From Prosthecobacter algae (GTDB lineage Bacteria; Verrucomicrobiota; Verrucomicrobiia; Verrucomicrobiales; Verrucomicrobiaceae), in contig NZ_BAABIA010000004.1 in assembly GCF_039542385.1 (NCBI RefSeq), forward strand, positions 248,001 through 312,000: 64,000 nucleotides of DNA, given 5' to 3'. Shown in pieces: positions 1-64,000 of this stretch. The translations under genes were made by a program, and so were the position numbers. The notes beneath the pieces were generated by a model. It was not told the DNA's origin. It worked only from the letters and a program-made list of their open reading frames with translations, and did no database searches. Numbering within the stretch: position 1 is the stretch's first letter; each line of letters starts with the position of its first letter.

Positions 1-1
1 G

Positions 2-481
2 GGCCGCAGCGCGGGTGGCCAGATCGCCACCGCTGCAGCCGTGCAGTTGCGGGATCCGGCGATCCGTGGCGTGATCAGCCTCTATGCGCCAGCGGACATG
101 GTTTTTGCCCGTCGTTTTGCGGATCCTGAGGACGTGCTGGATTCCTTCAAGCTCATCCGCCAATACATGGGTGGAGAGCCTGAGGCTCTGCCGGAGCTTT
201 ATCAGTCCGCCTCGGCCACGTTGACGGCAGACGCGGCCTGTCCTCCCGTGCTGCTGATACATGGGCAGCGCGACATTCTGGTGTGGCAGTTGCAAAGTCG
301 GCGTCTGGCTGAGCATTTGCGGCAGAAAGGGGTGGCGCATCATTTCCTGGACCTGCCCTGGGCCACTCATGCCCTTGATTATCCTCTGTATGGACCCAGT
401 TCCCAATTGCTCCGCTATGCCATGCGCAGCTTTCTAAAGTCCCGGTTAGGCCAGGCTGCGGAGGCTCGATTGCCGAATTAG
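2..481 (+). CDS. alpha/beta hydrolase (esterase/lipase type), 5' end cut off by the window
   Basis: The reading frame is open from the first bases of the window, so the N-terminal half of this gene is missing. The visible part begins with GRSAGG, a G-x-S-x-G nucleophile elbow of the hormone-sensitive-lipase/BD-FAE type, with the serine codon at 8-10. Downstream are a probable catalytic Asp in HGQRDILV and a probable catalytic His in WATHALDYP. The full triad order (Ser, Asp, His) of the alpha/beta hydrolase fold is therefore present. The substrate cannot be told; family members hydrolyse carboxylic esters or lipids. No signal peptide can be judged because the start lies outside. The gene ends 82 bases before the next coding region on the same strand. 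Confidence 0.8.
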   Translation, partial: GRSAGGQIATAAAVQLRDPAIRGVISLYAPADMVFARRFADPEDVLDSFKLIRQYMGGEPEALPELYQSASATLTADAACPPVLLIHGQRDILVWQLQSRRLAEHLRQKGVAHHFLDLPWATHALDYPLYGPSSQLLRYAMRSFLKSRLGQAAEARLPN

Positions 482-562
482 ACACATCTTTTGCCGTGGG
501 TTTTGGTGAAAGATGACGTTTCAAATATCGCAACCACGCACGCCGCTGTGCCTCCAACCACC

Positions 563-3500
563 ATGAAACTGACCGTATTATTGACCCTCGCCCTGGGTGC
601 CTTCGGACTCTCTGCAGTCCACGCCCAGGAAGGATTTCATCCTTTGTTCAACGGCAAGGACCTCACTGGCTGGGAGGGCAATCCTGAACTGTGGACCGTC
701 GAAGACGGCTGCATCACTGGCAAGACCACCGGGCCCGAACAGCTCGCCTACAATCAGTTTCTCATCTGGCGTGGTGGCGAAGTGAAAAACTTCGAACTCC
801 GCGTACAGGTGAAGGTCACCGGCAACAACACGGGCATCCAATACCGCAGCAAGGAGCTGACCGAAGTGGGCAAATGGTCCATCGGGGGTTATCAGTGCGA
901 CATCCATCCCGCCGCGCCTAACAATGCGATGGTGTATGAGGAGCGCGGGCGCGGCATCATCTGCCAGAATGGCCAGAGCGTGGTGATTGATCCTCAGGGG
1001 GGCAAGTGGCTGGTGGCCGAGCGCGATCCCGTGGCCGCCGATGTGGCCCAGTGGAATGAGTACACCGTCATCGCTCAGGGAAACCACCTCATCCACAAGC
1101 TCAATGGCAAAGTCACCATTGACCTCGTGGATCATGAGGAAAAGGCGCTGTCCCTGGCTGGTCTGCTGGCTTTCCAGATTCATCGTGGCCCAGCCATGCA
1201 GGTTCAAATCAAGGACGTGATGTTCAAAGAGCTGCCTGAGGGCGGCAAGCTTTCCTTTGCGAAGGCAGACATTCCCAATGATGCGCAGAGAATCGAAAAA
1301 CCTGCGGCAGCGGCCAAGAAAGGTCCTCCCGCCAAAGGCAAAGGCAAAGGTGCTGGCAAGGACAAAGCAGCGGCAGCACCAGCCAAGGCACGTCGGCCCG
1401 ATGCCGTCGGCCCTGCCATCGGTGAAAACAAGGCGACCCCCGTGGCCCGGATCAAGGCCGCCAAAGACTTCAAGGTGGAGCTTTTGTACTCCGTTCCAGG
1501 TGGTGAGCAGGGCTCCTGGGTGGCCCTCTGCAATGACGACAAGGGGCGCATTTACGTGAGTGACCAGTATGGCGATCTTTATCGCTTTGCCCCTCCTGCG
1601 GTCGGCCAGGTGCTGAAGCCTGAGGACGTGCAGAAGGTGCCAGTCAACATTCGTGCGATCAACGGCATGGTCTTTGCCTTTGGCGCTCTTTACGCTGGTG
1701 TGAACGACTACGAGCAGAAGACCCAGAGCGGTCTCTACCGCATTTCCGACAGCGATGCGGACGACCAACTGGACAAGGTGGAGCTGCTGCGCGCCTTTGA
1801 TTCCAAGAGCGACCACGGCGTGCATGCCGTGCTGCCCACGCCGGATGGCAAGGCCCTTTATCTCATCACGGGCAACAATGCCGTGCTCAACGAAGGCCCG
1901 ATCACCGGCACGCCCGCAAGTTCTCCTGTGCCGAAAGTTTGGGGGGACGATCATCTGCTGCCACGCATGCCGGATGGCCGTGGTCACAACCGTCATGTGC
2001 TGGCCCCAGGCGGCATCATCTACCGCGTGTCCCTGGACGGTAAGCAGTTTGAGATCTTTGCCTCCGGCTTCCGCAACATCTATGACGCGGGCCTCAACAG
2101 CGATGGTGAACTGTTCACCTATGATGCGGACATGGAGTATGATTTTAACACGCCGTGGTACCGCCCGACCCGTGTGAATCACGTCGTCAGCGGTGGTGAG
2201 TATGGCTGGCGCAACGGGGCAGGGAAGTATCCTGAGTTCTACGCGGACAATCTGCCGGCCACGCTGAATATTGGCCCAGGTTCCCCCACCGGTACCACTT
2301 TTGGTTATGGGGCAAAGTTTCCTGCCAAGTACCAGAAGGCCTATTACATCATGGACTGGAGCTGGGGGAAACTCTATGCCGTGCATCTGAAGGAAGACGG
2401 CTCTACCTACAGCGCGGTCAAAGAAGACTTTATCACAGGCTCGCCGCTGCCGCTGACGGATGCCATCGTTCATCCGAAAGATGGCGCCATGTACTTTGCC
2501 ATCGGTGGTCGCCGTGTGCAGTCGGGTCTTTACCGGGTCACTTACGTGGGCAGTGAGGACACTTCCCCTGTGGACATGACGGCCAAGACCACGCCTGAAC
2601 GTAGCCTGCGTCATCAGCTTGAGGCCTATCACGGCAAGCAGGACCCCAAAGCGGTGGCAGCAGCCTGGCCGTATTTGAACCACAAGGACCGTTTTATCCG
2701 CACCGCTGCACGCGTGGTCCTGGAGCACCAGCCCGTGGCTGAGTGGGAAGCCAAGGCTCTCGCAGAGTCCGATGCTGGTCGCCAATTGGAAGCCTTGCTG
2801 GCCCTGGCTCATGTGACGGGCAGCAGTGTGGGGCACCGCCCGGAAGGTGCGGCGATCAACACCGCCAGCCGTGATAAGATGTTGGCGGCTATGCTGAAGC
2901 TCGACTGGGCCAGCCTCTCTGCTGAACAGCGTCTCACTTACGTGCGCCTCACCCAGATCATCCTCCATCGTTTTGGCAATCCGGATCAGTCCACCGTGGA
3001 CGCCATCATTGCCAAACTGGATCCTGCTTTTCCAGCCGAGAGCTTTGAGCTGAACTGGCTCCTGTGCGAAACCCTGGCCTATCTCCAGGCACCGAACACT
3101 GCCGCCAAAGGCATGGCCCTCATTGCCGCGGCAGACAGCCAGGAGCCCCAGATGGAATTCGCCCGCAGCCTCCGCATGCTGAAAGCAGGCTGGACGCCGG
3201 AGCTGCGCACGGCCCAGCTCGAGTGGTTCCTGAAAGCGGCCAACTACAAGGGAGGCGCGAGCTTTGACAAATTCATCGAGTTCATCCGCAATGACAGCCT
3301 CGCCACCTTTACGGAGGCGGAGAAGACCCAGCTCGCTGCCCTCATCGCCAAAAAGCCGGAGCGCAAATCCGCCATCGAAAACGTCGGTGCCATGCTGGTC
3401 GGCCGCACGCCCACCATGTGGACCTTGGAGGAACTCAGCGCTGCCACGAAGACTGGCATGAAGGGCCGGGACTTCGACAATGGTCGCAAAATGTTTGGCG

Positions 3501-3910
3501 CTGCCGCCTGCTATGCCTGCCACCGTTTTGGCAATGCCGGCGGCATGAATGGACCTGACCTCACCGGTGCCGGCGGACGTTACAGCCCGCACGATCTGCT
3601 GGATCAAATCATCAATCCAAGCAAGGAGATCAACGAGCAGTTTGCCCCCATCGTGGTCACCAAGAACAATGGTGAAGTGTTCAGCGGCGTGGTGGTCAAT
3701 CTCAGCGGTGACAGCGTCACTCTGAACACGGACCTCAGCGACCCCAACCAGCGTACCAATGTGGACCGCAAAGAGGTGAAAAGCATCGAGCCGAGCAAGG
3801 TTTCCCCAATGCCTCCGATGCTGCTGGCCATGCTGAAGAAGGAAGAGATTCTCGACCTCCTCGCCTACGTCCTCAGCGGTGGGGACAAGGCGAACGCGAT
3901 GTTCAAATAA
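563..3910 (+). CDS. Exported DUF1080 / beta-propeller / HEAT-like / PVC-type cytochrome c fusion protein
   Basis: This is a 1115-residue exported multidomain protein. An ATG at 563 followed by a clear signal peptide (about residues 1-22, cut after AVHA) is preferred over an open extension to 491. In order I see a DUF1080 (3-keto-disaccharide hydrolase, concanavalin-like) domain at about 25-225, a Lys/Ala/Pro-rich linker at about 246-281, a glucose/sorbosone-dehydrogenase-like beta-propeller at about 295-665, a helical HEAT-like region at about 675-950, and a C-terminal haem-binding domain with CYACH at 983-987. The C-terminus matches the putative haem-binding domain (TIGR02603 type) found widely in Planctomycetes and Verrucomicrobia. 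The likely role is periplasmic oxidation or cleavage of a sugar derivative coupled to a c-type haem; the substrate is unknown. A strong terminator follows, so the gene is probably monocistronic. Confidence 0.88.
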   Translation: MKLTVLLTLALGAFGLSAVHAQEGFHPLFNGKDLTGWEGNPELWTVEDGCITGKTTGPEQLAYNQFLIWRGGEVKNFELRVQVKVTGNNTGIQYRSKELTEVGKWSIGGYQCDIHPAAPNNAMVYEERGRGIICQNGQSVVIDPQGGKWLVAERDPVAADVAQWNEYTVIAQGNHLIHKLNGKVTIDLVDHEEKALSLAGLLAFQIHRGPAMQVQIKDVMFKELPEGGKLSFAKADIPNDAQRIEKPAAAAKKGPPAKGKGKGAGKDKAAAAPAKARRPDAVGPAIGENKATPVARIKAAKDFKVELLYSVPGGEQGSWVALCNDDKGRIYVSDQYGDLYRFAPPAVGQVLKPEDVQKVPVNIRAINGMVFAFGALYAGVNDYEQKTQSGLYRISDSDADDQLDKVELLRAFDSKSDHGVHAVLPTPDGKALYLITGNNAVLNEGPITGTPASSPVPKVWGDDHLLPRMPDGRGHNRHVLAPGGIIYRVSLDGKQFEIFASGFRNIYDAGLNSDGELFTYDADMEYDFNTPWYRPTRVNHVVSGGEYGWRNGAGKYPEFYADNLPATLNIGPGSPTGTTFGYGAKFPAKYQKAYYIMDWSWGKLYAVHLKEDGSTYSAVKEDFITGSPLPLTDAIVHPKDGAMYFAIGGRRVQSGLYRVTYVGSEDTSPVDMTAKTTPERSLRHQLEAYHGKQDPKAVAAAWPYLNHKDRFIRTAARVVLEHQPVAEWEAKALAESDAGRQLEALLALAHVTGSSVGHRPEGAAINTASRDKMLAAMLKLDWASLSAEQRLTYVRLTQIILHRFGNPDQSTVDAIIAKLDPAFPAESFELNWLLCETLAYLQAPNTAAKGMALIAAADSQEPQMEFARSLRMLKAGWTPELRTAQLEWFLKAANYKGGASFDKFIEFIRNDSLATFTEAEKTQLAALIAKKPERKSAIENVGAMLVGRTPTMWTLEELSAATKTGMKGRDFDNGRKMFGAAACYACHRFGNAGGMNGPDLTGAGGRYSPHDLLDQIINPSKEINEQFAPIVVTKNNGEVFSGVVVNLSGDSVTLNTDLSDPNQRTNVDRKEVKSIEPSKVSPMPPMLLAMLKKEEILDLLAYVLSGGDKANAMFK

Positions 3911-3924
3911 CAGGCTGCATTTTA

Positions 3925-3968
3925 GGGCTGCACCCTCGGGCGATACCGGGCGGTGCAGCCCTTTTTTT
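3925..3968 (+). terminator. Rho-independent terminator after the DUF1080-cytochrome gene
   Basis: A perfect 10-bp stem (GGGCTGCACC at 3925-3934 with GGTGCAGCCC at 3952-3961) encloses a loop that can itself pair partly, and is followed directly by seven T residues. It lies 15 bases after the stop codon, as expected for an intrinsic terminator. Confidence 0.9.
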
Positions 3969-4019
3969 GTTTTGCATGCATTCGCTTGCCGTCGGGCGTG
4001 GACCGCGTTTCATCCCAGG

Positions 4020-5027
4020 ATGATGAAGTTGTTCCTATTCCTGATCGCGGCGCTGCCTCTGGCCGCAGCCGAGACTCTGCATGTTTATACCTGGGCCGAC
4101 TATGTCTCGCCTGAGGTTGTGGAGAAGTTCGAAGAGAAGCATGGCTGCAAGGTGGTGGTGGACACCTTTGATTCGAATGAGGCAATGTTTGCCAAGCTGA
4201 AGGCGGGCGCTTCCGGTTACGATGTGATCTTTCCCACCAGCTACATGATCCAGGTGATGGAGACGGAGAGCATGCTGCTGGATCTCGACAGCACCCTGCT
4301 GCCTAACATGAAGCATGTCGATCCATCGGTCCTGGAAAAGATCCATGACCGCCGCATGAAACGCAGTGTGCCCTACACGGTGGGCTATGCCATCCTGGCC
4401 TGCCGCAAGGACAAGCTGCCCGCAGATCCAGACACTTGGAAGGTCTTTGAGCACCAGTCCCTGGCTGGCCGCATGACGCTGCTGGATGACATGCGCGAGA
4501 CCATCGGTGCCGCGCTGAAAAGCCTGGGCTACAGCATCAATACACGCGATGAAAAACAGCTTCAGGAAGCCCGTAACGTGTTGCTGAAATGGAAGCCCAA
4601 CATCGCCAAATTTGACAACGAAGGTTACAAGGCGGGGCTCGACTCGGGCGAGTTCCTGCTCGTTCATGGTTATAGCGGCGACCTTTTTCAGGTGGCCCAG
4701 GAGAACAGCAAAGTCCGCCTGCTGATTCCCCAGCAGGGGGTGACGATGAGCTGCGATGAGATGGTGATTCCAAAGACGGCTCAGCAGCCAGCCCTGGCCC
4801 ATGCCTTCATCAACTTCCTTCTCGAACCTGACATCGCGGCGGAGAACATGGAGTGGATGGGCTACCTTTGCCCCAACCTGGAAGCGCTGAAAAAAGTGAG
4901 CCCGGAGTTCCTGCAAAATCCGGCGGTGACCATTCCGGAAGACATCAAGGCCAGGAGCGAAGTCATCCAGGATCTGGGGGCAGATCTGGCGAAGTACACC
5001 CGTGTCTGGGATGCCGTGAAGAAGTGA
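4020..5027 (+). CDS. Spermidine/putrescine-type ABC transporter substrate-binding protein (PotD/PotF family)
   Basis: This 335-residue protein has a signal peptide at its N-terminus (MMKLFLFLIAALPLAAA) followed by ETLHVYTWADYVSPEVVEKF, the typical first beta strand of PotD/PotF proteins. Further family features are the VVDTFDSNEAMFAKLKAGASGYDV region and the YKAGLDSGEF segment. The family binds polyamines in the periplasm and delivers them to a PotABC permease. No potA, potB or potC gene lies nearby, so the partner transporter is elsewhere or the protein serves as a sensor or binder on its own. Two adjacent ATG codons (4020 and 4023) are both possible starts. The preceding terminator isolates it from the upstream gene. 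Confidence 0.88.
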   Translation: MMKLFLFLIAALPLAAAETLHVYTWADYVSPEVVEKFEEKHGCKVVVDTFDSNEAMFAKLKAGASGYDVIFPTSYMIQVMETESMLLDLDSTLLPNMKHVDPSVLEKIHDRRMKRSVPYTVGYAILACRKDKLPADPDTWKVFEHQSLAGRMTLLDDMRETIGAALKSLGYSINTRDEKQLQEARNVLLKWKPNIAKFDNEGYKAGLDSGEFLLVHGYSGDLFQVAQENSKVRLLIPQQGVTMSCDEMVIPKTAQQPALAHAFINFLLEPDIAAENMEWMGYLCPNLEALKKVSPEFLQNPAVTIPEDIKARSEVIQDLGADLAKYTRVWDAVKK

Positions 5028-5042
5028 CCTCTGCGGGGAGGC

Positions 5043-5891
5043 TCAAATCTCCAGCCACTCGACTTCGGGACAGCGTTCGCACAGTGTCCTGATCTCGTCA
5101 GGGCTCATCACCATGAAGGCGGTGGAAAGGGCGTCCGAAAGCGCCGCGGTGGGGGCCAGGGCATAGCTGCGTTTCCCCTGGATGGGCACGGGCGTCAGCG
5201 TGCGCGGATTCATGATGTGGGCCCCTTTGACCATGAAGCCGCTGCCGCTGAGGGCGCGGTCCTTCAGCTTCCTCTCCTGGGATTCATCCGCCAGTGTGAC
5301 CGCCCAGGTTTCTTCGCCTTCGGGGCTTTCCAGGGCCAGCAGCGTGCTGTCTCCCGCATTCAAAAAAGCACGGGTGATGCTCCAGTCCTGCAGTACCTGC
5401 ACGGCCTGGTCCAGCGCATAGCCTTTGCCCACGGCTCCCAGGTCGAAAATCATGTGGTCTGCCAGCACCCGAACGAGGAATCCCTCTTCACAAAGTTCAA
5501 ACAACTGGCTGCCGACGCTGTCGCGGGCGAGTGCCAAGCGCTCTGCCTCCGGCTCCACCAGATTACCCTCGGCATTGCGCCAGAGATGCATCAGCGGACC
5601 GATGGTGATGTCAAAGGCTCCGTCGGTTTCCTCATGCACGGTTTTGGCCAGGCTGAGGCAGTCCCATGCCGCCAGGGAAACGGACACGCATTCCCCAGCG
5701 CGCAACTGGTTCAGCCGCGCCACATCACTCCCTGGGCGGAAGCGGCTCAGCTCATCCTCAAGACGGTCGATTTCCGCAAAGACTGCCTGGGCTGCCTGGG
5801 CTGCATAGACCGCATCCACATCCCCTTGGGCAATGATGACCTCAAAAGTGGTGGCCATCGCATCATGTGAGAAACGATGGTACTCCATCAT
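5043..5891 (-). CDS. apbE: FAD:protein FMN transferase (ApbE family)
   Basis: ApbE enzymes attach FMN covalently to Thr or Ser residues of target flavoproteins, using FAD and Mg2+. The 282-residue product shows GAFDITIGPL at 91-100, the Gly-rich FDLGAVGKGYALD motif at 149-161, HIMNPRTLTP at 225-234 (in place of the common H-I-x-D-P-x-T-G) and SDALSTAFMVM at 252-262. Most ApbE proteins are periplasmic lipoproteins, but here no signal peptide or lipobox is visible, and the protein is slightly short. Its ATG overlaps the stop of the upstream membrane glycosyltransferase gene by four bases (ATGA), which implies translational coupling. No Nqr, Rnf or other obvious flavinylated target lies in the window. 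Confidence 0.9.
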   Translation of the reverse strand: MMEYHRFSHDAMATTFEVIIAQGDVDAVYAAQAAQAVFAEIDRLEDELSRFRPGSDVARLNQLRAGECVSVSLAAWDCLSLAKTVHEETDGAFDITIGPLMHLWRNAEGNLVEPEAERLALARDSVGSQLFELCEEGFLVRVLADHMIFDLGAVGKGYALDQAVQVLQDWSITRAFLNAGDSTLLALESPEGEETWAVTLADESQERKLKDRALSGSGFMVKGAHIMNPRTLTPVPIQGKRSYALAPTAALSDALSTAFMVMSPDEIRTLCERCPEVEWLEI

Positions 5892-7615
5892 GGTCGCAGG
5901 TTGAGACTGCCGGGGAATGCAGGCAGGGTGGGAGAAAAGGAGGGCGGCAGGGAGATGGTGCCCTCTGGGGGGCTCATGGAAGGGGCTGGGGCTGCCGGCG
6001 ATGGGGCAGCAGGAGGTATCTCTGGCACTTTCACCGGCTCCGGGGCTGCTTTGCGCAGGAAGACGGTCAGGATGATGCCGGGGCGCAGGCCGTAGGGGTA
6101 GTGTTCGCTGTATTCACCGGCTTGGATCTTGGACTTCACCTCATCGTAAAACTCAGTGTCGGCCACGATCACATCGGCATCCAAAGCCGCAGGCACCTTG
6201 TCCTGATAGCCCACATTTTTCCAAGTGCGCCAGTACCAGGGCAGGGGCCAGCCTGCATCCCGGGTGATGACCTGGATTTTGGTCTCGCCTTTGCGGGTAG
6301 CCACATAGGTTTTCACCTCGCCCATCATTTTCAGCAGGCTCTTCTGCGTGTGCGAGTAGGCATAGGGATTGCGGGGATCCGCCGAATATTCAAACTGCGG
6401 GTTCTGATGCGTGCCTGTCAGCCGGATGGACTGGTCGCACAGGTGATACAGGCCCGCTGCGAGAGCGAGGTTGAAGAGCATCCGTATCACCCGGCCTGGC
6501 ACCGCTGTCCAAATCGCCATGGCACCGACACCTGCGAGCAGGGTGAGCGAATGCTGGACGCTGAGGATGGACCATGGAGTCTTGTAGCTGAGCACGGAAT
6601 AGCCGCCCAGCAGCACCAGGCTGTAAACGGAGAGGAAGACCAGAAAGGCCTGTTTTCCGGTGTTTTTAAACTCACCGACCACCGAATATCCCATGCCGAT
6701 GACGGCCAGGCCCACGATGAGCGCCTCCGACCAGACCAGGGTATCTTTGTGCCAGACCAGCAGCATCAGGTAATAATGCCAGGGCTTTTCATGGCCGCTG
6801 CCCCCGCTGCGCTCCAGGTAGCTGATGTAGGTGGTGAAGCTGTCGGCGACGCCATGCCAGTCACGGAAGCCATTGGAAAAGGCGGCCACAGAAACCAAAA
6901 TGGCAGGCAGCACCACCCACAGCCAGGGACGTGCGGGTCTGTTTTTGGTACGGGATGGCCCCAGGCTCATGCTGTTGCCTTTGCGAGGGGTGAACTCACC
7001 CACCAGGGCGCGGGCCACAAACCAACCCACCAGGGCTGCTCCGACATTGAGGACAAAGGTTTCCTTCGTCGCATGCTGAAAGCCTAGCGCACAGCCCCCG
7101 AGAATCAGCCATAGCCGGCTTCCCCCCTGGGAGTAACGCCAGAAGCAGCCCAAGGTCAGCGAAACCAGCAGCACCAGCAGCATCTCCATGATGAAGTAGC
7201 GGCTGTAATAAACCATCATGGGGGAAACCGCCGTCAGCAGCATGGCCACCACCGTGCCATAGCGCCCCAGGGCATCGGCAAACAGCAGCACCGTCATCAG
7301 GACACCGAGTCCGCAGAGGGCCGCCACCATTCGCAGATTGGCCTCCGTCCAGGTGTCCGGGGAAGCCCAGCCCGCCAATTTGCCCCAGAGAATGCTCACC
7401 TGATGGAGTGCCGGACCATGAAAGTCCTTCGGGTCATACTGAAAATGGCCGCTGTTCCAGAATTCCCCCAGCTTGATACCCAGGATCGCCTCATCGGTGT
7501 GCATGGGGCGAAAGCCCAGGCTGTAGGCACGATAAAAGTAGGCCAAGCCGAAGGCTAGCGCCACGAGGAGGATGAAGCTGAGCAACGATAAGGTGACTTC
7601 TTTGCGTGGGGCCAT
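5888..7615 (-). CDS. Agl23-like polytopic membrane protein (GT-C/ArnT-like glycosyltransferase superfamily)
   Basis: This 575-residue integral membrane protein begins with a hydrophobic segment, then carries the acidic HTDEAILGIKLGEFW motif in the first extracytoplasmic loop and YDPKDFHGPALHQ shortly after. These are the hallmarks of the Agl23 (flippase activity-associated, TIGR03663) group within the GT-C superfamily, which use lipid-linked sugar donors. Roughly ten transmembrane stretches follow, and the C-terminus is a Pro/Ala-rich soluble tail (about residues 520-575). A substrate cannot be named. The gene is followed by apbE with a four-base overlap. Its leader contains competing inverted repeats (7693-7765). 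Confidence 0.82.
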   Translation of the reverse strand: MAPRKEVTLSLLSFILLVALAFGLAYFYRAYSLGFRPMHTDEAILGIKLGEFWNSGHFQYDPKDFHGPALHQVSILWGKLAGWASPDTWTEANLRMVAALCGLGVLMTVLLFADALGRYGTVVAMLLTAVSPMMVYYSRYFIMEMLLVLLVSLTLGCFWRYSQGGSRLWLILGGCALGFQHATKETFVLNVGAALVGWFVARALVGEFTPRKGNSMSLGPSRTKNRPARPWLWVVLPAILVSVAAFSNGFRDWHGVADSFTTYISYLERSGGSGHEKPWHYYLMLLVWHKDTLVWSEALIVGLAVIGMGYSVVGEFKNTGKQAFLVFLSVYSLVLLGGYSVLSYKTPWSILSVQHSLTLLAGVGAMAIWTAVPGRVIRMLFNLALAAGLYHLCDQSIRLTGTHQNPQFEYSADPRNPYAYSHTQKSLLKMMGEVKTYVATRKGETKIQVITRDAGWPLPWYWRTWKNVGYQDKVPAALDADVIVADTEFYDEVKSKIQAGEYSEHYPYGLRPGIILTVFLRKAAPEPVKVPEIPPAAPSPAAPAPSMSPPEGTISLPPSFSPTLPAFPGSLNLRP

Positions 7616-7692
7616 GTGCCCCTATGATGGCGGCTCTCAGCCTGCGTGCCAGTAGGAATATTAGCTGGAGAGTCCAAGTCGGCGGCATTCCC

Positions 7693-7765
7693 GGTCGTTT
7701 TCGGCCCTTCCTTTAATAGTTGAGGAGTCCATGAACACGCAAAACGACCCAAAAGGGCCGAAAAC
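7693..7765 (-). repeat. Two overlapping inverted repeats in the leader of the Agl23-like/apbE operon
   Basis: GTTTTCGGCCCTT (7697-7709) is a perfect inverse of AAGGGCCGAAAAC (7753-7765). GGTCGTTTT (7693-7701) is a perfect inverse of AAAACGACC (7741-7749). The two left arms overlap by five bases, so the two stems cannot fully form together. On the minus strand they lie about 80-150 bases upstream of the start codon at 7615. An attenuator, protein-binding site or remnant of a rearranged repeat are all possible. No poly-T tract identifies a classical terminator. Confidence 0.5.
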
Positions 7766-7873
7766 AGGGGCTGAAACAACAATTCGAGGTCAAAAAGACG
7801 AAAAAAACGCAAAAAGATGCATTTTCATCTTGCATGCCTCAGGATCTGATCCATACTCACAGCCCAGCAAAAA

Positions 7874-7948
7874 GCGGGTGTAGCTCAGTGGTAGAGCACT
7901 TCCTTGCCAAGGAAGATGTCGCGCGTTCGAATCGCGTCACCCGCTCCA
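7874..7948 (+). tRNA. tRNA-Gly, anticodon GCC
   Basis: A complete cloverleaf is readable. The acceptor stem pairs GCGGGTG (7874-7880) with CACCCGC (7938-7944). The D arm contains AGCTCAGTGGTAGAGC, the anticodon arm CTTCCTTGCCAAGGAAG with loop TTGCCAA gives anticodon GCC, and the T arm carries GTTCGAAT. The discriminator is T, and CCA is encoded at 7946-7948. The gene stands upstream of prmA in the same direction. Confidence 0.97.
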
Positions 7949-7971
7949 GTTCTAACTAATAAGGAACTGGA
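7945..7971 (+). other. Hairpin directly after, and overlapping, the tRNA-Gly 3' end
   Basis: TCCAGTTC (7945-7952) pairs perfectly with GAACTGGA (7964-7971) around an 11-base loop. The stem uses the tRNA discriminator and CCA, so it could act in transcription termination or 3' processing. No T-run follows, so a standard intrinsic terminator is not supported. Confidence 0.4.
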
Positions 7972-8000
7972 AGGCACCCTCAGCCAATTTCCTTATTTTC

Positions 8001-8849
8001 ATGTTCGTTTGGTCCAAGCTGTCGTCGGAAAAATGGAGCGATGCCTGGGAGGAACGTTTCGCAGGCAATACCGCCCTGAATTTGGTCATCACCACCGTCC
8101 CTGGGCGAACCACGATCCGCGTGGAAGCCTACGCGGAGAAGCGCAAGGAAGTCCTGGCTGTGCAGAAAATGTTTGGCGGCAGCGTCCGTGAAATTAAAAA
8201 CCGCAACTGGGCAGCCCTTTCTGCTGGTGCCATGCCCCCGATTCAGGTGCGAGGCAAACTGGTCATTTGCAGTGCCCGAACAGCAGCCGAGCTCAAAAAA
8301 GCCCAGTCGGAGCACGCGGGAAAAGAAGTCATCGGCATCCCTGCGGACATGGCTTTCGGAACAGGACACCATGCCACGACGGCCACTGTGCTGCGCATGC
8401 TGGTGGATGCGGCGGCACCCCTTCAGGGACGTCCTTGGAAAATGGCCGATCTGGGCTGCGGGAGCGGCATCCTCGCCATCGCCGCTGCCAAACTCAGAGC
8501 CACGAAAATTTGGGGCTGCGATTTTGACCCCAAGGCTGTGGAAGTCTCTGTGGACAATGCCAAGCGCAATGGCACCCCGGACATCAAGTTTACCGAAACC
8601 GACATTCTGAAGTGGAAGGCCCGCGAGCAATACGACATCGTCATTGCCAATATCTTTTACGACATCCTAGAAGCGGGGTTTCCCCAGATCGTCCGCGCTG
8701 TGAAGCCTGGCGGCACACTCATGGTTTCTGGCATTTTAAAAACCCAGGCCACCCCGTGCCTGGCCGTGGCCACCGCCTTGGGAATCCGTTGGGAGCGCAT
8801 CGTCACCCGAGGCAAGTGGGTGTCAGCCACCGGTATTTTGCCCGCCTGA
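8001..8849 (+). CDS. prmA: Ribosomal protein L11 methyltransferase (PrmA family)
   Basis: PrmA trimethylates lysines and the alpha-amino group of ribosomal protein L11 with S-adenosylmethionine in the cytoplasm. The 282-residue product has the usual two parts: an N-terminal substrate-recognition domain (about 1-90) and a class I methyltransferase domain. Key motifs are AFGTGHHATT at about 118-127, the SAM-binding loop DLGCGSGILAI at 150-160, an acidic D175 after the second strand, and ANIFYD at 216-221 in the place of the catalytic N-I-L motif. MFVWSK is a typical start. The gene converges on the dCMP-deaminase-like gene with only 14 bases between their stops. Assignment to PrmA rather than another class I methyltransferase is firm from the FGTGxHxTT motif. 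Confidence 0.92.
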   Translation: MFVWSKLSSEKWSDAWEERFAGNTALNLVITTVPGRTTIRVEAYAEKRKEVLAVQKMFGGSVREIKNRNWAALSAGAMPPIQVRGKLVICSARTAAELKKAQSEHAGKEVIGIPADMAFGTGHHATTATVLRMLVDAAAPLQGRPWKMADLGCGSGILAIAAAKLRATKIWGCDFDPKAVEVSVDNAKRNGTPDIKFTETDILKWKAREQYDIVIANIFYDILEAGFPQIVRAVKPGGTLMVSGILKTQATPCLAVATALGIRWERIVTRGKWVSATGILPA

Positions 8850-8863
8850 AAGCCGAAGGGCGA

Positions 8864-9325
8864 TCAGCCCGGTGACTGGTCGAAAGGGGAAACCACCTGA
8901 GGATAGTCGGTCAGTTGAACCAGTTGAATGCTGTAACGACTGGCAATCGCATCGGCCTCGGATTCCGGGTAGTCATCGCGATAATAGACTTCCTTGATGC
9001 CGTAGGCGCAGAGCATCTGCATGCAACTCGTGCAGGGTTTGGTCGTGCAGGCCACCAGCTTCACATTGCCACGGGTAAACAGGCTGCACAGATTCACCTC
9101 CGCATGGAGCATGTATTTGCGGCGGTCATCGCGGTCGATCCAAAATTCTGGATCAGCGTTGTAGCCGGGGGCCAAACCGTTGTAGGCGGTGCCAATGACG
9201 CGGTTGTCATAATCAATGGCCACGGCCCCGACCTTGCGAAAGGGATCCTCAGATCGCAGGCTGGCAACGTGGGCCAGTGCCATCGCGTATTCAGGGATCG
9301 TCAGTCGGGTCTTGGAATTTGGCAT
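8864..9325 (-). CDS. Zinc-dependent deoxycytidylate deaminase-like protein (ComEB/dCMP deaminase family)
   Basis: The 153-residue product carries the zinc-binding cytidine-deaminase signature: HAEVN at 74-78 with catalytic Glu76, and PCTSCM at 97-102 with zinc ligands Cys98 and Cys101. The N-terminal SEDPFRKVGAVAID and the GTAYNGLAPGYN segment match the dCMP deaminase branch, which converts dCMP to dUMP for dTTP synthesis. The overall length suits that branch. The start at 9325 follows from the first ATG and gives a normal N-terminus. A free cytidine or riboflavin-type deaminase is less likely because of the spacing of the motifs. Confidence 0.85.
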   Translation of the reverse strand: MPNSKTRLTIPEYAMALAHVASLRSEDPFRKVGAVAIDYDNRVIGTAYNGLAPGYNADPEFWIDRDDRRKYMLHAEVNLCSLFTRGNVKLVACTTKPCTSCMQMLCAYGIKEVYYRDDYPESEADAIASRYSIQLVQLTDYPQVVSPFDQSPG

Positions 9326-9454
9326 GGGCAGACAGAGCCGAAACGCCCAAAAGCGTCAACGAAGAAGGCATGATTTGAAATAAATGTGACTACTGTTCAA
9401 ATGATTTATTGCATGTGTGTTCAAAAGAACTATTTCTTTAAATACTTAATGCTT

Positions 9455-9670
9455 ATGAACCAACAGCGTCACAATAAGATCTCCCGTCTCATTCGCCATC
9501 TCAAGCAAGTGATCCATACGGATAATGGATCGCTCGTTCGTCGTCGGGATTTGCTGTCAAGCCGTCAGGGAGACATACAGCTCGAGCTCGACTTTGGCGA
9601 TACGCGGGGTGCGCTTGCCCGCCAGCGATGGCTGGAAGGGGGTGTCGTCGAATCCTCAGTATTGCATTAA
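9455..9670 (+). CDS. Small hypothetical protein upstream of the EPS export genes
   Basis: I do not recognise this protein. From the ATG at 9455 it has 71 residues; the frame is open further upstream to 9386, but that stretch is AT-rich and reads more like promoter DNA. The first half is basic (RHNKISRLIRHLKQVIH), and there is a short acidic stretch (QLELDFGDTRG) near the middle. No signal peptide or membrane segment is visible. It lies about 200 bases upstream of the outer-membrane beta-barrel gene. It may not be a real gene: no ribosome-binding site stands out. Confidence 0.35.
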   Translation: MNQQRHNKISRLIRHLKQVIHTDNGSLVRRRDLLSSRQGDIQLELDFGDTRGALARQRWLEGGVVESSVLH

Positions 9671-9874
9671 ACCTGATTAAAGAATGAAAAATCAGGAAAT
9701 TTCCCTGAGGCTCAATGCGTTTGAATCGGGCTCCAAGTGGTAAAAAAGTGACATTTGAAACATTCTCTTCGCTTCAAAGGTCGTTTTTAGGATAGACAAG
9801 CGGCACCACAGTTGCTTTTATCACTTTTTAGCGAATCGGAATTTATCCCCCCAATCTCCGCCTTTCCCTCACGT

Positions 9875-11644
9875 ATGACAGCCTGCACACCCCATTCTCA
9901 CCGCTCTTTGTTGATCGCCATCGCATTAGGCGGCGTGCAGTTGATGGGACTTTCTTCCGCTTTGGCTCAGTATGGTGCCTCCCCCACACAGACTGGCCTG
10001 TTTTTCGACGACCTTCGTGCCCGCCAAAAGGCAGAGCGTGCGGCCACGAATTCAGGCACTCGTGATGGCGATGTGACCTATGATTACAAGAGTGGCGTTT
10101 ATCGCTCCAACGAAGAGGAAGGCATGGGGCAGCGCTCCACCGACTACCAGGCCGCCCGTGAGATCGCCCGTCCTTCTGTCCGCAGCGGTGGTGCAGCCTA
10201 TTCTGCCCGCACAGTGGGTGATTACACCAACTACGCTGGCCAGTACACATCGCCGACAGGCTTCTTCGCGCCGACCTACGTTTCAGATCCATTCCTGAAC
10301 GGTCGCCGCAACGTGAAGGTGGGGCCCATCAACGTCGGTTTTGGCCTCTACCAGGGTTTTGAATACAACGACAACGTCAATCGCTCGGGCACTAACCCGC
10401 AGTCGGATGTCATCAGCACCACTTTGCTGAACATTGATGCCAATTATCAGGTCACCCAAAACAACCGCCTGTCCATTTCGACGGCCATTGGCTTTGACCA
10501 TTACTTCGACAATCCCGATCTCGCCCCCTATGGCGGCGGCGATTTTGTGCTGAACGTGCTTCCGGGCAGCACCATCGCCTTTGATATCAAGGCCGGCCCA
10601 GTGTTCATCACAGTCTATAACCGCACTTCTGTCCGTCCGGCTGTCCGCAATGACTTCGCTTTGACCCAAAACCAAGTGTTCGGAGTGTTTCAGAATGACA
10701 CAGGGGTTGCTGCCAACTGGCGCATCAACTCCGATTGGACACTGGCCCTTAACTACATGCATTCTTTTGCCGATCCTCTTGAGGAAGCTGAAGAAGGCAC
10801 CGTGGACGCCGTCAATGACTCCCAGAACTTTGGCCGCACCACAGATTCCCTTCACGGTTCCCTCAGCTACAGCCCCACGGGTAGCTGGGTGGCTGGCGTC
10901 GAAGGTGGTATCACTAGCCTCCTTTACAATGGTGGCTTCAACAACGACGGCACGCTCAGCAACTTCGGCAGCTTCTTTGTTCTGCCAGTGGGGGACACCA
11001 CCTACATCCGTCTGGCGGCTGGCTACCAGAACTTCGACTTTGAAGATGTCCGCTTCGCCAAAGGTTCAACGCAATTCCCACGAATTGGCGGCATCCCTCT
11101 GACCAACGAAGACAACAATGACCTCAGTGACTTCTACTACGGCGTAACCATCAGCAATCAGTTGAATTCCCGCGTCAGCCAGTCCCTGTCCTTTGGTCAT
11201 GAGTCTTCCCTGAACGTGACTTCGAACTTCATCACCTCTGACTACATCAACTATGGCCTTTCGGTCATCGCCTGGAAAGGTAGCCGCATCTCCCTCAGCG
11301 GTTATTATGAAGACGCTGAAGCTTCTGGCGGTGCCTATGCTCAGGACCTTAGCCAGTATGGTCTCGACTTCCACGTCGCCCATCGCTTGTCCTCTAAAAT
11401 CAGTCTCGGTGCTGGTTATCACTTTGGCCGCACCAATTCAAATGCCGCTGGTGAATTTGCAAGCTTCGGCAACTTCGATCAGCACGCGTTTAACTTTGAC
11501 CTGACGTATGTGCTTTCGCCGAAGTGCAATGTGTCCCTGGGGTATCGGTACTACATCACTGATGTCACCTCTGGAGCTCCAGGCTTCAATAACCAGGACT
11601 TTGAGCAGAACCGCGTCATTCTAGGCGTCAATTACAACTTCTGA
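9875..11644 (+). CDS. Outer-membrane beta-barrel protein of the exopolysaccharide export block
   Basis: The product is 589 residues from the ATG at 9875, which opens a signal peptide ending in SSALAQ. After an N-terminal periplasmic stretch (about 30-140) the sequence is a long run of alternating polar/hydrophobic strands with many Tyr, Asn and Gly residues, such as INVGFGLYQGFEYNDNVN, and ends in GVNYNF with a terminal Phe, the classic outer-membrane beta-barrel sign. It resembles the putative beta-barrel porin 2 (PF10082-like) proteins that accompany Wza/Wzc-type exopolysaccharide genes. The neighbours 11695 and 12553 support a role in polymer secretion. An upstream ATG-type start at 9812 would spoil the signal peptide and is rejected. 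Confidence 0.82.
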   Translation: MTACTPHSHRSLLIAIALGGVQLMGLSSALAQYGASPTQTGLFFDDLRARQKAERAATNSGTRDGDVTYDYKSGVYRSNEEEGMGQRSTDYQAAREIARPSVRSGGAAYSARTVGDYTNYAGQYTSPTGFFAPTYVSDPFLNGRRNVKVGPINVGFGLYQGFEYNDNVNRSGTNPQSDVISTTLLNIDANYQVTQNNRLSISTAIGFDHYFDNPDLAPYGGGDFVLNVLPGSTIAFDIKAGPVFITVYNRTSVRPAVRNDFALTQNQVFGVFQNDTGVAANWRINSDWTLALNYMHSFADPLEEAEEGTVDAVNDSQNFGRTTDSLHGSLSYSPTGSWVAGVEGGITSLLYNGGFNNDGTLSNFGSFFVLPVGDTTYIRLAAGYQNFDFEDVRFAKGSTQFPRIGGIPLTNEDNNDLSDFYYGVTISNQLNSRVSQSLSFGHESSLNVTSNFITSDYINYGLSVIAWKGSRISLSGYYEDAEASGGAYAQDLSQYGLDFHVAHRLSSKISLGAGYHFGRTNSNAAGEFASFGNFDQHAFNFDLTYVLSPKCNVSLGYRYYITDVTSGAPGFNNQDFEQNRVILGVNYNF

Positions 11645-11694
11645 TCTGTTTCGGGCTGTATTTCTCGCCCGTTCGATTCTTTTATCTGACTGCC

Positions 11695-12420
11695 ATGTCT
11701 GTTTTTCGCACCTGCGCTTTTCTTCTCTTCACTTCCGCCAGCTTTTCTCTGGCGCAGGATCCGGGCTTTCGTGAACTTGACGAGCGCCGTGCTGCTACGC
11801 CGACACCAGCCCCGACCGGGGACGTCGCTCGTTCTGCTGCCGTTCTCAATTCGATGGATGTCCTTGATGACACCCAAATCATCGAGTCTGGAGATCTTAT
11901 CAGCATGCGCGTGGTGGAAGATCGCCGTGAACCTCAGCAAATGCGCGTGGGTGCCACGGGAGAAGTGACGGCTCCGCATATTGGTCTCGTCAAAGCTGCT
12001 GGTCGCACCTGCCGCCAGCTTGCTTTTGAAGTGAAGCGCCGTCTCGAGCAGAACTACTACAATTCCGCTACCGTCGTGGTGTCCATTGACCTTAAGCGTC
12101 AGGACGATCCAAATGCTCGCGTGCGTTACGGCAGCTCCGAGATCGATTTCTTCACGGTTTATGGCCAAGTGCTCCGCCAGGGCAAGTATGAGCTTCCTCA
12201 AGACGAAGACATCACTATCAGCCAGGCCATCCTTCGTGCGGGTGGCTTTGCGCAGTTTGCCAATCCTCAGAAGGTCAAGCTGGTGCGCAAGACCGCCCAA
12301 GGCAACAAGACCATTCTAGTGAATCTGGACAGCATCATGCGCCAGGGAAACCTCGACTACGACGTTTACCTCCGCAAAAACGATGTGATCATCGTGGACG
12401 AGAAAAAAGTGAACTTTTAA
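11695..12420 (+). CDS. Polysaccharide export protein (Wza/Poly_export family)
   Basis: The 241-residue protein has a signal peptide (about 1-20, ending SFSLAQ), a Poly_export domain at about 60-135 (LISMRVVEDRREPQQMRVGATGEVTAP, then RTCRQLAFEVKRRLEQNYY) and an SLBB domain at about 145-215 with VYGQVLRQGKYELPQDEDIT and SQAILRAGGFAQFANP. Such proteins form or contact the outer-membrane channel for capsule or exopolysaccharide. The lipobox cysteine of classical Wza is absent, so this one may be a soluble periplasmic partner of the beta-barrel encoded just upstream. It sits 50 bases after that gene and 132 bases before the Wzc-like gene. Confidence 0.9.
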   Translation: MSVFRTCAFLLFTSASFSLAQDPGFRELDERRAATPTPAPTGDVARSAAVLNSMDVLDDTQIIESGDLISMRVVEDRREPQQMRVGATGEVTAPHIGLVKAAGRTCRQLAFEVKRRLEQNYYNSATVVVSIDLKRQDDPNARVRYGSSEIDFFTVYGQVLRQGKYELPQDEDITISQAILRAGGFAQFANPQKVKLVRKTAQGNKTILVNLDSIMRQGNLDYDVYLRKNDVIIVDEKKVNF

Positions 12421-12451
12421 GGCCCTCGCTGGTTAGATATAGGGTCTTTTT
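12421..12451 (+). terminator. Weak terminator candidate between the Wza-like and Wzc-like genes
   Basis: GGCCCT (12421-12426) can pair with AGGGTC (12441-12446) with one G-T wobble, followed by five T residues. The stem is short and the loop is 14 bases, so at most partial termination is expected. Confidence 0.3.
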
Positions 12452-12552
12452 GAACTTGTGCGTGTCCTGAACTTTCGAATGCAAAGGCCGCTTTGGCGTG
12501 GCATCATGCATGTCCATGCATCTGCCACCACAGATGACTCTATCTTTTTGCC

Positions 12553-14748
12553 GTGAATAATCCTCCTCCGAACCTTCTGGATGCCAACTTGGCTCTGCCT
12601 GGGCAGAACCCGTCCACCAACCTGAACCGGATTCATGAGACTTCGGCCAAGTTTCAGCGCTACCGCCTGTTGCTGGCCCGCCGCTGGTGGTTTCTTTTGC
12701 TGACTGCAAGCATCGGGGTTTGCATTGCTGCCTTGCAGATCATGAACAAGCCGGTGAACTACACCTCGCTGGCCAAACTGGTGGCTGGTGGCCGCATGGT
12801 GGCACAGGGGGACCTGAACTGGCAGGAGACCATGCAGGACTTTTACGGGACGATCACCGAGACCCTGGAAAGTGCCGATCTGAAGAAGCGCACCCTTACC
12901 CGCGTGCAGGCCCTGCACCCGGATCTCAAGGACTCCGAGGTGGAAATCAAGGTCAGCCAGACCCGTGGTTCGGCCATTTTTAACGTCTTTGCCATCGGTG
13001 CAGAACAGAAGTACACGCAGATTTTCCTCGAAGCTCTGCTGGATGAGTTTGTCTCTTTCCGCCAGCAGATCCGCGAACAGGGATTGGAGCGCGCCCTGAA
13101 CACCTTCACCGAGACGGTGGTTAAAAAGAGCAAGGAACTCGAAGATCGTGGGGAGAAGCTGGAGGCCTTCCGCAAAGCAAACAACATCGTGACCCTGACG
13201 AATGGCAACAACGAAGCGGCGGCCTTCCTCATCAGCCTCAAAATTAAAAAGAAGTCTCTTGAGACGGAACTGAACGATATCACCCTGGCCCTGGCAGATG
13301 TGGATCAGGCGATGATCAACCGTGAGCGTTCTCTCACCACTGCTCCCCAAGGCAGCCCTGCGGCCCCAGCTCCCACAGATAAACCGGCACCGAATGTTGA
13401 GACCACCAACAACAGTCTCGGACTCACTTCCGTCGAGCGGGATTACCTGGAAACCCGCAAGAGCATCCTACGATTGGAAAATGAGCGGCTGAAACTTCTC
13501 AAGTCCTTCAAGGGACAGCACCCGATGGTGGTGGATGTGGATGAAAAAATCGAGTCTGAGAAAGCTCTCCTCGCCAATTTCCAGGAGGAGATCATCAAGG
13601 AGCTTCGCGGCCAGCAGGCCGACTTAGAGCGCCGTGTGCGCGGTATGGAGCAGCAGATTGTGGCCCAGGAAAAGGAGGCCATTGAGCTGGGGTCCAAGTT
13701 GGCCCAGCACGAACGCCTTGAGGAAGAGTTTAAGGCGACCAAGCTGGCCCACGACCGCATGTTTGAGCGTGTGCAGGAATTCCAGCAGTTGCAGAACGTT
13801 CAGACCGACTACGTGGCGGTGCAGGAGCATGCTTCGTTGGCCCTGAAGACTGATGCTCAATGGCTGACACCTCTCAGCATTGGCCTTGTTTTAGGTTTGG
13901 CTGCGGGCGTCATCATCCTCCTGATTTTTGATCATCTGGATGACCGGATGAACTCCTTCAGTGAGTTCCAGTCCATTTTCCCTGGGGAGGCCGTTCTGGG
14001 TCAGGTTCCCGATCAGCGCCAGCGTGGCGACGTGCAATTGCTGCAGCCCAATGATCAGCGCCATCTCTACGCAGAGGCATTCCGCAACATTCGTTCGTCC
14101 ATTCTATTCAAAAACTGGCAGGGTAAAATGCCCAAGACGATCTTGATTACCAGTGCGGTTCCGAACGAAGGTAAAACGACGGTCACTTCGAATCTCGCTG
14201 TGACGCTCGCCCTTGGCGGTGCCCGCGTCTTGCTGGCAGACTGCGACTTGCGCCGTGGCGGTGTCAGCGAATTGTTCAAGCTCCCTGTCAGCCCAGGTCT
14301 GACCGAGGTTCTGCGCGGCAGCCTGCATTGGCGTGATGCCGTTCAGGAAACCTCCACCCGCAATCTGCACTTACTGGCCCGTGGTGAAGTGTTCGACCAG
14401 ACTTCCGAGATGCTGCTTTCCAAAAAAGCCGAGGAAGTGCTGCATGAGATGGGGGCTGAATACGATTACGTCGTCTTCGACAGTGCTCCTGTTCTCGTGG
14501 CGGACGACACGGGCAGCTTTGCCCCGAAAGTGGATACGGTCCTCTTTGTAGTCCGCATGTCCTCCACCATGGCCCGACTCAGCGGTAAGGCGCTCGATTC
14601 CTTGTATGAGCGTCAGGTCAATGTCGGCGGCGTGATCCTCAACCGGGCTTCCACCAGCCTCAAAGAGTACACGTATTACAATTACGCCAGCTACTACTAC
14701 ACCCCTGCTGCTCGCAAGGACGCACCGCCTGCACCCGCCAAAGTCTGA
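12553..14748 (+). CDS. Wzc-like polysaccharide co-polymerase with BY-type tyrosine kinase domain
   Basis: This 731-residue protein combines an N-terminal Wzz-like chain-length domain, between transmembrane helices at about 45-63 and 437-459, with a cytoplasmic bacterial tyrosine kinase. A long coiled-coil region occupies about residues 180-430. Kinase motifs are Walker A PNEGKTT at 537-543, Walker A' with Asp563 and Asp565 (LLADCDLRRG), and Walker B VVFDSAP with Asp643. The C-terminal tail has a tyrosine cluster (Tyr706, 708, 709, 711, 714, 715, 716), the expected autophosphorylation region. It should control polymer length and export together with the two upstream genes. The start is a GTG. 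No cognate phosphatase or glycosyltransferase genes lie next to it. Confidence 0.92.
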   Translation: MNNPPPNLLDANLALPGQNPSTNLNRIHETSAKFQRYRLLLARRWWFLLLTASIGVCIAALQIMNKPVNYTSLAKLVAGGRMVAQGDLNWQETMQDFYGTITETLESADLKKRTLTRVQALHPDLKDSEVEIKVSQTRGSAIFNVFAIGAEQKYTQIFLEALLDEFVSFRQQIREQGLERALNTFTETVVKKSKELEDRGEKLEAFRKANNIVTLTNGNNEAAAFLISLKIKKKSLETELNDITLALADVDQAMINRERSLTTAPQGSPAAPAPTDKPAPNVETTNNSLGLTSVERDYLETRKSILRLENERLKLLKSFKGQHPMVVDVDEKIESEKALLANFQEEIIKELRGQQADLERRVRGMEQQIVAQEKEAIELGSKLAQHERLEEEFKATKLAHDRMFERVQEFQQLQNVQTDYVAVQEHASLALKTDAQWLTPLSIGLVLGLAAGVIILLIFDHLDDRMNSFSEFQSIFPGEAVLGQVPDQRQRGDVQLLQPNDQRHLYAEAFRNIRSSILFKNWQGKMPKTILITSAVPNEGKTTVTSNLAVTLALGGARVLLADCDLRRGGVSELFKLPVSPGLTEVLRGSLHWRDAVQETSTRNLHLLARGEVFDQTSEMLLSKKAEEVLHEMGAEYDYVVFDSAPVLVADDTGSFAPKVDTVLFVVRMSSTMARLSGKALDSLYERQVNVGGVILNRASTSLKEYTYYNYASYYYTPAARKDAPPAPAKV

Positions 14749-14975
14749 TTCGCCTGCCCCTTTTCTGAGGCGTCCAAATAGCATTCAGCCTAAAATGGGA
14801 GTGTGAAGTGTCTTTTCCTTCCGGCGCAGCCGCCCGAGGGGAGCGCGGAGATTCGCTTCGCGGCTTCGCACCTCTCCGCAAGCCGAAATAAGATGCAGCG
14901 CAGCCACCGCTTTATTCAATGAAGGTGACGAACGAACACCAGCCTGAAATTTAATCTGGTAGATCGATATCGCCA

Positions 14976-15010
14976 GCCCCTCACCTAGCCTCTCCCAGAG
15001 GGAGAGGGAC
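14976..15010 (+). repeat. Palindromic repeat, copy 1
   Basis: The element reads CCCCTCACC, then a CCTCTCC/GGAGAGG stem around a short loop (14989-15007). Copy 2 at 15045-15081 has the same layout in inverse orientation, and a third related element is at 45080-45123. This resembles widespread short dispersed intergenic palindromes of GC-rich bacteria. Confidence 0.6.
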
Positions 15011-15044
15011 AGTCGCTTGGTCTGCTATATTTAAGGCAAAAAGA

Positions 15045-15081
15045 CGTCCCCCTCCCCAGAGAGGAGAAGGCAGGGGTGAGG
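15045..15081 (-). repeat. Palindromic repeat, copy 2 (inverted relative to copy 1)
   Basis: Read on the minus strand it begins CCTCACCCCTGCC and continues into CTCCTCTCTGGGGAGG, matching the layout of copy 1. Together the two copies could form a long stem of roughly 30 imperfect pairs around a 34-base spacer, which may act as a transcription barrier between the convergent genes. Confidence 0.55.
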
Positions 15082-15143
15082 AATCGAGGTGATTTTTGCC
15101 AATCGTATTAGACTTCTTATTTCGTCAGGTCGGTATGAAGCGA

Positions 15144-18100
15144 TCAGTAGCGGGTGATGGTTTCGTGGAGGTTTAGCACCACGCGGCAGAGGCTGGTCCA
15201 GGCGGCGAGTTCTGGGAGGTCGCCTGAGGGAGCGGGGCGAATGCCCGTGGTGAGGAGTTTTTTGGCGTCTTCCGGGGTGGTCTGGAAGACCTCCCGCTGG
15301 CTTTTGAGAAATCCTAGGAGGCTGGTTTCTTCGGCGGGCTTGGGCTGACGTGCCAAGGTGCGCTGGAAGATGATTCGGAGGCGGTCAGCGTCACTGCCAG
15401 CGGGGAGTTTTTCCGCCAGGGTGCGGGCTGCTTCGACGAAAGTGGGGTCATTCAGCAGGGTGAGGGCCTGCTGCGGAGTGTTGGAGACATTGCGTGTGGC
15501 GGTGCATTCATCGCGGGCTGGGGCATCAAAGTTGGCCAGCATAGGATGCAGGAAGGTGCGCTGCCAGTGCATGTAAACACCCCGGCGCCATTGCCGGTCA
15601 TCGGTGCTGGCCAGGTAGTCCCGGCTGGGGAACTGTAGATTCTCGTAATAGCCTCCAGGCTGGTAAGGTTTCACGCTGGGGCCGCCGAGATCCAGATTCA
15701 GCAGACCGGCGGCAAAGAGGGCGTTGTCGCGCACAAATTCGGCCTCCAGACGGCGTGGATTTTGGAAGGCGAGCAGGCGATTGCCCGGGTCTGCATCCTT
15801 CAGTTCTGGGCGGGTTCGGCTGTCCTGAAGGTAGGTGTGGCTGGTGACGATGAGTTGCATGAGATGCTGGATGTCCCATCCGCTGTCCCGAAACTCCACG
15901 GCCAACCAATCCAGCAATTCAGGATGGCTGGGCGTTTCGCCCTGGGCTCCCAGATCATCCACGGCCTGGGAGAGGCCATTGCCAAAGAACTGTTTCCACA
16001 AGCGGTTGACGAAGGTGCGAGCTGTCAGGGGATTTTCAGCCGAAGTCAGCCACCGTGCCAGATCCAGACGAGACTGGCGGCTGCCTTCTTTGGCTGAACC
16101 ACCCGTCAAGAATTGCGGCGGGGCAGGCGGGCAGATTTCGCCGGTCTCATCCATCCAGTTGCCACGCGGCAGGCGGCGGATGGTGAGGGGGGCCTTAATG
16201 GGCACCGTCACCTGGGTCCAGGCCTTGCCTTCATTGCATTCTAGAACTTGGTCATGAAGGCCCTGCCAGGTGGTCTTGGCCTCTGGGCTTTGGCCAGACT
16301 GCCGCAGCCAGGCCTGGGCAAGAGTGACATCTTTAAGGTCGCCCTTCTTCAAAGCTTCCATGAGCGGAAGCTGCCAATTTTCTGCCAACGGGCTGAGCGG
16401 GGCGATGCGGGCGAGGGAGATGCGCAGGCAGCCAGCATTGTGATTGGGGATTCGGACAGTGAAGGTCTCATCAGCCTTCACTTCCACGGGCACATCCAGT
16501 AGCCAGACCGCAGTCTGTTTGCTTTTGGCCTGTTTGGCTGAAGTCTTCCAGCCAGCGGTGACACCGGGTTTTTCCACGGTGCCGGCGTAGAGGGGCTCTT
16601 TGACATCTGCATCGGCGAAAAAGACGGCCAGTGGGGTGTCTTTTTCGGTAGCGGCCGGGCGATGACTGAAGGCAGGGGCGATCATCAGGCCATTGGCGGT
16701 GCCTGAAAGCTCAAGACTGTCTTGATGGCTAGCACGGGGCAGGAGCTCGATCTTCACGGCGGCGATGCGTCCTGGTTCAGGCTTGAAGGTGACGGTGGTG
16801 GCCTGTGCGGCTTTGGCGGCGATGAGGAGGCTGCCATCCGGCATCTGGGTAATCGTGGAAGGGTCTGGCGGTGGCGGCGGAGCCTCCTTCGCAGGTTTGG
16901 GTGGTGGAGCGCCTTTTTTGGTTGGGGGTGCCAGGCGGGTGGATGCCTCCAGCGGCGGAATCTGCCAGGGATCCTGCGAGCGGGTCAGCACCGCCAGTGT
17001 TTCCTGCCTCCATGAGGCCACCTGCGCGGCGGGTGCAGCCTGGATGGCGTGGAGGGCGAGCTGCTGCATCTGGCTGCGCAGTTTTTCCAGGCGGGTTTTC
17101 AGGTAGGGGCTGTCCACCAGGATCTCAGGCGGGAAGGGGTGCTCGTTGCTCCAGCCCTTCAGCTCTTCGACGGGCGTGTAACCGTAGCTGGCATAGACGC
17201 CGAACTGCTTCACATCGGCAAAGTAGGCGGACATGGAGTAGAAATCACGGGCGGTGTAGGGATCGAACTTGTGATCGTGACACTCCGCGCAGCCGAGCGT
17301 GGCCCCCATCCAGGTGCCACCCACGGTGCGCACGCGGTCGGCTTGGTATTTGGCCAGGTATTCCTTCGGCTGGGCACCGCCCTCGCGGGTCATCATGTTG
17401 AGGCGGTTGAAGCCTGTGGCCACCAGTTGTTCCGTCGTGGGATGGGGCAGCAAATCGCCCGCGAGCTGCTCGAGCGTAAATTGGTCAAACCTCTTGTTAG
17501 AATTGAAAGCGGCAATGACGTAATCGCGGTAGGGAAAGATGCGCTGGTTCTGGTCGCCATGAAAACCGACGGTGTCGGCAAAGCGCGCGACATCCAGCCA
17601 CCAGGCCGCCCAGCGTTCGCCAAAGTGGGGCGACTTCATCAGCCGGGTTGCCAGGGTGTTCACGGCTGTCTGGGGATTGATCTGAAAGGCCTTTTCAAAT
17701 TCGGCCGCTTCCTCAGGGGTGGGAGGCAGGCCCACAAGGTCCAGGCTGAGCCGCCGCACCAGGGTGCGTGGTGCGGCCAGGGGGGAAGGGGAGATGCCCT
17801 TTTTCTGAAGGGTGTCCTGAATGTAGGCATCAACCGGGTTGGCATGGCCTTGGGCTTTTTTCGTGGGCGGGAGATTGGGCCTAACCAGAGGTGTGTAAGA
17901 CCAGTGCGGCTCGTATTCGGCCCCTTGGCGTATCCATTCGGCCAGTAGGGTCTTTTGGGCCTCGGTCAGTGTTTTTTTCGATTCCGGAGGCGGCATCACA
18001 TCATCCTCATCGTGGCTGTGGATGCGCTCTAGGATGCTGCTTTCCTCGGGTTTGCCCGGCAGGATGGCCTTCATCTCGATCGCCGCCTCCCGCACATCCA

Positions 18101-18260
18101 GGCGCAGATCTGCCTCGCGGTGGTTTTTATCCGGCCCGTGGCAGGCAAAGCAGTAGTCAGAGAGGATGGGGCGGATGTCGCGGTTGTAGCGCAGATTCCC
18201 TCCAGGCGCAGCCTGGGTGGCGGTGGCAAGGGCCAGGAATAGGAGCAGTCGTGACTTCAT
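15144..18260 (-). CDS. PSD1 / planctomycete-type cytochrome c domain protein (PSCyt1-DUF1549-DUF1553)
   Basis: This 1038-residue exported protein starts at the ATG at 18260 with a signal peptide (MKSRLLLFLALATATQA). A PSCyt1 haem motif CFACH lies at 37-41, followed by VMPPPESKKTLT typical of that domain. DUF1549 follows at about 140-350, starting with VDAYIQDTLQKKGI and containing GCAECHDHKFDPY. A Pro/Lys-rich middle with a beta-rich region follows, then DUF1553 in the last third (RLDLARWLTSAENPLTARTF). These proteins are abundant in Planctomycetes and Verrucomicrobia, and their exact reaction is not established; periplasmic redox work on glycans is a common guess. The usual partner, a DUF1501 protein, is not adjacent, so this copy is solitary. 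Confidence 0.9.
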   Translation of the reverse strand: MKSRLLLFLALATATQAAPGGNLRYNRDIRPILSDYCFACHGPDKNHREADLRLDVREAAIEMKAILPGKPEESSILERIHSHDEDDVMPPPESKKTLTEAQKTLLAEWIRQGAEYEPHWSYTPLVRPNLPPTKKAQGHANPVDAYIQDTLQKKGISPSPLAAPRTLVRRLSLDLVGLPPTPEEAAEFEKAFQINPQTAVNTLATRLMKSPHFGERWAAWWLDVARFADTVGFHGDQNQRIFPYRDYVIAAFNSNKRFDQFTLEQLAGDLLPHPTTEQLVATGFNRLNMMTREGGAQPKEYLAKYQADRVRTVGGTWMGATLGCAECHDHKFDPYTARDFYSMSAYFADVKQFGVYASYGYTPVEELKGWSNEHPFPPEILVDSPYLKTRLEKLRSQMQQLALHAIQAAPAAQVASWRQETLAVLTRSQDPWQIPPLEASTRLAPPTKKGAPPPKPAKEAPPPPPDPSTITQMPDGSLLIAAKAAQATTVTFKPEPGRIAAVKIELLPRASHQDSLELSGTANGLMIAPAFSHRPAATEKDTPLAVFFADADVKEPLYAGTVEKPGVTAGWKTSAKQAKSKQTAVWLLDVPVEVKADETFTVRIPNHNAGCLRISLARIAPLSPLAENWQLPLMEALKKGDLKDVTLAQAWLRQSGQSPEAKTTWQGLHDQVLECNEGKAWTQVTVPIKAPLTIRRLPRGNWMDETGEICPPAPPQFLTGGSAKEGSRQSRLDLARWLTSAENPLTARTFVNRLWKQFFGNGLSQAVDDLGAQGETPSHPELLDWLAVEFRDSGWDIQHLMQLIVTSHTYLQDSRTRPELKDADPGNRLLAFQNPRRLEAEFVRDNALFAAGLLNLDLGGPSVKPYQPGGYYENLQFPSRDYLASTDDRQWRRGVYMHWQRTFLHPMLANFDAPARDECTATRNVSNTPQQALTLLNDPTFVEAARTLAEKLPAGSDADRLRIIFQRTLARQPKPAEETSLLGFLKSQREVFQTTPEDAKKLLTTGIRPAPSGDLPELAAWTSLCRVVLNLHETITRY

Positions 18261-18480
18261 GATGACGAGTAAAACGGCAGTATGAAGGAAGATACGTGAC
18301 TTTGTCTCCCTGGATTTCGCGAAGGCATGGCCAACTCTGCTCCGAGGCATGGGAAATCAGCGGATTGGCAACCTCCGAAGTCATCATGCAAAGTTCATGA
18401 AATCGCTGAATTTCAGGAAAGGGTGAATACTTCCGGCCATCGAGGGGTCTATGCAGGGGTAAACCAGCCACTTTCCCCCC

Positions 18481-20196
18481 ATGAAAACTTTCAACCCCAC
18501 CTCCGTTTTGGAGACTCTGGAGTCCCGCTTGGCCCCCGCTGGCCTGGTGACTCTAAACCTAACCGCCGCAGGTGCCCTGACCATCACTGGCGATGCGGAT
18601 CACAATGATTTTGTCATCACAGAATCTGGCGACCAATGGACGATCACCGCCTTGGCCGGTGGCGCGACAGACACGCAGTTCCAGCTCAATGGTGGAGCTG
18701 CATCCACCTCGCTCACCTTTGATGCGCCTTTGTCCGTCAAGGCCATTCTGGGCGCTGGCAATGACGAGATGATTTTGGATGGTATCTCACTCCCCGGTGC
18801 GCTGAATGTGAACACAGGAGATGGCGATGACATTCTGGATCTTACCTCTACGGCCCTGGGTGGTACGGCCACCGTGGTCATGGGCAATGGTGGGGATTAT
18901 TTCACAGCCGGGGGTGACCTGTTTTTTGGCAGGGGCCTGAGCGTAAACCTGGGCAACGGATCCAATACCTTTGAGGTGAATGCGGTCACTTTGACCTCCA
19001 ATGGCAACATCTCGGCCTTGGCAGGCGGCACGGTCTCGGAGGGGCAGGAGTTCCTGTTCAAAACGGGCGTTGGGCAAGTGAATGGGGCGCTGACTCTGCG
19101 AACCACGACCAACAGCTTCACCGACTTTGAGATTGGCGACTCACTGACGGATTCCCTCACCGTGACCAAGGCGATGACGCTGCACGCCCTCGGCGGAGAG
19201 GATATCGTAACTTTGCGCGGTGACCTGAATGTCGGCGGCCTGCTGGCCCTGCGCATGGGGAATGGCGCCAATACCGTCATCACCACCAATTTGGACGAGC
19301 TTTCTTCCCGTGGGTTTACCTACACTGGAGGGACGGGCGATGACGATTTTCTTTTGGAAGCTCGGGAAGTGATCATTGAGGGCAATTTTGCCTTCAGCGC
19401 GGGTTCGGGAACGAACAAGCTGGATGTTTTTACGTCTGAATACTTCGGTGCCAGCGGTGCCCTGACCTATACCGGCGGCATTGGGCAGGACGACCTGATT
19501 CTCGATGGACCCGAAGTCTTCGTGGGTGGCATCGTCACGATGAATGCCTCCAGCGGGAGCAACTCCTTGGGCATCAATGCCGTGGCTGCCAGTGTGGGCG
19601 GCGTTCGTTACACCGGTGGTACCGGCACGGACGTTGTGGACATCGGCCAATTTGAAGGGAATTCCGATCTCATCACTGTTCGTGGCGGGGTGAGCATCAG
19701 CACCGGGGCTGGCGATTCGGAAGTGATGGTGCGCAATGGCTTCATCGAGGGCAACCTGAGTGTGATCACGGATGCCGGTTTCGGCTATGCGGATACCGTC
19801 CAGTTCCTGGAAAGTGATTTCCTGAGCAATGTCGGTGTCAGTCTGCGCGGCAATGCGGACAGCGATGTGATCGTTCGCGATAGCATCTTTGACCGCAACG
19901 TCACCGTGGCCACGGGCAATGGTGTGGACTATGTGCAGTTCGATACGGATACCGCCGTCTCGTCCATCAAAAGCTTCTTTGACGGCTATGTCCGTGTGCT
20001 CCTGGGCAATGGTGACGACGTTTTCCTGGCAGGTCATAACCCCGTGGTAGATACCGTGGGGAATGTGTTCAAAAGCTACATTGATGTGGATGGTGGCGCT
20101 GGTTATGACATCGCCTACTTCATGAACAGTGCTGCTTACAACAACGGCTTCGACGGCCCGCTGCCCTGGACCTATCGGGTGGAAGACTATGCCTGA
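18481..20196 (+). CDS. Repetitive beta-rich surface protein with LESRLAPA-type N-terminus
   Basis: The 571-residue product begins MKTFNPTSVLETLESRLAPAG. This resembles the LEPR-XLL-like leader seen on exported giant proteins of PVC bacteria, and no ordinary signal peptide is present. The rest is built of imperfect beta-strand repeats of about 40-45 residues rich in Gly, Asn, Asp and Thr, with RTX-like turns such as GAGNDEMILDG, GDGDDILDL, GGTGDDDFLLE and GNGDDVFLAG that could bind calcium. Likely a cell-surface or secreted adhesin or structural protein; an enzymatic role is not indicated. It is divergent from the PSD1-type gene (220 bases between starts) and ends at a strong bidirectional terminator. 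Confidence 0.75.
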   Translation: MKTFNPTSVLETLESRLAPAGLVTLNLTAAGALTITGDADHNDFVITESGDQWTITALAGGATDTQFQLNGGAASTSLTFDAPLSVKAILGAGNDEMILDGISLPGALNVNTGDGDDILDLTSTALGGTATVVMGNGGDYFTAGGDLFFGRGLSVNLGNGSNTFEVNAVTLTSNGNISALAGGTVSEGQEFLFKTGVGQVNGALTLRTTTNSFTDFEIGDSLTDSLTVTKAMTLHALGGEDIVTLRGDLNVGGLLALRMGNGANTVITTNLDELSSRGFTYTGGTGDDDFLLEAREVIIEGNFAFSAGSGTNKLDVFTSEYFGASGALTYTGGIGQDDLILDGPEVFVGGIVTMNASSGSNSLGINAVAASVGGVRYTGGTGTDVVDIGQFEGNSDLITVRGGVSISTGAGDSEVMVRNGFIEGNLSVITDAGFGYADTVQFLESDFLSNVGVSLRGNADSDVIVRDSIFDRNVTVATGNGVDYVQFDTDTAVSSIKSFFDGYVRVLLGNGDDVFLAGHNPVVDTVGNVFKSYIDVDGGAGYDIAYFMNSAAYNNGFDGPLPWTYRVEDYA

Positions 20197-20233
20197 TCCA
20201 CTCGCGGTAGAAACCCGCTCTTAACATCTCCAT

Positions 20234-20269
20234 AAAAAAGTCTTCGGCATTTCTGCCGAAGACTTTTTG
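20234..20269. terminator. Strong bidirectional terminator between convergent genes
   Basis: AAAAAGTCTTCGGCA (20235-20249) is a perfect inverse of TGCCGAAGACTTTTT (20254-20268) around a four-base loop. The A-run and T-run on either side let it work in both directions, serving the surface-protein gene on the plus strand and the DUF6807 gene on the minus strand. Confidence 0.93.
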
Positions 20270-20302
20270 TTTTGAACTTGGTTAGGCCGTGCTGGCAGGG
20301 CC

Positions 20303-21295
20303 TCAGGGCTCCTTGGCGTAATCGGCGTAGGCTTCGGCAATCTTGGCCGCCTTCTCATCGCCCAGGTGGAAGATGAAGCGGTGGCGGAGGGTGAGCTTCT
20401 CGCCTTTTTTCAGGGTCATGGCACCACTCTCAGACTTCGGATCCAGGGACTGAAGGCCGAAGGGGTTGGCGGTGAAGAGGCCGTAGGTGCGCACGTGCCA
20501 TGGGGTGGGGTGGCGGAAGCTCTTCGGGTGGTTTAGCATGGCGACGCCGACGTGCTTACCATCCACGATGCCGTGGTAGTCACACCAAGTGGCACGCTTG
20601 GCCCAGGCGTCTGCATCGGTCTGGCCTTCGCTGTTGATGATCTTGCCGGTGCCGCGCTCTTTCTTTTCCTTTTCCACGGCCATGTTGGTTGGCACGCGGA
20701 TGCTGAGGCCGGAGTCTTTTTTGTCGTCCACCAGGGTGTCGCCTTCGGTGGCGATGAGGTCGATGTCCACGTCAATCAGGCGGGTGCCGTTGACGACTTT
20801 GAAGGTGTGGCGGCGGACTTCTTCGAGGGTCTTTTTGCCGGAGGCGTCCACGTAGTCGGCCACAGTGGTGAAGGCGGCGGTTTCGCCAGCCTGGATGTCT
20901 TTGAGTTCGCGGTGCTTGATGGCCCCCAGGTGCTTCACGCGCTCCTCGGTCTTGGCATTGGGTTTGTCGCCAAAGGTGGCGCGCTCGGCCCAAGTATCGT
21001 AACCGCCGATGTTTTCATGGCCGAAGCAGAGGCCGCGATGGTGAGGGTGGTCATGCTGCTCGCCTTCCACGGTCTTCATGGGGTAGGCGCGGGTCATCGT
21101 CTGACCGCCTGGGCCGATGATGGGCCAGAGGTAGGGTTTGTTGGCCTGATCCACGACGTATTCGGTGAAAAATTCACCGTCAATTTTGACCACGGCACCA
21201 CCGGTGGCGGTTTTTTCCACCGTGAAGGTGGCGGCTGAGGCGCTGAATGAAAAGGTGCCAAGAAGGATGGCTGAGAGCAGGGGCGTGAACTTCAT
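20303..21295 (-). CDS. Exported DUF6807 (PmoA-like) family protein
   Basis: The ATG at 21295 opens a signal peptide (MKFTPLLSAILLGTFSFSASAA) and gives 330 residues. The mature protein contains FTEYVVDQANKPYLWPIIGP, the His-rich EGEQHDHPHHRGLCFGHENI segment and a later WCDYHGIVDGKHVGVAMLNHP, all typical of the family labelled PmoA (PF14100, now DUF6807). The name is historical; these proteins are not methane monooxygenase subunits and are common in polysaccharide-degrading PVC and Bacteroidetes bacteria. The fold is probably a beta sandwich of the galactose-mutarotase type (inference). The function is unknown. Confidence 0.85.
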   Translation of the reverse strand: MKFTPLLSAILLGTFSFSASAATFTVEKTATGGAVVKIDGEFFTEYVVDQANKPYLWPIIGPGGQTMTRAYPMKTVEGEQHDHPHHRGLCFGHENIGGYDTWAERATFGDKPNAKTEERVKHLGAIKHRELKDIQAGETAAFTTVADYVDASGKKTLEEVRRHTFKVVNGTRLIDVDIDLIATEGDTLVDDKKDSGLSIRVPTNMAVEKEKKERGTGKIINSEGQTDADAWAKRATWCDYHGIVDGKHVGVAMLNHPKSFRHPTPWHVRTYGLFTANPFGLQSLDPKSESGAMTLKKGEKLTLRHRFIFHLGDEKAAKIAEAYADYAKEP

Positions 21296-21431
21296 GATGG
21301 AGAATGAAACAAGGGCATACAACAACGCCGCTGCAACGTGTATTCTTCCGGCGTGCATTCATCATTCCGTGATGGCGTGATCGCCAAAATGGAGTTAGCA
21401 AACAGCCCCTTTTCCTTTCCTCTCCTTTTCT

Positions 21432-22277
21432 ATGGCCGGTTTTTTCAAGTCCCTCCTGCAACGATTCACCAAACCCGACATCGATTGGGATGAGCTGGAG
21501 GCTGCCCTGATCACCGGGGACCTGGGCCCCAAGCTCTCCATGCAGATCGTGGACGACCTGAAGGCCCAGAGCCGCAAGCTGCATGGCGCGGACATCGTGC
21601 AGGTGGCGCGCGAGCACATCCGCAAGATCTTGCCTGAAAAGGCGGCTGCTTTGACCCCTTTCGAAGGAAAGCCGAAGGTCGTCCTCGTTATCGGCGTCAA
21701 TGGCACCGGCAAGACCACCTCCACAGCCAAGCTGGCGCATCTGCTCCATCAAAGCGGAAAAACGGTGGTGCTGGCAGCGGCGGATACCTTCCGCGCGGCA
21801 GCAGTGGAGCAATTGGAAGTCTGGTCTCAGCGGCTGAACATTCCGATGGTGAAGGGGCCGCCGAATGGGGACCCTGCCTCCGTCTGTTTTGAGGCTTACG
21901 ACCTCGCCAGCCGCACGCAGGCTGATTTCCTGCTGTGTGACACGGCCGGCCGCCTGCACAACAAGCACAACCTCATGGAGGAGCTGAAAAAGATCCATCG
22001 CATCCTGGGTCGCAAGGACAGTACCTCCCCGCACGAGGTGCTGCTGGTAGTGGATGCCACCACCGGGGCGAATGCCCTGCAGCAGGCGCGTGAGTTTAAC
22101 AAGATCATCCCTCTCACCGGCGTCATCGTGACCAAGCTGGACGGCAGCGGTAAGGGGGGCATCCTGGTGACCATCCAGCAGGAGCTGGGCGTGCCCACGC
22201 GCTACATTGGTCTGGGAGAAAAGGTGGAGGAGTTTCAGCCCTTCAACAGTCAACGTTTTGTCGAGGAACTGCTATGA
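21432..22277 (+). CDS. ftsY: Signal recognition particle receptor FtsY
   Basis: FtsY docks SRP-ribosome complexes at the membrane and is an SRP-type GTPase. The 281-residue product has a short N domain (about 1-75) and a full G domain: G1 GVNGTGKT at 88-95, DTFRAAA at 118-124, G3 DTAGR at 170-174, G4 TKLDGSGKGG at 234-243 and the closing GLGE at 260-263. The long acidic A domain of E. coli FtsY is missing, as in many other phyla; the amphipathic start MAGFFKSLLQRF probably provides membrane contact. The stop overlaps the tadA start by four bases (ATGA). Confidence 0.97.
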   Translation: MAGFFKSLLQRFTKPDIDWDELEAALITGDLGPKLSMQIVDDLKAQSRKLHGADIVQVAREHIRKILPEKAAALTPFEGKPKVVLVIGVNGTGKTTSTAKLAHLLHQSGKTVVLAAADTFRAAAVEQLEVWSQRLNIPMVKGPPNGDPASVCFEAYDLASRTQADFLLCDTAGRLHNKHNLMEELKKIHRILGRKDSTSPHEVLLVVDATTGANALQQAREFNKIIPLTGVIVTKLDGSGKGGILVTIQQELGVPTRYIGLGEKVEEFQPFNSQRFVEELL

Positions 22278-22837
22278 GCCTGGAACTGCCGGTCACGATC
22301 GACATTGCCTCGGACGAGCATTACATGCGCGAAGCCCTGCGGCTTGCGCGAAAGGCGGCGCGCCAGGACGAGGTGCCCATCGGTGCTGTGATCGTCCACA
22401 AAGGGCAGATCATTGGGCGTGCCTGGAATCAGGTGGAGACCCTCAAGGATGCCACGGCCCATGCGGAGATGCTGGCGCTGACTCAGGCAGAGAGCGCGAT
22501 GGAAGACTGGCGCCTGGCTGATTGCGATCTTTACGTGACTAAGGAGCCCTGTCCCATGTGTGCTGGTGCCATTGTTCACTGCCGCATCCGCCGGGTGATC
22601 TTTGGCTGTGGCGATAGCAAAGGCGGTGCCGCAGGGGGATTTTGGAATCTGCTGCAGGCGCCCAATTTGAATCATCGCAGTGAAATCACGCCAGGGGTTT
22701 TGGCGGAGGACAGCATCGCCTTGCTGAAGGCTTTTTTTGCCGATGCCCGCAAACGCAAAGCTTTGGGGATCGTCCATACCAAAGGCATTGGCTCGCCACC
22801 GCCGACTTCTGATCCGACGATTTTTGACGGTCCTTGA
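22274..22837 (+). CDS. tadA: tRNA-specific adenosine deaminase TadA
   Basis: TadA converts adenosine 34 of tRNA-Arg(ACG) to inosine. The 187-residue protein has the zinc deaminase signature HAEML with His63 and catalytic Glu65, and PCPMCAGA with Cys93 and Cys96. The DEVPIGAVIV segment (32-41) and the GGFWNLLQAPNLNHR stretch match the TadA family rather than guanine or cytosine deaminases. A C-terminal extension beyond about residue 165 carries no recognisable domain. It is translationally coupled to ftsY by an ATGA overlap. Confidence 0.95.
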   Translation: MSLELPVTIDIASDEHYMREALRLARKAARQDEVPIGAVIVHKGQIIGRAWNQVETLKDATAHAEMLALTQAESAMEDWRLADCDLYVTKEPCPMCAGAIVHCRIRRVIFGCGDSKGGAAGGFWNLLQAPNLNHRSEITPGVLAEDSIALLKAFFADARKRKALGIVHTKGIGSPPPTSDPTIFDGP

Positions 22838-22960
22838 GCGGGTTTGGGTGCTTCGCCACGCCAGGGCCTTGGAGATGGAGGGAATTGCGTTCTGCCCGGC
22901 GGGCTCTTTTGCTCATTTTTTGCTTCCCGCAGGCGGGGGCTTTTGAGTAGCATCCTGATC

Positions 22961-23512
22961 ATGAGCGACACGACTTGGCATCTCATCAAAGCGGCTGATA
23001 AGCAGGAGTATGGCCCCATCACCACCGAAACCCTGATGGGCTGGGCCAGCGAGGCCAAAATCTCGCCCATGGACAAACTTTCCAATGACGGGCGACGGAG
23101 CTGGCAGCGCGCGCCGATGATCCTGGAACTGCAGATGGACTGGCTCATTCAGATGCCGGACCAGTATCTGTATGGGCCGACCAATGTGGCCACGATTCAA
23201 GAATTTTTGGCGACTGGGGAAATCGATGAAAATGTGGTGCTGATCAATTGCGTGGATGCCACGGAATCGCGTCTTTCCGACCAGGCCTTTTTTGGCTTCA
23301 GCCCGCGTCATACCCGCAGCGCCGAGACCACGCTGATGGGATCGCAGTGGCCGGACCTCCAGCGCGGCAGCACCGATGCCGTCCTGCAGCAGCGTGTGGG
23401 GCTTCTGGAAAAGCAGATCGTGGAGTATCAGCGCTCGCTGGACCAGTGGGAGACCAGCTACAACAGCCTGCGCCAGCAGTTCATCGAGGCCACCGGACGC
23501 GAGCCGCTCTGA
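22961..23512 (+). CDS. GYF_2-like (DUF4339) domain protein with C-terminal coiled coil
   Basis: From the ATG at 22961 the product has 183 residues; an open extension upstream is GC-rich, low-complexity and unlikely to be coding. The N-terminus MSDTTWHLIKAADKQEYGPIT resembles GYF_2 domains (W-x-x-x ... x-G-P), and a second similar unit (MPDQYLYGPTNVATIQEFL) follows at about 65-90. The last 45 residues (QRVGLLEKQIVEYQRSLDQW) form a coiled coil. GYF_2 domains usually bind proline-rich peptides, so a scaffold or adaptor role is plausible but unproven. No signal peptide is present. Confidence 0.65.
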   Translation: MSDTTWHLIKAADKQEYGPITTETLMGWASEAKISPMDKLSNDGRRSWQRAPMILELQMDWLIQMPDQYLYGPTNVATIQEFLATGEIDENVVLINCVDATESRLSDQAFFGFSPRHTRSAETTLMGSQWPDLQRGSTDAVLQQRVGLLEKQIVEYQRSLDQWETSYNSLRQQFIEATGREPL

Positions 23513-23523
23513 TGCGGGGCGTT

Positions 23524-24168
23524 TTACTTTTTGGGTCGTGTTTGAAAGGTGGGTAACCGCACTTTCCACTTCATGGCGGCCAGGCGCAGGAGCAAAATGA
23601 CCGACATGGCTGCGTAGCGATGGCTTTCCGAAGGCGGGAAATAGCTCTCCAACAGTACAAAGACCGTGGCTCCAATGCCCACGGCGGTGGCATATAGCTC
23701 CACCTCGGCCCGAAGCACCCACGGGATCTCACTGCGTAAAACGTCCCGCAGGATGCCGCCGGCCACGCCGGTGACGATGCCGAGCAAGACGGCGATCACT
23801 CCAGGGGAGCCTAACAGTAGGGCTTTCTCCGTTCCCACAATGCCAAACAGGGCCAGGCCAAAGGCATCGGCCAGGGTCAAGGCACGGCTGGGGATCTCAA
23901 TGAAACGGGCCAGCACAAAGGTGCCCACCGCAGCCACCAGCGACCAAGTGATGTGATCTGGGGCCTGGATCCAGAAGACGGGGCGCACCCCCAGGCAAAG
24001 ATCGCGGATGGTACCACCGCCCACGGCCGTGACGAGGGCCAGCACCACGGCCCCGAAAAGGTCCATGCGCTTGCCTTCGGCAGCTAGGACGCCTGAAACG
24101 GCACAGACAGCGCAGGCGGAATACTCGATCCAGGGTGGCATCGGCGCATTCTGAATGGTTTTGGACAA
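23524..24168 (-). CDS. UPF0126 / TRIC-type membrane protein (YadS-like)
   Basis: The 214-residue product is an integral membrane protein with about seven hydrophobic segments arranged as two similar halves. Each half contains the family motif: GGGTIRDLCLG in the first and GGILRDVL in the second. Related proteins form trimeric cation channels; proposed substrates for bacterial relatives include potassium and small metabolites such as glycine. It converges on the GYF_2-like gene (11 bases between stops) and is divergent from nuoH. Confidence 0.88.
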   Translation of the reverse strand: MSKTIQNAPMPPWIEYSACAVCAVSGVLAAEGKRMDLFGAVVLALVTAVGGGTIRDLCLGVRPVFWIQAPDHITWSLVAAVGTFVLARFIEIPSRALTLADAFGLALFGIVGTEKALLLGSPGVIAVLLGIVTGVAGGILRDVLRSEIPWVLRAEVELYATAVGIGATVFVLLESYFPPSESHRYAAMSVILLLRLAAMKWKVRLPTFQTRPKK

Positions 24169-24311
24169 AAATCGAAGAGCAACTGAGGCCGATTCTGAAC
24201 AGGACCCTCATCCATACGCGCCCCGCTGCATGCTTTCATGGTAGAAGCAAGCCCGCAATCAGGCTAAAAATGAGGGGGGAGTGGCCATTTTGAGGTCCCA
24301 AAAGCATGAGC

Positions 24312-24329
24312 TTGTGAAATTTTTCACAA
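24312..24329. promoter_or_regulatory. Rex-type operator upstream of nuoH
   Basis: The 18-base sequence TTGTGAAATTTTTCACAA is an exact match to the Rex redox-repressor consensus TTGTGAA-N4-TTCACAA. It lies 48 bases upstream of the nuoH start and just upstream of a plausible promoter. Rex releases DNA when NADH is high, so it would link complex I synthesis to the NADH/NAD+ ratio. No rex gene is in the window, so the regulator itself is inferred. Confidence 0.7.
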
Positions 24330-24336
24330 ATTCGGG

Positions 24337-24364
24337 TTGCCCGTCGTAAAGCCTTCCTGATAAT
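24337..24364 (+). promoter_or_regulatory. Putative promoter of nuoHIJKLMN
   Basis: TTGCCC (24337-24342) and GATAAT (24359-24364) are separated by 16 bases, a good sigma-70-like arrangement. Transcription from it would begin only about 6 bases before the nuoH ATG, so either the messenger is almost leaderless or another start further upstream is used. No Shine-Dalgarno sequence precedes nuoH. Confidence 0.5.
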
Positions 24365-24376
24365 GCACACGCCCCC

Positions 24377-25645
24377 ATGGCAGCACTTCTCGCCAGCTTC
24401 GACTTTGCCTTCCTCATCACTTCGGTGGTGAAGATCGTTTTCCTGACCTTTTTGGTCATCTTGCCCATGGTCGCTTACTCCGTGTATGCGGAGAGGCGAT
24501 TTTCGGCCATCATCCAGGACCGTGTCGGCCCGAACCGAACCGGGATTCCCCTGACTTTGTTTGGTTTCAAGAAAGACATCCAGATCTTCGGCATCGGCGG
24601 TCTGGTGCAGCCCATGGCAGATGGCCTGAAGTTCCTTCTGAAGGAAGATTTTACTCCCAAGTCGGTCAATACCTTCTATTACTGGCTCGCCCCGGCGCTG
24701 ACGATGGTCCCTGCGCTGATGACCTGCGCCGTGCTTCCCTTTGGCAGCGAACTGGACCTTTCCTTCCTCAATCCCCTGATTGAAAAGCTGGGTGGCACAG
24801 GATTCACCGCCCCGGTGAAATCCGTGATTGCCGACCTCAATGTCGGTCCTCTGTTCACCTTCGCCATCGCTTCACTGGGCGTTTACGGCATCGTTTTGGC
24901 TGGTTGGTCGTCCAATTCGAAGTATCCTTTCCTCGGTGGGGTGCGCGCCTCGGCGCAGATGATCTCCTATGAGCTGTCTCTGGGCCTCTCCATCATTCCG
25001 GTGCTGATGGTTTTCGGTGAGCTGAACCTTTCTAAGATGTCCGCTTTCCAGGATGCCAACGGCTGGCTGCTGCTGCCTTTCTGGGGCGAAGGGCTGACGC
25101 TCGAGCGCTGGGTGCTGCTGGTGCCGATGGTGATTTCTTTCTGCATCTTTACGGTGGCGATGTTCGCCGAGACCAACCGTCTACCTTTTGACCTTGCCGA
25201 GTGTGAAACGGAACTCGTGGCCGGTTACCACACTGAATACAGCTCCATGAAGTTCGCCCTGTTCTTCCTGGGTGAATATGCGGCCATGATCATTGGTTCG
25301 GGTTTGGCGGTGACGCTTTTCCTGGGCGGATGGAGCATTCCTTTCTGGCCTTTCTTTGAATACATCGGGCAGAAGATCGGGATGGACACGGTTTTTGGCT
25401 GGTTTGGCAGCAGCTTCCAGCTTCATTACGCCGCTGGTTCCACCCCCATCTGGCTGGGCCTTCTGCACATCGCCACCTTCTTCCTGAAGGTCATCGTCTT
25501 CATCCTTTTCTTCATCCTCATTCGCTGGTCGCTACCGCGTTTCCGTTTTGACCAGCTCATGAAGTTGGGCTGGCTGTTCATGTTCGAACTGGCCCTGGCC
25601 AATGTCATCCTGACTGCCGTGATCATGGCTTGCTTTGTGAAGTAA
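24377..25645 (+). CDS. nuoH: NADH-quinone oxidoreductase subunit H (NuoH)
   Basis: NuoH is the complex I membrane subunit that joins the peripheral arm and forms much of the quinone cavity. The 422-residue product has about eight transmembrane helices, and MVAYSVYAERRFSAIIQDRVGPNRTG carries the strongly conserved AERR-x(7)-RxGPNRxG region near residues 38-55. A second conserved loop, AETNRLPFDLAECETELVAGYHTEYS, lies at about 272-297. It is longer than E. coli NuoH (about 325) owing to an insert between the first two helices and to an extended centre. It is the first gene of a seven-gene operon and directly follows a Rex-type box. Confidence 0.97.
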   Translation: MAALLASFDFAFLITSVVKIVFLTFLVILPMVAYSVYAERRFSAIIQDRVGPNRTGIPLTLFGFKKDIQIFGIGGLVQPMADGLKFLLKEDFTPKSVNTFYYWLAPALTMVPALMTCAVLPFGSELDLSFLNPLIEKLGGTGFTAPVKSVIADLNVGPLFTFAIASLGVYGIVLAGWSSNSKYPFLGGVRASAQMISYELSLGLSIIPVLMVFGELNLSKMSAFQDANGWLLLPFWGEGLTLERWVLLVPMVISFCIFTVAMFAETNRLPFDLAECETELVAGYHTEYSSMKFALFFLGEYAAMIIGSGLAVTLFLGGWSIPFWPFFEYIGQKIGMDTVFGWFGSSFQLHYAAGSTPIWLGLLHIATFFLKVIVFILFFILIRWSLPRFRFDQLMKLGWLFMFELALANVILTAVIMACFVK

Positions 25646-25657
25646 TTCTCCCCTCCG

Positions 25658-26203
25658 ATGGCAACAATTATCGTCCAACGCCCCAAGCTCTCCTGGCATG
25701 AGAGGTGGTTCATTTCCACGCTCGTTAAGGGTCTGAAAATCACGCTGGGACACGCCCTCAAAACCTTCCGCGAAATCGTCGGCGGCAAGGAGAAGGTGAC
25801 CATGGAATATCCCGAGCAGAAGTGGGATGCCAGCCTGCCTTCTTACTACCGTGGTGCGCCTGCCCTGGTGACTGATGAGCAGGATCGCGAGCGTTGTGTG
25901 AGCTGTCAGCTCTGCGAGTTCATCTGCCCGCCCAAGGCCATCCGCATCACGCCAGGGGAAATTCCGAGCGATGATCCGTGGGCAAAGGTGGAGAAGCGCC
26001 CGAAGGAATTCGATATTGACATGACCCGCTGCATCTATTGCGGCATGTGCGAAGAAGTCTGCCCCGAGCAGGCCATCTACCTCCGCAAAGATTACGCCAT
26101 CACGGGCGAGTCACGCGCTGAGTTGGTGCACGATAAAAAGAAGCTCTATGAGATCGGCGGCAAGCGCATCGGGCTGGTCAACAAGTGGAATGAACTGAAG
26201 TAG
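25658..26203 (+). CDS. nuoI: NADH-quinone oxidoreductase subunit I (NuoI), 2x[4Fe-4S]
   Basis: NuoI carries clusters N6a and N6b, which pass electrons to N2 and quinone. The 181-residue protein shows two complete ferredoxin motifs: Cys80, Cys83, Cys86, Cys90 (CVSCQLCEFICP) and Cys125, Cys128, Cys131, Cys135 (CIYCGMCEEVCP). The amphipathic N-terminus (WFISTLVKGLKITLGHALK) anchors it at the membrane. It lies 12 bases after nuoH and 4 before nuoJ. Confidence 0.97.
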   Translation: MATIIVQRPKLSWHERWFISTLVKGLKITLGHALKTFREIVGGKEKVTMEYPEQKWDASLPSYYRGAPALVTDEQDRERCVSCQLCEFICPPKAIRITPGEIPSDDPWAKVEKRPKEFDIDMTRCIYCGMCEEVCPEQAIYLRKDYAITGESRAELVHDKKKLYEIGGKRIGLVNKWNELK

Positions 26204-26207
26204 AGCC

Positions 26208-26783
26208 ATGCCGTCCATTTTCTTCTATCTCTTCAGCGCCATGACCTTGGGCTTCGGCCTATTGGTGGTGACTGCGCGGAATCCGGTCACCAGCGCCCTG
26301 TCTTTGGCTGCCAGCTTTGTCGGCCTGGCCGCCCTTTTCCTGGGGCTGGACGCCTACTTCATCGGCACGATCCAGATCCTGGTTTATGCAGGTGCCGTGA
26401 TGGTGCTGTTCCTTTTCATCATCATGCTTTTGGACATCAAGGCTGAGGAAGGCAAGAAGCCGAATCTGCCTGCGGTCATCGGCGGCATCACACTGGCGGT
26501 GATTTTGGCCCTTCAGATCACCACGGTCTGCAGTAGCTTTAACAACGGAGCAGTCAAAATTAAGGATGCACCTCTGGCCCTTCAGCAGGCGGGTGAAACG
26601 GCTAAGCTGCCGACTATTGCCAACGATCTCAAGGCTGGTGTGCTTCCGGATACGAAGCTCATGGGTCTGACGCTTTTCCAGAAATACGGCTTTCACCTCC
26701 AGGTGGTCGGACTGCTGCTCCTCGTGGGCACAGTCGGCGTGGTGGTGCTGAGCAAGCGTGAGAAAGGAGTCAAGGACGCCTGA
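26208..26783 (+). CDS. nuoJ: NADH-quinone oxidoreductase subunit J (NuoJ)
   Basis: The 191-residue membrane protein has five hydrophobic segments. The segment GTIQILVYAGAVMVLFLFIIMLLD is the diagnostic third helix of NuoJ/ND6, where the pi-bulge forms. A soluble insert of about 50 residues precedes the last helix. Its stop codon overlaps the nuoK start by one base (TGATG). Confidence 0.96.
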   Translation: MPSIFFYLFSAMTLGFGLLVVTARNPVTSALSLAASFVGLAALFLGLDAYFIGTIQILVYAGAVMVLFLFIIMLLDIKAEEGKKPNLPAVIGGITLAVILALQITTVCSSFNNGAVKIKDAPLALQQAGETAKLPTIANDLKAGVLPDTKLMGLTLFQKYGFHLQVVGLLLLVGTVGVVVLSKREKGVKDA

Positions 26784-27100
26784 TGGTCACACTCAATCAT
26801 TACCTTATCGTCAGCGGCATGCTATTCGCCCTCGGTCTTGCCGGGGTCATCGCACGGCGCAATATCATCATCATCTACATGTGCCTGGAGATGATGCTGA
26901 GCGCTGCCAACTTGACGCTCGTGGCCTTTTCCCGCTTTCGGGTGACGGATGGCCTACCTGATTACGCCGCCCAGTCGCTGGTATTCTTCACCATTACGGT
27001 GGCCGCTGCCGAAGTGGCCGTCGGTCTTGCCATCATCGTTGCTCTCTACCGTGCGAAGCAGAGCGTCGAAACTGAATCCGTCACCAAGCTGCAAGGCTAA
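26783..27100 (+). CDS. nuoK: NADH-quinone oxidoreductase subunit K (NuoK)
   Basis: The 105-residue protein has three transmembrane helices. The conserved glutamates of the proton path are visible in NIIIIYMCLEMMLSAANL and in TVAAAEVAVGLAII. Length and gene order agree with NuoK. It overlaps nuoJ by one base, and nuoL starts 24 bases downstream. Confidence 0.97.
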   Translation: MVTLNHYLIVSGMLFALGLAGVIARRNIIIIYMCLEMMLSAANLTLVAFSRFRVTDGLPDYAAQSLVFFTITVAAAEVAVGLAIIVALYRAKQSVETESVTKLQG

Positions 27101-27124
27101 GCGCAACCGAGAATCTCCCGCTCC

Positions 27125-29023
27125 ATGCCCGCCCAGGACGCCGCCCCCACACTCCCTTCATTGCTGCTGCTGCTGCCGTTTTTTACGGCACTGACCATCT
27201 TGCTTGGACACAAACTGCTGAAAAACGTCAGCGTGTTCCTTTCCGTGGCCTCCGCCACGATCTGCTTTGTGATCAGCGTGCTGCTGCTGCATTCCCAGGA
27301 TTCCAATCCAGTCCTGCTGCCGTTCATCAGCGTTGGCAATTTCAAGATCGCGATTGATGCCCTGATTGATCAGCAAAGCCGTGGCATGATGCTCATCGTC
27401 ACCTCCATCGGTCTGCTGGTGCATGTTTTCTCCCTGGGCTACATGAAGGAAGATGCGGGCAAGGTTCGCTTCTTCGGGGCGCTGTCCTTGTTCATGTTTT
27501 CGATGACGGGCATCGTGCTCGCCGGAAACTTGGTGATGATGTTCATCTTCTGGGAACTGGTCGGTCTCAGTTCCTACCTGCTGATTGGCCATTGGTTTGA
27601 GAAAGCCTCTGCGGCGGATGCCTCCAAGAAAGCCTTCCTCACCAATCGTATCGGCGACTTTGGCTTCATGATCGGCATTCTGATGTTGTTCGCGGCCAAT
27701 CATGGCAATGTGGATTTTGTGGGTGCAGATGGTCTCCGCGAGAGTTTCGCCAGTGGCACGCTGCATCACCTCGCCGCCTCCCAGCCTGCGTTCATGATGG
27801 CGGCCGCTCTCTGCCTGTTCATGGGTGCTGTAGGCAAGTCTGCCCAGGTGCCTCTGCATGTCTGGCTGCCGGATGCCATGGAAGGCCCGACTCCGGTTTC
27901 GGCCCTCATTCACGCGGCTACGATGGTGGCCGCCGGCGTGTTTATGCTAGTGCGTTGCGCCTTTGTGATCGAGGCGTCTCCTGATGCCGCCCAGGTCATC
28001 GCCTGGATCGGTGGCATCACTGCTATTTTTGCCGCACTGATGGCCACTCAGCAGAATGACATCAAGCGCGTGCTCGCTTACTCCACCCTGTCCCAGCTTG
28101 GTTACATGGTTATGGCTGTCGGTCTTCTTGCCATGCAGGTGGGCGGGCATCATCACGAGGCAGGCCCTGGCCACCCGGCGATGTTCCACCTTTACACGCA
28201 TGCTTTCTTCAAGGCCATGTTGTTCCTGGGTTCGGGCGCCATCATCTATGCCTGCCACCATGAGCAGGACATGTGGAAGATGGGCGGCCTGATGAAGCAC
28301 ATGCCGGTCACCTTTGTGACTTTCGCCATCGGCACAGCCTCGCTCATGGGGATCCCTTATATCACCAGCGGTTTCTGGAGCAAAGAAGCCATTCTCGGCG
28401 TCGCTTTTGAAGTGGAAGGAGGTCGACCTCTGTTTTGGATCGGTGTTGTTACCGCCATGCTGACGGCCTTCTACATGACCCGTCTATTTGTTGTGGCCTT
28501 CTTTGGCAAACCTCGTACAGACTCTGCACACCATGCCGTCGAGGCCCCGATCATCATGGTCTTGCCTCTGATCATTCTCGCTTTGCTCACCCTTGGTTCA
28601 GTGCCACTTGCCGGGGTCTTTGAAGCCATGAAGCCTACCCATGCCGAAGATCATCCGACCGTGGTCATTGCTTCCATTGTGGCTCTTGCCATCGGATTGT
28701 TCGGTGGTTTGTTCCTTTACAAGGGCAAGGACAAAGACCCGCTGAACATCAAGCTGTTCGCCAACAAGTTTTATGTGGACGAGGTCTATGCGGTCATCGT
28801 CAAAGTGTTTCAGGATGCGGTGGCGTGGATCGTGGCGGGGCTTGAGCGTCTGATTGTGGACGGCATCATGGCTCGCCTGCCAGCTTACCTCGCCGCGCGT
28901 GTCGGTTCTGCCGCGCGGATTCTTCAGGGTGGTCACTTGCAGGGTTATACCTTCCTGCTGGGTCTCGGCGTCCTGCTTGTTGTTTATGTCGTCGTGTTTG
29001 TCCTGCCCTCTGTGGGCCATTGA
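27125..29023 (+). CDS. nuoL: NADH-quinone oxidoreductase subunit L (NuoL)
   Basis: NuoL is the distal antiporter-like proton pump of complex I, with a long lateral helix. The 632-residue product shows VMMFIFWELVGLSSYLLIG with the conserved Glu, then KSAQVPLHVWLPDAMEGPTPVSALIH and KRVLAYSTLSQLGYM. These are the hallmarks of the Mrp-like antiporter fold. The C-terminal part (about 520-632) holds the lateral helix and a final transmembrane anchor. Length is normal for NuoL. Confidence 0.97.
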   Translation: MPAQDAAPTLPSLLLLLPFFTALTILLGHKLLKNVSVFLSVASATICFVISVLLLHSQDSNPVLLPFISVGNFKIAIDALIDQQSRGMMLIVTSIGLLVHVFSLGYMKEDAGKVRFFGALSLFMFSMTGIVLAGNLVMMFIFWELVGLSSYLLIGHWFEKASAADASKKAFLTNRIGDFGFMIGILMLFAANHGNVDFVGADGLRESFASGTLHHLAASQPAFMMAAALCLFMGAVGKSAQVPLHVWLPDAMEGPTPVSALIHAATMVAAGVFMLVRCAFVIEASPDAAQVIAWIGGITAIFAALMATQQNDIKRVLAYSTLSQLGYMVMAVGLLAMQVGGHHHEAGPGHPAMFHLYTHAFFKAMLFLGSGAIIYACHHEQDMWKMGGLMKHMPVTFVTFAIGTASLMGIPYITSGFWSKEAILGVAFEVEGGRPLFWIGVVTAMLTAFYMTRLFVVAFFGKPRTDSAHHAVEAPIIMVLPLIILALLTLGSVPLAGVFEAMKPTHAEDHPTVVIASIVALAIGLFGGLFLYKGKDKDPLNIKLFANKFYVDEVYAVIVKVFQDAVAWIVAGLERLIVDGIMARLPAYLAARVGSAARILQGGHLQGYTFLLGLGVLLVVYVVVFVLPSVGH

Positions 29024-29035
29024 TGGAGGAATGGA

Positions 29036-30532
29036 ATGAGCGTTCTCGAAATCGTCATCCTGCTACCAATTGTCGCCGCCCTAGCCATCTGGCTCGGGGC
29101 ACCGGCCCGTGCCACCTCGGTGGGCTCGGCCATCCTTAACCTGCTCATTGTCCTGGGACTCCTTTTCCAGTTCAAGTCGGCCTCGGCGGGAGGTGCGGGC
29201 ATGGCCTTCGAAAGCGCCCGTGTGGTTTTGGACAATCCGGCCATCTCCTTCGGAGTGGGCGCGGACGGTGTTTCTCTGATTCTTGCCTTGCTGACCGTGC
29301 TCGTCACGTTTGCGGCTGTCTGGCAGATTGCTTCGGACAAGCCCGCCATTTATCACATTGCCTCTCTGCTCATTGCAGGAGGTGGTCTGGGGGCTTTCCT
29401 TTCCACGGATGTCTTTTTTATCTACGCCTTTCATGAACTGGCGCTGATCCCGACCTTCCTCATGATTGGCCTTTATGGCCATGGTGAAGACTCCCATCGC
29501 AAAGCGGTGGCCTGGAAGACAACGATCTATCTTGGAGCTGGCAGCCTTGTCCTTCTGGCTGGCCTTGCCTGGCTGGTGCTGGAATACAGCGGCGGTCAGA
29601 AACTGACGTTCGATCTGAATGCGCTTCGTGCTCAGGCGGCCTCGACGCCCTTGCCTGTGGAAAAGCAGGGTCTCATCTTCTTCGTGCTGCTTCTGGGTTT
29701 TGGCACGCTGGTCAGCCTTTTCCCTCTGCATAGCTGGGCGGCACCCGCCTATGCCACTGCTCCAACACCTGTTGCCATGCTGCATGCGGGTGTGCTCAAA
29801 AAGTTTGGCCTGTATGGTCTGATCCGCATTGCACTGCCGCTGTTGCCGCAAGGTGCGCAGGTGGAGTGGGTGCAGCAGGCGTTGCTTTTCATGCTGCTGG
29901 GTAACATTCTGGTCATTGGTTTTGTCACCATCGCCCAGCGTTCCTTGGACCAGGTGCTGGGCAATTCTTCGGTGATGCACATGGGTTACATCTTCCTCGG
30001 CATCGCTGCGGGGACGGAGATCGCCCTGCAAGGTGCCGTGCTGCTCATGTTTGCTCACGGCATCTCGATTGCTCTGCTGTTTGCTCTCGCAGGCCGTATG
30101 CGGAATCAATTGGGCACGCTGGAGCTTTCCAAGCTGGGCGGGCTTGCTTCCCACGCACCGGTCTTCACGCTGTTGTTTGCCTTTGGGGCCTTTGCTTCTT
30201 TGGGGCTTCCGGGTCTGGCGAACTTCGCCGGTGAAGTGATGGTGTTCCTGGGTGCTTACGGCAGCAATGGTGGCCATGCTATTGGGCCCATGCAGTGGAC
30301 GGTCATCCTGGCTCTGTGGGGCGTGGTGATGTCGGCCGTTTACATGTTGCGTGCCTTCCGCGATATTTTCCAAGGTTCTGCCAATGCGGGCCTGTTCATG
30401 AATGACCCGGCCTTCAGCCAGCGCATTCCTTTGATTCTGCTCGCCGCAGCCCTGTTGATTGTCGGTTGCTGCCCCTGGCTTCTGCTGGACCTGCTGAAGT
30501 CGCTGTCTGCGGCCAAGGTGGCTGTGATGTAG
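29036..30532 (+). CDS. nuoM: NADH-quinone oxidoreductase subunit M (NuoM)
   Basis: The 498-residue antiporter-like subunit carries FIYAFHELALIPTFLMIG with the key Glu and HSWAAPAYATAPTPVAMLHAG (in place of the common HTWLPDAH version), followed by SLDQVLGNSSVMHMGYIFLG. It has about 14 transmembrane helices. A purine-rich TGGAGGAATGG precedes the ATG, one of the few clear ribosome-binding sites in this operon. The replacement of the canonical W-L-P-D-A-H loop by W-A-A-P-A-Y is a departure worth noting. Confidence 0.96.
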   Translation: MSVLEIVILLPIVAALAIWLGAPARATSVGSAILNLLIVLGLLFQFKSASAGGAGMAFESARVVLDNPAISFGVGADGVSLILALLTVLVTFAAVWQIASDKPAIYHIASLLIAGGGLGAFLSTDVFFIYAFHELALIPTFLMIGLYGHGEDSHRKAVAWKTTIYLGAGSLVLLAGLAWLVLEYSGGQKLTFDLNALRAQAASTPLPVEKQGLIFFVLLLGFGTLVSLFPLHSWAAPAYATAPTPVAMLHAGVLKKFGLYGLIRIALPLLPQGAQVEWVQQALLFMLLGNILVIGFVTIAQRSLDQVLGNSSVMHMGYIFLGIAAGTEIALQGAVLLMFAHGISIALLFALAGRMRNQLGTLELSKLGGLASHAPVFTLLFAFGAFASLGLPGLANFAGEVMVFLGAYGSNGGHAIGPMQWTVILALWGVVMSAVYMLRAFRDIFQGSANAGLFMNDPAFSQRIPLILLAAALLIVGCCPWLLLDLLKSLSAAKVAVM

Positions 30533-30553
30533 AAACTGATTTTTTTCCGATCC

Positions 30554-32023
30554 ATGTCTGTTTTCTCCGTCGAAATCTTCCTGGTTGTTTTTGGTCTGGC
30601 GCTGCTGTGCCTTGAGGCCCTTGTCCCCACGCTTACTCGTCGCACGCTGGCGGGCATCAGCATTGGCGGCGTGGCCTTGGCCTTTGTGCTGTTTCTGTTT
30701 GCTTCGAAATCTGGGGCAGATCTGCCCGCCTTTGTGCAGCCTTATCATCAGCTCGATACGCTGGCGGTCTTTTATAAAGGCTTTGCGCTGGTCATCACCT
30801 TGCTGGTGCTTTGGCTGACGGTGGAAAGCTCGGCCTACCTCACGAAGTTCACCCCTGGTGGCAACTTCAGTGAACTCTTCAGCCTGCCCATCCTGGTGTG
30901 TGTCGGCATGATGTGGATGGCTTCGGCCAAGGACCTGATCACGGTCTTTGTGTCGCTGGAACTGGTGACGGTGTCTTTCTACGTGCTGGTGGCCTTTGCC
31001 CGCAAAAGCAATCTGGCGCTGGAGGCCGGTGTGAAGTACCTCATTCTGGGGGCACTCAGCACGGGTGTTCTCGTTTATGGCATTGCCTGGGTGTATGGTG
31101 CCACGGGAGCTCTGAGTTTCGAGGGTATCGGGACGGCACTGGCTCTGCCTGAAACTTCCCGGACTGCCGCTCTTCTGGGGGCAGCCTTTCTGCTTTCCGG
31201 TCTGGGGTTCAAGGTCGCTGCCGCGCCCTTCCAGATGTGGGTGCCCGATGTTTATCAGGGAGCTCCGATTCCGGTGACGGTCTTTCTTTCGGTCGGCTCA
31301 AAAGCCGCTGGTTTTGTGGTGCTGACTCGCACGGTGGAATCATTTATGGCGACAGGCTCGGTGATTGCCGCTGAGGTTCAGGGCTTGCTCATTGTGGGTG
31401 GTGCGCTGACGATTCTCCTGGGCAGCCTGCCTGCCATGTTCCAGACGAGCATCAAGCGCCTTCTGGCCTATTCCAGCATCAGCCATGCAGGCTATCTGCT
31501 CCTGGCACTGGGTGCAGGTTCGGCCCGGTTTGATCTCAGCTCCGGCGGGGTGGTGGCCTTTTATCTGGCAACGTACCTGCCGATGACGGTTCTGAGTTTC
31601 CTGGTGCTGGCCATTCTCCGTGCCAATGGCGGCGGTGAAGATATCCAGGATTTCCGGGGATTGGCCCGCCGCAGTCCGGTGCTGGCTTTGGCGATGACCT
31701 TGTCTCTGGCATCCCTTGCAGGTCTTCCTCTCACGGCCGGTTTCATGGGCAAGCTTTTCGTGTTCTTCGGCCTTGTGGATCAGGCCGCCTGGGGTGCTTT
31801 GGCCTGCGCGGTGATCGGTGCTGCTGTGGGTTTCTATTATTACTTCCGTGCCATCCTGGTCATGTATGCCACGGATGCGCAGACAGCCGAGCCTTTGAAG
31901 GTTGCAACGGGAACGAAAGCCGGTGCCATTGTTTTGGCGGTGGTGATCGTCGTGATCGGTGTCTATCCGAAGCCTTTGCAGCAGTTGCTGGCCCCCGTTC
32001 CTGTCACGGTGGTTGCTCATTGA
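30554..32023 (+). CDS. nuoN: NADH-quinone oxidoreductase subunit N (NuoN)
   Basis: The 489-residue antiporter-like subunit includes [20 protein letters not shown] with the conserved Glu, [20 protein letters not shown] and [20 protein letters not shown], all diagnostic of NuoN/ND2. It is the last gene of the nuoH-N operon. A short frame for the next gene overlaps its end, but that gene's real start (with signal peptide) lies 69 bases downstream, so no true overlap exists. Confidence 0.97.
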
Positions 32024-32091
32024 GTTTTTGGTGGAAATCCGGGTTTGCAGTTGCAACAAGCGGCTTTGAGGGACGTTTGTTGAGGCTCTCT

Positions 32092-32958
32092 ATGAAGCTC
32101 TTTGCTGCCTGTCTGTTTCTCGCCCTCAGTTTCAATCTCCATGCTGCGCCGCAGGACGACCAATACGTTCTGGGGCCTGACTCTCAGGTGCAGGCTGGGG
32201 TGCCGCAGGGCAAGGTGACCCAGATGCCCGCCTGGACAGACTCGAAGATCTTTCCAGGAACAACCCGCGACTGGTGGGTGTATGTGCCTGCCCAGTATTC
32301 CAAGGACAAGCCTGCCGCGGTGATGGTCTTTTGTGACGGAGGCGGATTTGTGAAGCCCGACGGCCAGTTCCGTGCACCGGTGGTTTTTGACAACCTCATC
32401 GCCAAAGGGGAGATGCCTGTGACGATTGGCATTTTCATTCAGCCCGGCACCTTTCCAAACAAAGACCCGAAGGTGAAGGCCCGGAGCAACCGCAGCTTTG
32501 AGTATGATTCCCTGGGGGATCTTTACGCCCGTTTCTTGCTGGAGGAGATCCTTCCCGCCGTGGCCAAGGACTACAGCCTGACCACGAATCCTGATGAGCG
32601 CGCGATCTGCGGCAACAGCAGCGGCGGCATCTGTGCCTTCACGGTGGCCTGGGAAAAGCCGGACGCCTTTCGCAAGGTGGTGAGCCACATCGGCTCCTTC
32701 ACGAACATCCGCGGTGGACATGTTTACCCGGCCCTCATCCGCAAGACGGACAAGAAGCCCCTCAAGGTGTTTCTCCAGGACGGCAAGAACGATCTGGACA
32801 ACCAGTTTGGCAACTGGCCCTTGGCCAATCAGGATATGGCGGCGGCGCTGAAATTTGCCGGTTATGACTACCAGTTTGTTCTGGGGGAAGGCACCCACAA
32901 TGGCAAGCACGGCGCGGCCATGCTGCCAGACACGCTTCGCTGGCTGTGGAAGAAGTAA
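32092..32958 (+). CDS. Exported esterase D / enterochelin-esterase-like hydrolase
   Basis: From the ATG at 32092 the 288-residue protein starts with a signal peptide ([18 protein letters not shown]). The alpha/beta hydrolase core shows the nucleophile elbow GNSSGG at 174-179 (Ser176 likely), a probable acid at Asp230 or Asp234 in [10 protein letters not shown], and His269 in [26 protein letters not shown] near residue 54 is typical of the esterase D/Fes group. It probably cleaves acyl or feruloyl esters from glycans in the periplasm (inference). An SMP-30-like gene follows 39 bases later, and a single gene at 45226-46959 encodes both activities as one chain. Confidence 0.85.
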
Positions 32959-32997
32959 GCCTCCAGTTCTTTGTACACACTTTTTGTTATCCTTTGC

Positions 32998-33876
32998 ATG
33001 AAATATCTCGCCTTTCTTTCTCTGGCCTTTTTGCCCCTGCTGTCCTCCGCCCAGGACACTTCCTTGCATGAATACCTCAGCGATGACCAGCCCTGGAAAG
33101 AGGCGGTCTCCGGCTACAACTTCACCGATGGCCTCTGCACAGATGCGGCTGGCAATCTCTTCTTCACGGATGTGAAGGCCGGGAAGGGGATCTACAAGCT
33201 GGATGCTGCGACGGGCAAGACGGACCTGTTTCTCGACAATCTGCCGGGTATCAGCGGTCTGCAGATCGGACCCGATGGCCGATTTTATGCCTGTCACAAC
33301 CGTGAACAGCGCATCATCGCCATCACCATGAAAGGCGAGGTGGAGGTCCTGCTGACGGGCGTGAAGTGCAATGACCTCGTCGTCAGCAAAAAGGGGAATC
33401 TTTATTTTACGGAGACCCCCACTCAGCGCATCCACCTGATCACGGCGGACAAGAAGCACGTGGTGGCGGATGAAGGGCATGTGGCGAAACCCAACGGCAT
33501 CACCATCTCTCCCGATGAAGCGACTCTGGTGGTCTCCGAACACGGCGGCAAGCATGTGTGGACGTGGCGCATCGAGGAAGATGGCACGCTAAGCGGCGGG
33601 GCTCCCTTCATGACCATGTGGCTGCCTGTGGGCAAAGAAACGGCGGCTGGTGATGGGGCCACCACGGAGTCTAAAGGACGCTACTTTGTGACGACTGATC
33701 TCGGCGTGCAGATCTTTGATCCGGCAGGACGGCTCGCCGGGATCATTGCCAAGCCGGTGATGGATGGCAAGATCGTCAGCGCTGAGTTTGCAGGCAAGGA
33801 TCACGACATTCTGTATGTGGCTGCCGGAGACAAGATCTTTGGCCGCAAGCTGAAGGTGAGCGGTTACTTCCGTTGA
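32998..33876 (+). CDS. Exported SMP-30/gluconolactonase/LRE-type beta-propeller
   Basis: The 292-residue product starts with a signal peptide (MKYLAFLSLAFLPLLSSAQ) from the ATG at 32998. Its six-bladed propeller repeats include FTDGLCTDAAGNLFFTDVKAG, GLQIGPDGRFYACHNREQRI, CNDLVVSKKGNLYFTETP and PNGITISPDEATLVVSEHG. The Glu, Asn and Asp residues that hold the divalent metal in SMP-30 lactonases have plausible counterparts in these motifs. The likely activity is lactone hydrolysis. It lies directly behind the esterase gene, with which it is fused elsewhere in this window. Confidence 0.85.
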   Translation: MKYLAFLSLAFLPLLSSAQDTSLHEYLSDDQPWKEAVSGYNFTDGLCTDAAGNLFFTDVKAGKGIYKLDAATGKTDLFLDNLPGISGLQIGPDGRFYACHNREQRIIAITMKGEVEVLLTGVKCNDLVVSKKGNLYFTETPTQRIHLITADKKHVVADEGHVAKPNGITISPDEATLVVSEHGGKHVWTWRIEEDGTLSGGAPFMTMWLPVGKETAAGDGATTESKGRYFVTTDLGVQIFDPAGRLAGIIAKPVMDGKIVSAEFAGKDHDILYVAAGDKIFGRKLKVSGYFR

Positions 33877-33937
33877 GGACGGGGGCAAGCCATTGAACTT
33901 GGCGAAGGATCTGCTGGTGGGATGGCGTATTGCTGAG

Positions 33938-35371
33938 ATGCGTCATCTCCTTGTTTGGATCGCTCTCAGCCTTGTCACGGCAGGGGCCCAGGAACCTGCC
34001 AAAAAGCTGCTGGCGGGGGCGGCCACCAGCAATATCACGCCACCGATTGGCGGAGCCATTGTTGGGGGATTTTCACCTTTTCCCTCCACCCACATTCACG
34101 ATGAGCTGCATGCGCGCTGCCTCGTTTTGGACAATGGTGAAAAGCGTCTGGCCATTGTGGTGTGCGATCTCCTCGGCGGAGCGCGCCAGATGTTTGATGA
34201 GGCGGCGAGGCTGGTCCAGGCGCAGACGGGCATCCCCCGTGAGTGTGTGCTGATGTCGGCCACGCACACGCATTCCGCCTCCAGCGCCCTGAGCGAGAAC
34301 CGCTATTCCCTGGACGAGCCGTTGAATGAATATCAGGCCTTTGTGGCACGCCGCATTGCCGATGGGGTGACGCGGGCCGTCAATAATCTGGTCCCTGTGA
34401 AGATTGGCTGGGCCGTGGGCCAGGAGCCGGATCAGGTCTTCAACCGACGCTGGTTCATGAAGGAGGGAACGGTGCCGCCGAATCCCTTTGGCGGCATTGA
34501 TCAGGTGAAGATGAATCCCCCACGTGGACCCAATCTGGTGAAGCCCGCTGGGCCGACGGACCCCGAGGTCTGCGTGATCTCCCTGCAGACTGCCGATGGC
34601 AAGCCCCTGGCCGTGCTGGCGAACTACTCGCTTCACTATGTGGGCGATGTGGGCAATGGCCATATTTCGGCGGATTACTTCGCCGTCTTCTGTGATCGTT
34701 TGCAACAGTTGTTAGGCGCAGATCGGCAGGAGGTGCCCTTCGTTGCCATGCTGAGCAATGGCACCAGCGGCAACATCAATAACAATGACTATTCGAAACC
34801 TGCCGCCAAGGCAGGTCCTCCGTACAGCAAGATCAAAGCGGTGGCGGATGAGGTGGCCGAGGCGGCTTTTGAGGCCATGAAAGGCATCACCTACCGTGAC
34901 TGGGTGCCCCTGGATTCACGTTTCAGCGAGCTGCGTCTGGATGCACGCCGGCCGACCGCAGAACAGATAGCCCGGGCTGAAGGCATCGTTGCCAAGCCCC
35001 GTGTCATCGGGGGCAAGGCTCTTCTGGACGTGGTGTATGCGGAGCGCACGCTCAAGCTCCGCGCCGTCGGACCCCACATTGATCTTCCTCTGCAGACGTT
35101 GCGCATTGGGGAGGCTGGCATCTGCGCCATCCCCTGCGAGACCTTTGTGGAAACAGGGCTTGAACTGAAATTAAAGAGTCCCTTCAAACCCTCCTTCACC
35201 CACAGCATCGCGGGCGGGTACTTTGGTTATCTGCCCACGCCGGAGCATCATCGGTTGGGCGGTTACGAAACCTGGCTGGGCACCAATCGTTTGGAAGTGG
35301 AGGCCAGCACCAAGATTACTGCCCGCCTTTTGGAGATGCTACAGAGCATGAAGGGTGCAGTTCCCCATTGA
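33938..35371 (+). CDS. Exported neutral/alkaline ceramidase-like protein
   Basis: The ATG at 33938 gives a 477-residue protein with a signal peptide (MRHLLVWIALSLVTAGAQ). The start of the mature chain, AGAATSNITPPIGGAIVGG, and the later HDELHARCLVLDNGEKRLAIV and SATHTHSASS segments match the N-terminal domain of non-lysosomal neutral ceramidases. THTHS supplies metal-binding histidines, and NYSLHYVGDVGNGHISADYF resembles the second metal-site region. The separate C-terminal immunoglobulin-like domain of true ceramidases seems to be missing. Many PVC bacteria have large sets of such proteins with unknown substrates; amide hydrolysis is an inference. Confidence 0.82.
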   Translation: MRHLLVWIALSLVTAGAQEPAKKLLAGAATSNITPPIGGAIVGGFSPFPSTHIHDELHARCLVLDNGEKRLAIVVCDLLGGARQMFDEAARLVQAQTGIPRECVLMSATHTHSASSALSENRYSLDEPLNEYQAFVARRIADGVTRAVNNLVPVKIGWAVGQEPDQVFNRRWFMKEGTVPPNPFGGIDQVKMNPPRGPNLVKPAGPTDPEVCVISLQTADGKPLAVLANYSLHYVGDVGNGHISADYFAVFCDRLQQLLGADRQEVPFVAMLSNGTSGNINNNDYSKPAAKAGPPYSKIKAVADEVAEAAFEAMKGITYRDWVPLDSRFSELRLDARRPTAEQIARAEGIVAKPRVIGGKALLDVVYAERTLKLRAVGPHIDLPLQTLRIGEAGICAIPCETFVETGLELKLKSPFKPSFTHSIAGGYFGYLPTPEHHRLGGYETWLGTNRLEVEASTKITARLLEMLQSMKGAVPH

Positions 35372-35471
35372 GCCTACAAGACAGAAGGGGGCGCACCCCA
35401 TCTGAAGCTGTGTCTGGAGCATTGATTCTGTGATCAGTTCTGGCCACAGTCTGCGTAATTGCTTCCCCAAC

Positions 35472-37157
35472 ATGCGTGCCTTTTTGCTTTCCTGCCTGTG
35501 CCTCTTCCTGCTGCCTTTGCATGCCGCCCTGCCGGAGGCCCGGAGGATTCTCTTTCTCGGCGACAGCATCACCTATGGCGGCACCTATGTGCAGATCATT
35601 GAGGCGGCGCTGGTGGCGCAGCATCCCGGGGAACGCTATGAGATCCTGAATCTCGGGCTTTCCAGTGAGACGGTTTCCGGGCTGTCAGAGGAAGGTCACG
35701 CGGGAGGGAAGTTCCCACGGCCCGATCTTCACGAGCGTCTGGACCGCATCCTGGCCAAGACCAAGCCTGAGTTCGTCATTGCCTGCTATGGGATGAACGA
35801 TGGCATCTATTACCCGCTGAGTCCGGAACGCATGAAGGCCTATCAGGAGGGCATGAAAAAGCTGCGTGAAAAAGTGGCGGCTGCAGGTGCGACCATCCTT
35901 CATCTGACTCCGCCAGTGTTTGATCCTTTGCCGATTCAGGCGCGTGTGTTGCCTGCGGGCCTGAAGGACTACCCGCAACCCTATGCGGGCTATGATGAAG
36001 TCCTGGCCGCTTATGCTCAATGGCTGCTGGAACAGCGTAACGCAGGCTGGCAGGTGCTGGATGTGCATGGTGCCATGGCGAAGGCGCTGGCTGAGGCACG
36101 CAAAAAGGATCCGGCCTTCAGCTTCTGCAAGGATGGCATCCATCCCAATGCGGACGGGCATCTGGTGATGGCCCGGCCACTGCTTGAGCATTGGGGCCTG
36201 AAAGTGACCCCGGATGGGAAGCCTGACCATGCGAGTGGCAGCGCCATTTTTGAAGCCATCCAGCGGAAGCAAAATCTGCTGAAGGATGCGTGGCTGACGG
36301 AGACCGGGCACAAGCGGCCTGGAGTGAAAGCCGGGCTGCCTCTGCCGGAAGCTGAAAAGCAGGCGGCAGAACTGGATGCCAAGGCGCGTGACCTCGCCCT
36401 GGGAAAAACGGCGGCCGGGCTACCTGGAACGGTCTCGGACTGGAACGGCTATGCCAAGCATGAATTCGTGGTGGATGGCAAGGTTGTTTCCGTCGTGGTG
36501 CCGAAAGAGGTCGCGAAAGGGAAACCCTGGGTCTGGCACGGTGAGTTCTTTGGCCACAAGCCTGCGCCTGACATTGCCTTGCTGGGCAAGGGCTACCACA
36601 TCGTTTACATGAAGGTGCAGGACATGCTGGGTTCGCCACCGGCGGTGAAGCATTGGAATGCCCTGCATGAGGAGCTGACGGGCCGTTATGGATTCAGCAA
36701 AAAGCCGTCTTTAGTGGGACTGAGCCGGGGTGGCCTTTACTGCTACAACTGGGCTGCGGCGAATCCGGACAAGGTTTCCTGCATCTATGCCGACGCGCCT
36801 GTGTGTGACTTTAAGAGCTGGCCCGGTGGCAAAGGCAAAGGGAAGGGGGACCCCAAAAACTGGGCACTGGTGCTGAAGCTGTGGGGCTTTAAAGATGACG
36901 CCGAAGCGATGGCGGCCCAGGTGAATCCGGTGGACCAACTAGCTGTTCTGGCTAAAAACGGTGTGCCGCTGCTGCACGTGTATGGCGATGCTGATGATGT
37001 GGTGCCGTGGGATGAAAATACCGGTATGATTGCGGAGCGATACAAGGCACTGGGCGGCAGTATCACTCTGATCGTCAAGCCGGGGGTCGGTCATCACCCG
37101 CATGGTTTGGAGGACAGCAGCCCCATAGTGGACTTCATCGTGAAGCACACGCGCTGA
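35472..37157 (+). CDS. Double hydrolase: SGNH/GDSL esterase fused to an alpha/beta hydrolase
   Basis: The 561-residue protein has a signal peptide (1-18). The N-terminal SGNH domain shows block I FLGDSITYGG with Ser32, Gly in GLSSETVSG at 62-70, GMND at 107-110 (Asn109) and block V DGIHPNADGH at 221-230 (Asp221, His224). A linker at about 255-320 leads to an alpha/beta hydrolase domain with VGLSRGG at 415-421 (Ser418), GDADDVVPW at 505-513 for the acid, and GVGHHPHG at 538-545 for the His. Both triads look complete, so both domains should be active. The combination suggests removal of two kinds of ester from one polymer (inference). Confidence 0.85.
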   Translation: MRAFLLSCLCLFLLPLHAALPEARRILFLGDSITYGGTYVQIIEAALVAQHPGERYEILNLGLSSETVSGLSEEGHAGGKFPRPDLHERLDRILAKTKPEFVIACYGMNDGIYYPLSPERMKAYQEGMKKLREKVAAAGATILHLTPPVFDPLPIQARVLPAGLKDYPQPYAGYDEVLAAYAQWLLEQRNAGWQVLDVHGAMAKALAEARKKDPAFSFCKDGIHPNADGHLVMARPLLEHWGLKVTPDGKPDHASGSAIFEAIQRKQNLLKDAWLTETGHKRPGVKAGLPLPEAEKQAAELDAKARDLALGKTAAGLPGTVSDWNGYAKHEFVVDGKVVSVVVPKEVAKGKPWVWHGEFFGHKPAPDIALLGKGYHIVYMKVQDMLGSPPAVKHWNALHEELTGRYGFSKKPSLVGLSRGGLYCYNWAAANPDKVSCIYADAPVCDFKSWPGGKGKGKGDPKNWALVLKLWGFKDDAEAMAAQVNPVDQLAVLAKNGVPLLHVYGDADDVVPWDENTGMIAERYKALGGSITLIVKPGVGHHPHGLEDSSPIVDFIVKHTR

Positions 37158-37214
37158 GCCGTCTCTTTTTTTTGTGCTGGAGCCCGGCCCTCTGCGGGCC
37201 TATCTGAGCCGAAC

Positions 37215-38201
37215 ATGTTGGATGAATCCCATCACGAGCGCGAACTGGGAGGGCAGCTCCTGGCCTCCGTTTCACGTTCCTTTTACCTTACCCTCAAGGC
37301 TCTGCCGCGCGAGTTGCGGGAGCCTATCTCGCTGGCTTATCTGCTGGCCCGCACGGCGGATACGATCGCGGATACAGCCGCAGTGCCCGCGGAGGTGCGG
37401 CTGCGCTGTCTGAATGAGTATGAGGCGCTGGTGCAAGGCGCGGACAGTTCGGGCCACGATCTGGCGGCGACGATTCAGTCGAGCTTTGTCAGCTTGCAGG
37501 CCGACGAGGCCGAGAGGCAACTCATGCTACGGTTTGCCGATGGCCTGTCCTGGCTGGGGACCATGAAAGGGGCACCCTTGAAGGCGATTCGGGAGGTGCT
37601 GCACCACATCATCCGTGGGCAGATTCTCGACATCCAACGATTCCCTGGAGATGGGCAGGTGCGTGCGCTGGCCAATGCAGAAGAGCTGGATGAATACACC
37701 TGGCTGGTGGCCGGATGTGTGGGCGAATTTTGGACGGAGATGTGCGCGGTCGAGAAACCTGAATCGTTGGATGCTGGCGTGTCACTGGCTCAAATGAAGG
37801 CCTGGGGCGCGGACTTTGGCAAAGGCCTGCAGCTCATCAATGTGCTGCGGGACATCGGTGAAGACATGCGGGATGGCCGCTGCTACCTCCCAGGGGGATT
37901 GCAGGGGGAGGTGGCCCTGAAGACGGCGTGGGCGCATTGGCTGGGGATCTGCCGTCAGCGTTTGCGCTCCGGGCTGAGCTATGTGCAGCACGTGGCCGAT
38001 GGCAAACTGAGGTATGCTACGTCCTTGCCTCTTCTGCTAGGGATCAAGACGGTGGCGCGTATGCAGGCAGCGAGCTGGGAGCAGGTGCAGCAGGGCATCA
38101 AGATCAGCCGCCTGGATGTCGCGATGATCCTGGCGGAAGCGGCCATTGCCTGCCGCAAGCCGGAGAGCCTGGAAAAGCTCTACGTCCGGCTGGGCGGGTG
38201 A
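37215..38201 (+). CDS. Squalene/phytoene synthase family protein
   Basis: The 328-residue protein carries both aspartate-rich, Mg2+-diphosphate-binding motifs: DTIAD at 49-53, within YLLARTADTIADTAA, and DIGED at 213-217 within LINVLRDIGEDMRDGRCYLP. RSFYLTLKALP near the start is typical of trans-isoprenyl head-to-head synthases. It should condense two prenyl diphosphates to squalene or phytoene. The family context cannot be fixed, because no hpn, shc, crtI or crtB neighbour is present. The wording DxGED-x-R-x-GRCYLP fits squalene synthases slightly better. It abuts the convergent panD gene with no gap between stop codons. Confidence 0.9.
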   Translation: MLDESHHERELGGQLLASVSRSFYLTLKALPRELREPISLAYLLARTADTIADTAAVPAEVRLRCLNEYEALVQGADSSGHDLAATIQSSFVSLQADEAERQLMLRFADGLSWLGTMKGAPLKAIREVLHHIIRGQILDIQRFPGDGQVRALANAEELDEYTWLVAGCVGEFWTEMCAVEKPESLDAGVSLAQMKAWGADFGKGLQLINVLRDIGEDMRDGRCYLPGGLQGEVALKTAWAHWLGICRQRLRSGLSYVQHVADGKLRYATSLPLLLGIKTVARMQAASWEQVQQGIKISRLDVAMILAEAAIACRKPESLEKLYVRLGG

Positions 38202-38552
38202 TCAGAGCACGGTCGTGTTCACGATTTCGTTGCGCTCGTTCATCAGCAGGCGCTTGGCCTGGATCGGCTGATCAGAAAGTCCAAAGCCCATGATGGTCAC
38301 CACCTGGCCCTGATCAATCAAATGGGCGGCGGCCCCATTGACCACGATCTGGCCAGAACCACGGGGACCTGGGATGACGTAAGTTTCCAGCCGGTTGCCG
38401 CTCGTCACGCTGGTCACCAGTACTTTTTCGCCATTCCAAAGGTCCGAGGCCTCCATCAGATCTTCCGGAATGGTGATGCTGCCTTCGTAATGAATGTTGG
38501 CATCGGTGACGGTGGCGCGATGGATTTTGGATTTGAGCTGGATTCGGAGCAC
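38202..38552 (-). CDS. panD: Aspartate 1-decarboxylase precursor (PanD)
   Basis: PanD makes beta-alanine from aspartate for pantothenate and coenzyme A. The 116-residue proenzyme has the autocleavage site HYEGSIT with Gly24-Ser25, which yields the pyruvoyl group, Tyr58 in LETYVI and the NGAAAHL segment near residue 75. Length and all key residues agree with E. coli PanD. It is monocistronic, facing the squalene synthase gene. No PanM-type maturation factor is seen nearby, as usual outside enterobacteria. Confidence 0.97.
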   Translation of the reverse strand: MLRIQLKSKIHRATVTDANIHYEGSITIPEDLMEASDLWNGEKVLVTSVTSGNRLETYVIPGPRGSGQIVVNGAAAHLIDQGQVVTIMGFGLSDQPIQAKRLLMNERNEIVNTTVL

Positions 38553-38621
38553 CGTCCAGTGTGCTTAAAGCCCGGCACGCGTCAAGGTTGCATTCCCTCC
38601 CAGGTGTATGTAGCTCTGAGG

Positions 38622-39935
38622 ATGCGATACTTCGCGCTTACTATTTCCCTTTTCGGCCTTCTGGCATTCCCGGCCTGCAAACGCATCGAATCCAAACTGG
38701 ACCGCCTGGCGCGGGCCGCCGGGATCACCCAGGAGCCCGCCCCAGCACCGGCCAAGGTGGCTGCTGAGCCTGTGCTGACTCCTGCCCAGGAGGCGATGGA
38801 GAAGAAGCTGCAGGAAAGCTCCGTCTTTGAGGCGGCCAAAGCCGAGGACCTAGTTCCGAAGGCTGAACCCTTTGAACTGAATAAATCTGCCGTGGTGTCC
38901 ATCCTGGGGTATCATGACTTCCGTGAACGTGGGGGCAGCCCGATGATTATCGCCGCGACCAAGTTCCGGGAACAGATGAAGGCGATCAAAGAGTCTGGAA
39001 TTCCAGTGATCCCTTTGAGTGATGTCCTGGCTTGGCGGAAGGGACTGAAGAATATTCCTGAAGAGTGTCTTGTAATCACGATGGATGATGGGTGGGAGGG
39101 CGTCTATACCTATGCCTACCCAGTACTTAAAGAGTACGGTTTTCCCTTCACAGTCTATGTTTACAAAAAGTATGTGAACATTGGTGGGCGTAGTTTGAGC
39201 TGGGATCAGATTAAAGAGATGATGAAGTTTGGCTGTGAGATTGGCAGTCACAGCGTCTCTCATGAAAGCCTGCGGGCCAAGAAGGGGCGCACAGACGCCG
39301 AGCACCTTCAGTGGGTGCTGGGAGAGCTGAAAGAATCCAAGGAGTTCCTTGAAAAGAACCTGGGTGTGCCATGCACCAGTTTCGCTTACCCCTTTGGCAT
39401 CTATGACGACAGCATGGCCGAAACCGGGCTTCAGGTGGGGTATGAGACGCTGGTGACCGTGAACAGCCAGAAGGTGAACTGGGATACTCCGATGGGGAAG
39501 ATTGGCCGCTTTATCATCCACGGCGAAAGCGATACCAACTTTAAGCTGGCCACCAGTTTTCGTGGCCGTGGGGATGTGACATCCAACCACTTTTTGAAGG
39601 CTGATGCCAAGGATTCGGAAGGTCAGCAACTGATCACGCTAAGTCCGGCACCCGAAGAAATCATCAAGGATCGCCGCCCCACCATTCGCGCCAGCTTGCA
39701 GCGGGTGGGGGCAGTCGTTCCTGGAAGTGTGCGCTTGCGCATCGCCGGCCTGGGGACAGTTCCCGCAGTGTATGACCCGGCCAGCATGACGGTGACTTAC
39801 CGCCTGCCTTATCGCCTGCGCCGTCAGGACTGTGCGGTGACTTTGAGTTTCAAGCGGGCCGAAGGGCAACCAGATGAAGTGGTGACTTGGAGATTTAAAC
39901 TGGACCTGGAAGCCAGCTATCTTCCCCAATCTTAG
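38622..39935 (+). CDS. Exported NodB-type polysaccharide deacetylase, possible lipoprotein
   Basis: The ATG at 38622 gives 437 residues beginning MRYFALTISLFGLLAFPACKR. Cys19 could be a lipoprotein cysteine, although the box (F-P-A-C) is weak. After a Lys/Glu/Ala-rich stretch (about 25-85) the catalytic domain has VVSILGYHDF, LVITMDDGWEG with the metal/catalytic Asp pair, GSHSVSHESLR with the two metal His residues, and FAYPFGIYDD. This resembles the PgaB/IcaB branch of carbohydrate esterase family 4. The last 100 residues form an extra beta-rich domain. Its role is probably removal of N- or O-acetyl groups from peptidoglycan or an exopolysaccharide. Confidence 0.85.
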   Translation: MRYFALTISLFGLLAFPACKRIESKLDRLARAAGITQEPAPAPAKVAAEPVLTPAQEAMEKKLQESSVFEAAKAEDLVPKAEPFELNKSAVVSILGYHDFRERGGSPMIIAATKFREQMKAIKESGIPVIPLSDVLAWRKGLKNIPEECLVITMDDGWEGVYTYAYPVLKEYGFPFTVYVYKKYVNIGGRSLSWDQIKEMMKFGCEIGSHSVSHESLRAKKGRTDAEHLQWVLGELKESKEFLEKNLGVPCTSFAYPFGIYDDSMAETGLQVGYETLVTVNSQKVNWDTPMGKIGRFIIHGESDTNFKLATSFRGRGDVTSNHFLKADAKDSEGQQLITLSPAPEEIIKDRRPTIRASLQRVGAVVPGSVRLRIAGLGTVPAVYDPASMTVTYRLPYRLRRQDCAVTLSFKRAEGQPDEVVTWRFKLDLEASYLPQS

Positions 39936-40005
39936 CCGTGGTTAGTCCCCGGAAGCTTGTGTTTTTACGAATAAGCTAGAGGGTGTAAAAAGGTCTAACC
40001 TTTGA

Positions 40006-40033
40006 TTGACAAGGGTTTGGAATACTTAGACAG
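40006..40033 (+). promoter_or_regulatory. Putative promoter of the small basic protein gene
   Basis: A consensus -35 hexamer TTGACA (40006-40011) is followed after 16 bases by TAGACA (40028-40033), a weak -10. The predicted start lies about 30 bases upstream of the ATG at 40070. The surrounding DNA is AT-rich relative to the coding regions. Confidence 0.4.
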
Positions 40034-40069
40034 TGAAATTGTCGGTTTCATCCAACTAAATAATACCTT

Positions 40070-40315
40070 ATGGCATCTTCTCTTCCTTCTGTAGATCAAC
40101 TCACCCGCGCTCTGGAAGTCACCCGTCAGATCGAAAAGCTTCAATCTGAACTGGCTGGCATTCTGGGTGGTGACAAGGCGGTGAAGAAACTGGCCAAGGC
40201 TGAAAAGGCAACCGGCCGCAAGAAGCGCGTCATGTCTCCTGAAGCCAAGGAGAAGATCGCCGCCGCTCAGCGCCTCCGCTGGTCCAAGCAGAAGAAGGCT
40301 GACAAGAAAGCCTAG
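40070..40315 (+). CDS. Small Lys/Ala-rich basic protein
   Basis: The 81-residue product has an N-terminal helix with heptad-like spacing (VDQLTRALEVTRQIEKLQSE) and a strongly basic C-terminal half that includes GRKKRVMSPEAKEKIAAAQR followed by LRWSKQKK. The S-P-E-A-K-x-K-I-A-A-A-Q-x-x-R-W segment recurs in small nucleic-acid-associated proteins of diverse bacteria, so DNA or RNA binding is likely, but no function is proven. It has its own promoter-like sequence and is followed by a perfect 9-bp hairpin, so it is probably a separately transcribed, possibly abundant protein. Confidence 0.7.
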   Translation: MASSLPSVDQLTRALEVTRQIEKLQSELAGILGGDKAVKKLAKAEKATGRKKRVMSPEAKEKIAAAQRLRWSKQKKADKKA

Positions 40316-40322
40316 TCTGACC

Positions 40323-40344
40323 AAGGACTTCTTCCGAAGTCCTT
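40323..40344 (+). terminator. Hairpin after the small basic protein gene
   Basis: AAGGACTTC (40323-40331) pairs perfectly with GAAGTCCTT (40336-40344) around the stable loop TTCC. The stretch after it is pyrimidine-rich but not a pure T-run, so termination may be incomplete, allowing read-through into the LysR gene. Confidence 0.55.
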
Positions 40345-40376
40345 CCATTTCCTTGCCTGATGAAGGCTCCAAGCGT

Positions 40377-40405
40377 AATGCCGCAGATCATGGATCTGCG
40401 GCATT
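40377..40405. promoter_or_regulatory. Perfect 13-bp inverted repeat with the LysR start codon as its loop
   Basis: AATGCCGCAGATC (40377-40389) is a perfect inverse of GATCTGCGGCATT (40393-40405), and the three bases between them are the ATG at 40390. As RNA it would hide the start region in a very stable hairpin; as DNA it could be an autoregulatory operator. An in-frame alternative ATG lies at 40378, the second base of the left arm. Confidence 0.6.
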
Positions 40406-41295
40406 TACGTTACTTTCAGGCAGTGGCGGAAGAATTGAGCTTCTCGCAGGCTTCCCGGCGTCTGCACATTGCCCAGCCTGCTCTTTCCAGGGCGGTGCAG
40501 GATTTGGAGAGCGAGCTGGGAACGCGGCTGATCGAGCGTGATCGCCGTACGGTGGCGCTGACACCTGCGGGGGCTGTTTTACTGCATGAGGCAGGGCTGC
40601 TGCTGGAGCGCTTTGAAGAATCCATGAGGCGCGTGCGGCGCACTGCGACCGGGGAGGAGGGGGAACTGCGTCTGGGCTACATCGGACCTCCTACACAGGG
40701 CTTTCTGGGACGCCTGCTGCATGACTATCGCGCGCGCTATCCCAAGGTATCTGTGCATCTGGAAGAGCGGACGCCGGAGCGTGTCTGGGAAATGGTGGCG
40801 AAAGGTCGGCTTTCCGTGGCCATCACCCGGCCTCTGCCTGGGCAGGGGGAGCGTTCACTGGAGACGCTGCTTTTGCGCAAGGAACCCCTGGGCATTGTGG
40901 TTCCACTGGATCATCCGCTGGCGGATCGGGAAAGTGTGACCTGGAAGATGCTGGCGCAGGAGCCTTTGATCGTGCTCGCCCGCCGGGAGGGGGTAGGTTT
41001 GCATGATGAAATTTTGGCGGCTTGTCGGGCGGCAGGTTTCACCCCGCGCATTGCCTACAGTCCTAGTTTGATGGGCACCGTACTCAGTTATGCCGAAGCC
41101 GGTGCCGGGGTCGGGATCGCGACGGACAGTGTGGCTGCGGTCTCCATGTCGCCTTCGCTGAAATATCTGAGTGTGACGCCGGAGCGAACGGTGCCGCTGG
41201 TGCTCGTGTGGAATCCGGAGGAAGATCCGCCGCCGGTGCAGGCCTTTCGTGAACTGGTGGGGGAGTGGCAGGCTGCGGGCCGTCTTTGGGAATAG
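40390..41295 (+). CDS. LysR-family transcriptional regulator
   Basis: From ATG 40390 the product has 301 residues. The N-terminal winged helix-turn-helix reads MDLRHLRYFQAVAEELSFSQ with RLHIAQPALSRAVQDLESEL, the standard LysR DNA-recognition region, and the helix LLERFEESMRRV links to a type 2 periplasmic-binding-like effector domain (about 90-295). The MDLRHLRYF start is typical of the CatR/CbnR branch, which controls aromatic or chlorinated compound pathways, but no such genes are adjacent. The effector is unknown. ATG 40390 is preferred on homology; ATG 40378 and 40360 are in frame. The start codon sits in a perfect inverted repeat, which suggests autoregulation. Confidence 0.9.
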   Translation: MDLRHLRYFQAVAEELSFSQASRRLHIAQPALSRAVQDLESELGTRLIERDRRTVALTPAGAVLLHEAGLLLERFEESMRRVRRTATGEEGELRLGYIGPPTQGFLGRLLHDYRARYPKVSVHLEERTPERVWEMVAKGRLSVAITRPLPGQGERSLETLLLRKEPLGIVVPLDHPLADRESVTWKMLAQEPLIVLARREGVGLHDEILAACRAAGFTPRIAYSPSLMGTVLSYAEAGAGVGIATDSVAAVSMSPSLKYLSVTPERTVPLVLVWNPEEDPPPVQAFRELVGEWQAAGRLWE

Positions 41296-41424
41296 GGGCG
41301 CGGAGCCGCGCAAAAAACGGCGACTTGAAGACAATTCACACTCCGGGAAATCTCCTGGCCGGATGATGCGTAATGGATATGGGTGTCTATTGATACCCTC
41401 GGTTCTTCCCCCAGACCTTTATCC

Positions 41425-44151
41425 ATGCACTTTCCCCGTTTTATTGCTCTTTTGTTTGTTGTGCCTGCTGCAGCGCCTGCGGCGGAGGCCTTGGCCACCC
41501 GTGGTCAGGCCATGTATGATCAGAAGATCAAACCGATGCTGGAGAAATACTGCTTTGATTGCCATGCGGACGGCATGGACAAGGGCAGCTTCACCTGGGA
41601 CAAGCACACCGACTACACCGCCCTGCGTGCGGACATGAAGTTCTGGGATCATGTGCGGCAGCAGATCGTCACGCACGTGATGCCACCTGAGAAAAAGGAC
41701 AAGCCTAGCCTTGAGCAACGGGATGAAATGGTGGCCTGGATTGACGATGCCATCTTTTGGTTTGATCCCACCAAGCCTGACCCTGGCCATGTGACCTATC
41801 GTCGTCTCAATCGCACGGAGTATAACAATACCGTGCGAGATCTTCTTTACGTGGACAGCCGCCCGGCTCGCGAGTTTCCGCCAGATGACACTGGTTACGG
41901 TTACGACAACATTGGCGATGTCCTGAGCCTTTCCCCCATGCTGATGGAGAAGTACCTGCGTGCCTCCCGTGCGGTGGCCGAAGATGCCATGGATACCCAG
42001 ACGCCTGGCCATGCCGACCTGGAGATTCAGGGCCGCAAATTCTACAAGCAAAAGGGCGACACTCGCGAGGATGGCACTCGCCGCTTTTTTTTCGCCAATG
42101 CTGAGGTGTCGCAGAAATTTGGTGCGCCAGCGGATGGCAATTACACGGTGACCCTGCATGTGGCCGCGACCGAGGCCGGTGGCGAACCTGCGAAAATCGG
42201 GATGAAACTGAATGGCAAGGATGTATCCACCTTTGATGTCACCAAGCGCTGGAAGGCGGAGAAGCCTGAGTTCCAGGAGATCACCTACACGCTGGCTCTG
42301 AAAGCAGGAGAGTCCAAGCTCTCCATCGCCTTCCTGAATGATTTCAGTGATGACAAAAACTCGGATCCAGCCAAGCGCGACCGCAATGTGGTGCTGGACA
42401 AGGTGGAGATCAAAGGGCCTAACAGCCTGCTGGCCCCCCGTGGCAGCCGTTTCCTGCGCTGGCTGCTGGACGGCAAACCCGTGGGCCTGCCTGCGATCCA
42501 GCTCACGGGTGAAGACCTGGAAAGCGGTCAGGGTAATGCCAATCGTGACACGGGCGGCATCGCCCTGGCGAGCAGTGGTTATGTCAAACATCCGCTGCAA
42601 CTGACCAAGGCAGGCAAGTATCGCATCACGGTGAAAGCTGGGGCGCAGCAGGCCGGGGAGGATCCCGCCAAATTTGATGTGCGCATTGCTGGCAAAACGG
42701 TGGGAGCTTTCTCAGTCACGGCCAAGAATCAGGCCCCGCAATGGTTCAGCCTTGATACAGATCTGCCTGAAGGCAGCCATGAGATTCAGATCTGGTTCCT
42801 CAATGATTTTTATGACGAAGCCACCAAGGCTGATCGCAATCTGTGGGTGCATCAGGTGAAGCTGGAGGGTCCTGTGGATCAAGGTGGTGCTTTGGCGGCG
42901 GATGCTGTCCCTGCATTGGTGGAGAAAATGGGGACGCGACTTTTCCGCCGCCCAATGACGGCCGATGAAAAGACCAAGTGGCAGGCTTTTGCTGAGCTCG
43001 CCATCAAGGAGGGTGAGAAGCCACTCGGCGCCCTGAGTTATGTTCTTGAAGGCATGCTGGTATCTCCTTCGTTCCTCTTCCGTGGCGATCCGCAGCCTGC
43101 TGGAGCAGTGGCGGATGGATCGGCCTTGATTGATGAGTATAGTCTGGCGGCACGCCTGTCTTACTTCCTCTGGTCCGCACCCCCTGATGATGCCTTGCTG
43201 CAATTGGCTGCCAAAGGCGAACTGCGGAAAAACCTCCCAGCTCAGTTGACCCGCATGATTGGGGACTGGAAAGCGGCAGCCCTTACGGAGGATTTCGCCG
43301 GCCAGTGGTTGCAGTTGCGCGACATGGACATCGTCTCCCCCGACACCAAGCGTTTCCCTGAATGGAAAGGCGGCATCGCCTTCAGCATGAAGCGGGAGAG
43401 TCAGATGTTTTTTGACCACATCTTGCGCGAGAACCGCAGCGTCATCGACTTCCTGAATGCCGACTATACCTTTGCGGACAAGAAATTGGCCGAGTGGTAT
43501 GGGATCAAGGATTTCCAGGGTGAGAAGTTTCAAAAGGTCTCCCTCCAGGGCACTCCACGCGGGGGTATCTTGACGCAGGGAAGTGTGCTCACTCTGACCT
43601 CTGGCCAGACCCGCACTTCGCCGGTGAAGCGCGGCAAGTATCTGCTGGAAAACATTCTGGGCACCCCACCACCGCCAGCCCCGGGAGGTGTGCCGCCACT
43701 GGATGAAACCAAGGTGCGCAAATCCAAGATGACGCTGCGCGAGCAGTTCGCCGAACATCGTGCCAACACCTCCTGTGCAGGCTGTCACGCCTTCCTGGAT
43801 CCTATGGGTTTTGCGTTTGAGCATTACGATGCCATCGGTCGTTATCGTGAGAAGGAAAAGGATCTGCCCATTGATGCCGCAGGCACTCTGGTGCGTGGCC
43901 AGTCTTTCCAAAACATGACGGAACTGCGCACGATTCTGGCCCGTGACATGGCCGATGATTTCACCCGGAATCTGGCGGAAAACATCCTCACCTTTGCCCT
44001 GGGCCGCGGCCTGGAGCACAGTGACAAACCTGCGGTGAAGGAAATCGTGCGCCGCACCAAGGAGGGGGAATACAAATTCCATTCGCTGATCCTCGCTGTC
44101 GTGGAAAGTGTGCCTTTCCAAAAGATGCGTGTGGGTGCCGAGGCGGAGTGA
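41425..44151 (+). CDS. Exported DUF1592/DUF1588/DUF1585-type cytochrome c protein
   Basis: The 908-residue protein starts with a signal peptide (MHFPRFIALLFVVPAAAPAA). A haem motif CFDCH is at 43-47 (PSCyt1-like), then a DUF1587 segment VTYRRLNRTEYNNTVRDLL at about 125-145. Two similar carbohydrate-binding-like beta domains lie at about 205-330 and 385-490, the latter opening with a GKYRITVKAGAQ strand. A DUF1595/DUF1592 region follows from about 505. DUF1588 is at about 715-815, with a second haem motif CAGCH at 784-788 and DPMGFAFEHYDAIGRYR. DUF1585 closes the chain. The family is widespread in PVC bacteria and usually paired with a DUF1552 protein, which is absent here. Function is not established; periplasmic glycan-linked redox chemistry is plausible. 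Confidence 0.9.
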   Translation: MHFPRFIALLFVVPAAAPAAEALATRGQAMYDQKIKPMLEKYCFDCHADGMDKGSFTWDKHTDYTALRADMKFWDHVRQQIVTHVMPPEKKDKPSLEQRDEMVAWIDDAIFWFDPTKPDPGHVTYRRLNRTEYNNTVRDLLYVDSRPAREFPPDDTGYGYDNIGDVLSLSPMLMEKYLRASRAVAEDAMDTQTPGHADLEIQGRKFYKQKGDTREDGTRRFFFANAEVSQKFGAPADGNYTVTLHVAATEAGGEPAKIGMKLNGKDVSTFDVTKRWKAEKPEFQEITYTLALKAGESKLSIAFLNDFSDDKNSDPAKRDRNVVLDKVEIKGPNSLLAPRGSRFLRWLLDGKPVGLPAIQLTGEDLESGQGNANRDTGGIALASSGYVKHPLQLTKAGKYRITVKAGAQQAGEDPAKFDVRIAGKTVGAFSVTAKNQAPQWFSLDTDLPEGSHEIQIWFLNDFYDEATKADRNLWVHQVKLEGPVDQGGALAADAVPALVEKMGTRLFRRPMTADEKTKWQAFAELAIKEGEKPLGALSYVLEGMLVSPSFLFRGDPQPAGAVADGSALIDEYSLAARLSYFLWSAPPDDALLQLAAKGELRKNLPAQLTRMIGDWKAAALTEDFAGQWLQLRDMDIVSPDTKRFPEWKGGIAFSMKRESQMFFDHILRENRSVIDFLNADYTFADKKLAEWYGIKDFQGEKFQKVSLQGTPRGGILTQGSVLTLTSGQTRTSPVKRGKYLLENILGTPPPPAPGGVPPLDETKVRKSKMTLREQFAEHRANTSCAGCHAFLDPMGFAFEHYDAIGRYREKEKDLPIDAAGTLVRGQSFQNMTELRTILARDMADDFTRNLAENILTFALGRGLEHSDKPAVKEIVRRTKEGEYKFHSLILAVVESVPFQKMRVGAEAE

Positions 44152-44224
44152 CCGTTGCGCTGCCGCCCCATCCTCGCTATGCATGCTGTTCAGGAGGCTG
44201 TCTCTCCTGAGCAAACTTCCTTTC

Positions 44225-44992
44225 ATGTCTGATACCCCCGCTTCCACCACTCAGGGCCGCGTCATTCGCGCTGCTCTCATCATCTTCCCCTTTGGCACGG
44301 TCATTCTGGGCATTGCCTCCTTTGGCATCTGGTGGACAAAAAAAGTGAAGGTGGAGGAGCGCGGCTACAAGTACGCCCTGGCCCTGCGACGCGATCTGAC
44401 CGAAGCCGGCCTGCAGCGGCATGTGGACATCCTCAAGGATGTCATGGCTCAGCCGGACTCCCAGAAGATCCCTGCTGTGGCAGCTTATCTGGAGTCCAGC
44501 ATGGGGGCTGAAAACATGGGCTACCAGGTGCGCCGGGTGCGCTTCCAGAAAGAGTCCCTAGAACTCGCCAATGTGGATGTGGAACTGACGGGCAAGACAC
44601 GCTTCCGTGAGGTGGTGCTTTTGCTGGTGCCGTATGGCGATCCGGCCCGTCTCAACGCCGAAGTCCATTCCATCGCTTTGCTGATGTCACTGGCCCATGC
44701 CATCACGGGTGAGGCAGGTTCGCAGACTCTGCGTCTGGCTGTGGTGCCGGTGGGGGCTGAGAAGGGGGCTATCGAACGTTTTGTCTCTGCTGCCCGTGGT
44801 AAGGATGAGCGCTTCATGCAGGTGCTGGTGGCCGGGGCTCCTTCTGAGGGAACCATGAAGGCCCTCAACGAAGCTTTTCGTGTGCAGGAAACCGGCACCG
44901 TCATTACCGCCCTGCCTGAAACGGTGGACACACCTACCACACTGGCCGCAGCGCAGGCGCTGAAGGGCCGGTTGTTGAAAGCGGTGGAGTAG
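44225..44992 (+). CDS. Membrane-anchored protein of unknown function
   Basis: I do not recognise a family. The ATG at 44225 gives 255 residues. One transmembrane segment lies at about 15-34 (AALIIFPFGTVILGIASFGI), with the bulk outside the cytoplasm. The soluble part is an alternating alpha/beta sequence (REVVLLLVPYGDPARLNAEV, then SIALLMSLAHAITG and LRLAVVPVGAEKGAIERFV) that recalls M28-type peptidase folds, but the zinc ligands are not visible. It lies 73 bases after the DUF1592-type gene and may be co-transcribed with it. Confidence 0.65.
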   Translation: MSDTPASTTQGRVIRAALIIFPFGTVILGIASFGIWWTKKVKVEERGYKYALALRRDLTEAGLQRHVDILKDVMAQPDSQKIPAVAAYLESSMGAENMGYQVRRVRFQKESLELANVDVELTGKTRFREVVLLLVPYGDPARLNAEVHSIALLMSLAHAITGEAGSQTLRLAVVPVGAEKGAIERFVSAARGKDERFMQVLVAGAPSEGTMKALNEAFRVQETGTVITALPETVDTPTTLAAAQALKGRLLKAVE

Positions 44993-45079
44993 GGTGGCGG
45001 GGTCTCGGGGATCGAAGACTCGAAGCGTTGTTTTTGGGAAAAGAGCAGCCTTTGCAGACGGACTTTCTGCGTGCTGCGC

Positions 45080-45123
45080 CCCCCTCACCTGGGCCTCGTC
45101 CCCCAATTCTTGGGGGAGAGGGA
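45080..45123 (+). repeat. Palindromic repeat, copy 3
   Basis: CCCCTCACCTGGGCC is followed by a perfect hairpin CCCCCAA (45100-45106) and TTGGGGG (45110-45116) with a three-base loop, then AGAGGGA. The layout matches the copies at 14976-15010 and 15045-15081. It lies in the 233-base space between convergent genes, like the other copies. Confidence 0.6.
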
Positions 45124-45225
45124 ATGCTCTTTTGGAAGTTCTGGATGAGACATCGAACGAGGTGTGAATCGCCCCGAAATTCATCCTGCACAGGCGGGCT
45201 ACATCCTTTTTTAACTGCTTAGCGC

Positions 45226-46959
45226 CTACAGCTTGGGCGGCGCTGGTTTGATGGGGGCCTGCTGACCACTGACGACACCGTGGACTTTCGTCGGGCGTTT
45301 GTAGATGGAGTCACCGCAGGCAATGAAGAGCTCGCTCAAATCCTTGCCGCCAAAACAGACATCGTGGGCGGGCTTCGGTGTCGGGATGATGAAGTTCACC
45401 CGGCCAGCCTGATCACAGACCTGGATGCCGAGGGAGGTGGCCACGTAGAGACGGCCTTCGGTGTCCACGCAGAGGCTTTGGGGATTAACTACTGCTTCGG
45501 AATCAAGCTGCAGCATACAATACGGCTGACGCTGATTCAGAGAGCCGTTCGTTCCATATTGCCATGCGATAATTTCGGCTCCTTGCTGGGCCTGATAAAT
45601 AGTGGTTTGATCTGGTGATATCGTGATTTTGCCACCATATTCAGATAAGCCTGGAAGGTGTTCTGTTGCTGGCCAATTGCCCACGAGGCCACCAGCCCGA
45701 GCAATACTCAATACGGAGTTAAATGCCACCGCTAATGTATCTTTCGAAATGAATTTTACATCGTGCCTTTGACCCGCTCTATCGATTTTGAAGACGGTGT
45801 CTTTGGTAGCCTTCATGCTGCACAACACGTAAAGACAGTTATCCTTTCCAAAGGCGATATCGTGCAGGGCGAACGGAGAAAAGGATTCTCCAAAACGCCT
45901 GGGATTGTCGCCAGACGAATGCCTTGTCAAGAATAGGGCATGATGAGTGGAATTCTCTTCAAGCCAAACAACATCGCCGTTGCTGTCAGATGTAATTACA
46001 GAGGCATATGAGCATGATTCTTTGGCAGCCACCCATTTCTCATCTTCCACCACCTCATACCCCTTCCACTTCGATTCTCCCTTGGGGTTAGCTTTCACTT
46101 CGATGTCGGTCTGCCAGTCGCGCCAGAGCCAGCGGAGGACATCGGGGAAGATCTGACTGGCATGCTTTTGGTTATGCCCGCCTTCGCCCCAGGCGTGGTT
46201 GACGTCGTAACCGGCCCAGGCGAGGCTGCGTTCCATCATCTGATTGGCCATCCACCAGTCGCCGCAGTAGAGGTTGTTGTCGCCAGTGCCGCTTTGCAGA
46301 TAGATGCGCAGGGGTTTGGGTTCGATTTTGCGGACGAGCACGGGGAGCTGATCCGCCCCATGGATGCCGACATAGGTGCCGACCCCGGTGAAGACGCGGC
46401 GGAAGCGGTCGGGCCGATGCCAGGCGACCATGAAGGCGCAGATGCCGCCGCTGCTATTGCCTGAAATGGCAGCGTGATTGGGATCCTGGCTCAGAGAAAT
46501 GGCATGCTTTTTTTCGATCGCCGGGAGGAATTCTTCGATGAGGAATTTCGAATACGTGGGCGTGATGCTGTCATACTCGTAGCTGCGGTTGAAGCGGGGC
46601 AGGGCATTGTCATTTGCAGCCGGGACGACGCCGGGTTTGATGAAGATGCCGACGAGGGAGGGGATGTCCTTTTTGGCGATGAGGTTATCGAACACCACGG
46701 GGGCTTGGTAGATGACACCGTCCTGAAAGACCATGAAGTGGGCAGGCTGGGCCTTATCAAAGCCGGCAGGCAGGTAGATCTGGTATTCCCGCACGGTGCC
46801 TGGGAAGACACTGCTTTCAGAGGCGGTGTAGCTGTCCTTGATCAGCGTGCCCTTGGCCACGTCGGCCTGCGGTTTTGAATCCGCCGTCAGGGGAAATTCG
46901 GGCTCGGCGGCTGTGATGCTGACCGTGAAAGCACAAAAAAGCAGAGAAAGGAACTTCAT
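45226..46959 (-). CDS. Exported esterase D-like / SMP-30-like fusion protein
   Basis: The ATG at 46959 begins a signal peptide (MKFLSLLFCAFTVSITAAE) and yields 577 residues. Residues of about 25-290 align by eye with the esterase at 32092-32958, including [11 protein letters not shown], the NRSYEYDS segment, the nucleophile motif GNSSGG, and GEGGHNQKHASQIFPDVLRW with the catalytic His. From about 300 the chain is an SMP-30-like propeller equivalent to 32998-33876. Upstream in-frame codons to 47208 are rejected because they lack coding character and would bury the signal peptide. The propeller half has a markedly lower GC content than its surroundings (about 46 percent by hand count over 420 bases), suggesting separate ancestry of that half. 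Probable role: esterase plus lactonase on one sugar-derived substrate. Confidence 0.85.
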   Translation of the reverse strand: MKFLSLLFCAFTVSITAAEPEFPLTADSKPQADVAKGTLIKDSYTASESSVFPGTVREYQIYLPAGFDKAQPAHFMVFQDGVIYQAPVVFDNLIAKKDIPSLVGIFIKPGVVPAANDNALPRFNRSYEYDSITPTYSKFLIEEFLPAIEKKHAISLSQDPNHAAISGNSSGGICAFMVAWHRPDRFRRVFTGVGTYVGIHGADQLPVLVRKIEPKPLRIYLQSGTGDNNLYCGDWWMANQMMERSLAWAGYDVNHAWGEGGHNQKHASQIFPDVLRWLWRDWQTDIEVKANPKGESKWKGYEVVEDEKWVAAKESCSYASVITSDSNGDVVWLEENSTHHALFLTRHSSGDNPRRFGESFSPFALHDIAFGKDNCLYVLCSMKATKDTVFKIDRAGQRHDVKFISKDTLAVAFNSVLSIARAGGLVGNWPATEHLPGLSEYGGKITISPDQTTIYQAQQGAEIIAWQYGTNGSLNQRQPYCMLQLDSEAVVNPQSLCVDTEGRLYVATSLGIQVCDQAGRVNFIIPTPKPAHDVCFGGKDLSELFIACGDSIYKRPTKVHGVVSGQQAPIKPAPPKL

Positions 46960-47146
46960 GAAAATGAGACTCTGAGAGACGAACGTCACGATGACAAGCT
47001 TTCTGCCAATGGATTGGGGCCTATCACAGTTTCGGTATGCGTGACTTATCGCATTAAAGCATGATGGTGATGCGTTAATGGAATCATAGTTGCATGATTT
47101 GCAGGCGTAATGATTGGTGAACCTCAACTGGAAGCAGACTTTTTTC

Positions 47147-48403
47147 ATGAATTCCCAATACGACGTCCTGATCATCGGTGGTGGCCCTGCTGGAGCCAGC
47201 GTGGCCACGATTTTGGCTGAGCATGGTCATCGGGCTTTGGTTATCGAGCGTGCCAAATTTCCCCGCTACCACGTGGGCGAGTCCTTGATCCCTTTTACCT
47301 TTGGCCCCTTGGAGCGGCTGGGCATGATCCCGAAAATGAAGAAGAGCCACTTCATGAAGAAGTACAGCGTCAGCTTCGTGCAGCCGGATGGCCGTCGCTC
47401 GCAGCCCTTTTATTTTCACACTCGTTACGACAAGGAAACCATCGCCCAGACCTGGCAGGTGCTGCGTTCTGAGTTCGATGAAATGCTGCTGAACAATGCC
47501 CGCGACAAGGGAGCCCACGTGAGAGAAGAAACCACGGTGGTTCAGCTGTTGAAAAACGACAGCGGTCATGTCGTTGGCGTGGAGGTCAAAAACAAGGACG
47601 GCAGTCTGGAACAGTTGTATGCCAAGTTGGTCATTGATGCCTCTGGCAAAGAAGCCTTTGCCTCCAGCCGCCAGGGCTGGCGTGTGGGCGATCCTTACCT
47701 GAACAAGGTGGCCATTTGGACCTATTACAAGGGATCCAAACGTGCGGAGGACCTGGATGAAGGGGCCACCACCATTGCCTTTGTACCTGACAAGGGCTGG
47801 TTCTGGCACATCCCACAGCATAATGACATGGTGAGTGTGGGCATCGTGGCAGAGGGCAAGTATCTAACTCGCGATGGCTTCCGCGATCCGGAGGCGATGT
47901 TCCAGCGTGAGATCGGGCAAAACCAGTGGATCAAAGAGCATCTTTCCACGGGGGAATGCACCGGGGAATATTGGCTGACGAGCGAGTACTCCCGTCATTC
48001 CAAATATGGATCTTCACCAGGACTGCTCTTGGTGGGCGATGCCTTCGCTTTCCTGGATCCTGTCTTCAGCAGCGGGGTGATGCTGGCGCTGAAAAGTGGG
48101 GTGCTTGCAGGCGATGCCGTGCATGAAGCCCTGGTGGCCAATGATTTGTCACCGGAACGTTTTGCCGACTATGGCCGGCAGATCCGTGAGGGCGTGGAAA
48201 ACATGCGCAAGCTGGTCTATGCCTTTTACGATCCTAACTTCTCCTTCAAGGATGTGGTGATGAAGTATCCTGAGGCGGGAGCCGAGCTGACTGACTGTCT
48301 ATCAGGTGACTTGAACAAGGACTACACCCCGCTTTGGAACCGCATCCGCGAGTTTGTAAAGCTGCCTGAAGACCTGCCTTACGGGCTGCCTTTGGCGGCC
48401 TGA
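47147..48403 (+). CDS. FAD-dependent oxidoreductase of the flavin-dependent halogenase type
   Basis: The 418-residue protein begins with an FAD-binding Rossmann motif VLIIGGGPAGASVATILAEH, then KFPRYHVGESLIP, and later GDAFAFLDPVFSSGVMLAL around the flavin. GWFWHIPQ contains W-x-W-x-I-P, the fingerprint used to recognise flavin-dependent halogenases, which prevents monooxygenase behaviour. It could halogenate a phenolic or carrier-bound substrate with FADH2 supplied by a separate reductase. Geranylgeranyl-reductase-like enzymes share the outline but not this motif. The start at 47147 (MNSQYDVLIIGG) is chosen over 47114. No secondary-metabolite synthase lies nearby, and its last 25 bases overlap the end of a convergent gene. 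Confidence 0.82.
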   Translation: MNSQYDVLIIGGGPAGASVATILAEHGHRALVIERAKFPRYHVGESLIPFTFGPLERLGMIPKMKKSHFMKKYSVSFVQPDGRRSQPFYFHTRYDKETIAQTWQVLRSEFDEMLLNNARDKGAHVREETTVVQLLKNDSGHVVGVEVKNKDGSLEQLYAKLVIDASGKEAFASSRQGWRVGDPYLNKVAIWTYYKGSKRAEDLDEGATTIAFVPDKGWFWHIPQHNDMVSVGIVAEGKYLTRDGFRDPEAMFQREIGQNQWIKEHLSTGECTGEYWLTSEYSRHSKYGSSPGLLLVGDAFAFLDPVFSSGVMLALKSGVLAGDAVHEALVANDLSPERFADYGRQIREGVENMRKLVYAFYDPNFSFKDVVMKYPEAGAELTDCLSGDLNKDYTPLWNRIREFVKLPEDLPYGLPLAA

Positions 48404-48816
48404 GCTTGAGTTTTCTTGACGATGTAAACGATGGCCAGAAAAGCCACGATGGCTGCCAGGCCGATCAGGTTTTCCTGCCAGGAAGGCGGGAAAATGAGCA
48501 CGAAACCCGCGTCCTTCACCAAGGCCGCGAAACTGCTGACGCAAAAAGGCATCAGGAAGAGACGAAAGGTTACCCAGGGATCCATGCGGGTCTTTTGACC
48601 ACCTGCTGGCCGGGTGCTGATGATGAGGGCCGCACCGATGATGCCACTGAGACCCAGGGAGGTGAGCCAAATGCGCGGGCGCGAATCAAAGTGGCCGATG
48701 ACATTGACCGTGTACCAGATGGCATAACACCACAGGATGACTCGCCCTGTGGAGAGGTCGCGCAGATAATGAAGGAGTCGGGTCATCAATGACGGATGCA
48801 GCATGACAAAGGCCAT
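48379..48816 (-). CDS. Small integral membrane protein, unknown function
   Basis: The 145-residue product has about four hydrophobic segments: around VILWCYAIWYTVNVIG, then SLGLSGIIGAALIIST, FRLFLMPFCVSSFAAL and LIGLAAIVAFLAIVYIV, and a short basic tail. I do not recognise a family. Starting at the second Met (48786) would give a more basic N-terminus and is equally likely. Its 3' end overlaps the halogenase-like gene by 25 bases tail to tail. It is the last gene of a minus-strand run that includes the sulfatase. Confidence 0.65.
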   Translation of the reverse strand: MAFVMLHPSLMTRLLHYLRDLSTGRVILWCYAIWYTVNVIGHFDSRPRIWLTSLGLSGIIGAALIISTRPAGGQKTRMDPWVTFRLFLMPFCVSSFAALVKDAGFVLIFPPSWQENLIGLAAIVAFLAIVYIVKKTQAQAAKGSP

Positions 48817-48851
48817 GCCGTCAAATCACAACTGAAGACTAGCTGCTCCGA

Positions 48852-50372
48852 TCAAGGCCGTGTCCGTCCGGCTTCGCGAGCTTGGCGCAGAAAGTCGCCG
48901 AACTCCTGGACCTTCTCAGGGAGCTTTTCAGCGAGGTTGTTTTGTTCGGCGGGATCCTGGCTCAGGTCATAGAGCTGGACCTGGTTGCCGCCGCTGTCTT
49001 TTTTGGCGGCTGCTTTGCCGTAGCCGCCTTTGCCTGCCTCCATGAATTTCCAGTTTCCGTGGCGCAGTGTCAGCGGTGTTTTGGTGCCCCCGACGTGGAA
49101 GATGGCGTGCTCACGGGCGGCCTGGCTTTCACCCAGCAGGGCGGGGAGGACATTGAAGCTGTCTGGGGCGGCGTCAGCAGGCAGGCTGATGCCTGTCAGG
49201 CTGGCCAGCGTGGAGGGCATGTCCACATGGGCGATGAGGGCTTTGTTCTCGCTGCCAGCCTTGATTTTACCCGGCCAGCGGGCAATGAAGGGCACGCGAT
49301 GGCCGCCTTCAAAGAGGGTGCCTTTGGTGCCGCGCAGGGCTCCGTTCAGGGCATGGACATCGGCGGGGCCGTGATCTTCATAACCGTCATCCCAGACACC
49401 GCCATTGTCGCTGGTGAAGATGACGAGAGTATTGTCGGCGATGCCGCGTTTTTCCAAAGCGGCCAGGACCTGGGAAACGGTGTCGTCCAATTCGTGGATG
49501 GCGTCGCCACGGGCACCCAGAGTGCTGCTGCCAACGAATCGTTCGTTAGGCACACGAGGTACGTGAATGCCATGAGTGGCAAAGAACAGAAAGAAGGGTT
49601 TTTCAGTGCTCTCTTCGATGAATTTGACGGCCTGTTTGGCGAAGGTGTCGGCCATGTCCTCATCGCGCCAGCGTGCGGCCTTGCCTCCGGTCATCCAGCC
49701 GATGCGGCCCACGCCGTTCACGATGGTCATGTCGTGCCCGTGAGTATGTTTCAGCTTCAGCAGGTCCGGGTTTTCCTGGCCTGTCGGCTCGGTGCCGACT
49801 TTGGCTTTGTAGCTGACGCTGATAGGATCGGCTGGATCCAGGCCGACGATGCGGCGCTGGTCCACATACACGGTGGGCACACGGTCGCCGGTGGCGGCCA
49901 TGATGAAGGAGGAGTCAAAACCCAGGTCGAGAGGGCTGGGTTTGATGTCGCCGTTCCAGTTCGGCCCGCCTTCACCGCCCAGTCCCAGATGCCATTTGCC
50001 GACGATGCCGGTGCGATACCCTGCCTGTTTCATGAGGGAGGCCACGGTGACAGTTCCTGGCTCGATGGTGATGGCGGCGTCTCCAGGGGCGATGCTGGAT
50101 CCTGGCTGCTGCCGCCAGGAGTAGGTGCCTGTCAGAAAGGCCCGGCGTGTGGGGGTGCAGGTGGCGGCGGGTGAGTGGGCATCAGTAAAGCGGCAGCCCT
50201 GCGCGGCCAGTTTGTCCAGCGTTGGCGTCTTCACCAGCTTGGCTCCATAACAGCCGAGATCCCCATAGCCGACGTCATCGGCCATGATGAACAGGATGTT
50301 AGGCTTGCTGGGTTCAGCCGCCACAGCACTCAGGCAGGCCAGGGCAAGGATGGGAAGAATTCGGCGAATCAT
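48852..50372 (-). CDS. Exported sulfatase (arylsulfatase family S1)
   Basis: Type I sulfatases remove sulfate esters from glycans or aryl compounds with a formylglycine. The 506-residue protein has a signal peptide (1-19), NILFIMADDVGYGDLG with metal-binding Asp32 and Asp33, and the maturation signature CTPTR at 72-76, where Cys72 would become formylglycine. GIVGKWHLGL and IFTSDNGG downstream are further metal/sulfate-site motifs. A formylglycine-generating enzyme or anaerobic maturase is not in the window. A phosphodiesterase-like gene lies 66 bases upstream on the same strand, so the two may be co-transcribed. Confidence 0.94.
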   Translation of the reverse strand: MIRRILPILALACLSAVAAEPSKPNILFIMADDVGYGDLGCYGAKLVKTPTLDKLAAQGCRFTDAHSPAATCTPTRRAFLTGTYSWRQQPGSSIAPGDAAITIEPGTVTVASLMKQAGYRTGIVGKWHLGLGGEGGPNWNGDIKPSPLDLGFDSSFIMAATGDRVPTVYVDQRRIVGLDPADPISVSYKAKVGTEPTGQENPDLLKLKHTHGHDMTIVNGVGRIGWMTGGKAARWRDEDMADTFAKQAVKFIEESTEKPFFLFFATHGIHVPRVPNERFVGSSTLGARGDAIHELDDTVSQVLAALEKRGIADNTLVIFTSDNGGVWDDGYEDHGPADVHALNGALRGTKGTLFEGGHRVPFIARWPGKIKAGSENKALIAHVDMPSTLASLTGISLPADAAPDSFNVLPALLGESQAAREHAIFHVGGTKTPLTLRHGNWKFMEAGKGGYGKAAAKKDSGGNQVQLYDLSQDPAEQNNLAEKLPEKVQEFGDFLRQAREAGRTRP

Positions 50373-50438
50373 GGAGCGTGATAAACGCAGGGATGTGCCC
50401 GAAATATCGCGCGAGAAAAGATTTAGCCTTTGGGCAAC

Positions 50439-51419
50439 TCAGGGCTCGGTTGGGAGCGGGGTGGAGATTTTCAGGTGATCGTAAATCAGTGGGACGATCG
50501 CTGTCTGCGGGACTGGCGTATTGAGCAGCCTGTCTTTGGGCAGCTCCTTACCGTGGGCGATGAGCCAGATCTTTCTCTCTTCATCGGTGTCGCCGCCATG
50601 CTTGGTGCCGGTGCCGCCATGATCTGTGGTGATGATCACCAGCCAGTCTTCTTCGTTGAATTGTGGCCTCGCACGCATGGCCTCAAGGAGGCTGCCGATG
50701 TGGGTATCCACAGCCGAGATGGCCTTCAGGTACCATTCATTGTCTGGCGAAAAGCTTCCACGTTTGTCACTGGCGGCATGGCCCACTTCATCCACCTGGC
50801 CAAAGTACACAAACATCACGTCGGGGTTCTGGGTGCGCAGCGTTTGCAGCGCCTGATCGCGCATGGATTCATCATGGGCCACGTACTGTTCGGCATGGGA
50901 TTCCAGGGTGAACTTGACGTCCAAAAACTCTTGCCCATTCACGCGGGAGCCATCGGCGATCATGTCATGAATGGGTTTCCAGTCAGCAAAGGAGGCGCAC
51001 CAGGAGGTGGGCTTCACATTCTTGATGTGGCGCATGAAATGCCCGTGGGCTTGAAAGCGTGCACCGAAGAAACGGTTGTCTTTGACGCGGTGCTTGTCCA
51101 TCCACACACCGGTCAGCAGGCTGGACCAGCCTGGACCGCTGACGGTGGGCTGGTGGGTGACCTCTCCCAGTTCGCCGCCTGCGTAAACCTGCCTGCTGTG
51201 CAGACCTTGAGGATCGGCGGCCAGGGCCTTGAGGTGAGGTGCGAGGCCTTTCTCCATGGCCGCTGCGATGGCATCCGCGCGGCAGCCGTCCATGCCAATG
51301 AACAGGACCCTGCGGCCTTCAAAGTCACTGTCCTTTCCGGGGCCATGGGCCAGGAGCTGAGGGCCTGACGAAAAGAGGGTTAGGATGCAAAGGAGGGAGC
51401 GAGCAGGCTTCGTATTCAT
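50439..51419 (-). CDS. Exported alkaline-phosphatase-superfamily protein (type I phosphodiesterase/nucleotide pyrophosphatase-like)
   Basis: The ATG at 51419 gives 326 residues with a signal peptide (MNTKPARSLLCILTLFSS...). Superfamily motifs are VLFIGMDGCRADAI with the first metal Asp, TVSGPGWSSLLTGVWMDKH holding the probable nucleophile, FGQVDEVGHAAS with Asp and His ligands, and IITTDHGG with the second metal site. Likely activities are phosphodiester, phosphonate or sulfate ester cleavage in the periplasm; the exact substrate is not clear. It sits between kbl and the sulfatase gene on the same strand. Confidence 0.85.
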   Translation of the reverse strand: MNTKPARSLLCILTLFSSGPQLLAHGPGKDSDFEGRRVLFIGMDGCRADAIAAAMEKGLAPHLKALAADPQGLHSRQVYAGGELGEVTHQPTVSGPGWSSLLTGVWMDKHRVKDNRFFGARFQAHGHFMRHIKNVKPTSWCASFADWKPIHDMIADGSRVNGQEFLDVKFTLESHAEQYVAHDESMRDQALQTLRTQNPDVMFVYFGQVDEVGHAASDKRGSFSPDNEWYLKAISAVDTHIGSLLEAMRARPQFNEEDWLVIITTDHGGTGTKHGGDTDEERKIWLIAHGKELPKDRLLNTPVPQTAIVPLIYDHLKISTPLPTEP

Positions 51420-51499
51420 GCCGGATAGGTGGCTGAGAAATCGTCGGACAAACGGTGTTTGATGCAAACAAACGTCAGGAAACAGGACGGCGTCTGCTT

Positions 51500-52696
51500 T
51501 TACAGACCCAGTTCTTTCTTCACTTCGACAAACGCTTGCACGGCCCGCTCCAGTTCCTCCCTCGTATGGGCTGCACTGATCTGGGTGCGGATGCGTGCCT
51601 TTCCCTGAGGCACGACCGGGTAGCTGAAGCCGATGACATAGACACCCCGCGCGAGCATGGCTTCGGCGAATTTGGATGCCAGTGAAGCATCCCCGAGCAT
51701 GATGGGGACGATGGGATGCTCCCCCGGCAGGAGGTTGAATCCAGCCACCGTCATTTCCTGCCGGAAAAAGCGGGTGTTGGCTTCCAGTGTGTCGCGAAGC
51801 TGGGTGGATTTTTTGAGCAAGTCCAGCGCAGCGATGGAGGCCCCGGCGATGGTGGGGGCGAGGGTATTAGAAAAGAGGTAGGGCCGTGACCGCTGGCGCA
51901 GCCATTCGATGATCTCTTTGCGGCCGCTGGTGTAACCGCCGCTGGCACCTCCCAGGGCCTTGCCCAGGGTGCCTGTCAGAATATCCACCCGGCCCATGAC
52001 ATCGCAGTGTTCATGGGTGCCGCGTCCCTGCTTGCCCATGAATCCGACGGCGTGGGAATCATCCACCATGACGAGGGCTCCGTATTGGTCGGCTAGGTCG
52101 CAGATGGCCTTCAGATTGGCGATGTATCCATCCATGGAAAACACACCATCTGTGGCGATGAGCTTAAAACGCGCACCTTTGGCGCTGGCTTCTTGGAGCT
52201 GGGTTTCCAGATCGGTCATGTCATTGTTTTTGTAACGGTAGCGCTGGGCTTTGCAGAGGCGGATGCCGTCAATGATGGAGGCGTGGTTCAGTTCATCGCT
52301 GATGATGGCGTCCTCGGGGCCTAACAAGGTTTCAAACAAACCGCCATTGGCATCAAAGCATGAGCTGTAGAGGATGGTGTCCTCCGTTCCCAGGAAATCG
52401 CTCAGGCTGGCTTCCAGTTCCTTGTGTACGCTTTGCGTGCCGCAGATGAAGCGCACGCTGGCCAGGCCATAGCCCCAGTGTTCCAGGGCTTCATGGGCGG
52501 CTTGACGTACCTTGCTGTGCTGGGCCAGGCCGAGGTAGTTGTTGGCACAGAGATTGATGACGGGCTTGCCACCATTGGCGCGGACAAGCGTGCCTTGGGG
52601 CGTCGTCAGCGTGCGTTCACGCTTGTAGGTGCCAGCTTCGCGGACGGCCTCCAACTGAGTGGCGAGATGAGCTTGGAAAGAGGAATAGGCTTTCAT
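51500..52696 (-). CDS. kbl: 2-amino-3-ketobutyrate coenzyme A ligase (glycine C-acetyltransferase)
   Basis: Kbl cleaves 2-amino-3-ketobutyrate with CoA to glycine and acetyl-CoA, using PLP. The 398-residue protein, from the ATG at 52696, shows [14 protein letters not shown], the [13 protein letters not shown] loop, [12 protein letters not shown] with the PLP-binding Asp, and [10 protein letters not shown] with the Schiff-base Lys246. These are hallmarks of the alpha-oxoamine synthase family. tdh lies 25 bases upstream on the same strand, which identifies the family member as Kbl rather than BioF, HemA or a serine palmitoyltransferase. Confidence 0.95.
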
Positions 52697-52721
52697 AAAA
52701 GCAGGGGAAGGGGAGATCAAC

Positions 52722-53750
52722 TCAGGTGGTCCAGTCCAGGACCACTTTGCCACAGTGGCCGGACTCCATGGCGGCAAAGCCTTGTTCAAAGTCGGTATAG
52801 TGGAAACGGTGGGTGATGACAGGTTTCAAATTCAATCCGCACTCCAGCATGACGCTCATCTGGTACCAGGTTTCGTACATCTCACGTCCGTAGATTCCCT
52901 TGAGGGTCAGCATGTTGAAGATGACCTTGTTCCAATCAATGGCCATGGGACCGGAGGGGATGCCCAGCATGGCGATCTTGCCGCCGTGGCACATGTTATC
53001 AATCATGCTGTGAAAGGCGGAGGCATTGCCGCTCATTTCCAGACCGACATCGAAGCCTTCCTTCATGCCGAGTTGTTTTTGCACATCGGCCAGGTTTTGC
53101 GTCTGCACATTCACGGCCAAAGTTGCGCCCATCTGGCGTGCGAGGTCCAGGCGGTACTCGTTGACATCGGTGATGACGACGTGGCGTGCGCCTGCATGCT
53201 TGACCACGGGGATGGCCATGATGCCGATAGGTCCCGCGCCGGTGATCAGTACATCTTCACCCAGGCATTCAAAGGCCAAGGCCGTGTGCACTGCATTGCC
53301 AAAGGGATCGAAAATGGAGGCCACCTCTTCATCCACGCCTTCACGATGATGCCAGACATTCGTCATCGGCACGCTGATGTACTCGGCAAAGGCTCCTGTG
53401 CGGTTGACGCCGATGCCCACGGTGTCCTTGCACAGATGGCGACGGCCAGCCAGGCAATTGCGACAGCGGCCGCAGACCACATGCCCTTCGGCGCTGACGA
53501 TTTCGCCAGGGTGAAAGTCGCTGACGTTCGCGCCTACACTTACCACTTCGCCCACAAACTCATGACCCACCACCATCGGCACCGGAATGGTTTTCTGAGC
53601 CCAGGCATCCCATTTATAAATGTGCAGATCCGTGCCGCAGATGCCCGTTTTGCGGACTTTGATCAGGACATCGTTGATGCCGACTTCGGGTTCCGGGACA
53701 TCCTGCAGCCAGAGGCCGCGTTCCGCGTGAGCTTTGACGAGCGCTTTCAT
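52722..53750 (-). CDS. tdh: L-threonine 3-dehydrogenase
   Basis: Tdh oxidises L-threonine with NAD+ to 2-amino-3-ketobutyrate, the substrate of Kbl. The 342-residue zinc medium-chain dehydrogenase has catalytic zinc ligands Cys38 (GICGTDLH) and His63-Glu64 (VVGHEFVG), structural zinc Cys93, Cys96, Cys99 and Cys107, and the NAD-binding loop GAGPIGIM near residue 174. [17 protein letters not shown] is typical of threonine dehydrogenases. Length matches E. coli Tdh (341). The tdh-kbl pair forms a two-gene threonine degradation operon. Confidence 0.96.
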
Positions 53751-53873
53751 GTGTGGCGGTATATTGGACGTAAATCCGGTAAAATGGCAAGAGGAATTAT
53801 TCCATGATGAAGGATTCGTTTCCTTTATATTGTCATTGGGGGCGTGAAGGCAACAGGGTCTTCTACGGCCCTA

Positions 53874-54890
53874 TTACTCAGTTTCCGCCCGTGGATCGCG
53901 GGAAAGGAGGGCGCGCATGGCTTCTTTGGCCGGTTTGGCCTCATAGAGCATGGCATAGATCTCATCCAGCAAAGGAGTGCGCACGCCTTTGGCCTTGGCG
54001 GCTCCATGCAGGCTGGCGGTGTTGGGCACGCCCTCTGCCACCATGCGGGTGCTGGACATGATTTCCTGGAGGGGCATGCCTTCACCGATGAGACGGCCCA
54101 CCCGGTGATTGCGGCTATGCTCGGAGTAGCAGGTGGCCATCAGGTCGCCCACGCCGCCCAGTCCCATGAAGGACTCTGCCCGGCCCCCCATGGCCACGCC
54201 CATGCGCACCATTTCAGCCAGGGCCCGGGTGACCAAAGCGGCGATGGCATTGTCTCCCAGCTTCAATCCCAGCGCGATGCCGGCTGCGATGGCATAGGGG
54301 TTTTTCATCGCGCCCGCCCATTCCACGCCGGTCACATCATCGCTGGTGTAGGTGCGGAACCAGGGCAGGGTGAAGCAGGCCTGCACGTCGAGTGCGACGG
54401 TTTCTTTTTCACAGGCGACCACGGCGGCGGTGGCCATGCGCTGGGACACTTCCTCCGCATGATTGGGGCCCGTGAGCACGGCCAGAGGTGTCTGGGTAAA
54501 AGATTCCGCAAGGATCTGCGTCAGGCGTTTGCCGCTGTTCAGCTCGATGCCCTTGGCGCAGGAGATGATCACTTGGGCATCTTTGACGGCTGGCAGGGCG
54601 GCCATGCTGTGAGCCGTTTCGCGAACGGCCTTGGAAGGGACGACAAACACCACCAAATCCGCAGGACGCAGGTCCTCCATCCGGGCGGTCGCTTGGATGC
54701 TCTCTGGCAAAACGAGGCCCGGCAGGTAGCGCGAGTTTCTGCGCGTGCTCTGGATCTCTTCCATCAGGGCGGGATCACGTCCCCAGAACTGCACTTGCAG
54801 GCCACGTTCTGCCAGGACGGCGGTGAGCGCCGTCCCCCAGCTTCCGGCTCCGATGACGAGGGCATTTGAATAGGGCAGGGCAGAGGACAT
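53874..54890 (-). CDS. gpsA: Glycerol-3-phosphate dehydrogenase [NAD(P)+]
   Basis: GpsA reduces dihydroxyacetone phosphate to sn-glycerol 3-phosphate for phospholipid synthesis. The ATG at 54890 gives 338 residues with the Rossmann motif VIGAGSWGTAL near residues 12-22, the CAKGIEL strand, GPNHAEEV (usually G-P-S-H-A-E-E-V), the catalytic Lys in GAMKNPYAIAAG, and SFMGLGGVGDLMATC with SRNHRVG. The family normally has K-N-V where this has K-N-P. It is divergent from the sialic-acid cluster, with 129 bases between starts. An upstream frame to 54950 is not credible. Confidence 0.96.
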   Translation of the reverse strand: MSSALPYSNALVIGAGSWGTALTAVLAERGLQVQFWGRDPALMEEIQSTRRNSRYLPGLVLPESIQATARMEDLRPADLVVFVVPSKAVRETAHSMAALPAVKDAQVIISCAKGIELNSGKRLTQILAESFTQTPLAVLTGPNHAEEVSQRMATAAVVACEKETVALDVQACFTLPWFRTYTSDDVTGVEWAGAMKNPYAIAAGIALGLKLGDNAIAALVTRALAEMVRMGVAMGGRAESFMGLGGVGDLMATCYSEHSRNHRVGRLIGEGMPLQEIMSSTRMVAEGVPNTASLHGAAKAKGVRTPLLDEIYAMLYEAKPAKEAMRALLSRDPRAETE

Positions 54891-55019
54891 GTCGGGTGAA
54901 TCGAAGCTATCAAAGAGCAGTCCCGGCCCGACCGCTAGTGTCATCTGCAACGATGTTCTCAGATAAAACAGCCGTTTCCCTCAGGACTTTGGCTGGCCTG
55001 CGTTATCCTTTCTCATTCC

Positions 55020-56237
55020 ATGAATCTCCTCACGCATCCAGAAGGCCGCCGCGAACTGGCCACCTTTTATCAAGACACCTTGCTCCGCGATGTGATGCCC
55101 TTTTGGCTCAGGCACGGCATGGATGCAGAGCATGATGGCATCATGACGGCGCTGGATCGTGATGGCAGCCTGCTGGACACGGACAAAAGCATCTGGTTTC
55201 AGGGACGGGCGGGCTGGATGTTTTCCACCCTGTTTAATACGGTGACGCAGGACCGCGCCTACTTTGATGCGGCAGGCTCCTGCCTGGCCTTTTTGGAAAA
55301 GCACGGCTATGCCACGGACGGAAAGCTTTTTTTCACCGTCACCCGCGAGGGCAAGCCGCTGCGCATGCGCCGTTACGCTTACAGCGAGGCCTTTGCCAGC
55401 ATCGCCCATGCGGCCTACTTCAAGGCCAGCGGCGATGTTCATTATGCGGAGTCGGCGGTGCGTGATTTCTCCTTCTATCTGCGCCATTCCTTTGAGCCGG
55501 GCTACATGATGCCCAAGGTGGACTCGAACACGCGCCCGATGGTGGGCATTGGCGCGCTTATGATTGGCATCGTCACGGCCCAGGAACTGCGGACCAACCT
55601 GGGGCACAAGGATGTGGCCGGGCGCAGTCTGACGGAGTGGATTGACCTCTTCATCCTGGACATCCAGCGCCTATTTTACAAACCGGAACTGGAGGTGCTG
55701 CTTGAGACGGTCGCCCCTGATGGCAGCATTCTGGATCACCTGGATGGGCGCATTCTCAATCCGGGCCATGCCATTGAGTGTGCCTGGTTCATCCTTCATG
55801 AAGGCCGCCTGCGGGGTGAAAAGAGTTACATTCAGTTAGGCCTGGGCATTCTAGATTGCATGTGGAAACGCGGCTGGGATGAGGGGATGGGCGGTCTGTT
55901 CTATTACCGTGACATCCATGACAAGCCTGTGCAGGAGTACTGGCATGACATGAAGTTCTGGTGGCCGCACAATGAAGCCATCATTGCCACGCTGCTGGCC
56001 TATGAGGTGAGCGGGGATGCCAAGTATGCGGCGATGCACCAGCAGGTGCACGACTGGAGCTTTGCCCATTTTGCCGATCCTGAATACGGAGAGTGGTATG
56101 GCTACCTGCACCGCGATGGCAGCGTGTCTCAGAGGGCGAAGGGAAACATGTTTAAGGGCCCCTTCCACCTGCCGAGGATGCTCTGGTATTGCTCTCAGAT
56201 CTTACAGGAGTCCAAGGAGCCTCCAACCCATTCCTAA
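55020..56237 (+). CDS. N-acylglucosamine 2-epimerase (AGE/RnBP family)
   Basis: Members interconvert N-acetylglucosamine and N-acetylmannosamine (or glucose and mannose) in an (alpha/alpha)6 barrel. The 405-residue protein has FYQDTLLRDVMPFWLRHG, WFQGRAGWMFSTLFN, AYSEAFASIAHAAYF and PGHAIECAWFIL, regions that line the active site and include the conserved Arg and His residues. KFWWPHNEAIIATLL carries a further conserved His. The two genes behind it, a Neu5Ac lyase and a sialidase, argue for N-acetylmannosamine handling in sialic acid catabolism, in place of NanE. This is the first gene of that cluster. Confidence 0.9.
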   Translation: MNLLTHPEGRRELATFYQDTLLRDVMPFWLRHGMDAEHDGIMTALDRDGSLLDTDKSIWFQGRAGWMFSTLFNTVTQDRAYFDAAGSCLAFLEKHGYATDGKLFFTVTREGKPLRMRRYAYSEAFASIAHAAYFKASGDVHYAESAVRDFSFYLRHSFEPGYMMPKVDSNTRPMVGIGALMIGIVTAQELRTNLGHKDVAGRSLTEWIDLFILDIQRLFYKPELEVLLETVAPDGSILDHLDGRILNPGHAIECAWFILHEGRLRGEKSYIQLGLGILDCMWKRGWDEGMGGLFYYRDIHDKPVQEYWHDMKFWWPHNEAIIATLLAYEVSGDAKYAAMHQQVHDWSFAHFADPEYGEWYGYLHRDGSVSQRAKGNMFKGPFHLPRMLWYCSQILQESKEPPTHS

Positions 56238-56294
56238 AAAGGACAGGTGATCGGGGGAGTTATCGCGAGCCCATTGGGCGTTATATTACTCGTC

Positions 56295-57215
56295 ATGCTC
56301 TCCCATCCCATTGCCGGTCTTGTCGCAGCGACGCATACCCCGTTTCATCAGGACGGTTCTCTGAACCTGTCCATCGTTGAAAAACAGGCGGCCCACCTTC
56401 TGCATACTGGAGTGGCCAGGGCGTTCATCGGCGGCACCACCGGTGAAAGCCATTCGCTGAGTTTGGCGGAACGGCAGGCGCTGACCGAACGCTGGATGGA
56501 AGTCACGAAAGGCACGTCTCTGAAAGTCGTGGTGCATGTAGGCGCGAACTGCCTGGGCGATGTGGCCGCGCTGGCTGCCCAGGCGCAGGCGCTCGGGGCC
56601 GATGCCATCAGCGCGCTGGCTCCCAGTTACTTCAAGCCGCGCAGTGTGGAGTCGCTGGTGGACTGCTGTGCGCAGATCACCGCCGCAGCACCGGAACTGC
56701 CGTTTTTCCTGTATGACATTCCCTCGTTCACAGGCATTTCACTTTCGATGCCTGAGTTTCTGAGCCTGGGGAAAGAGCGGCTGCCCACCTTGGCCGGCAT
56801 CAAGTTTACCAATCCGGATGGCATGATGTTCCAGCAGTGCCTCTATCATACGGAGAAGGCGTTTTCCATTTTGTGGGGAACGGATGAATGCCTTTTGGCT
56901 GGCTTGGCCCTCGGTGCCACGGGCGCTGTGGGCAGCACCTACAATTTTGCCGCGCCGATTTATCAGAGAATCATCCGCGCCTTTGCCGAAAAGGATTTTG
57001 AGACGGCTCGTGCGGAGCAAAAGCGGTCGGTCGAACTGGTCGCCCGGCTGGCTTCCGTGGGCTACATGGGGGCCGCCAAGGCCGTGATGAAAATCCTCGG
57101 GGTGGATGTCGGCCCGGCCCGACTGCCCCACTCGAATCTCGATGCGGCCCAGGAAAAGGCTTTGTCTGCCGATCTGGACGGGATGGGGCTGCTGAGCGCC
57201 GAGTTTAAGCTGTAG
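56295..57215 (+). CDS. nanA: N-acetylneuraminate lyase (DapA/NanA superfamily)
   Basis: The lyase splits N-acetylneuraminate into pyruvate and N-acetylmannosamine by Schiff-base chemistry. From ATG 56295 the protein has 306 residues with GGTTGES at 46-52, the catalytic Tyr140 in FFLYDIPSFTG and the Schiff-base Lys170 in LAGIKFTNPD. The GTTGES-x-SLS form resembles vertebrate-type lyases more than the GSTGE form of E. coli NanA. A dihydrodipicolinate synthase is less likely given the YDIP motif and the neighbours (AGE epimerase upstream, sialidase downstream). Confidence 0.9.
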   Translation: MLSHPIAGLVAATHTPFHQDGSLNLSIVEKQAAHLLHTGVARAFIGGTTGESHSLSLAERQALTERWMEVTKGTSLKVVVHVGANCLGDVAALAAQAQALGADAISALAPSYFKPRSVESLVDCCAQITAAAPELPFFLYDIPSFTGISLSMPEFLSLGKERLPTLAGIKFTNPDGMMFQQCLYHTEKAFSILWGTDECLLAGLALGATGAVGSTYNFAAPIYQRIIRAFAEKDFETARAEQKRSVELVARLASVGYMGAAKAVMKILGVDVGPARLPHSNLDAAQEKALSADLDGMGLLSAEFKL

Positions 57216-57269
57216 CCGCCCGTTTTTTCAATCCCATTGGAACCTTCAATGTCAGCAACCTAACAAACA

Positions 57270-58394
57270 ATGCGTAAAATAATCTCCTTTCTGTCGTTCG
57301 CTGCGCTTTCTGTGGCTCAGGAATCTTCCTTGCCAGTGCCAGCCCTGGATCTGTCCAAGGATGGGGCGCGCCAGGTCCAGGTGGACCGCGAGCCCGGTCA
57401 ATACCTGGGGCACCCGACCACGGTGCTTCTGGAAGATGGCAAAACCATGCTCTGTGTGTATCCCAAAGGTCACGGCAAAGGTGGCATTGTTTACAAACGC
57501 AGTGCCGATGGCGGCCTCACTTGGAGCGACCGTCTGCCTACGCCCGAAAACTGGGTCACTTCGCGGGAAGTGCCCACCCTGCACCGCGTCGTGGATGCGG
57601 CGGGGAAAAAGCGTCTCATCATGTGGAGCGGCCTCTATCCGGCACGGCTGGCGGTGAGTGAGGACGACGGGGCGAGCTGGAGCGGGCTGAAACCTGCCGG
57701 GGACTGGGGTGGCATCGTTGTCATGGGCTTTACGGAACCGCTGAAAACACCGGGCTATTACATGGCGATGTTTCACGATGACGGACGCTATTTTAGCAGC
57801 ACCAATACTCACGCTAAGCCGCCGCTGTTCATCCTCTACAAGGTCTTTTCCCAAGATGGCGGCCTCACCTGGGGCAAGCCGGAGCCGGTGTTTCAAAGCA
57901 GCGAGGTCAACCTCTGCGAGCCCGGATTCATCCGCTCCCCCGATGGCAAGGAAATCGCCGTGCTGCTGCGGGAGAATGCCCGCAAAAAGAACGCCCACAT
58001 CATCTTCAGCCGGGATGAAGGCCAAACCTGGACCGCCCCGCGTGAACTGCCCGACTCCCTGAATGGCGACCGCCACACCGGCAAGTACACTGCCGATGGC
58101 CGCCTGTTTATCTCCTTCCGCAGCGTGGCCCCCAAAGGCAAGACCATCCCCTATTTGGGAGATTGGGTGGCCTGGGTGGGGCGTTACGAAGACCTAGTTG
58201 AGGGAAAACCCGGCCAGTATCACGTCCGCCTCATGGACAACACCAAAGGTTATGACTGCGCCTATCCCGGGGTGGAGGTCTTGCCGGATGATACCATCGT
58301 CACCACGACTTACGGGCACTGGACCGCCGGTGAAATGCCCTACATCATGAGTGTGCGGCTGAAACTCAGCGAATTGGACGCCATGAAGAAGTGA
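57270..58394 (+). CDS. Exported sialidase-like BNR/Asp-box protein
   Basis: The 374-residue protein has a short signal peptide (MRKIISFLSFAALSVAQ). Four Asp boxes (S-x-D-x-G-x-[TS]-W) are visible: SADGGLTW, SEDDGASW, SQDGGLTW and SRDEGQTW, giving a six-bladed propeller of the sialidase type. An Arg-rich substrate site is plausible around VTSREVPTLHRVV and NGDRHTGKYTADGRLF, but the canonical F-R-I-P motif is not obvious. Together with the preceding lyase and epimerase it most likely releases sialic acid from glycans in the periplasm. A good terminator follows, closing the cluster. Confidence 0.87.
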   Translation: MRKIISFLSFAALSVAQESSLPVPALDLSKDGARQVQVDREPGQYLGHPTTVLLEDGKTMLCVYPKGHGKGGIVYKRSADGGLTWSDRLPTPENWVTSREVPTLHRVVDAAGKKRLIMWSGLYPARLAVSEDDGASWSGLKPAGDWGGIVVMGFTEPLKTPGYYMAMFHDDGRYFSSTNTHAKPPLFILYKVFSQDGGLTWGKPEPVFQSSEVNLCEPGFIRSPDGKEIAVLLRENARKKNAHIIFSRDEGQTWTAPRELPDSLNGDRHTGKYTADGRLFISFRSVAPKGKTIPYLGDWVAWVGRYEDLVEGKPGQYHVRLMDNTKGYDCAYPGVEVLPDDTIVTTTYGHWTAGEMPYIMSVRLKLSELDAMKK

Positions 58395-58419
58395 CAGGTG
58401 CCTGAGCAGATCTTTTGGG

Positions 58420-58449
58420 CCGGGTGTCGCCTTTGCGGCACCCGGTTTT
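58420..58449 (+). terminator. Terminator of the sialic-acid cluster
   Basis: CCGGGTGTCGC (58420-58430) pairs with GCGGCACCCGG (58435-58445) with one T-G wobble around the loop CTTT, followed by four T residues. It lies 25 bases after the sialidase stop codon. Confidence 0.88.
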
Positions 58450-58551
58450 CCTTGGGGACCACCGGGCAAGGCGGACTGGGAAGCTCACGAATGTTCAATT
58501 TCCACAAACTTCATGCTTTCCTAAATGGCGCACTGAACTAATCTCGCCCCC

Positions 58552-59436
58552 GTGATTTCTCAACGCATGTATCTCAGTATCTGGCTAGGCATCCTCATGG
58601 GCAGCTCAGGCTGCAGTTCTACCGAAAAAAAGCCGGACGAGCTCGCTGAAGTGCGCCAAGCTGCTCTGGCCACCCCAGATCCGGTCATCTTGGACAATCC
58701 GCTGGCCAAGCGAATGAACAACCCTTCCACCATGCCGACTGTGCCGCCTGCGGGGGCCAAGATCGGCTATTCCCAGGTGAACATCACGGAGAAGGTGGTG
58801 GCCATGACCTTCGACGATGGCCCACACCCGACCCTGACTCCCAAGCTGCTGGACATCCTGAAGGCCCGCAACATCAAGTGCACCTTCTTCGTCATCGGCC
58901 GCAGTGCGAAAACCTACCCGAACATCATTCGCCGGATGATCGCTGAAGGGCATGAAGTCGCCAACCATACCTGGACCCACGCCAGCCTGACCAGCCGCTC
59001 CGATGCCCAGATCCGCACGGAACTGCAGCAGAGCGAAGACGCCCTGGTGGCTGCGGCGAACTATCGCCCGCACCTGATCCGCCCTCCCTACGGCGCCATC
59101 AATACCCGCATCAAGCAGCTGATGTTCTCTGAATTCGGCTACTCGACCATCATGTGGTCCGTGGACCCTCAGGACTGGCGTCGCCCTGGCGTTTCAGTGG
59201 TGACCAGCCGTCTGGTGAATGGAGCCCATCCCGGTGCCATCATGCTGGCCCATGACATCCATCCTCCGACCATTGAGGCCATGCCGGCCATGTTCGACCA
59301 GCTTCTTGCCAAGGGATATCAGTTCGTCACGGTTAGCCAGCTGCTGAACATGGAGAAGGCCAACATGCCCGTGGGAGTGGTCATTCGTCCGGCTATGGCC
59401 GTGGATGACAAAGACCCGACCCCCTTGCCCCAGTAA
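58552..59436 (+). CDS. NodB-type polysaccharide (peptidoglycan/chitin) deacetylase lipoprotein
   Basis: Carbohydrate esterase family 4 enzymes remove acetyl groups from GlcNAc or MurNAc with a divalent metal. The 294-residue protein, with a GTG start at 58552 (an ATG at 58567 is in frame), has a lipobox at SSGC (Cys21). Catalytic motifs are MTFDDGPHP with Asp88 and Asp89, ANHTWTHASL with His139 and His143, RPPYGAIN, DPQDWRRPG and MLAHDIHP. All five CE4 motifs are intact, so it should be active, anchored in the outer or inner membrane. It is separate in sequence type from the PgaB-like deacetylase at 38622. Confidence 0.93.
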   Translation: MISQRMYLSIWLGILMGSSGCSSTEKKPDELAEVRQAALATPDPVILDNPLAKRMNNPSTMPTVPPAGAKIGYSQVNITEKVVAMTFDDGPHPTLTPKLLDILKARNIKCTFFVIGRSAKTYPNIIRRMIAEGHEVANHTWTHASLTSRSDAQIRTELQQSEDALVAAANYRPHLIRPPYGAINTRIKQLMFSEFGYSTIMWSVDPQDWRRPGVSVVTSRLVNGAHPGAIMLAHDIHPPTIEAMPAMFDQLLAKGYQFVTVSQLLNMEKANMPVGVVIRPAMAVDDKDPTPLPQ

Positions 59437-59549
59437 GTTCAGGGTTTCAGGTTGGAGGGTTCAGGACTAGAGTGGCTGCACCCTCGCTGGTGTGAGCCTC
59501 TCGTGAATGTTTTAATTTTTGACCCTCGGATTCTGAATCTCCCAAAATC

Positions 59550-61274
59550 ATGATCGGTGATGAGTACTTCCAGCTGCGCACCCGCCTGAGCGGGGAGCTG
59601 CATTCGCTTGCGGAAGTCATTCGTGACCTCGGCGGGGATCCTGAATCGGTGGCCATCGCCGAAAACCTCATCGCCAGCCTCAAGGAGCCTTTTGTCTTTG
59701 TGGTCGTGGGCGAGGTGAATGTGGGCAAGTCCACCTTCCTCAATGCCCTTTTTGGCCAGGACTTTTCCCGCACTGGCGTGATGCCGACGACGGACAAGAT
59801 CCTGTTTTTCAAGCATGGGCCGCAGCAGCAGATCGTGCCCATCACGGCGACGCTGGACGAAGTCCACGTGCCCAATGACATCCTGCGGGATTTTCACATC
59901 GTTGATACGCCTGGAACGAATTCGATCGAGAACGAGCACCAGGAAATCACGGAGCGTTTTGTTCCCATCGCCGATCTGGTGATCTTTGTCTTCAGTGCCA
60001 TGAACCCCTGGGGGGCATCGGCCTGGCAGTTTCTGGACAAGGTACACAAGCACTGGATGCGGCATGTGGTGTTCATCCTCCAGCAGTGCGATCTACGCAG
60101 CCCTGAGGAGATTCAGGTCATCACAGACTACATGGGCCAGCTTTCCCGCCAGCGTTACGGGCAGGATTTTCCGCTCTTCCCGGTTTCGGCCAAAAAGGCC
60201 TACATGGCCCGCAGTTCCGGGGTGGATCGTGAACGCCTCATGGAAGAAAGCGGCTTTCAGCGTCTGGAAGAGCACATCTCCAATCTGGTGGCGCGCAATG
60301 CCTCCCGCCTGAACAAGCTTTCCAGCACCGTCCGTCTGGCGCGGCAGCTTTTGACGAATCTGCGCGACCATGTCGCCCACCAGGCGCAGCATGCCCAGCA
60401 CTCGGCGGCGCTGATTCAGGAATTTCTGACCGAGCGGGAGATGCAGGTGGACCGCACCTTGAAAAAGATCCTGCCGGCCCTGGATGCCACGGAAAGAGAC
60501 TACCACGAGTCCTGCCTGCGGGTGGCGGGCCTCGCGGATGATGCCTTGGCCACTCGGCAGGCCTTCAAAAAGGATCCGTCCGAAGTGCAGGAAGAGATCA
60601 AGCCGGAGAGCCTGGACCATCGCCTGTTTCAGGATCTTCAATTCCGCACCGGGGATCGCTGGCGTCAGGTAGGCATCATTTTGGAAGAGGACTGCCTGCA
60701 GTATGACCGCTTTCTGCATTCGCAGGGCCGCGGCACCCTCTTCCCCGAGGATACGGTGCTGCCCACGGAGTCTGATCCAGAGCTGCGTCGTCTCTTTGCG
60801 GCACACATTGACAGCACCATCCGGCGTTTTGTCCTCAGTTTGCGGCTGGATGAGGCGATCGAACCTGGGCTTAACAAAGCCCGTAAACGCGCGCGCTGGG
60901 TTCCCTGGCTCATCCTGCCCGTACTCGCGGCGGTGGGTGCAGCGTGGTATTTCGATGGCCCAGTAGGGGCTGCGATCTCCGCCGGGGGCGGCATGCTGCT
61001 GGTGGGGTTTGCGCTTCTCATCACCCAGTCTGCCCTTAACCACACCCGTGGCCAGTTGGTGGACCGCCTGGAAACCTCGACCATGAAGCTGCGGGAAATG
61101 CTCCTGACCCAGGTGCAAAGCGATGTGGAAAGCCTCTTTGCCCGCTTTGTGCCTTTGCTGCAGCCAGCCCAGGTGGAGGCCAATGCCCGGGAGAAGCTCC
61201 TGCTCAGCCAGACGGAGCGCCTGGAGGCCCTTTCGGATTCCTTTCATGCCTTCCAGCGTGAAATGGCGCACTGA
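59550..61274 (+). CDS. Dynamin-like GTPase with C-terminal membrane hairpin
   Basis: The 574-residue protein has a large GTPase domain: G1 GEVNVGKST at 54-62, G2 in VMPTTDK near residue 80, G3 DTPG at 119-122 and an unusual G4 QQCD at 178-181 in place of N-K-x-D. A long helical region (about 260-445) follows, and two transmembrane segments at about 449-500 (WLILPVLAAVGAAWYF and AAISAGGGMLLVGFALLI) lead to a final coiled segment. This architecture matches bacterial dynamin-like proteins, which remodel or protect membranes. The next gene (61394) is unrelated to dynamins but lies in the same direction. Confidence 0.87.
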   Translation: MIGDEYFQLRTRLSGELHSLAEVIRDLGGDPESVAIAENLIASLKEPFVFVVVGEVNVGKSTFLNALFGQDFSRTGVMPTTDKILFFKHGPQQQIVPITATLDEVHVPNDILRDFHIVDTPGTNSIENEHQEITERFVPIADLVIFVFSAMNPWGASAWQFLDKVHKHWMRHVVFILQQCDLRSPEEIQVITDYMGQLSRQRYGQDFPLFPVSAKKAYMARSSGVDRERLMEESGFQRLEEHISNLVARNASRLNKLSSTVRLARQLLTNLRDHVAHQAQHAQHSAALIQEFLTEREMQVDRTLKKILPALDATERDYHESCLRVAGLADDALATRQAFKKDPSEVQEEIKPESLDHRLFQDLQFRTGDRWRQVGIILEEDCLQYDRFLHSQGRGTLFPEDTVLPTESDPELRRLFAAHIDSTIRRFVLSLRLDEAIEPGLNKARKRARWVPWLILPVLAAVGAAWYFDGPVGAAISAGGGMLLVGFALLITQSALNHTRGQLVDRLETSTMKLREMLLTQVQSDVESLFARFVPLLQPAQVEANAREKLLLSQTERLEALSDSFHAFQREMAH

Positions 61275-61393
61275 TTGGCCGAGGGTGACGGTCGGCCCAG
61301 GGTGGAATCCTGAACCAAGAGCGTGCCTCTCGTGTCCAAAACGTCACAGACAGGCCTTTGCATCCGGCCTCACCCTGCATCCCTGCAACGGCT

Positions 61394-63112
61394 GTGACTG
61401 AACTGCTTCTCATTGACACCATCGGCCCTTTCTTTCGTGGTTATGACCGCCGTGTCATCAACTGGTCGAAAATACCCTGGGATCATGCCGGGCGTCAGGG
61501 CGTGGCCTGGTGGGAAACTGTTTGTCGTGAGCTCGGGATCATCGGCCGCCAGGCCTCGAGTTGGGGATTCAATGCCGCGTCCATGGATGACGTGGCCCAT
61601 CTGGCAGACCATGCCTGGATCGAGCCTGAAGTCCGCCGCCGCATCGCCCGATACCGCATGGAGATGCGCGACTGTTTCCGGGTGCTCACCCAGGCGGGTC
61701 TGGCGGTGCATGTGACGATGGATGTGTTTTCGGCCACGCCTGGACTTCTCCAGCGCCTGGAGTTTGAGAATAAGAGCGTCAATGAGTACCTGCGGGAACT
61801 GCTGGACCAGTTTCTCACGGATTTCCCCGAAGTGGCGGGTGTCATCGTCCGGATCGGGGAGGCCGATGGCAAGGATGTACACGATGATTTCCGCAGCCAG
61901 CTTGTGATCAAAACGCCTGCCCATGCACGCGAGTTCCTGGAACAGCTCCTGCCCATCTTTGAGAAGCATGGCCGTCGCCTCATCTTCCGCACCTGGACGG
62001 TGGGGGCCTACCCCATCGGGGATCTGATGTGGCATCGCGGCACCTTTGCAGAAACGTTCAGGGGCATCACCAGCCACTCGCTCGTTGTCTCGATGAAGTA
62101 TGGTGAGAGCGATTTTTTCCGCTACCTGCCGCTGAACCGGAATTTCTTCCGTACGCCTCTGGCCAAGATTGTCGAGCTGCAGACCCGCCGGGAATACGAG
62201 GGTTGCGGTGAGTATCCCAGCTTCACCGGCTGGATGTATGAGCGCTATGTCCGCGAGCTGAAGCAGGCGGAGAATGTCATCGGCTGCATGGTCTGGTGCC
62301 AGACGGGCGGTTGGGTGCCGTTTCGGCGGCTGGCCTTTCTGGATCGTGAAGCCCTGTGGAATGATTTGAACACCTTTGTCACCATCCGGCTGATCCGCGA
62401 GGGGACCCTGGTGGAAGATGCGGTGCATGCCTTTGCCAAAGAGCGTCAGCTGGGAGATCCGGATGCCCTGCTGGAATTGTTGCGGCTGTCTGATGAATGC
62501 GTGCGTGAGCTTCTGTATGTGGAGGAGTTCGCCCAGCAAAAGCTCTTCTTTCGTCGTGTGCGCATCCCCCCCATGCTGACGGTCTATTGGGGAAACTTGT
62601 TTGTCAGCCACAGCATCCGCAAGCTGCTGCGCTACTTTGTCCGGGATGCCGACGCGGCCTTGCGCAGTGCCCGCCGCTGCATGGACAACCTGGATGCCAT
62701 GATCCCCCTGGCGGTGCGAGCCGGTGTGCCGGTGGCCGATTTTGAATACATGCGGGATACCTTCCGCCTGCTGGCCCTGGCCAGGGAGTATTATTTTGCC
62801 GAGGATGTGAATGACATTGAAGAGCGCATCGCAGCCGCAAAGACTGCCTACAAGGCCAAGTATAACAAACGCGGCCTGCGCGCTCGCTACCGGGTGAAGA
62901 CCGACTTCAAACCGCTGCTCCTCAATCCCCGCCATCTGGGCTGGGCCATTCGTTTTCTCATGCGCCGCCAGCGCGGGTACCGCGTGGTGGACAGACTAAT
63001 CATCCTGAGTGCGCTCTCGCTCATTTATCGCTTCATCGCAGCCCGCAGGCCTCATTGGATTCCCGGCTTTGCCTCCAAAAGTGCCATGGGGGTGGATGTG
63101 GTTTTTCGCTGA
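61394..63112 (+). CDS. Unrecognised 572-residue protein with a TIM-barrel glycosidase-like core
   Basis: I cannot place this protein in a named family with confidence. A GTG at 61394 gives 572 residues; a TTG at 61358 is also in frame. The sequence has a pattern of beta strands and helices like (beta/alpha)8 glycosidases: MEMRDCFRVLTQAGLAVHVT, GVIVRIGEADGKDVHDDF, RRLIFRTWTVGAYPIGDL, HSLVVSMKYGESDFF and VIGCMVWCQTGGWVPFRR could be strand ends bearing acidic and Trp residues, faintly like alpha-glucuronidase (GH67) barrels. The C-terminal 230 residues are helical with a hydrophobic stretch (VVDRLIILSALSLIYRFIA). No signal peptide is seen. It follows the dynamin-like gene by 119 bases. Confidence 0.6.
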   Translation: MTELLLIDTIGPFFRGYDRRVINWSKIPWDHAGRQGVAWWETVCRELGIIGRQASSWGFNAASMDDVAHLADHAWIEPEVRRRIARYRMEMRDCFRVLTQAGLAVHVTMDVFSATPGLLQRLEFENKSVNEYLRELLDQFLTDFPEVAGVIVRIGEADGKDVHDDFRSQLVIKTPAHAREFLEQLLPIFEKHGRRLIFRTWTVGAYPIGDLMWHRGTFAETFRGITSHSLVVSMKYGESDFFRYLPLNRNFFRTPLAKIVELQTRREYEGCGEYPSFTGWMYERYVRELKQAENVIGCMVWCQTGGWVPFRRLAFLDREALWNDLNTFVTIRLIREGTLVEDAVHAFAKERQLGDPDALLELLRLSDECVRELLYVEEFAQQKLFFRRVRIPPMLTVYWGNLFVSHSIRKLLRYFVRDADAALRSARRCMDNLDAMIPLAVRAGVPVADFEYMRDTFRLLALAREYYFAEDVNDIEERIAAAKTAYKAKYNKRGLRARYRVKTDFKPLLLNPRHLGWAIRFLMRRQRGYRVVDRLIILSALSLIYRFIAARRPHWIPGFASKSAMGVDVVFR

Positions 63113-63184
63113 GCCTCATCGGGGCATGGCACATTGCATTCCAAGGATTGCGGTCTCCACACGTTTGGTTTGGGACACTCCGCC

Positions 63185-64000
63185 ATGCCTCGCTTTCTTT
63201 TTGCCCTCCTTCTTATTTCTTCTGCACTTGCGGCAGCCACTGTTGATGAGGCTATCCTGGCCACCAAAAAATGGGATAACCAATTGTATCGTCATCAGGT
63301 AAAACCTGTCTGGCTGGATGAAGATCATTTTTGGTATCGTGTTCAGACCGGGCCTAAAAGTGAGGAATACGTTCTCATTGATGCACAAAAGGGGACACGT
63401 CAGGCGTCGCCCACTCGGCAGGGCATCGGTCTCCCGCCTCACGAATCGCTGAAGGCATCTGAGAGCAAGGAGAAGATCCATCCCTCCGGCAATGGCAGCG
63501 CCACCACCATCGTGTTTCACAACCGTCTGTCTCAGCCCGTGCACATGTTCTGGATCGACGCGAAAGGCAAACATCACGACTACAAGGCCCTAGCTCCAGG
63601 GAAGACCTTTCGGCAAAACACCTTTGAGGATCATGTCTGGCTGGTCAAAGACGACAAGGGGCAGCCTTTGACGGTCGTCAGCGCCCGGGCTGAACCTCTG
63701 GAGGTGGAAATTGATGCCGCTTCCCGGGCTTTGACCGAGGCGGCTCCGCCAAAACCTAAGGCAGGCGAGGTCAAATCCCCCAATGGCCAGTGGTCTGCAA
63801 GTGTGGAGCATGGGCGGCTGATCTTGAAGGAAGAGAGCACCGGCAAAACTTTGCCGGTGATGACTGGTGGAGAACCTCATCCTCCCTTTCAAGGCGGCAT
63901 CACTTGGGCTCCCGATTCTTCCAGTCTGGTGGTCTCCTGTGCAGAGAATTGGGTGAAACGCCGCATCTCACTGCTCTACTCGTCTCCTTCGGATCAGGTG
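63185..64000 (+). CDS. S9-type (DPP-IV-like) peptidase N-terminal part with VHL-beta-like insert, cut by window end
   Basis: The frame opens at ATG 63185 with a signal peptide (MPRFLFALLLISSALAAATV) and runs to the window edge without a stop (272 residues seen). KPVWLDEDHFWYRVQTGP and EYVLIDAQKGTRQA are typical of the propeller start of S9 peptidases of PVC bacteria. Residues about 104-172 (63494-63700) read like a von Hippel-Lindau beta domain: IVFHNRLSQPVHMFWIDAKG, YKALAPGKTFRQNTFEDHVW and LVKDDKG follow the N-R-x-x-x-P-V-x-x-x-W, L-x-P-G and H-x-W-L pattern of that fold. The propeller resumes with KSPNGQWSASVEHGRLILKE. The catalytic peptidase domain lies beyond the window, so activity is inferred from the N-terminus only. 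Confidence 0.78.
   Translation, partial: MPRFLFALLLISSALAAATVDEAILATKKWDNQLYRHQVKPVWLDEDHFWYRVQTGPKSEEYVLIDAQKGTRQASPTRQGIGLPPHESLKASESKEKIHPSGNGSATTIVFHNRLSQPVHMFWIDAKGKHHDYKALAPGKTFRQNTFEDHVWLVKDDKGQPLTVVSARAEPLEVEIDAASRALTEAAPPKPKAGEVKSPNGQWSASVEHGRLILKEESTGKTLPVMTGGEPHPPFQGGITWAPDSSSLVVSCAENWVKRRISLLYSSPSDQV

Follow-up and report, generated by a model that had tools for sequence, protein, structure and literature searches.

A Rex-type operator in front of nuoH

An 18-bp palindrome stands just ahead of nuoH in the genome of Prosthecobacter algae, a member of the Verrucomicrobiaceae, and it raises the question of which regulator reads such a site and how far its control extends. In a preliminary description of the window (the whole stretch of 64 kb that was analysed), this palindrome had been taken for a perfect Rex-type operator in front of the complex I operon. 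Its sequence, TTGTGAAATTTTTCACAA, agrees with TTGTGAAN4TTCACAA at all 14 fixed positions, with 0 mismatches as had been claimed, and the site does lie just upstream of a promoter-like sequence and nuoH. The features of the locus are as follows.

24312..24329, no strand assigned: predicted Rex operator of the N4 type, TTGTGAAATTTTTCACAA (pattern match and family-wide conservation)
24337..24342, + strand: -35-like element TTGCCC, 7 nt downstream of the operator
24359..24364, + strand: -10-like element GATAAT, spacer of 16 from TTGCCC
24377..25645, + strand: nuoH, ATG at 24377 (Pfam NADHdh, E 1.1e-105)
25658..26203, + strand: nuoI, named by eye from the translation
26208..26783, + strand: nuoJ, named by eye
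26783..27100, + strand: nuoK, named by eye
27125..29023, + strand: nuoL, named by eye
29036..30532, + strand: nuoM, named by eye
30554..32023, + strand: nuoN, named by eye

The pair TTGCCC-16-GATAAT (24337-24364) agrees with 9 of 12 promoter positions and was the one such pair found between 24100 and 24500, where shuffled sequences gave a mean of 0.3. We infer a transcription start for nuoH near 24371, with the centre of the operator near -50. The term "complex I operon" stands in part: nuoHIJKLMN do follow the site, but this is not the whole of complex I, as nuoB-C, nuoD-E, nuoF and nuoG are located at four other loci. Across the 64-kb window, three places match the Rex pattern with three mismatches or fewer against 2.15 expected, which is no excess, so that the strength of the site at 24312-24329 lies in its perfect match.

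Two side observations concern the flanks of this promoter. The predicted start is only about 6 bases before the ATG (24359-24377), which suggests that the nuoH message is nearly leaderless. The divergent neighbour upstream (23524-24168, - strand) encodes, by eye, a TRIC/UPF0126-like membrane protein.

Nine predicted operators and one Rex protein in the P. algae genome

In the whole P. algae genome (6.12 Mb), the Rex pattern was found at nine perfect places, at none with one mismatch and at 12 with two, while a reversed control pattern gave 10 places at two mismatches or fewer, none of them perfect. Read toward the gene, seven of the nine sites have the identical 18 letters. Perfect sites precede nuoB-C, nuoD-E, nuoF, nuoG, nuoH-N and the genes from atpB to atpC, and the remaining ones precede an operon of the actA-B-C-D type, a second operon of the complex III/oxidase type, and rpsL-rpsG-fusA; Pfam was run on the lead genes and on some of the others downstream. 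The complex I genes are thus split into five pieces or more, and every piece has its own operator; NuoA was not located in the genome. The operon read as actA-B-C-D encodes cytochrome c7, iron-sulfur/molybdopterin-like and NrfD domains, and from this set of domains we read it as an alternative complex III. The second operon starts with genes for a cytochrome c and for a membrane protein with no Pfam or NCBIfam match, which would be actE and actF by resemblance only, and it continues with cbb3-like oxidase genes (COX1, FixO) and with others that look aa3-like by eye. By Pfam and BLAST, then, the targets in P. algae are genes of NADH oxidation and respiration, plus rpsL. That the same 18-mer might stand upstream of other redox genes had been suggested beforehand, and the other nuo pieces, the ATP synthase genes and the act/oxidase operons bear this out.

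A Rex homologue is encoded in the same genome. Its single gene product matches PF06971 at 64.1 bits in a profile search and the NCBIfam model of the Rex subfamily at 242 bits, where the cut-off is 126. Among solved sequences it matches eight, seven named Rex and one named "AT-rich DNA-binding protein", and it aligns to solved Rex over residues 5-204, nearly its full length, covering both the winged helix and the NAD-binding domain. PMC8836258 names 12 residues with which T. maritima Rex contacts DNA; 11 of them are identical in the P. algae protein, the exception being S52, which is A.

Conservation of site and regulator within the family

Perfect sites are present in all 68 of the Verrucomicrobiaceae genomes searched, 4-11 in each and 513 in all, against a single match in one genome for the control pattern. 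AT-rich 18-mers may arise randomly, and the palindrome at nuoH might have been such a product of chance, or a terminator-like inverted repeat. This explanation, to which we give a negligible probability, fails on the nine perfect copies in P. algae against 0 for the control, placed at respiratory or translation operons, as well as on the 68/68 family genomes with perfect sites, and a chance palindrome was rejected.

Rex itself was found in 63 of the 68 family genomes; the five without it are 76-90% complete. In the nearest sister family, both Rex and perfect sites are absent from 14 of 14 genomes, two of which have one site with a mismatch. Within the order, therefore, the site and Rex occur together (both in 63/68, neither in 14/14). 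Inside the family, however, the two are common by descent, and this co-occurrence is close to one event. The operator letters are under what appears to be tight constraint: in six further family genomes there were only three sites with exactly one mismatch against 48 perfect ones, with one control match, and that near-misses are so scarce points to strong selection on the precise sequence.

The same holds at nuoH. The palindrome is present upstream of nuoH in P. algae and in eight of the nine other family genomes inspected; in G180 there are six sites, none of them assigned to nuoH. In a set of 80 nuoH loci, a perfect site was found in five, all named Verrucomicrobiaceae or Prosthecobacter. 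Within 300 bases upstream of the other 75, no site with at most one mismatch was seen; five of the 80 loci have fewer than 300 bases there. At one locus, in a Prosthecobacter debontii MAG (L218), nuoH comes immediately after nuoG, and no site precedes it. Two outcomes had been named beforehand as speaking against a Rex operator, namely a genome with no Rex protein and a palindrome at nuoH with no conservation in relatives; when both were checked, Rex was found encoded and the palindrome conserved.

Which protein reads the operator

We consider, with a probability of about 0.85, that Rex is the reader of a family-wide regulon marked by the 18-mer, a prediction built on motif, protein and gene content. 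Two other readers have to be weighed. The Crp consensus is TGTGA-N6-TCACA, and TTGTGAAATTTTTCACAA holds it in full, in perfect overlap with the Rex consensus, so that a protein of the Crp/Fnr family could be envisioned at the same letters. Candidates for such a protein are common, as Crp-type helix-turn-helix domains (PF13545) are matched in 99 of 115 genomes drawn from the phylum, 57 of them over the cut-off, and P. algae has two such matches, the best at 28.4 bits. The distribution of the sites does not follow them, however: the perfect site is absent from 107 of these 115 genomes in spite of the 99 with a match, and in the family genome G066, where 8 sites are present, PF13545 finds no match at E 0.001. 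Moreover, nine of the 11 places in P. algae with TGTGA-N6-TCACA are the full Rex motif, which implies that the inner AA/TT and the outer T/A belong to the motif, and the target genes resemble the Rex set. On motif and regulator counts the Crp reading was rejected as very improbable.

The other alternative is an unrelated regulator, specific to the family, that has come to read this site. It gains some ground from the fact that the case for Rex as the reader is built from sequence, and from the near-invariance of the site, which looks unusual for a Rex regulon when set against the degenerate sites shown for S. avermitilis in PMC5355995. Against it, the operator is an exact match to the generalized Rex consensus TTGTGAANNNNTTCACAA of Ravcheev et al. 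2012, as this is quoted in PMC5317091 (on Rex in Caldithrix). The Rex contact residues are conserved, and rex itself is preceded by an N4 site in G056 (exact) and in G020 (with one mismatch), which represent two further families of the phylum. We regard such a regulator as highly unlikely and keep Rex as the reader.

Targets across the family

For the reach of the regulon, 76 perfect sites were taken from nine other family genomes and compared by BLAST with the P. algae target genes, and 68 of them were matched to nuo, atp, act, oxidase or rpsL genes. Five of the remaining eight, in five genomes, precede a polyprenyl synthase gene (identified by eye, one checked with Pfam), for which a role in quinone synthesis is a guess. 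One (G173) precedes an H+-pyrophosphatase gene, one belongs to a duplicate of the nuoF promoter of G066 at a contig end, and one (G116) is ambiguous, lying between an nnrS-like gene, named by eye, and a gene for an RNA-binding protein. Where nuoE heads its own piece it has its own site (G116, G117, G125, G175), and so does nuoI in G116. Sites at the oxidase operon and at rpsL were found only in P. algae and G130 among the ten genomes. The earlier proposal of a verrucomicrobial Rex regulon that includes complex I is thereby supported as a prediction, and the predicted regulon is broader than had been proposed.

As a side observation, the near-identical copies of the nuoF promoter in G066 are at two contig ends (L106, L110) beside a tract of short repeats, and the site count of this genome is probably 7 rather than 8.

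The rpsL site behaves differently from the core. Matches to rpsL were obtained in 42 of 47 genomes of the genus, and in the 30 loci read the site is perfect in five:

L019 8001-8018; L184-L213: rpsL site, perfect in P. algae and four close relatives only

In two near relatives it has decayed to 2 and 3 mismatches, and the sequence upstream of the site is unlike between two genomes compared. As a lineage-specific site, rpsL was dropped as a core target; the site may be a recent gain or may be due to chance.

Two promoter layouts and the likely mode of control

The position of the operator relative to the promoter was read from 77 assigned sites in ten related genomes, nine from P. algae and 68 from the others. 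In the nuo/atp rows, TTGC stands 5-7 bases downstream of the operator in 62 of 63 (at 7 in 50 of them), the exception having TTGA, and the -10 match in these 62 rows is 3.87 of 6 against 2.26 in shuffles, the largest of which gave 2.55. In the act/oxidase rows, TTGC stands 36-38 bases upstream of the operator in 12 of 12 and in none downstream, which would make the operator begin at about the predicted transcription start. The split between the layouts is not absolute, as five of the 63 nuo/atp rows additionally have TTGC 36-39 bases upstream of the site. Family-wide, there are 404 matches to the site followed by TTGC at 5-7 bases, to be compared with 513 perfect sites and with 0 matches for the control.

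If Rex acts here as it does elsewhere in the Rex family, Rex free of NADH would bind the operators and hold the target genes low, and a build-up of NADH would release Rex and allow the respiratory chain to be made. The regulon under such control would comprise complex I in its separate pieces, the ATP synthase and an alternative-complex-III-like operon, and in Prosthecobacter an oxidase operon too. At the act/oxidase operons, the placement of the operator at about the predicted start in 12/12 rows fits a block of polymerase, in which Rex would serve as a road-block. At nuo/atp, where the site is upstream of the TTGC of the -35-like element (62/63), Rex would have to repress by excluding the C-terminal domain of the RNA polymerase alpha subunit or sigma.

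This second layout invites a different interpretation, in which the position of its site gives Rex a dual role: bound upstream of the -35 element it would activate nuo/atp, and bound at the start site it would repress the complex III and oxidase genes. Activators are often located upstream of the -35 element, the site is fixed in its position to the promoter in both classes (62/63 and 12/12), and the layout upstream of -35 accounts for 404 of the 513 family sites. The five of 63 nuo/atp rows with TTGC on the upstream side as well do not fit so neat a division, however, and by eye the two promoter classes are alike in their match to the consensus, such that the nuo class does not look activator-dependent. 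Opposite control of partners within one chain would also be harder to rationalise. We hold the dual role to be unlikely. Repression is favoured at both layouts because all the products serve one chain; repression everywhere is the likely mode, and at nuo/atp, taken separately, we consider repression by Rex fairly probable. The existence of two layouts allows the direct question of whether Rex can act from upstream of a -35 element.

A further side observation concerns the centre of the operator. Read toward the gene, its middle dinucleotide is TT in 47 of the 77 rows and AA in 17 of them, despite the symmetry expected of a dimer. No claim is made for this bias as the sign of an UP element, since the two promoter classes show it to a similar extent and the rows are not independent.

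Comparison with known Rex systems

The closest parallel is S. avermitilis, where, according to PMC5355995, Rex is a repressor released by NADH, with operators before nuoA1-N1, atpIBEFHAGDC and hppA; complex I and ATP synthase genes have sites in the Verrucomicrobiaceae as well, and an H+-pyrophosphatase gene has one in G173. That Rex controls complex I and ATP synthase was already known for Streptomyces. The arrangement is different, however. PMC5355995 describes a single nuo operon with degenerate sites between or over the -35 and -10 elements, Rex protecting -42 to -16 at nuoA1 and -50 to -22 at atpI, and it lists bd oxidase and heme genes among the targets, whereas in the Verrucomicrobiaceae complex I is split, each piece has a near-identical site, and the site is upstream of -35. 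Relative to what is described there, the Verrucomicrobiaceae also add the complex III-like operon, the oxidase operon of Prosthecobacter and, in five genomes, the polyprenyl synthase gene. Rex of B. subtilis and S. aureus uses the same operator, and the S. aureus consensus TTGTGAAWWWWTTCACAA fits seven of the nine P. algae sites; PMC5355995 lists bd oxidase, ndh, fermentation and nitrate genes as its targets, and no gene of these kinds was seen at the nine P. algae sites.

In the open-licence literature searched, no account of a verrucomicrobial Rex regulon was found. Verrucomicrobia reportedly lie outside the groups for which Ravcheev et al. 2012 described Rex regulons. The features that look new are the extension of the predicted regulon to complex III-like genes and, in Prosthecobacter, to oxidase genes, the near-invariant operators on dispersed pieces of complex I, the operator position near -50, and the shortened operator found at rex (see below). 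If the Rex reading is right, one NADH sensor sets much of the machinery of oxidative phosphorylation across a bacterial family, and its operator has stayed nearly letter-perfect while the complex I genes became scattered over the genome. A regulon so small and so well predicted would be a test case for Rex outside the Gram-positive bacteria.

A putative shortened operator at rex

In the family, rex has a palindrome of its own, GTGAA-N2-TTCAC, in which the core half-site of the N4 operators recurs with a spacer of 2 instead of 4, and in some genomes this is the full TTGTGAA-N2-TTCACAA; one example is TTGTGAAATTTCACAA.

L025 near 7766 (P. algae rex promoter); L055-L083 and L314-L333: N2 palindrome at rex

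With a tolerance of one changed base in the inner half-site, this form was found at rex in 46 of 49 distinct family genomes, the three without it being G136, G140 and G166. These comprise 29/29 loci parsed from a first set of 30 and 17/20 from a second, which includes G173, the genome of the thirtieth locus (L075); no N4 site was found in the family rex loci read. By eye, the palindrome mostly starts some 13-14 bases after TTGAC(A), a few loci having no clear TTGAC, and its A/T core is located at the expected -10 region of rex. In nine genomes of the second set the start codon is farther off and the distance between the palindrome and TTGAC is kept, again by eye. In 207 kb of P. algae sequence the N2 palindrome occurs only at rex, and the spacer-two core occurs three times in 1.12 Mb of other, partly overlapping loci, one of these being the copy at P. 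algae rex. From other families, 20 rex loci were fetched and 17 parsed, and the N2 form was present in none of them; at rex of G020 and G025 there is an N4-like site, with 1 and 2 mismatches.

The distance between half-sites is 11 bp in the N4 form and 9 bp in the N2 form, about 37 and 30 A at 3.3-3.4 A per bp. PMC8836258 gives the distance between the recognition helices of T. maritima Rex as 36.3 A in the DNA-bound form and 30.8 A in the NADH-bound form, and terms the latter spacing too close for the normal operator. The agreement of 11 bp with 36.3 A and of 9 bp with 30.8 A prompts the speculation that Rex reads two operator lengths according to its ligand state, such that NADH-bound Rex would leave the respiratory genes and bind at rex. 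If so, one regulator would give opposite responses selected by 2 bp of spacing. We regard this as improbable, and the change of 2 bp, which rotates the half-sites by some 70 degrees relative to each other, may exclude it. The shortened operator is in any case a separate puzzle, and one that is easy to test.

Sites outside the family

Among the 115 phylum genomes, more than one perfect site was found only in G000 and G066, both Verrucomicrobiaceae. Six others have one perfect site each, and a Rex match is present in four of these (G023, G049, G056, G083) and in neither of the other two (G040, G072). Counting sites with one mismatch or fewer outside the family, there were 41 against 15 for the control in 62 genomes with Rex and 17 against 13 in 51 genomes without (Fisher p = 0.15; G001 and G108, whose Rex matches are below the cut-off, were counted as without), so the association of site and Rex in the wider phylum is a weak trend. 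Eight of the 10 sites found in G015, G023, G056 and G093 were fetched for inspection, and four of these eight are at genes that match neither the P. algae targets nor rex. Single cases speak for Rex all the same: besides the N4 sites at rex in G056 and G020, in G015, G023 and G093, from a distant family, a site with one mismatch stands upstream of an atpB-like gene (L160, L163, L183).
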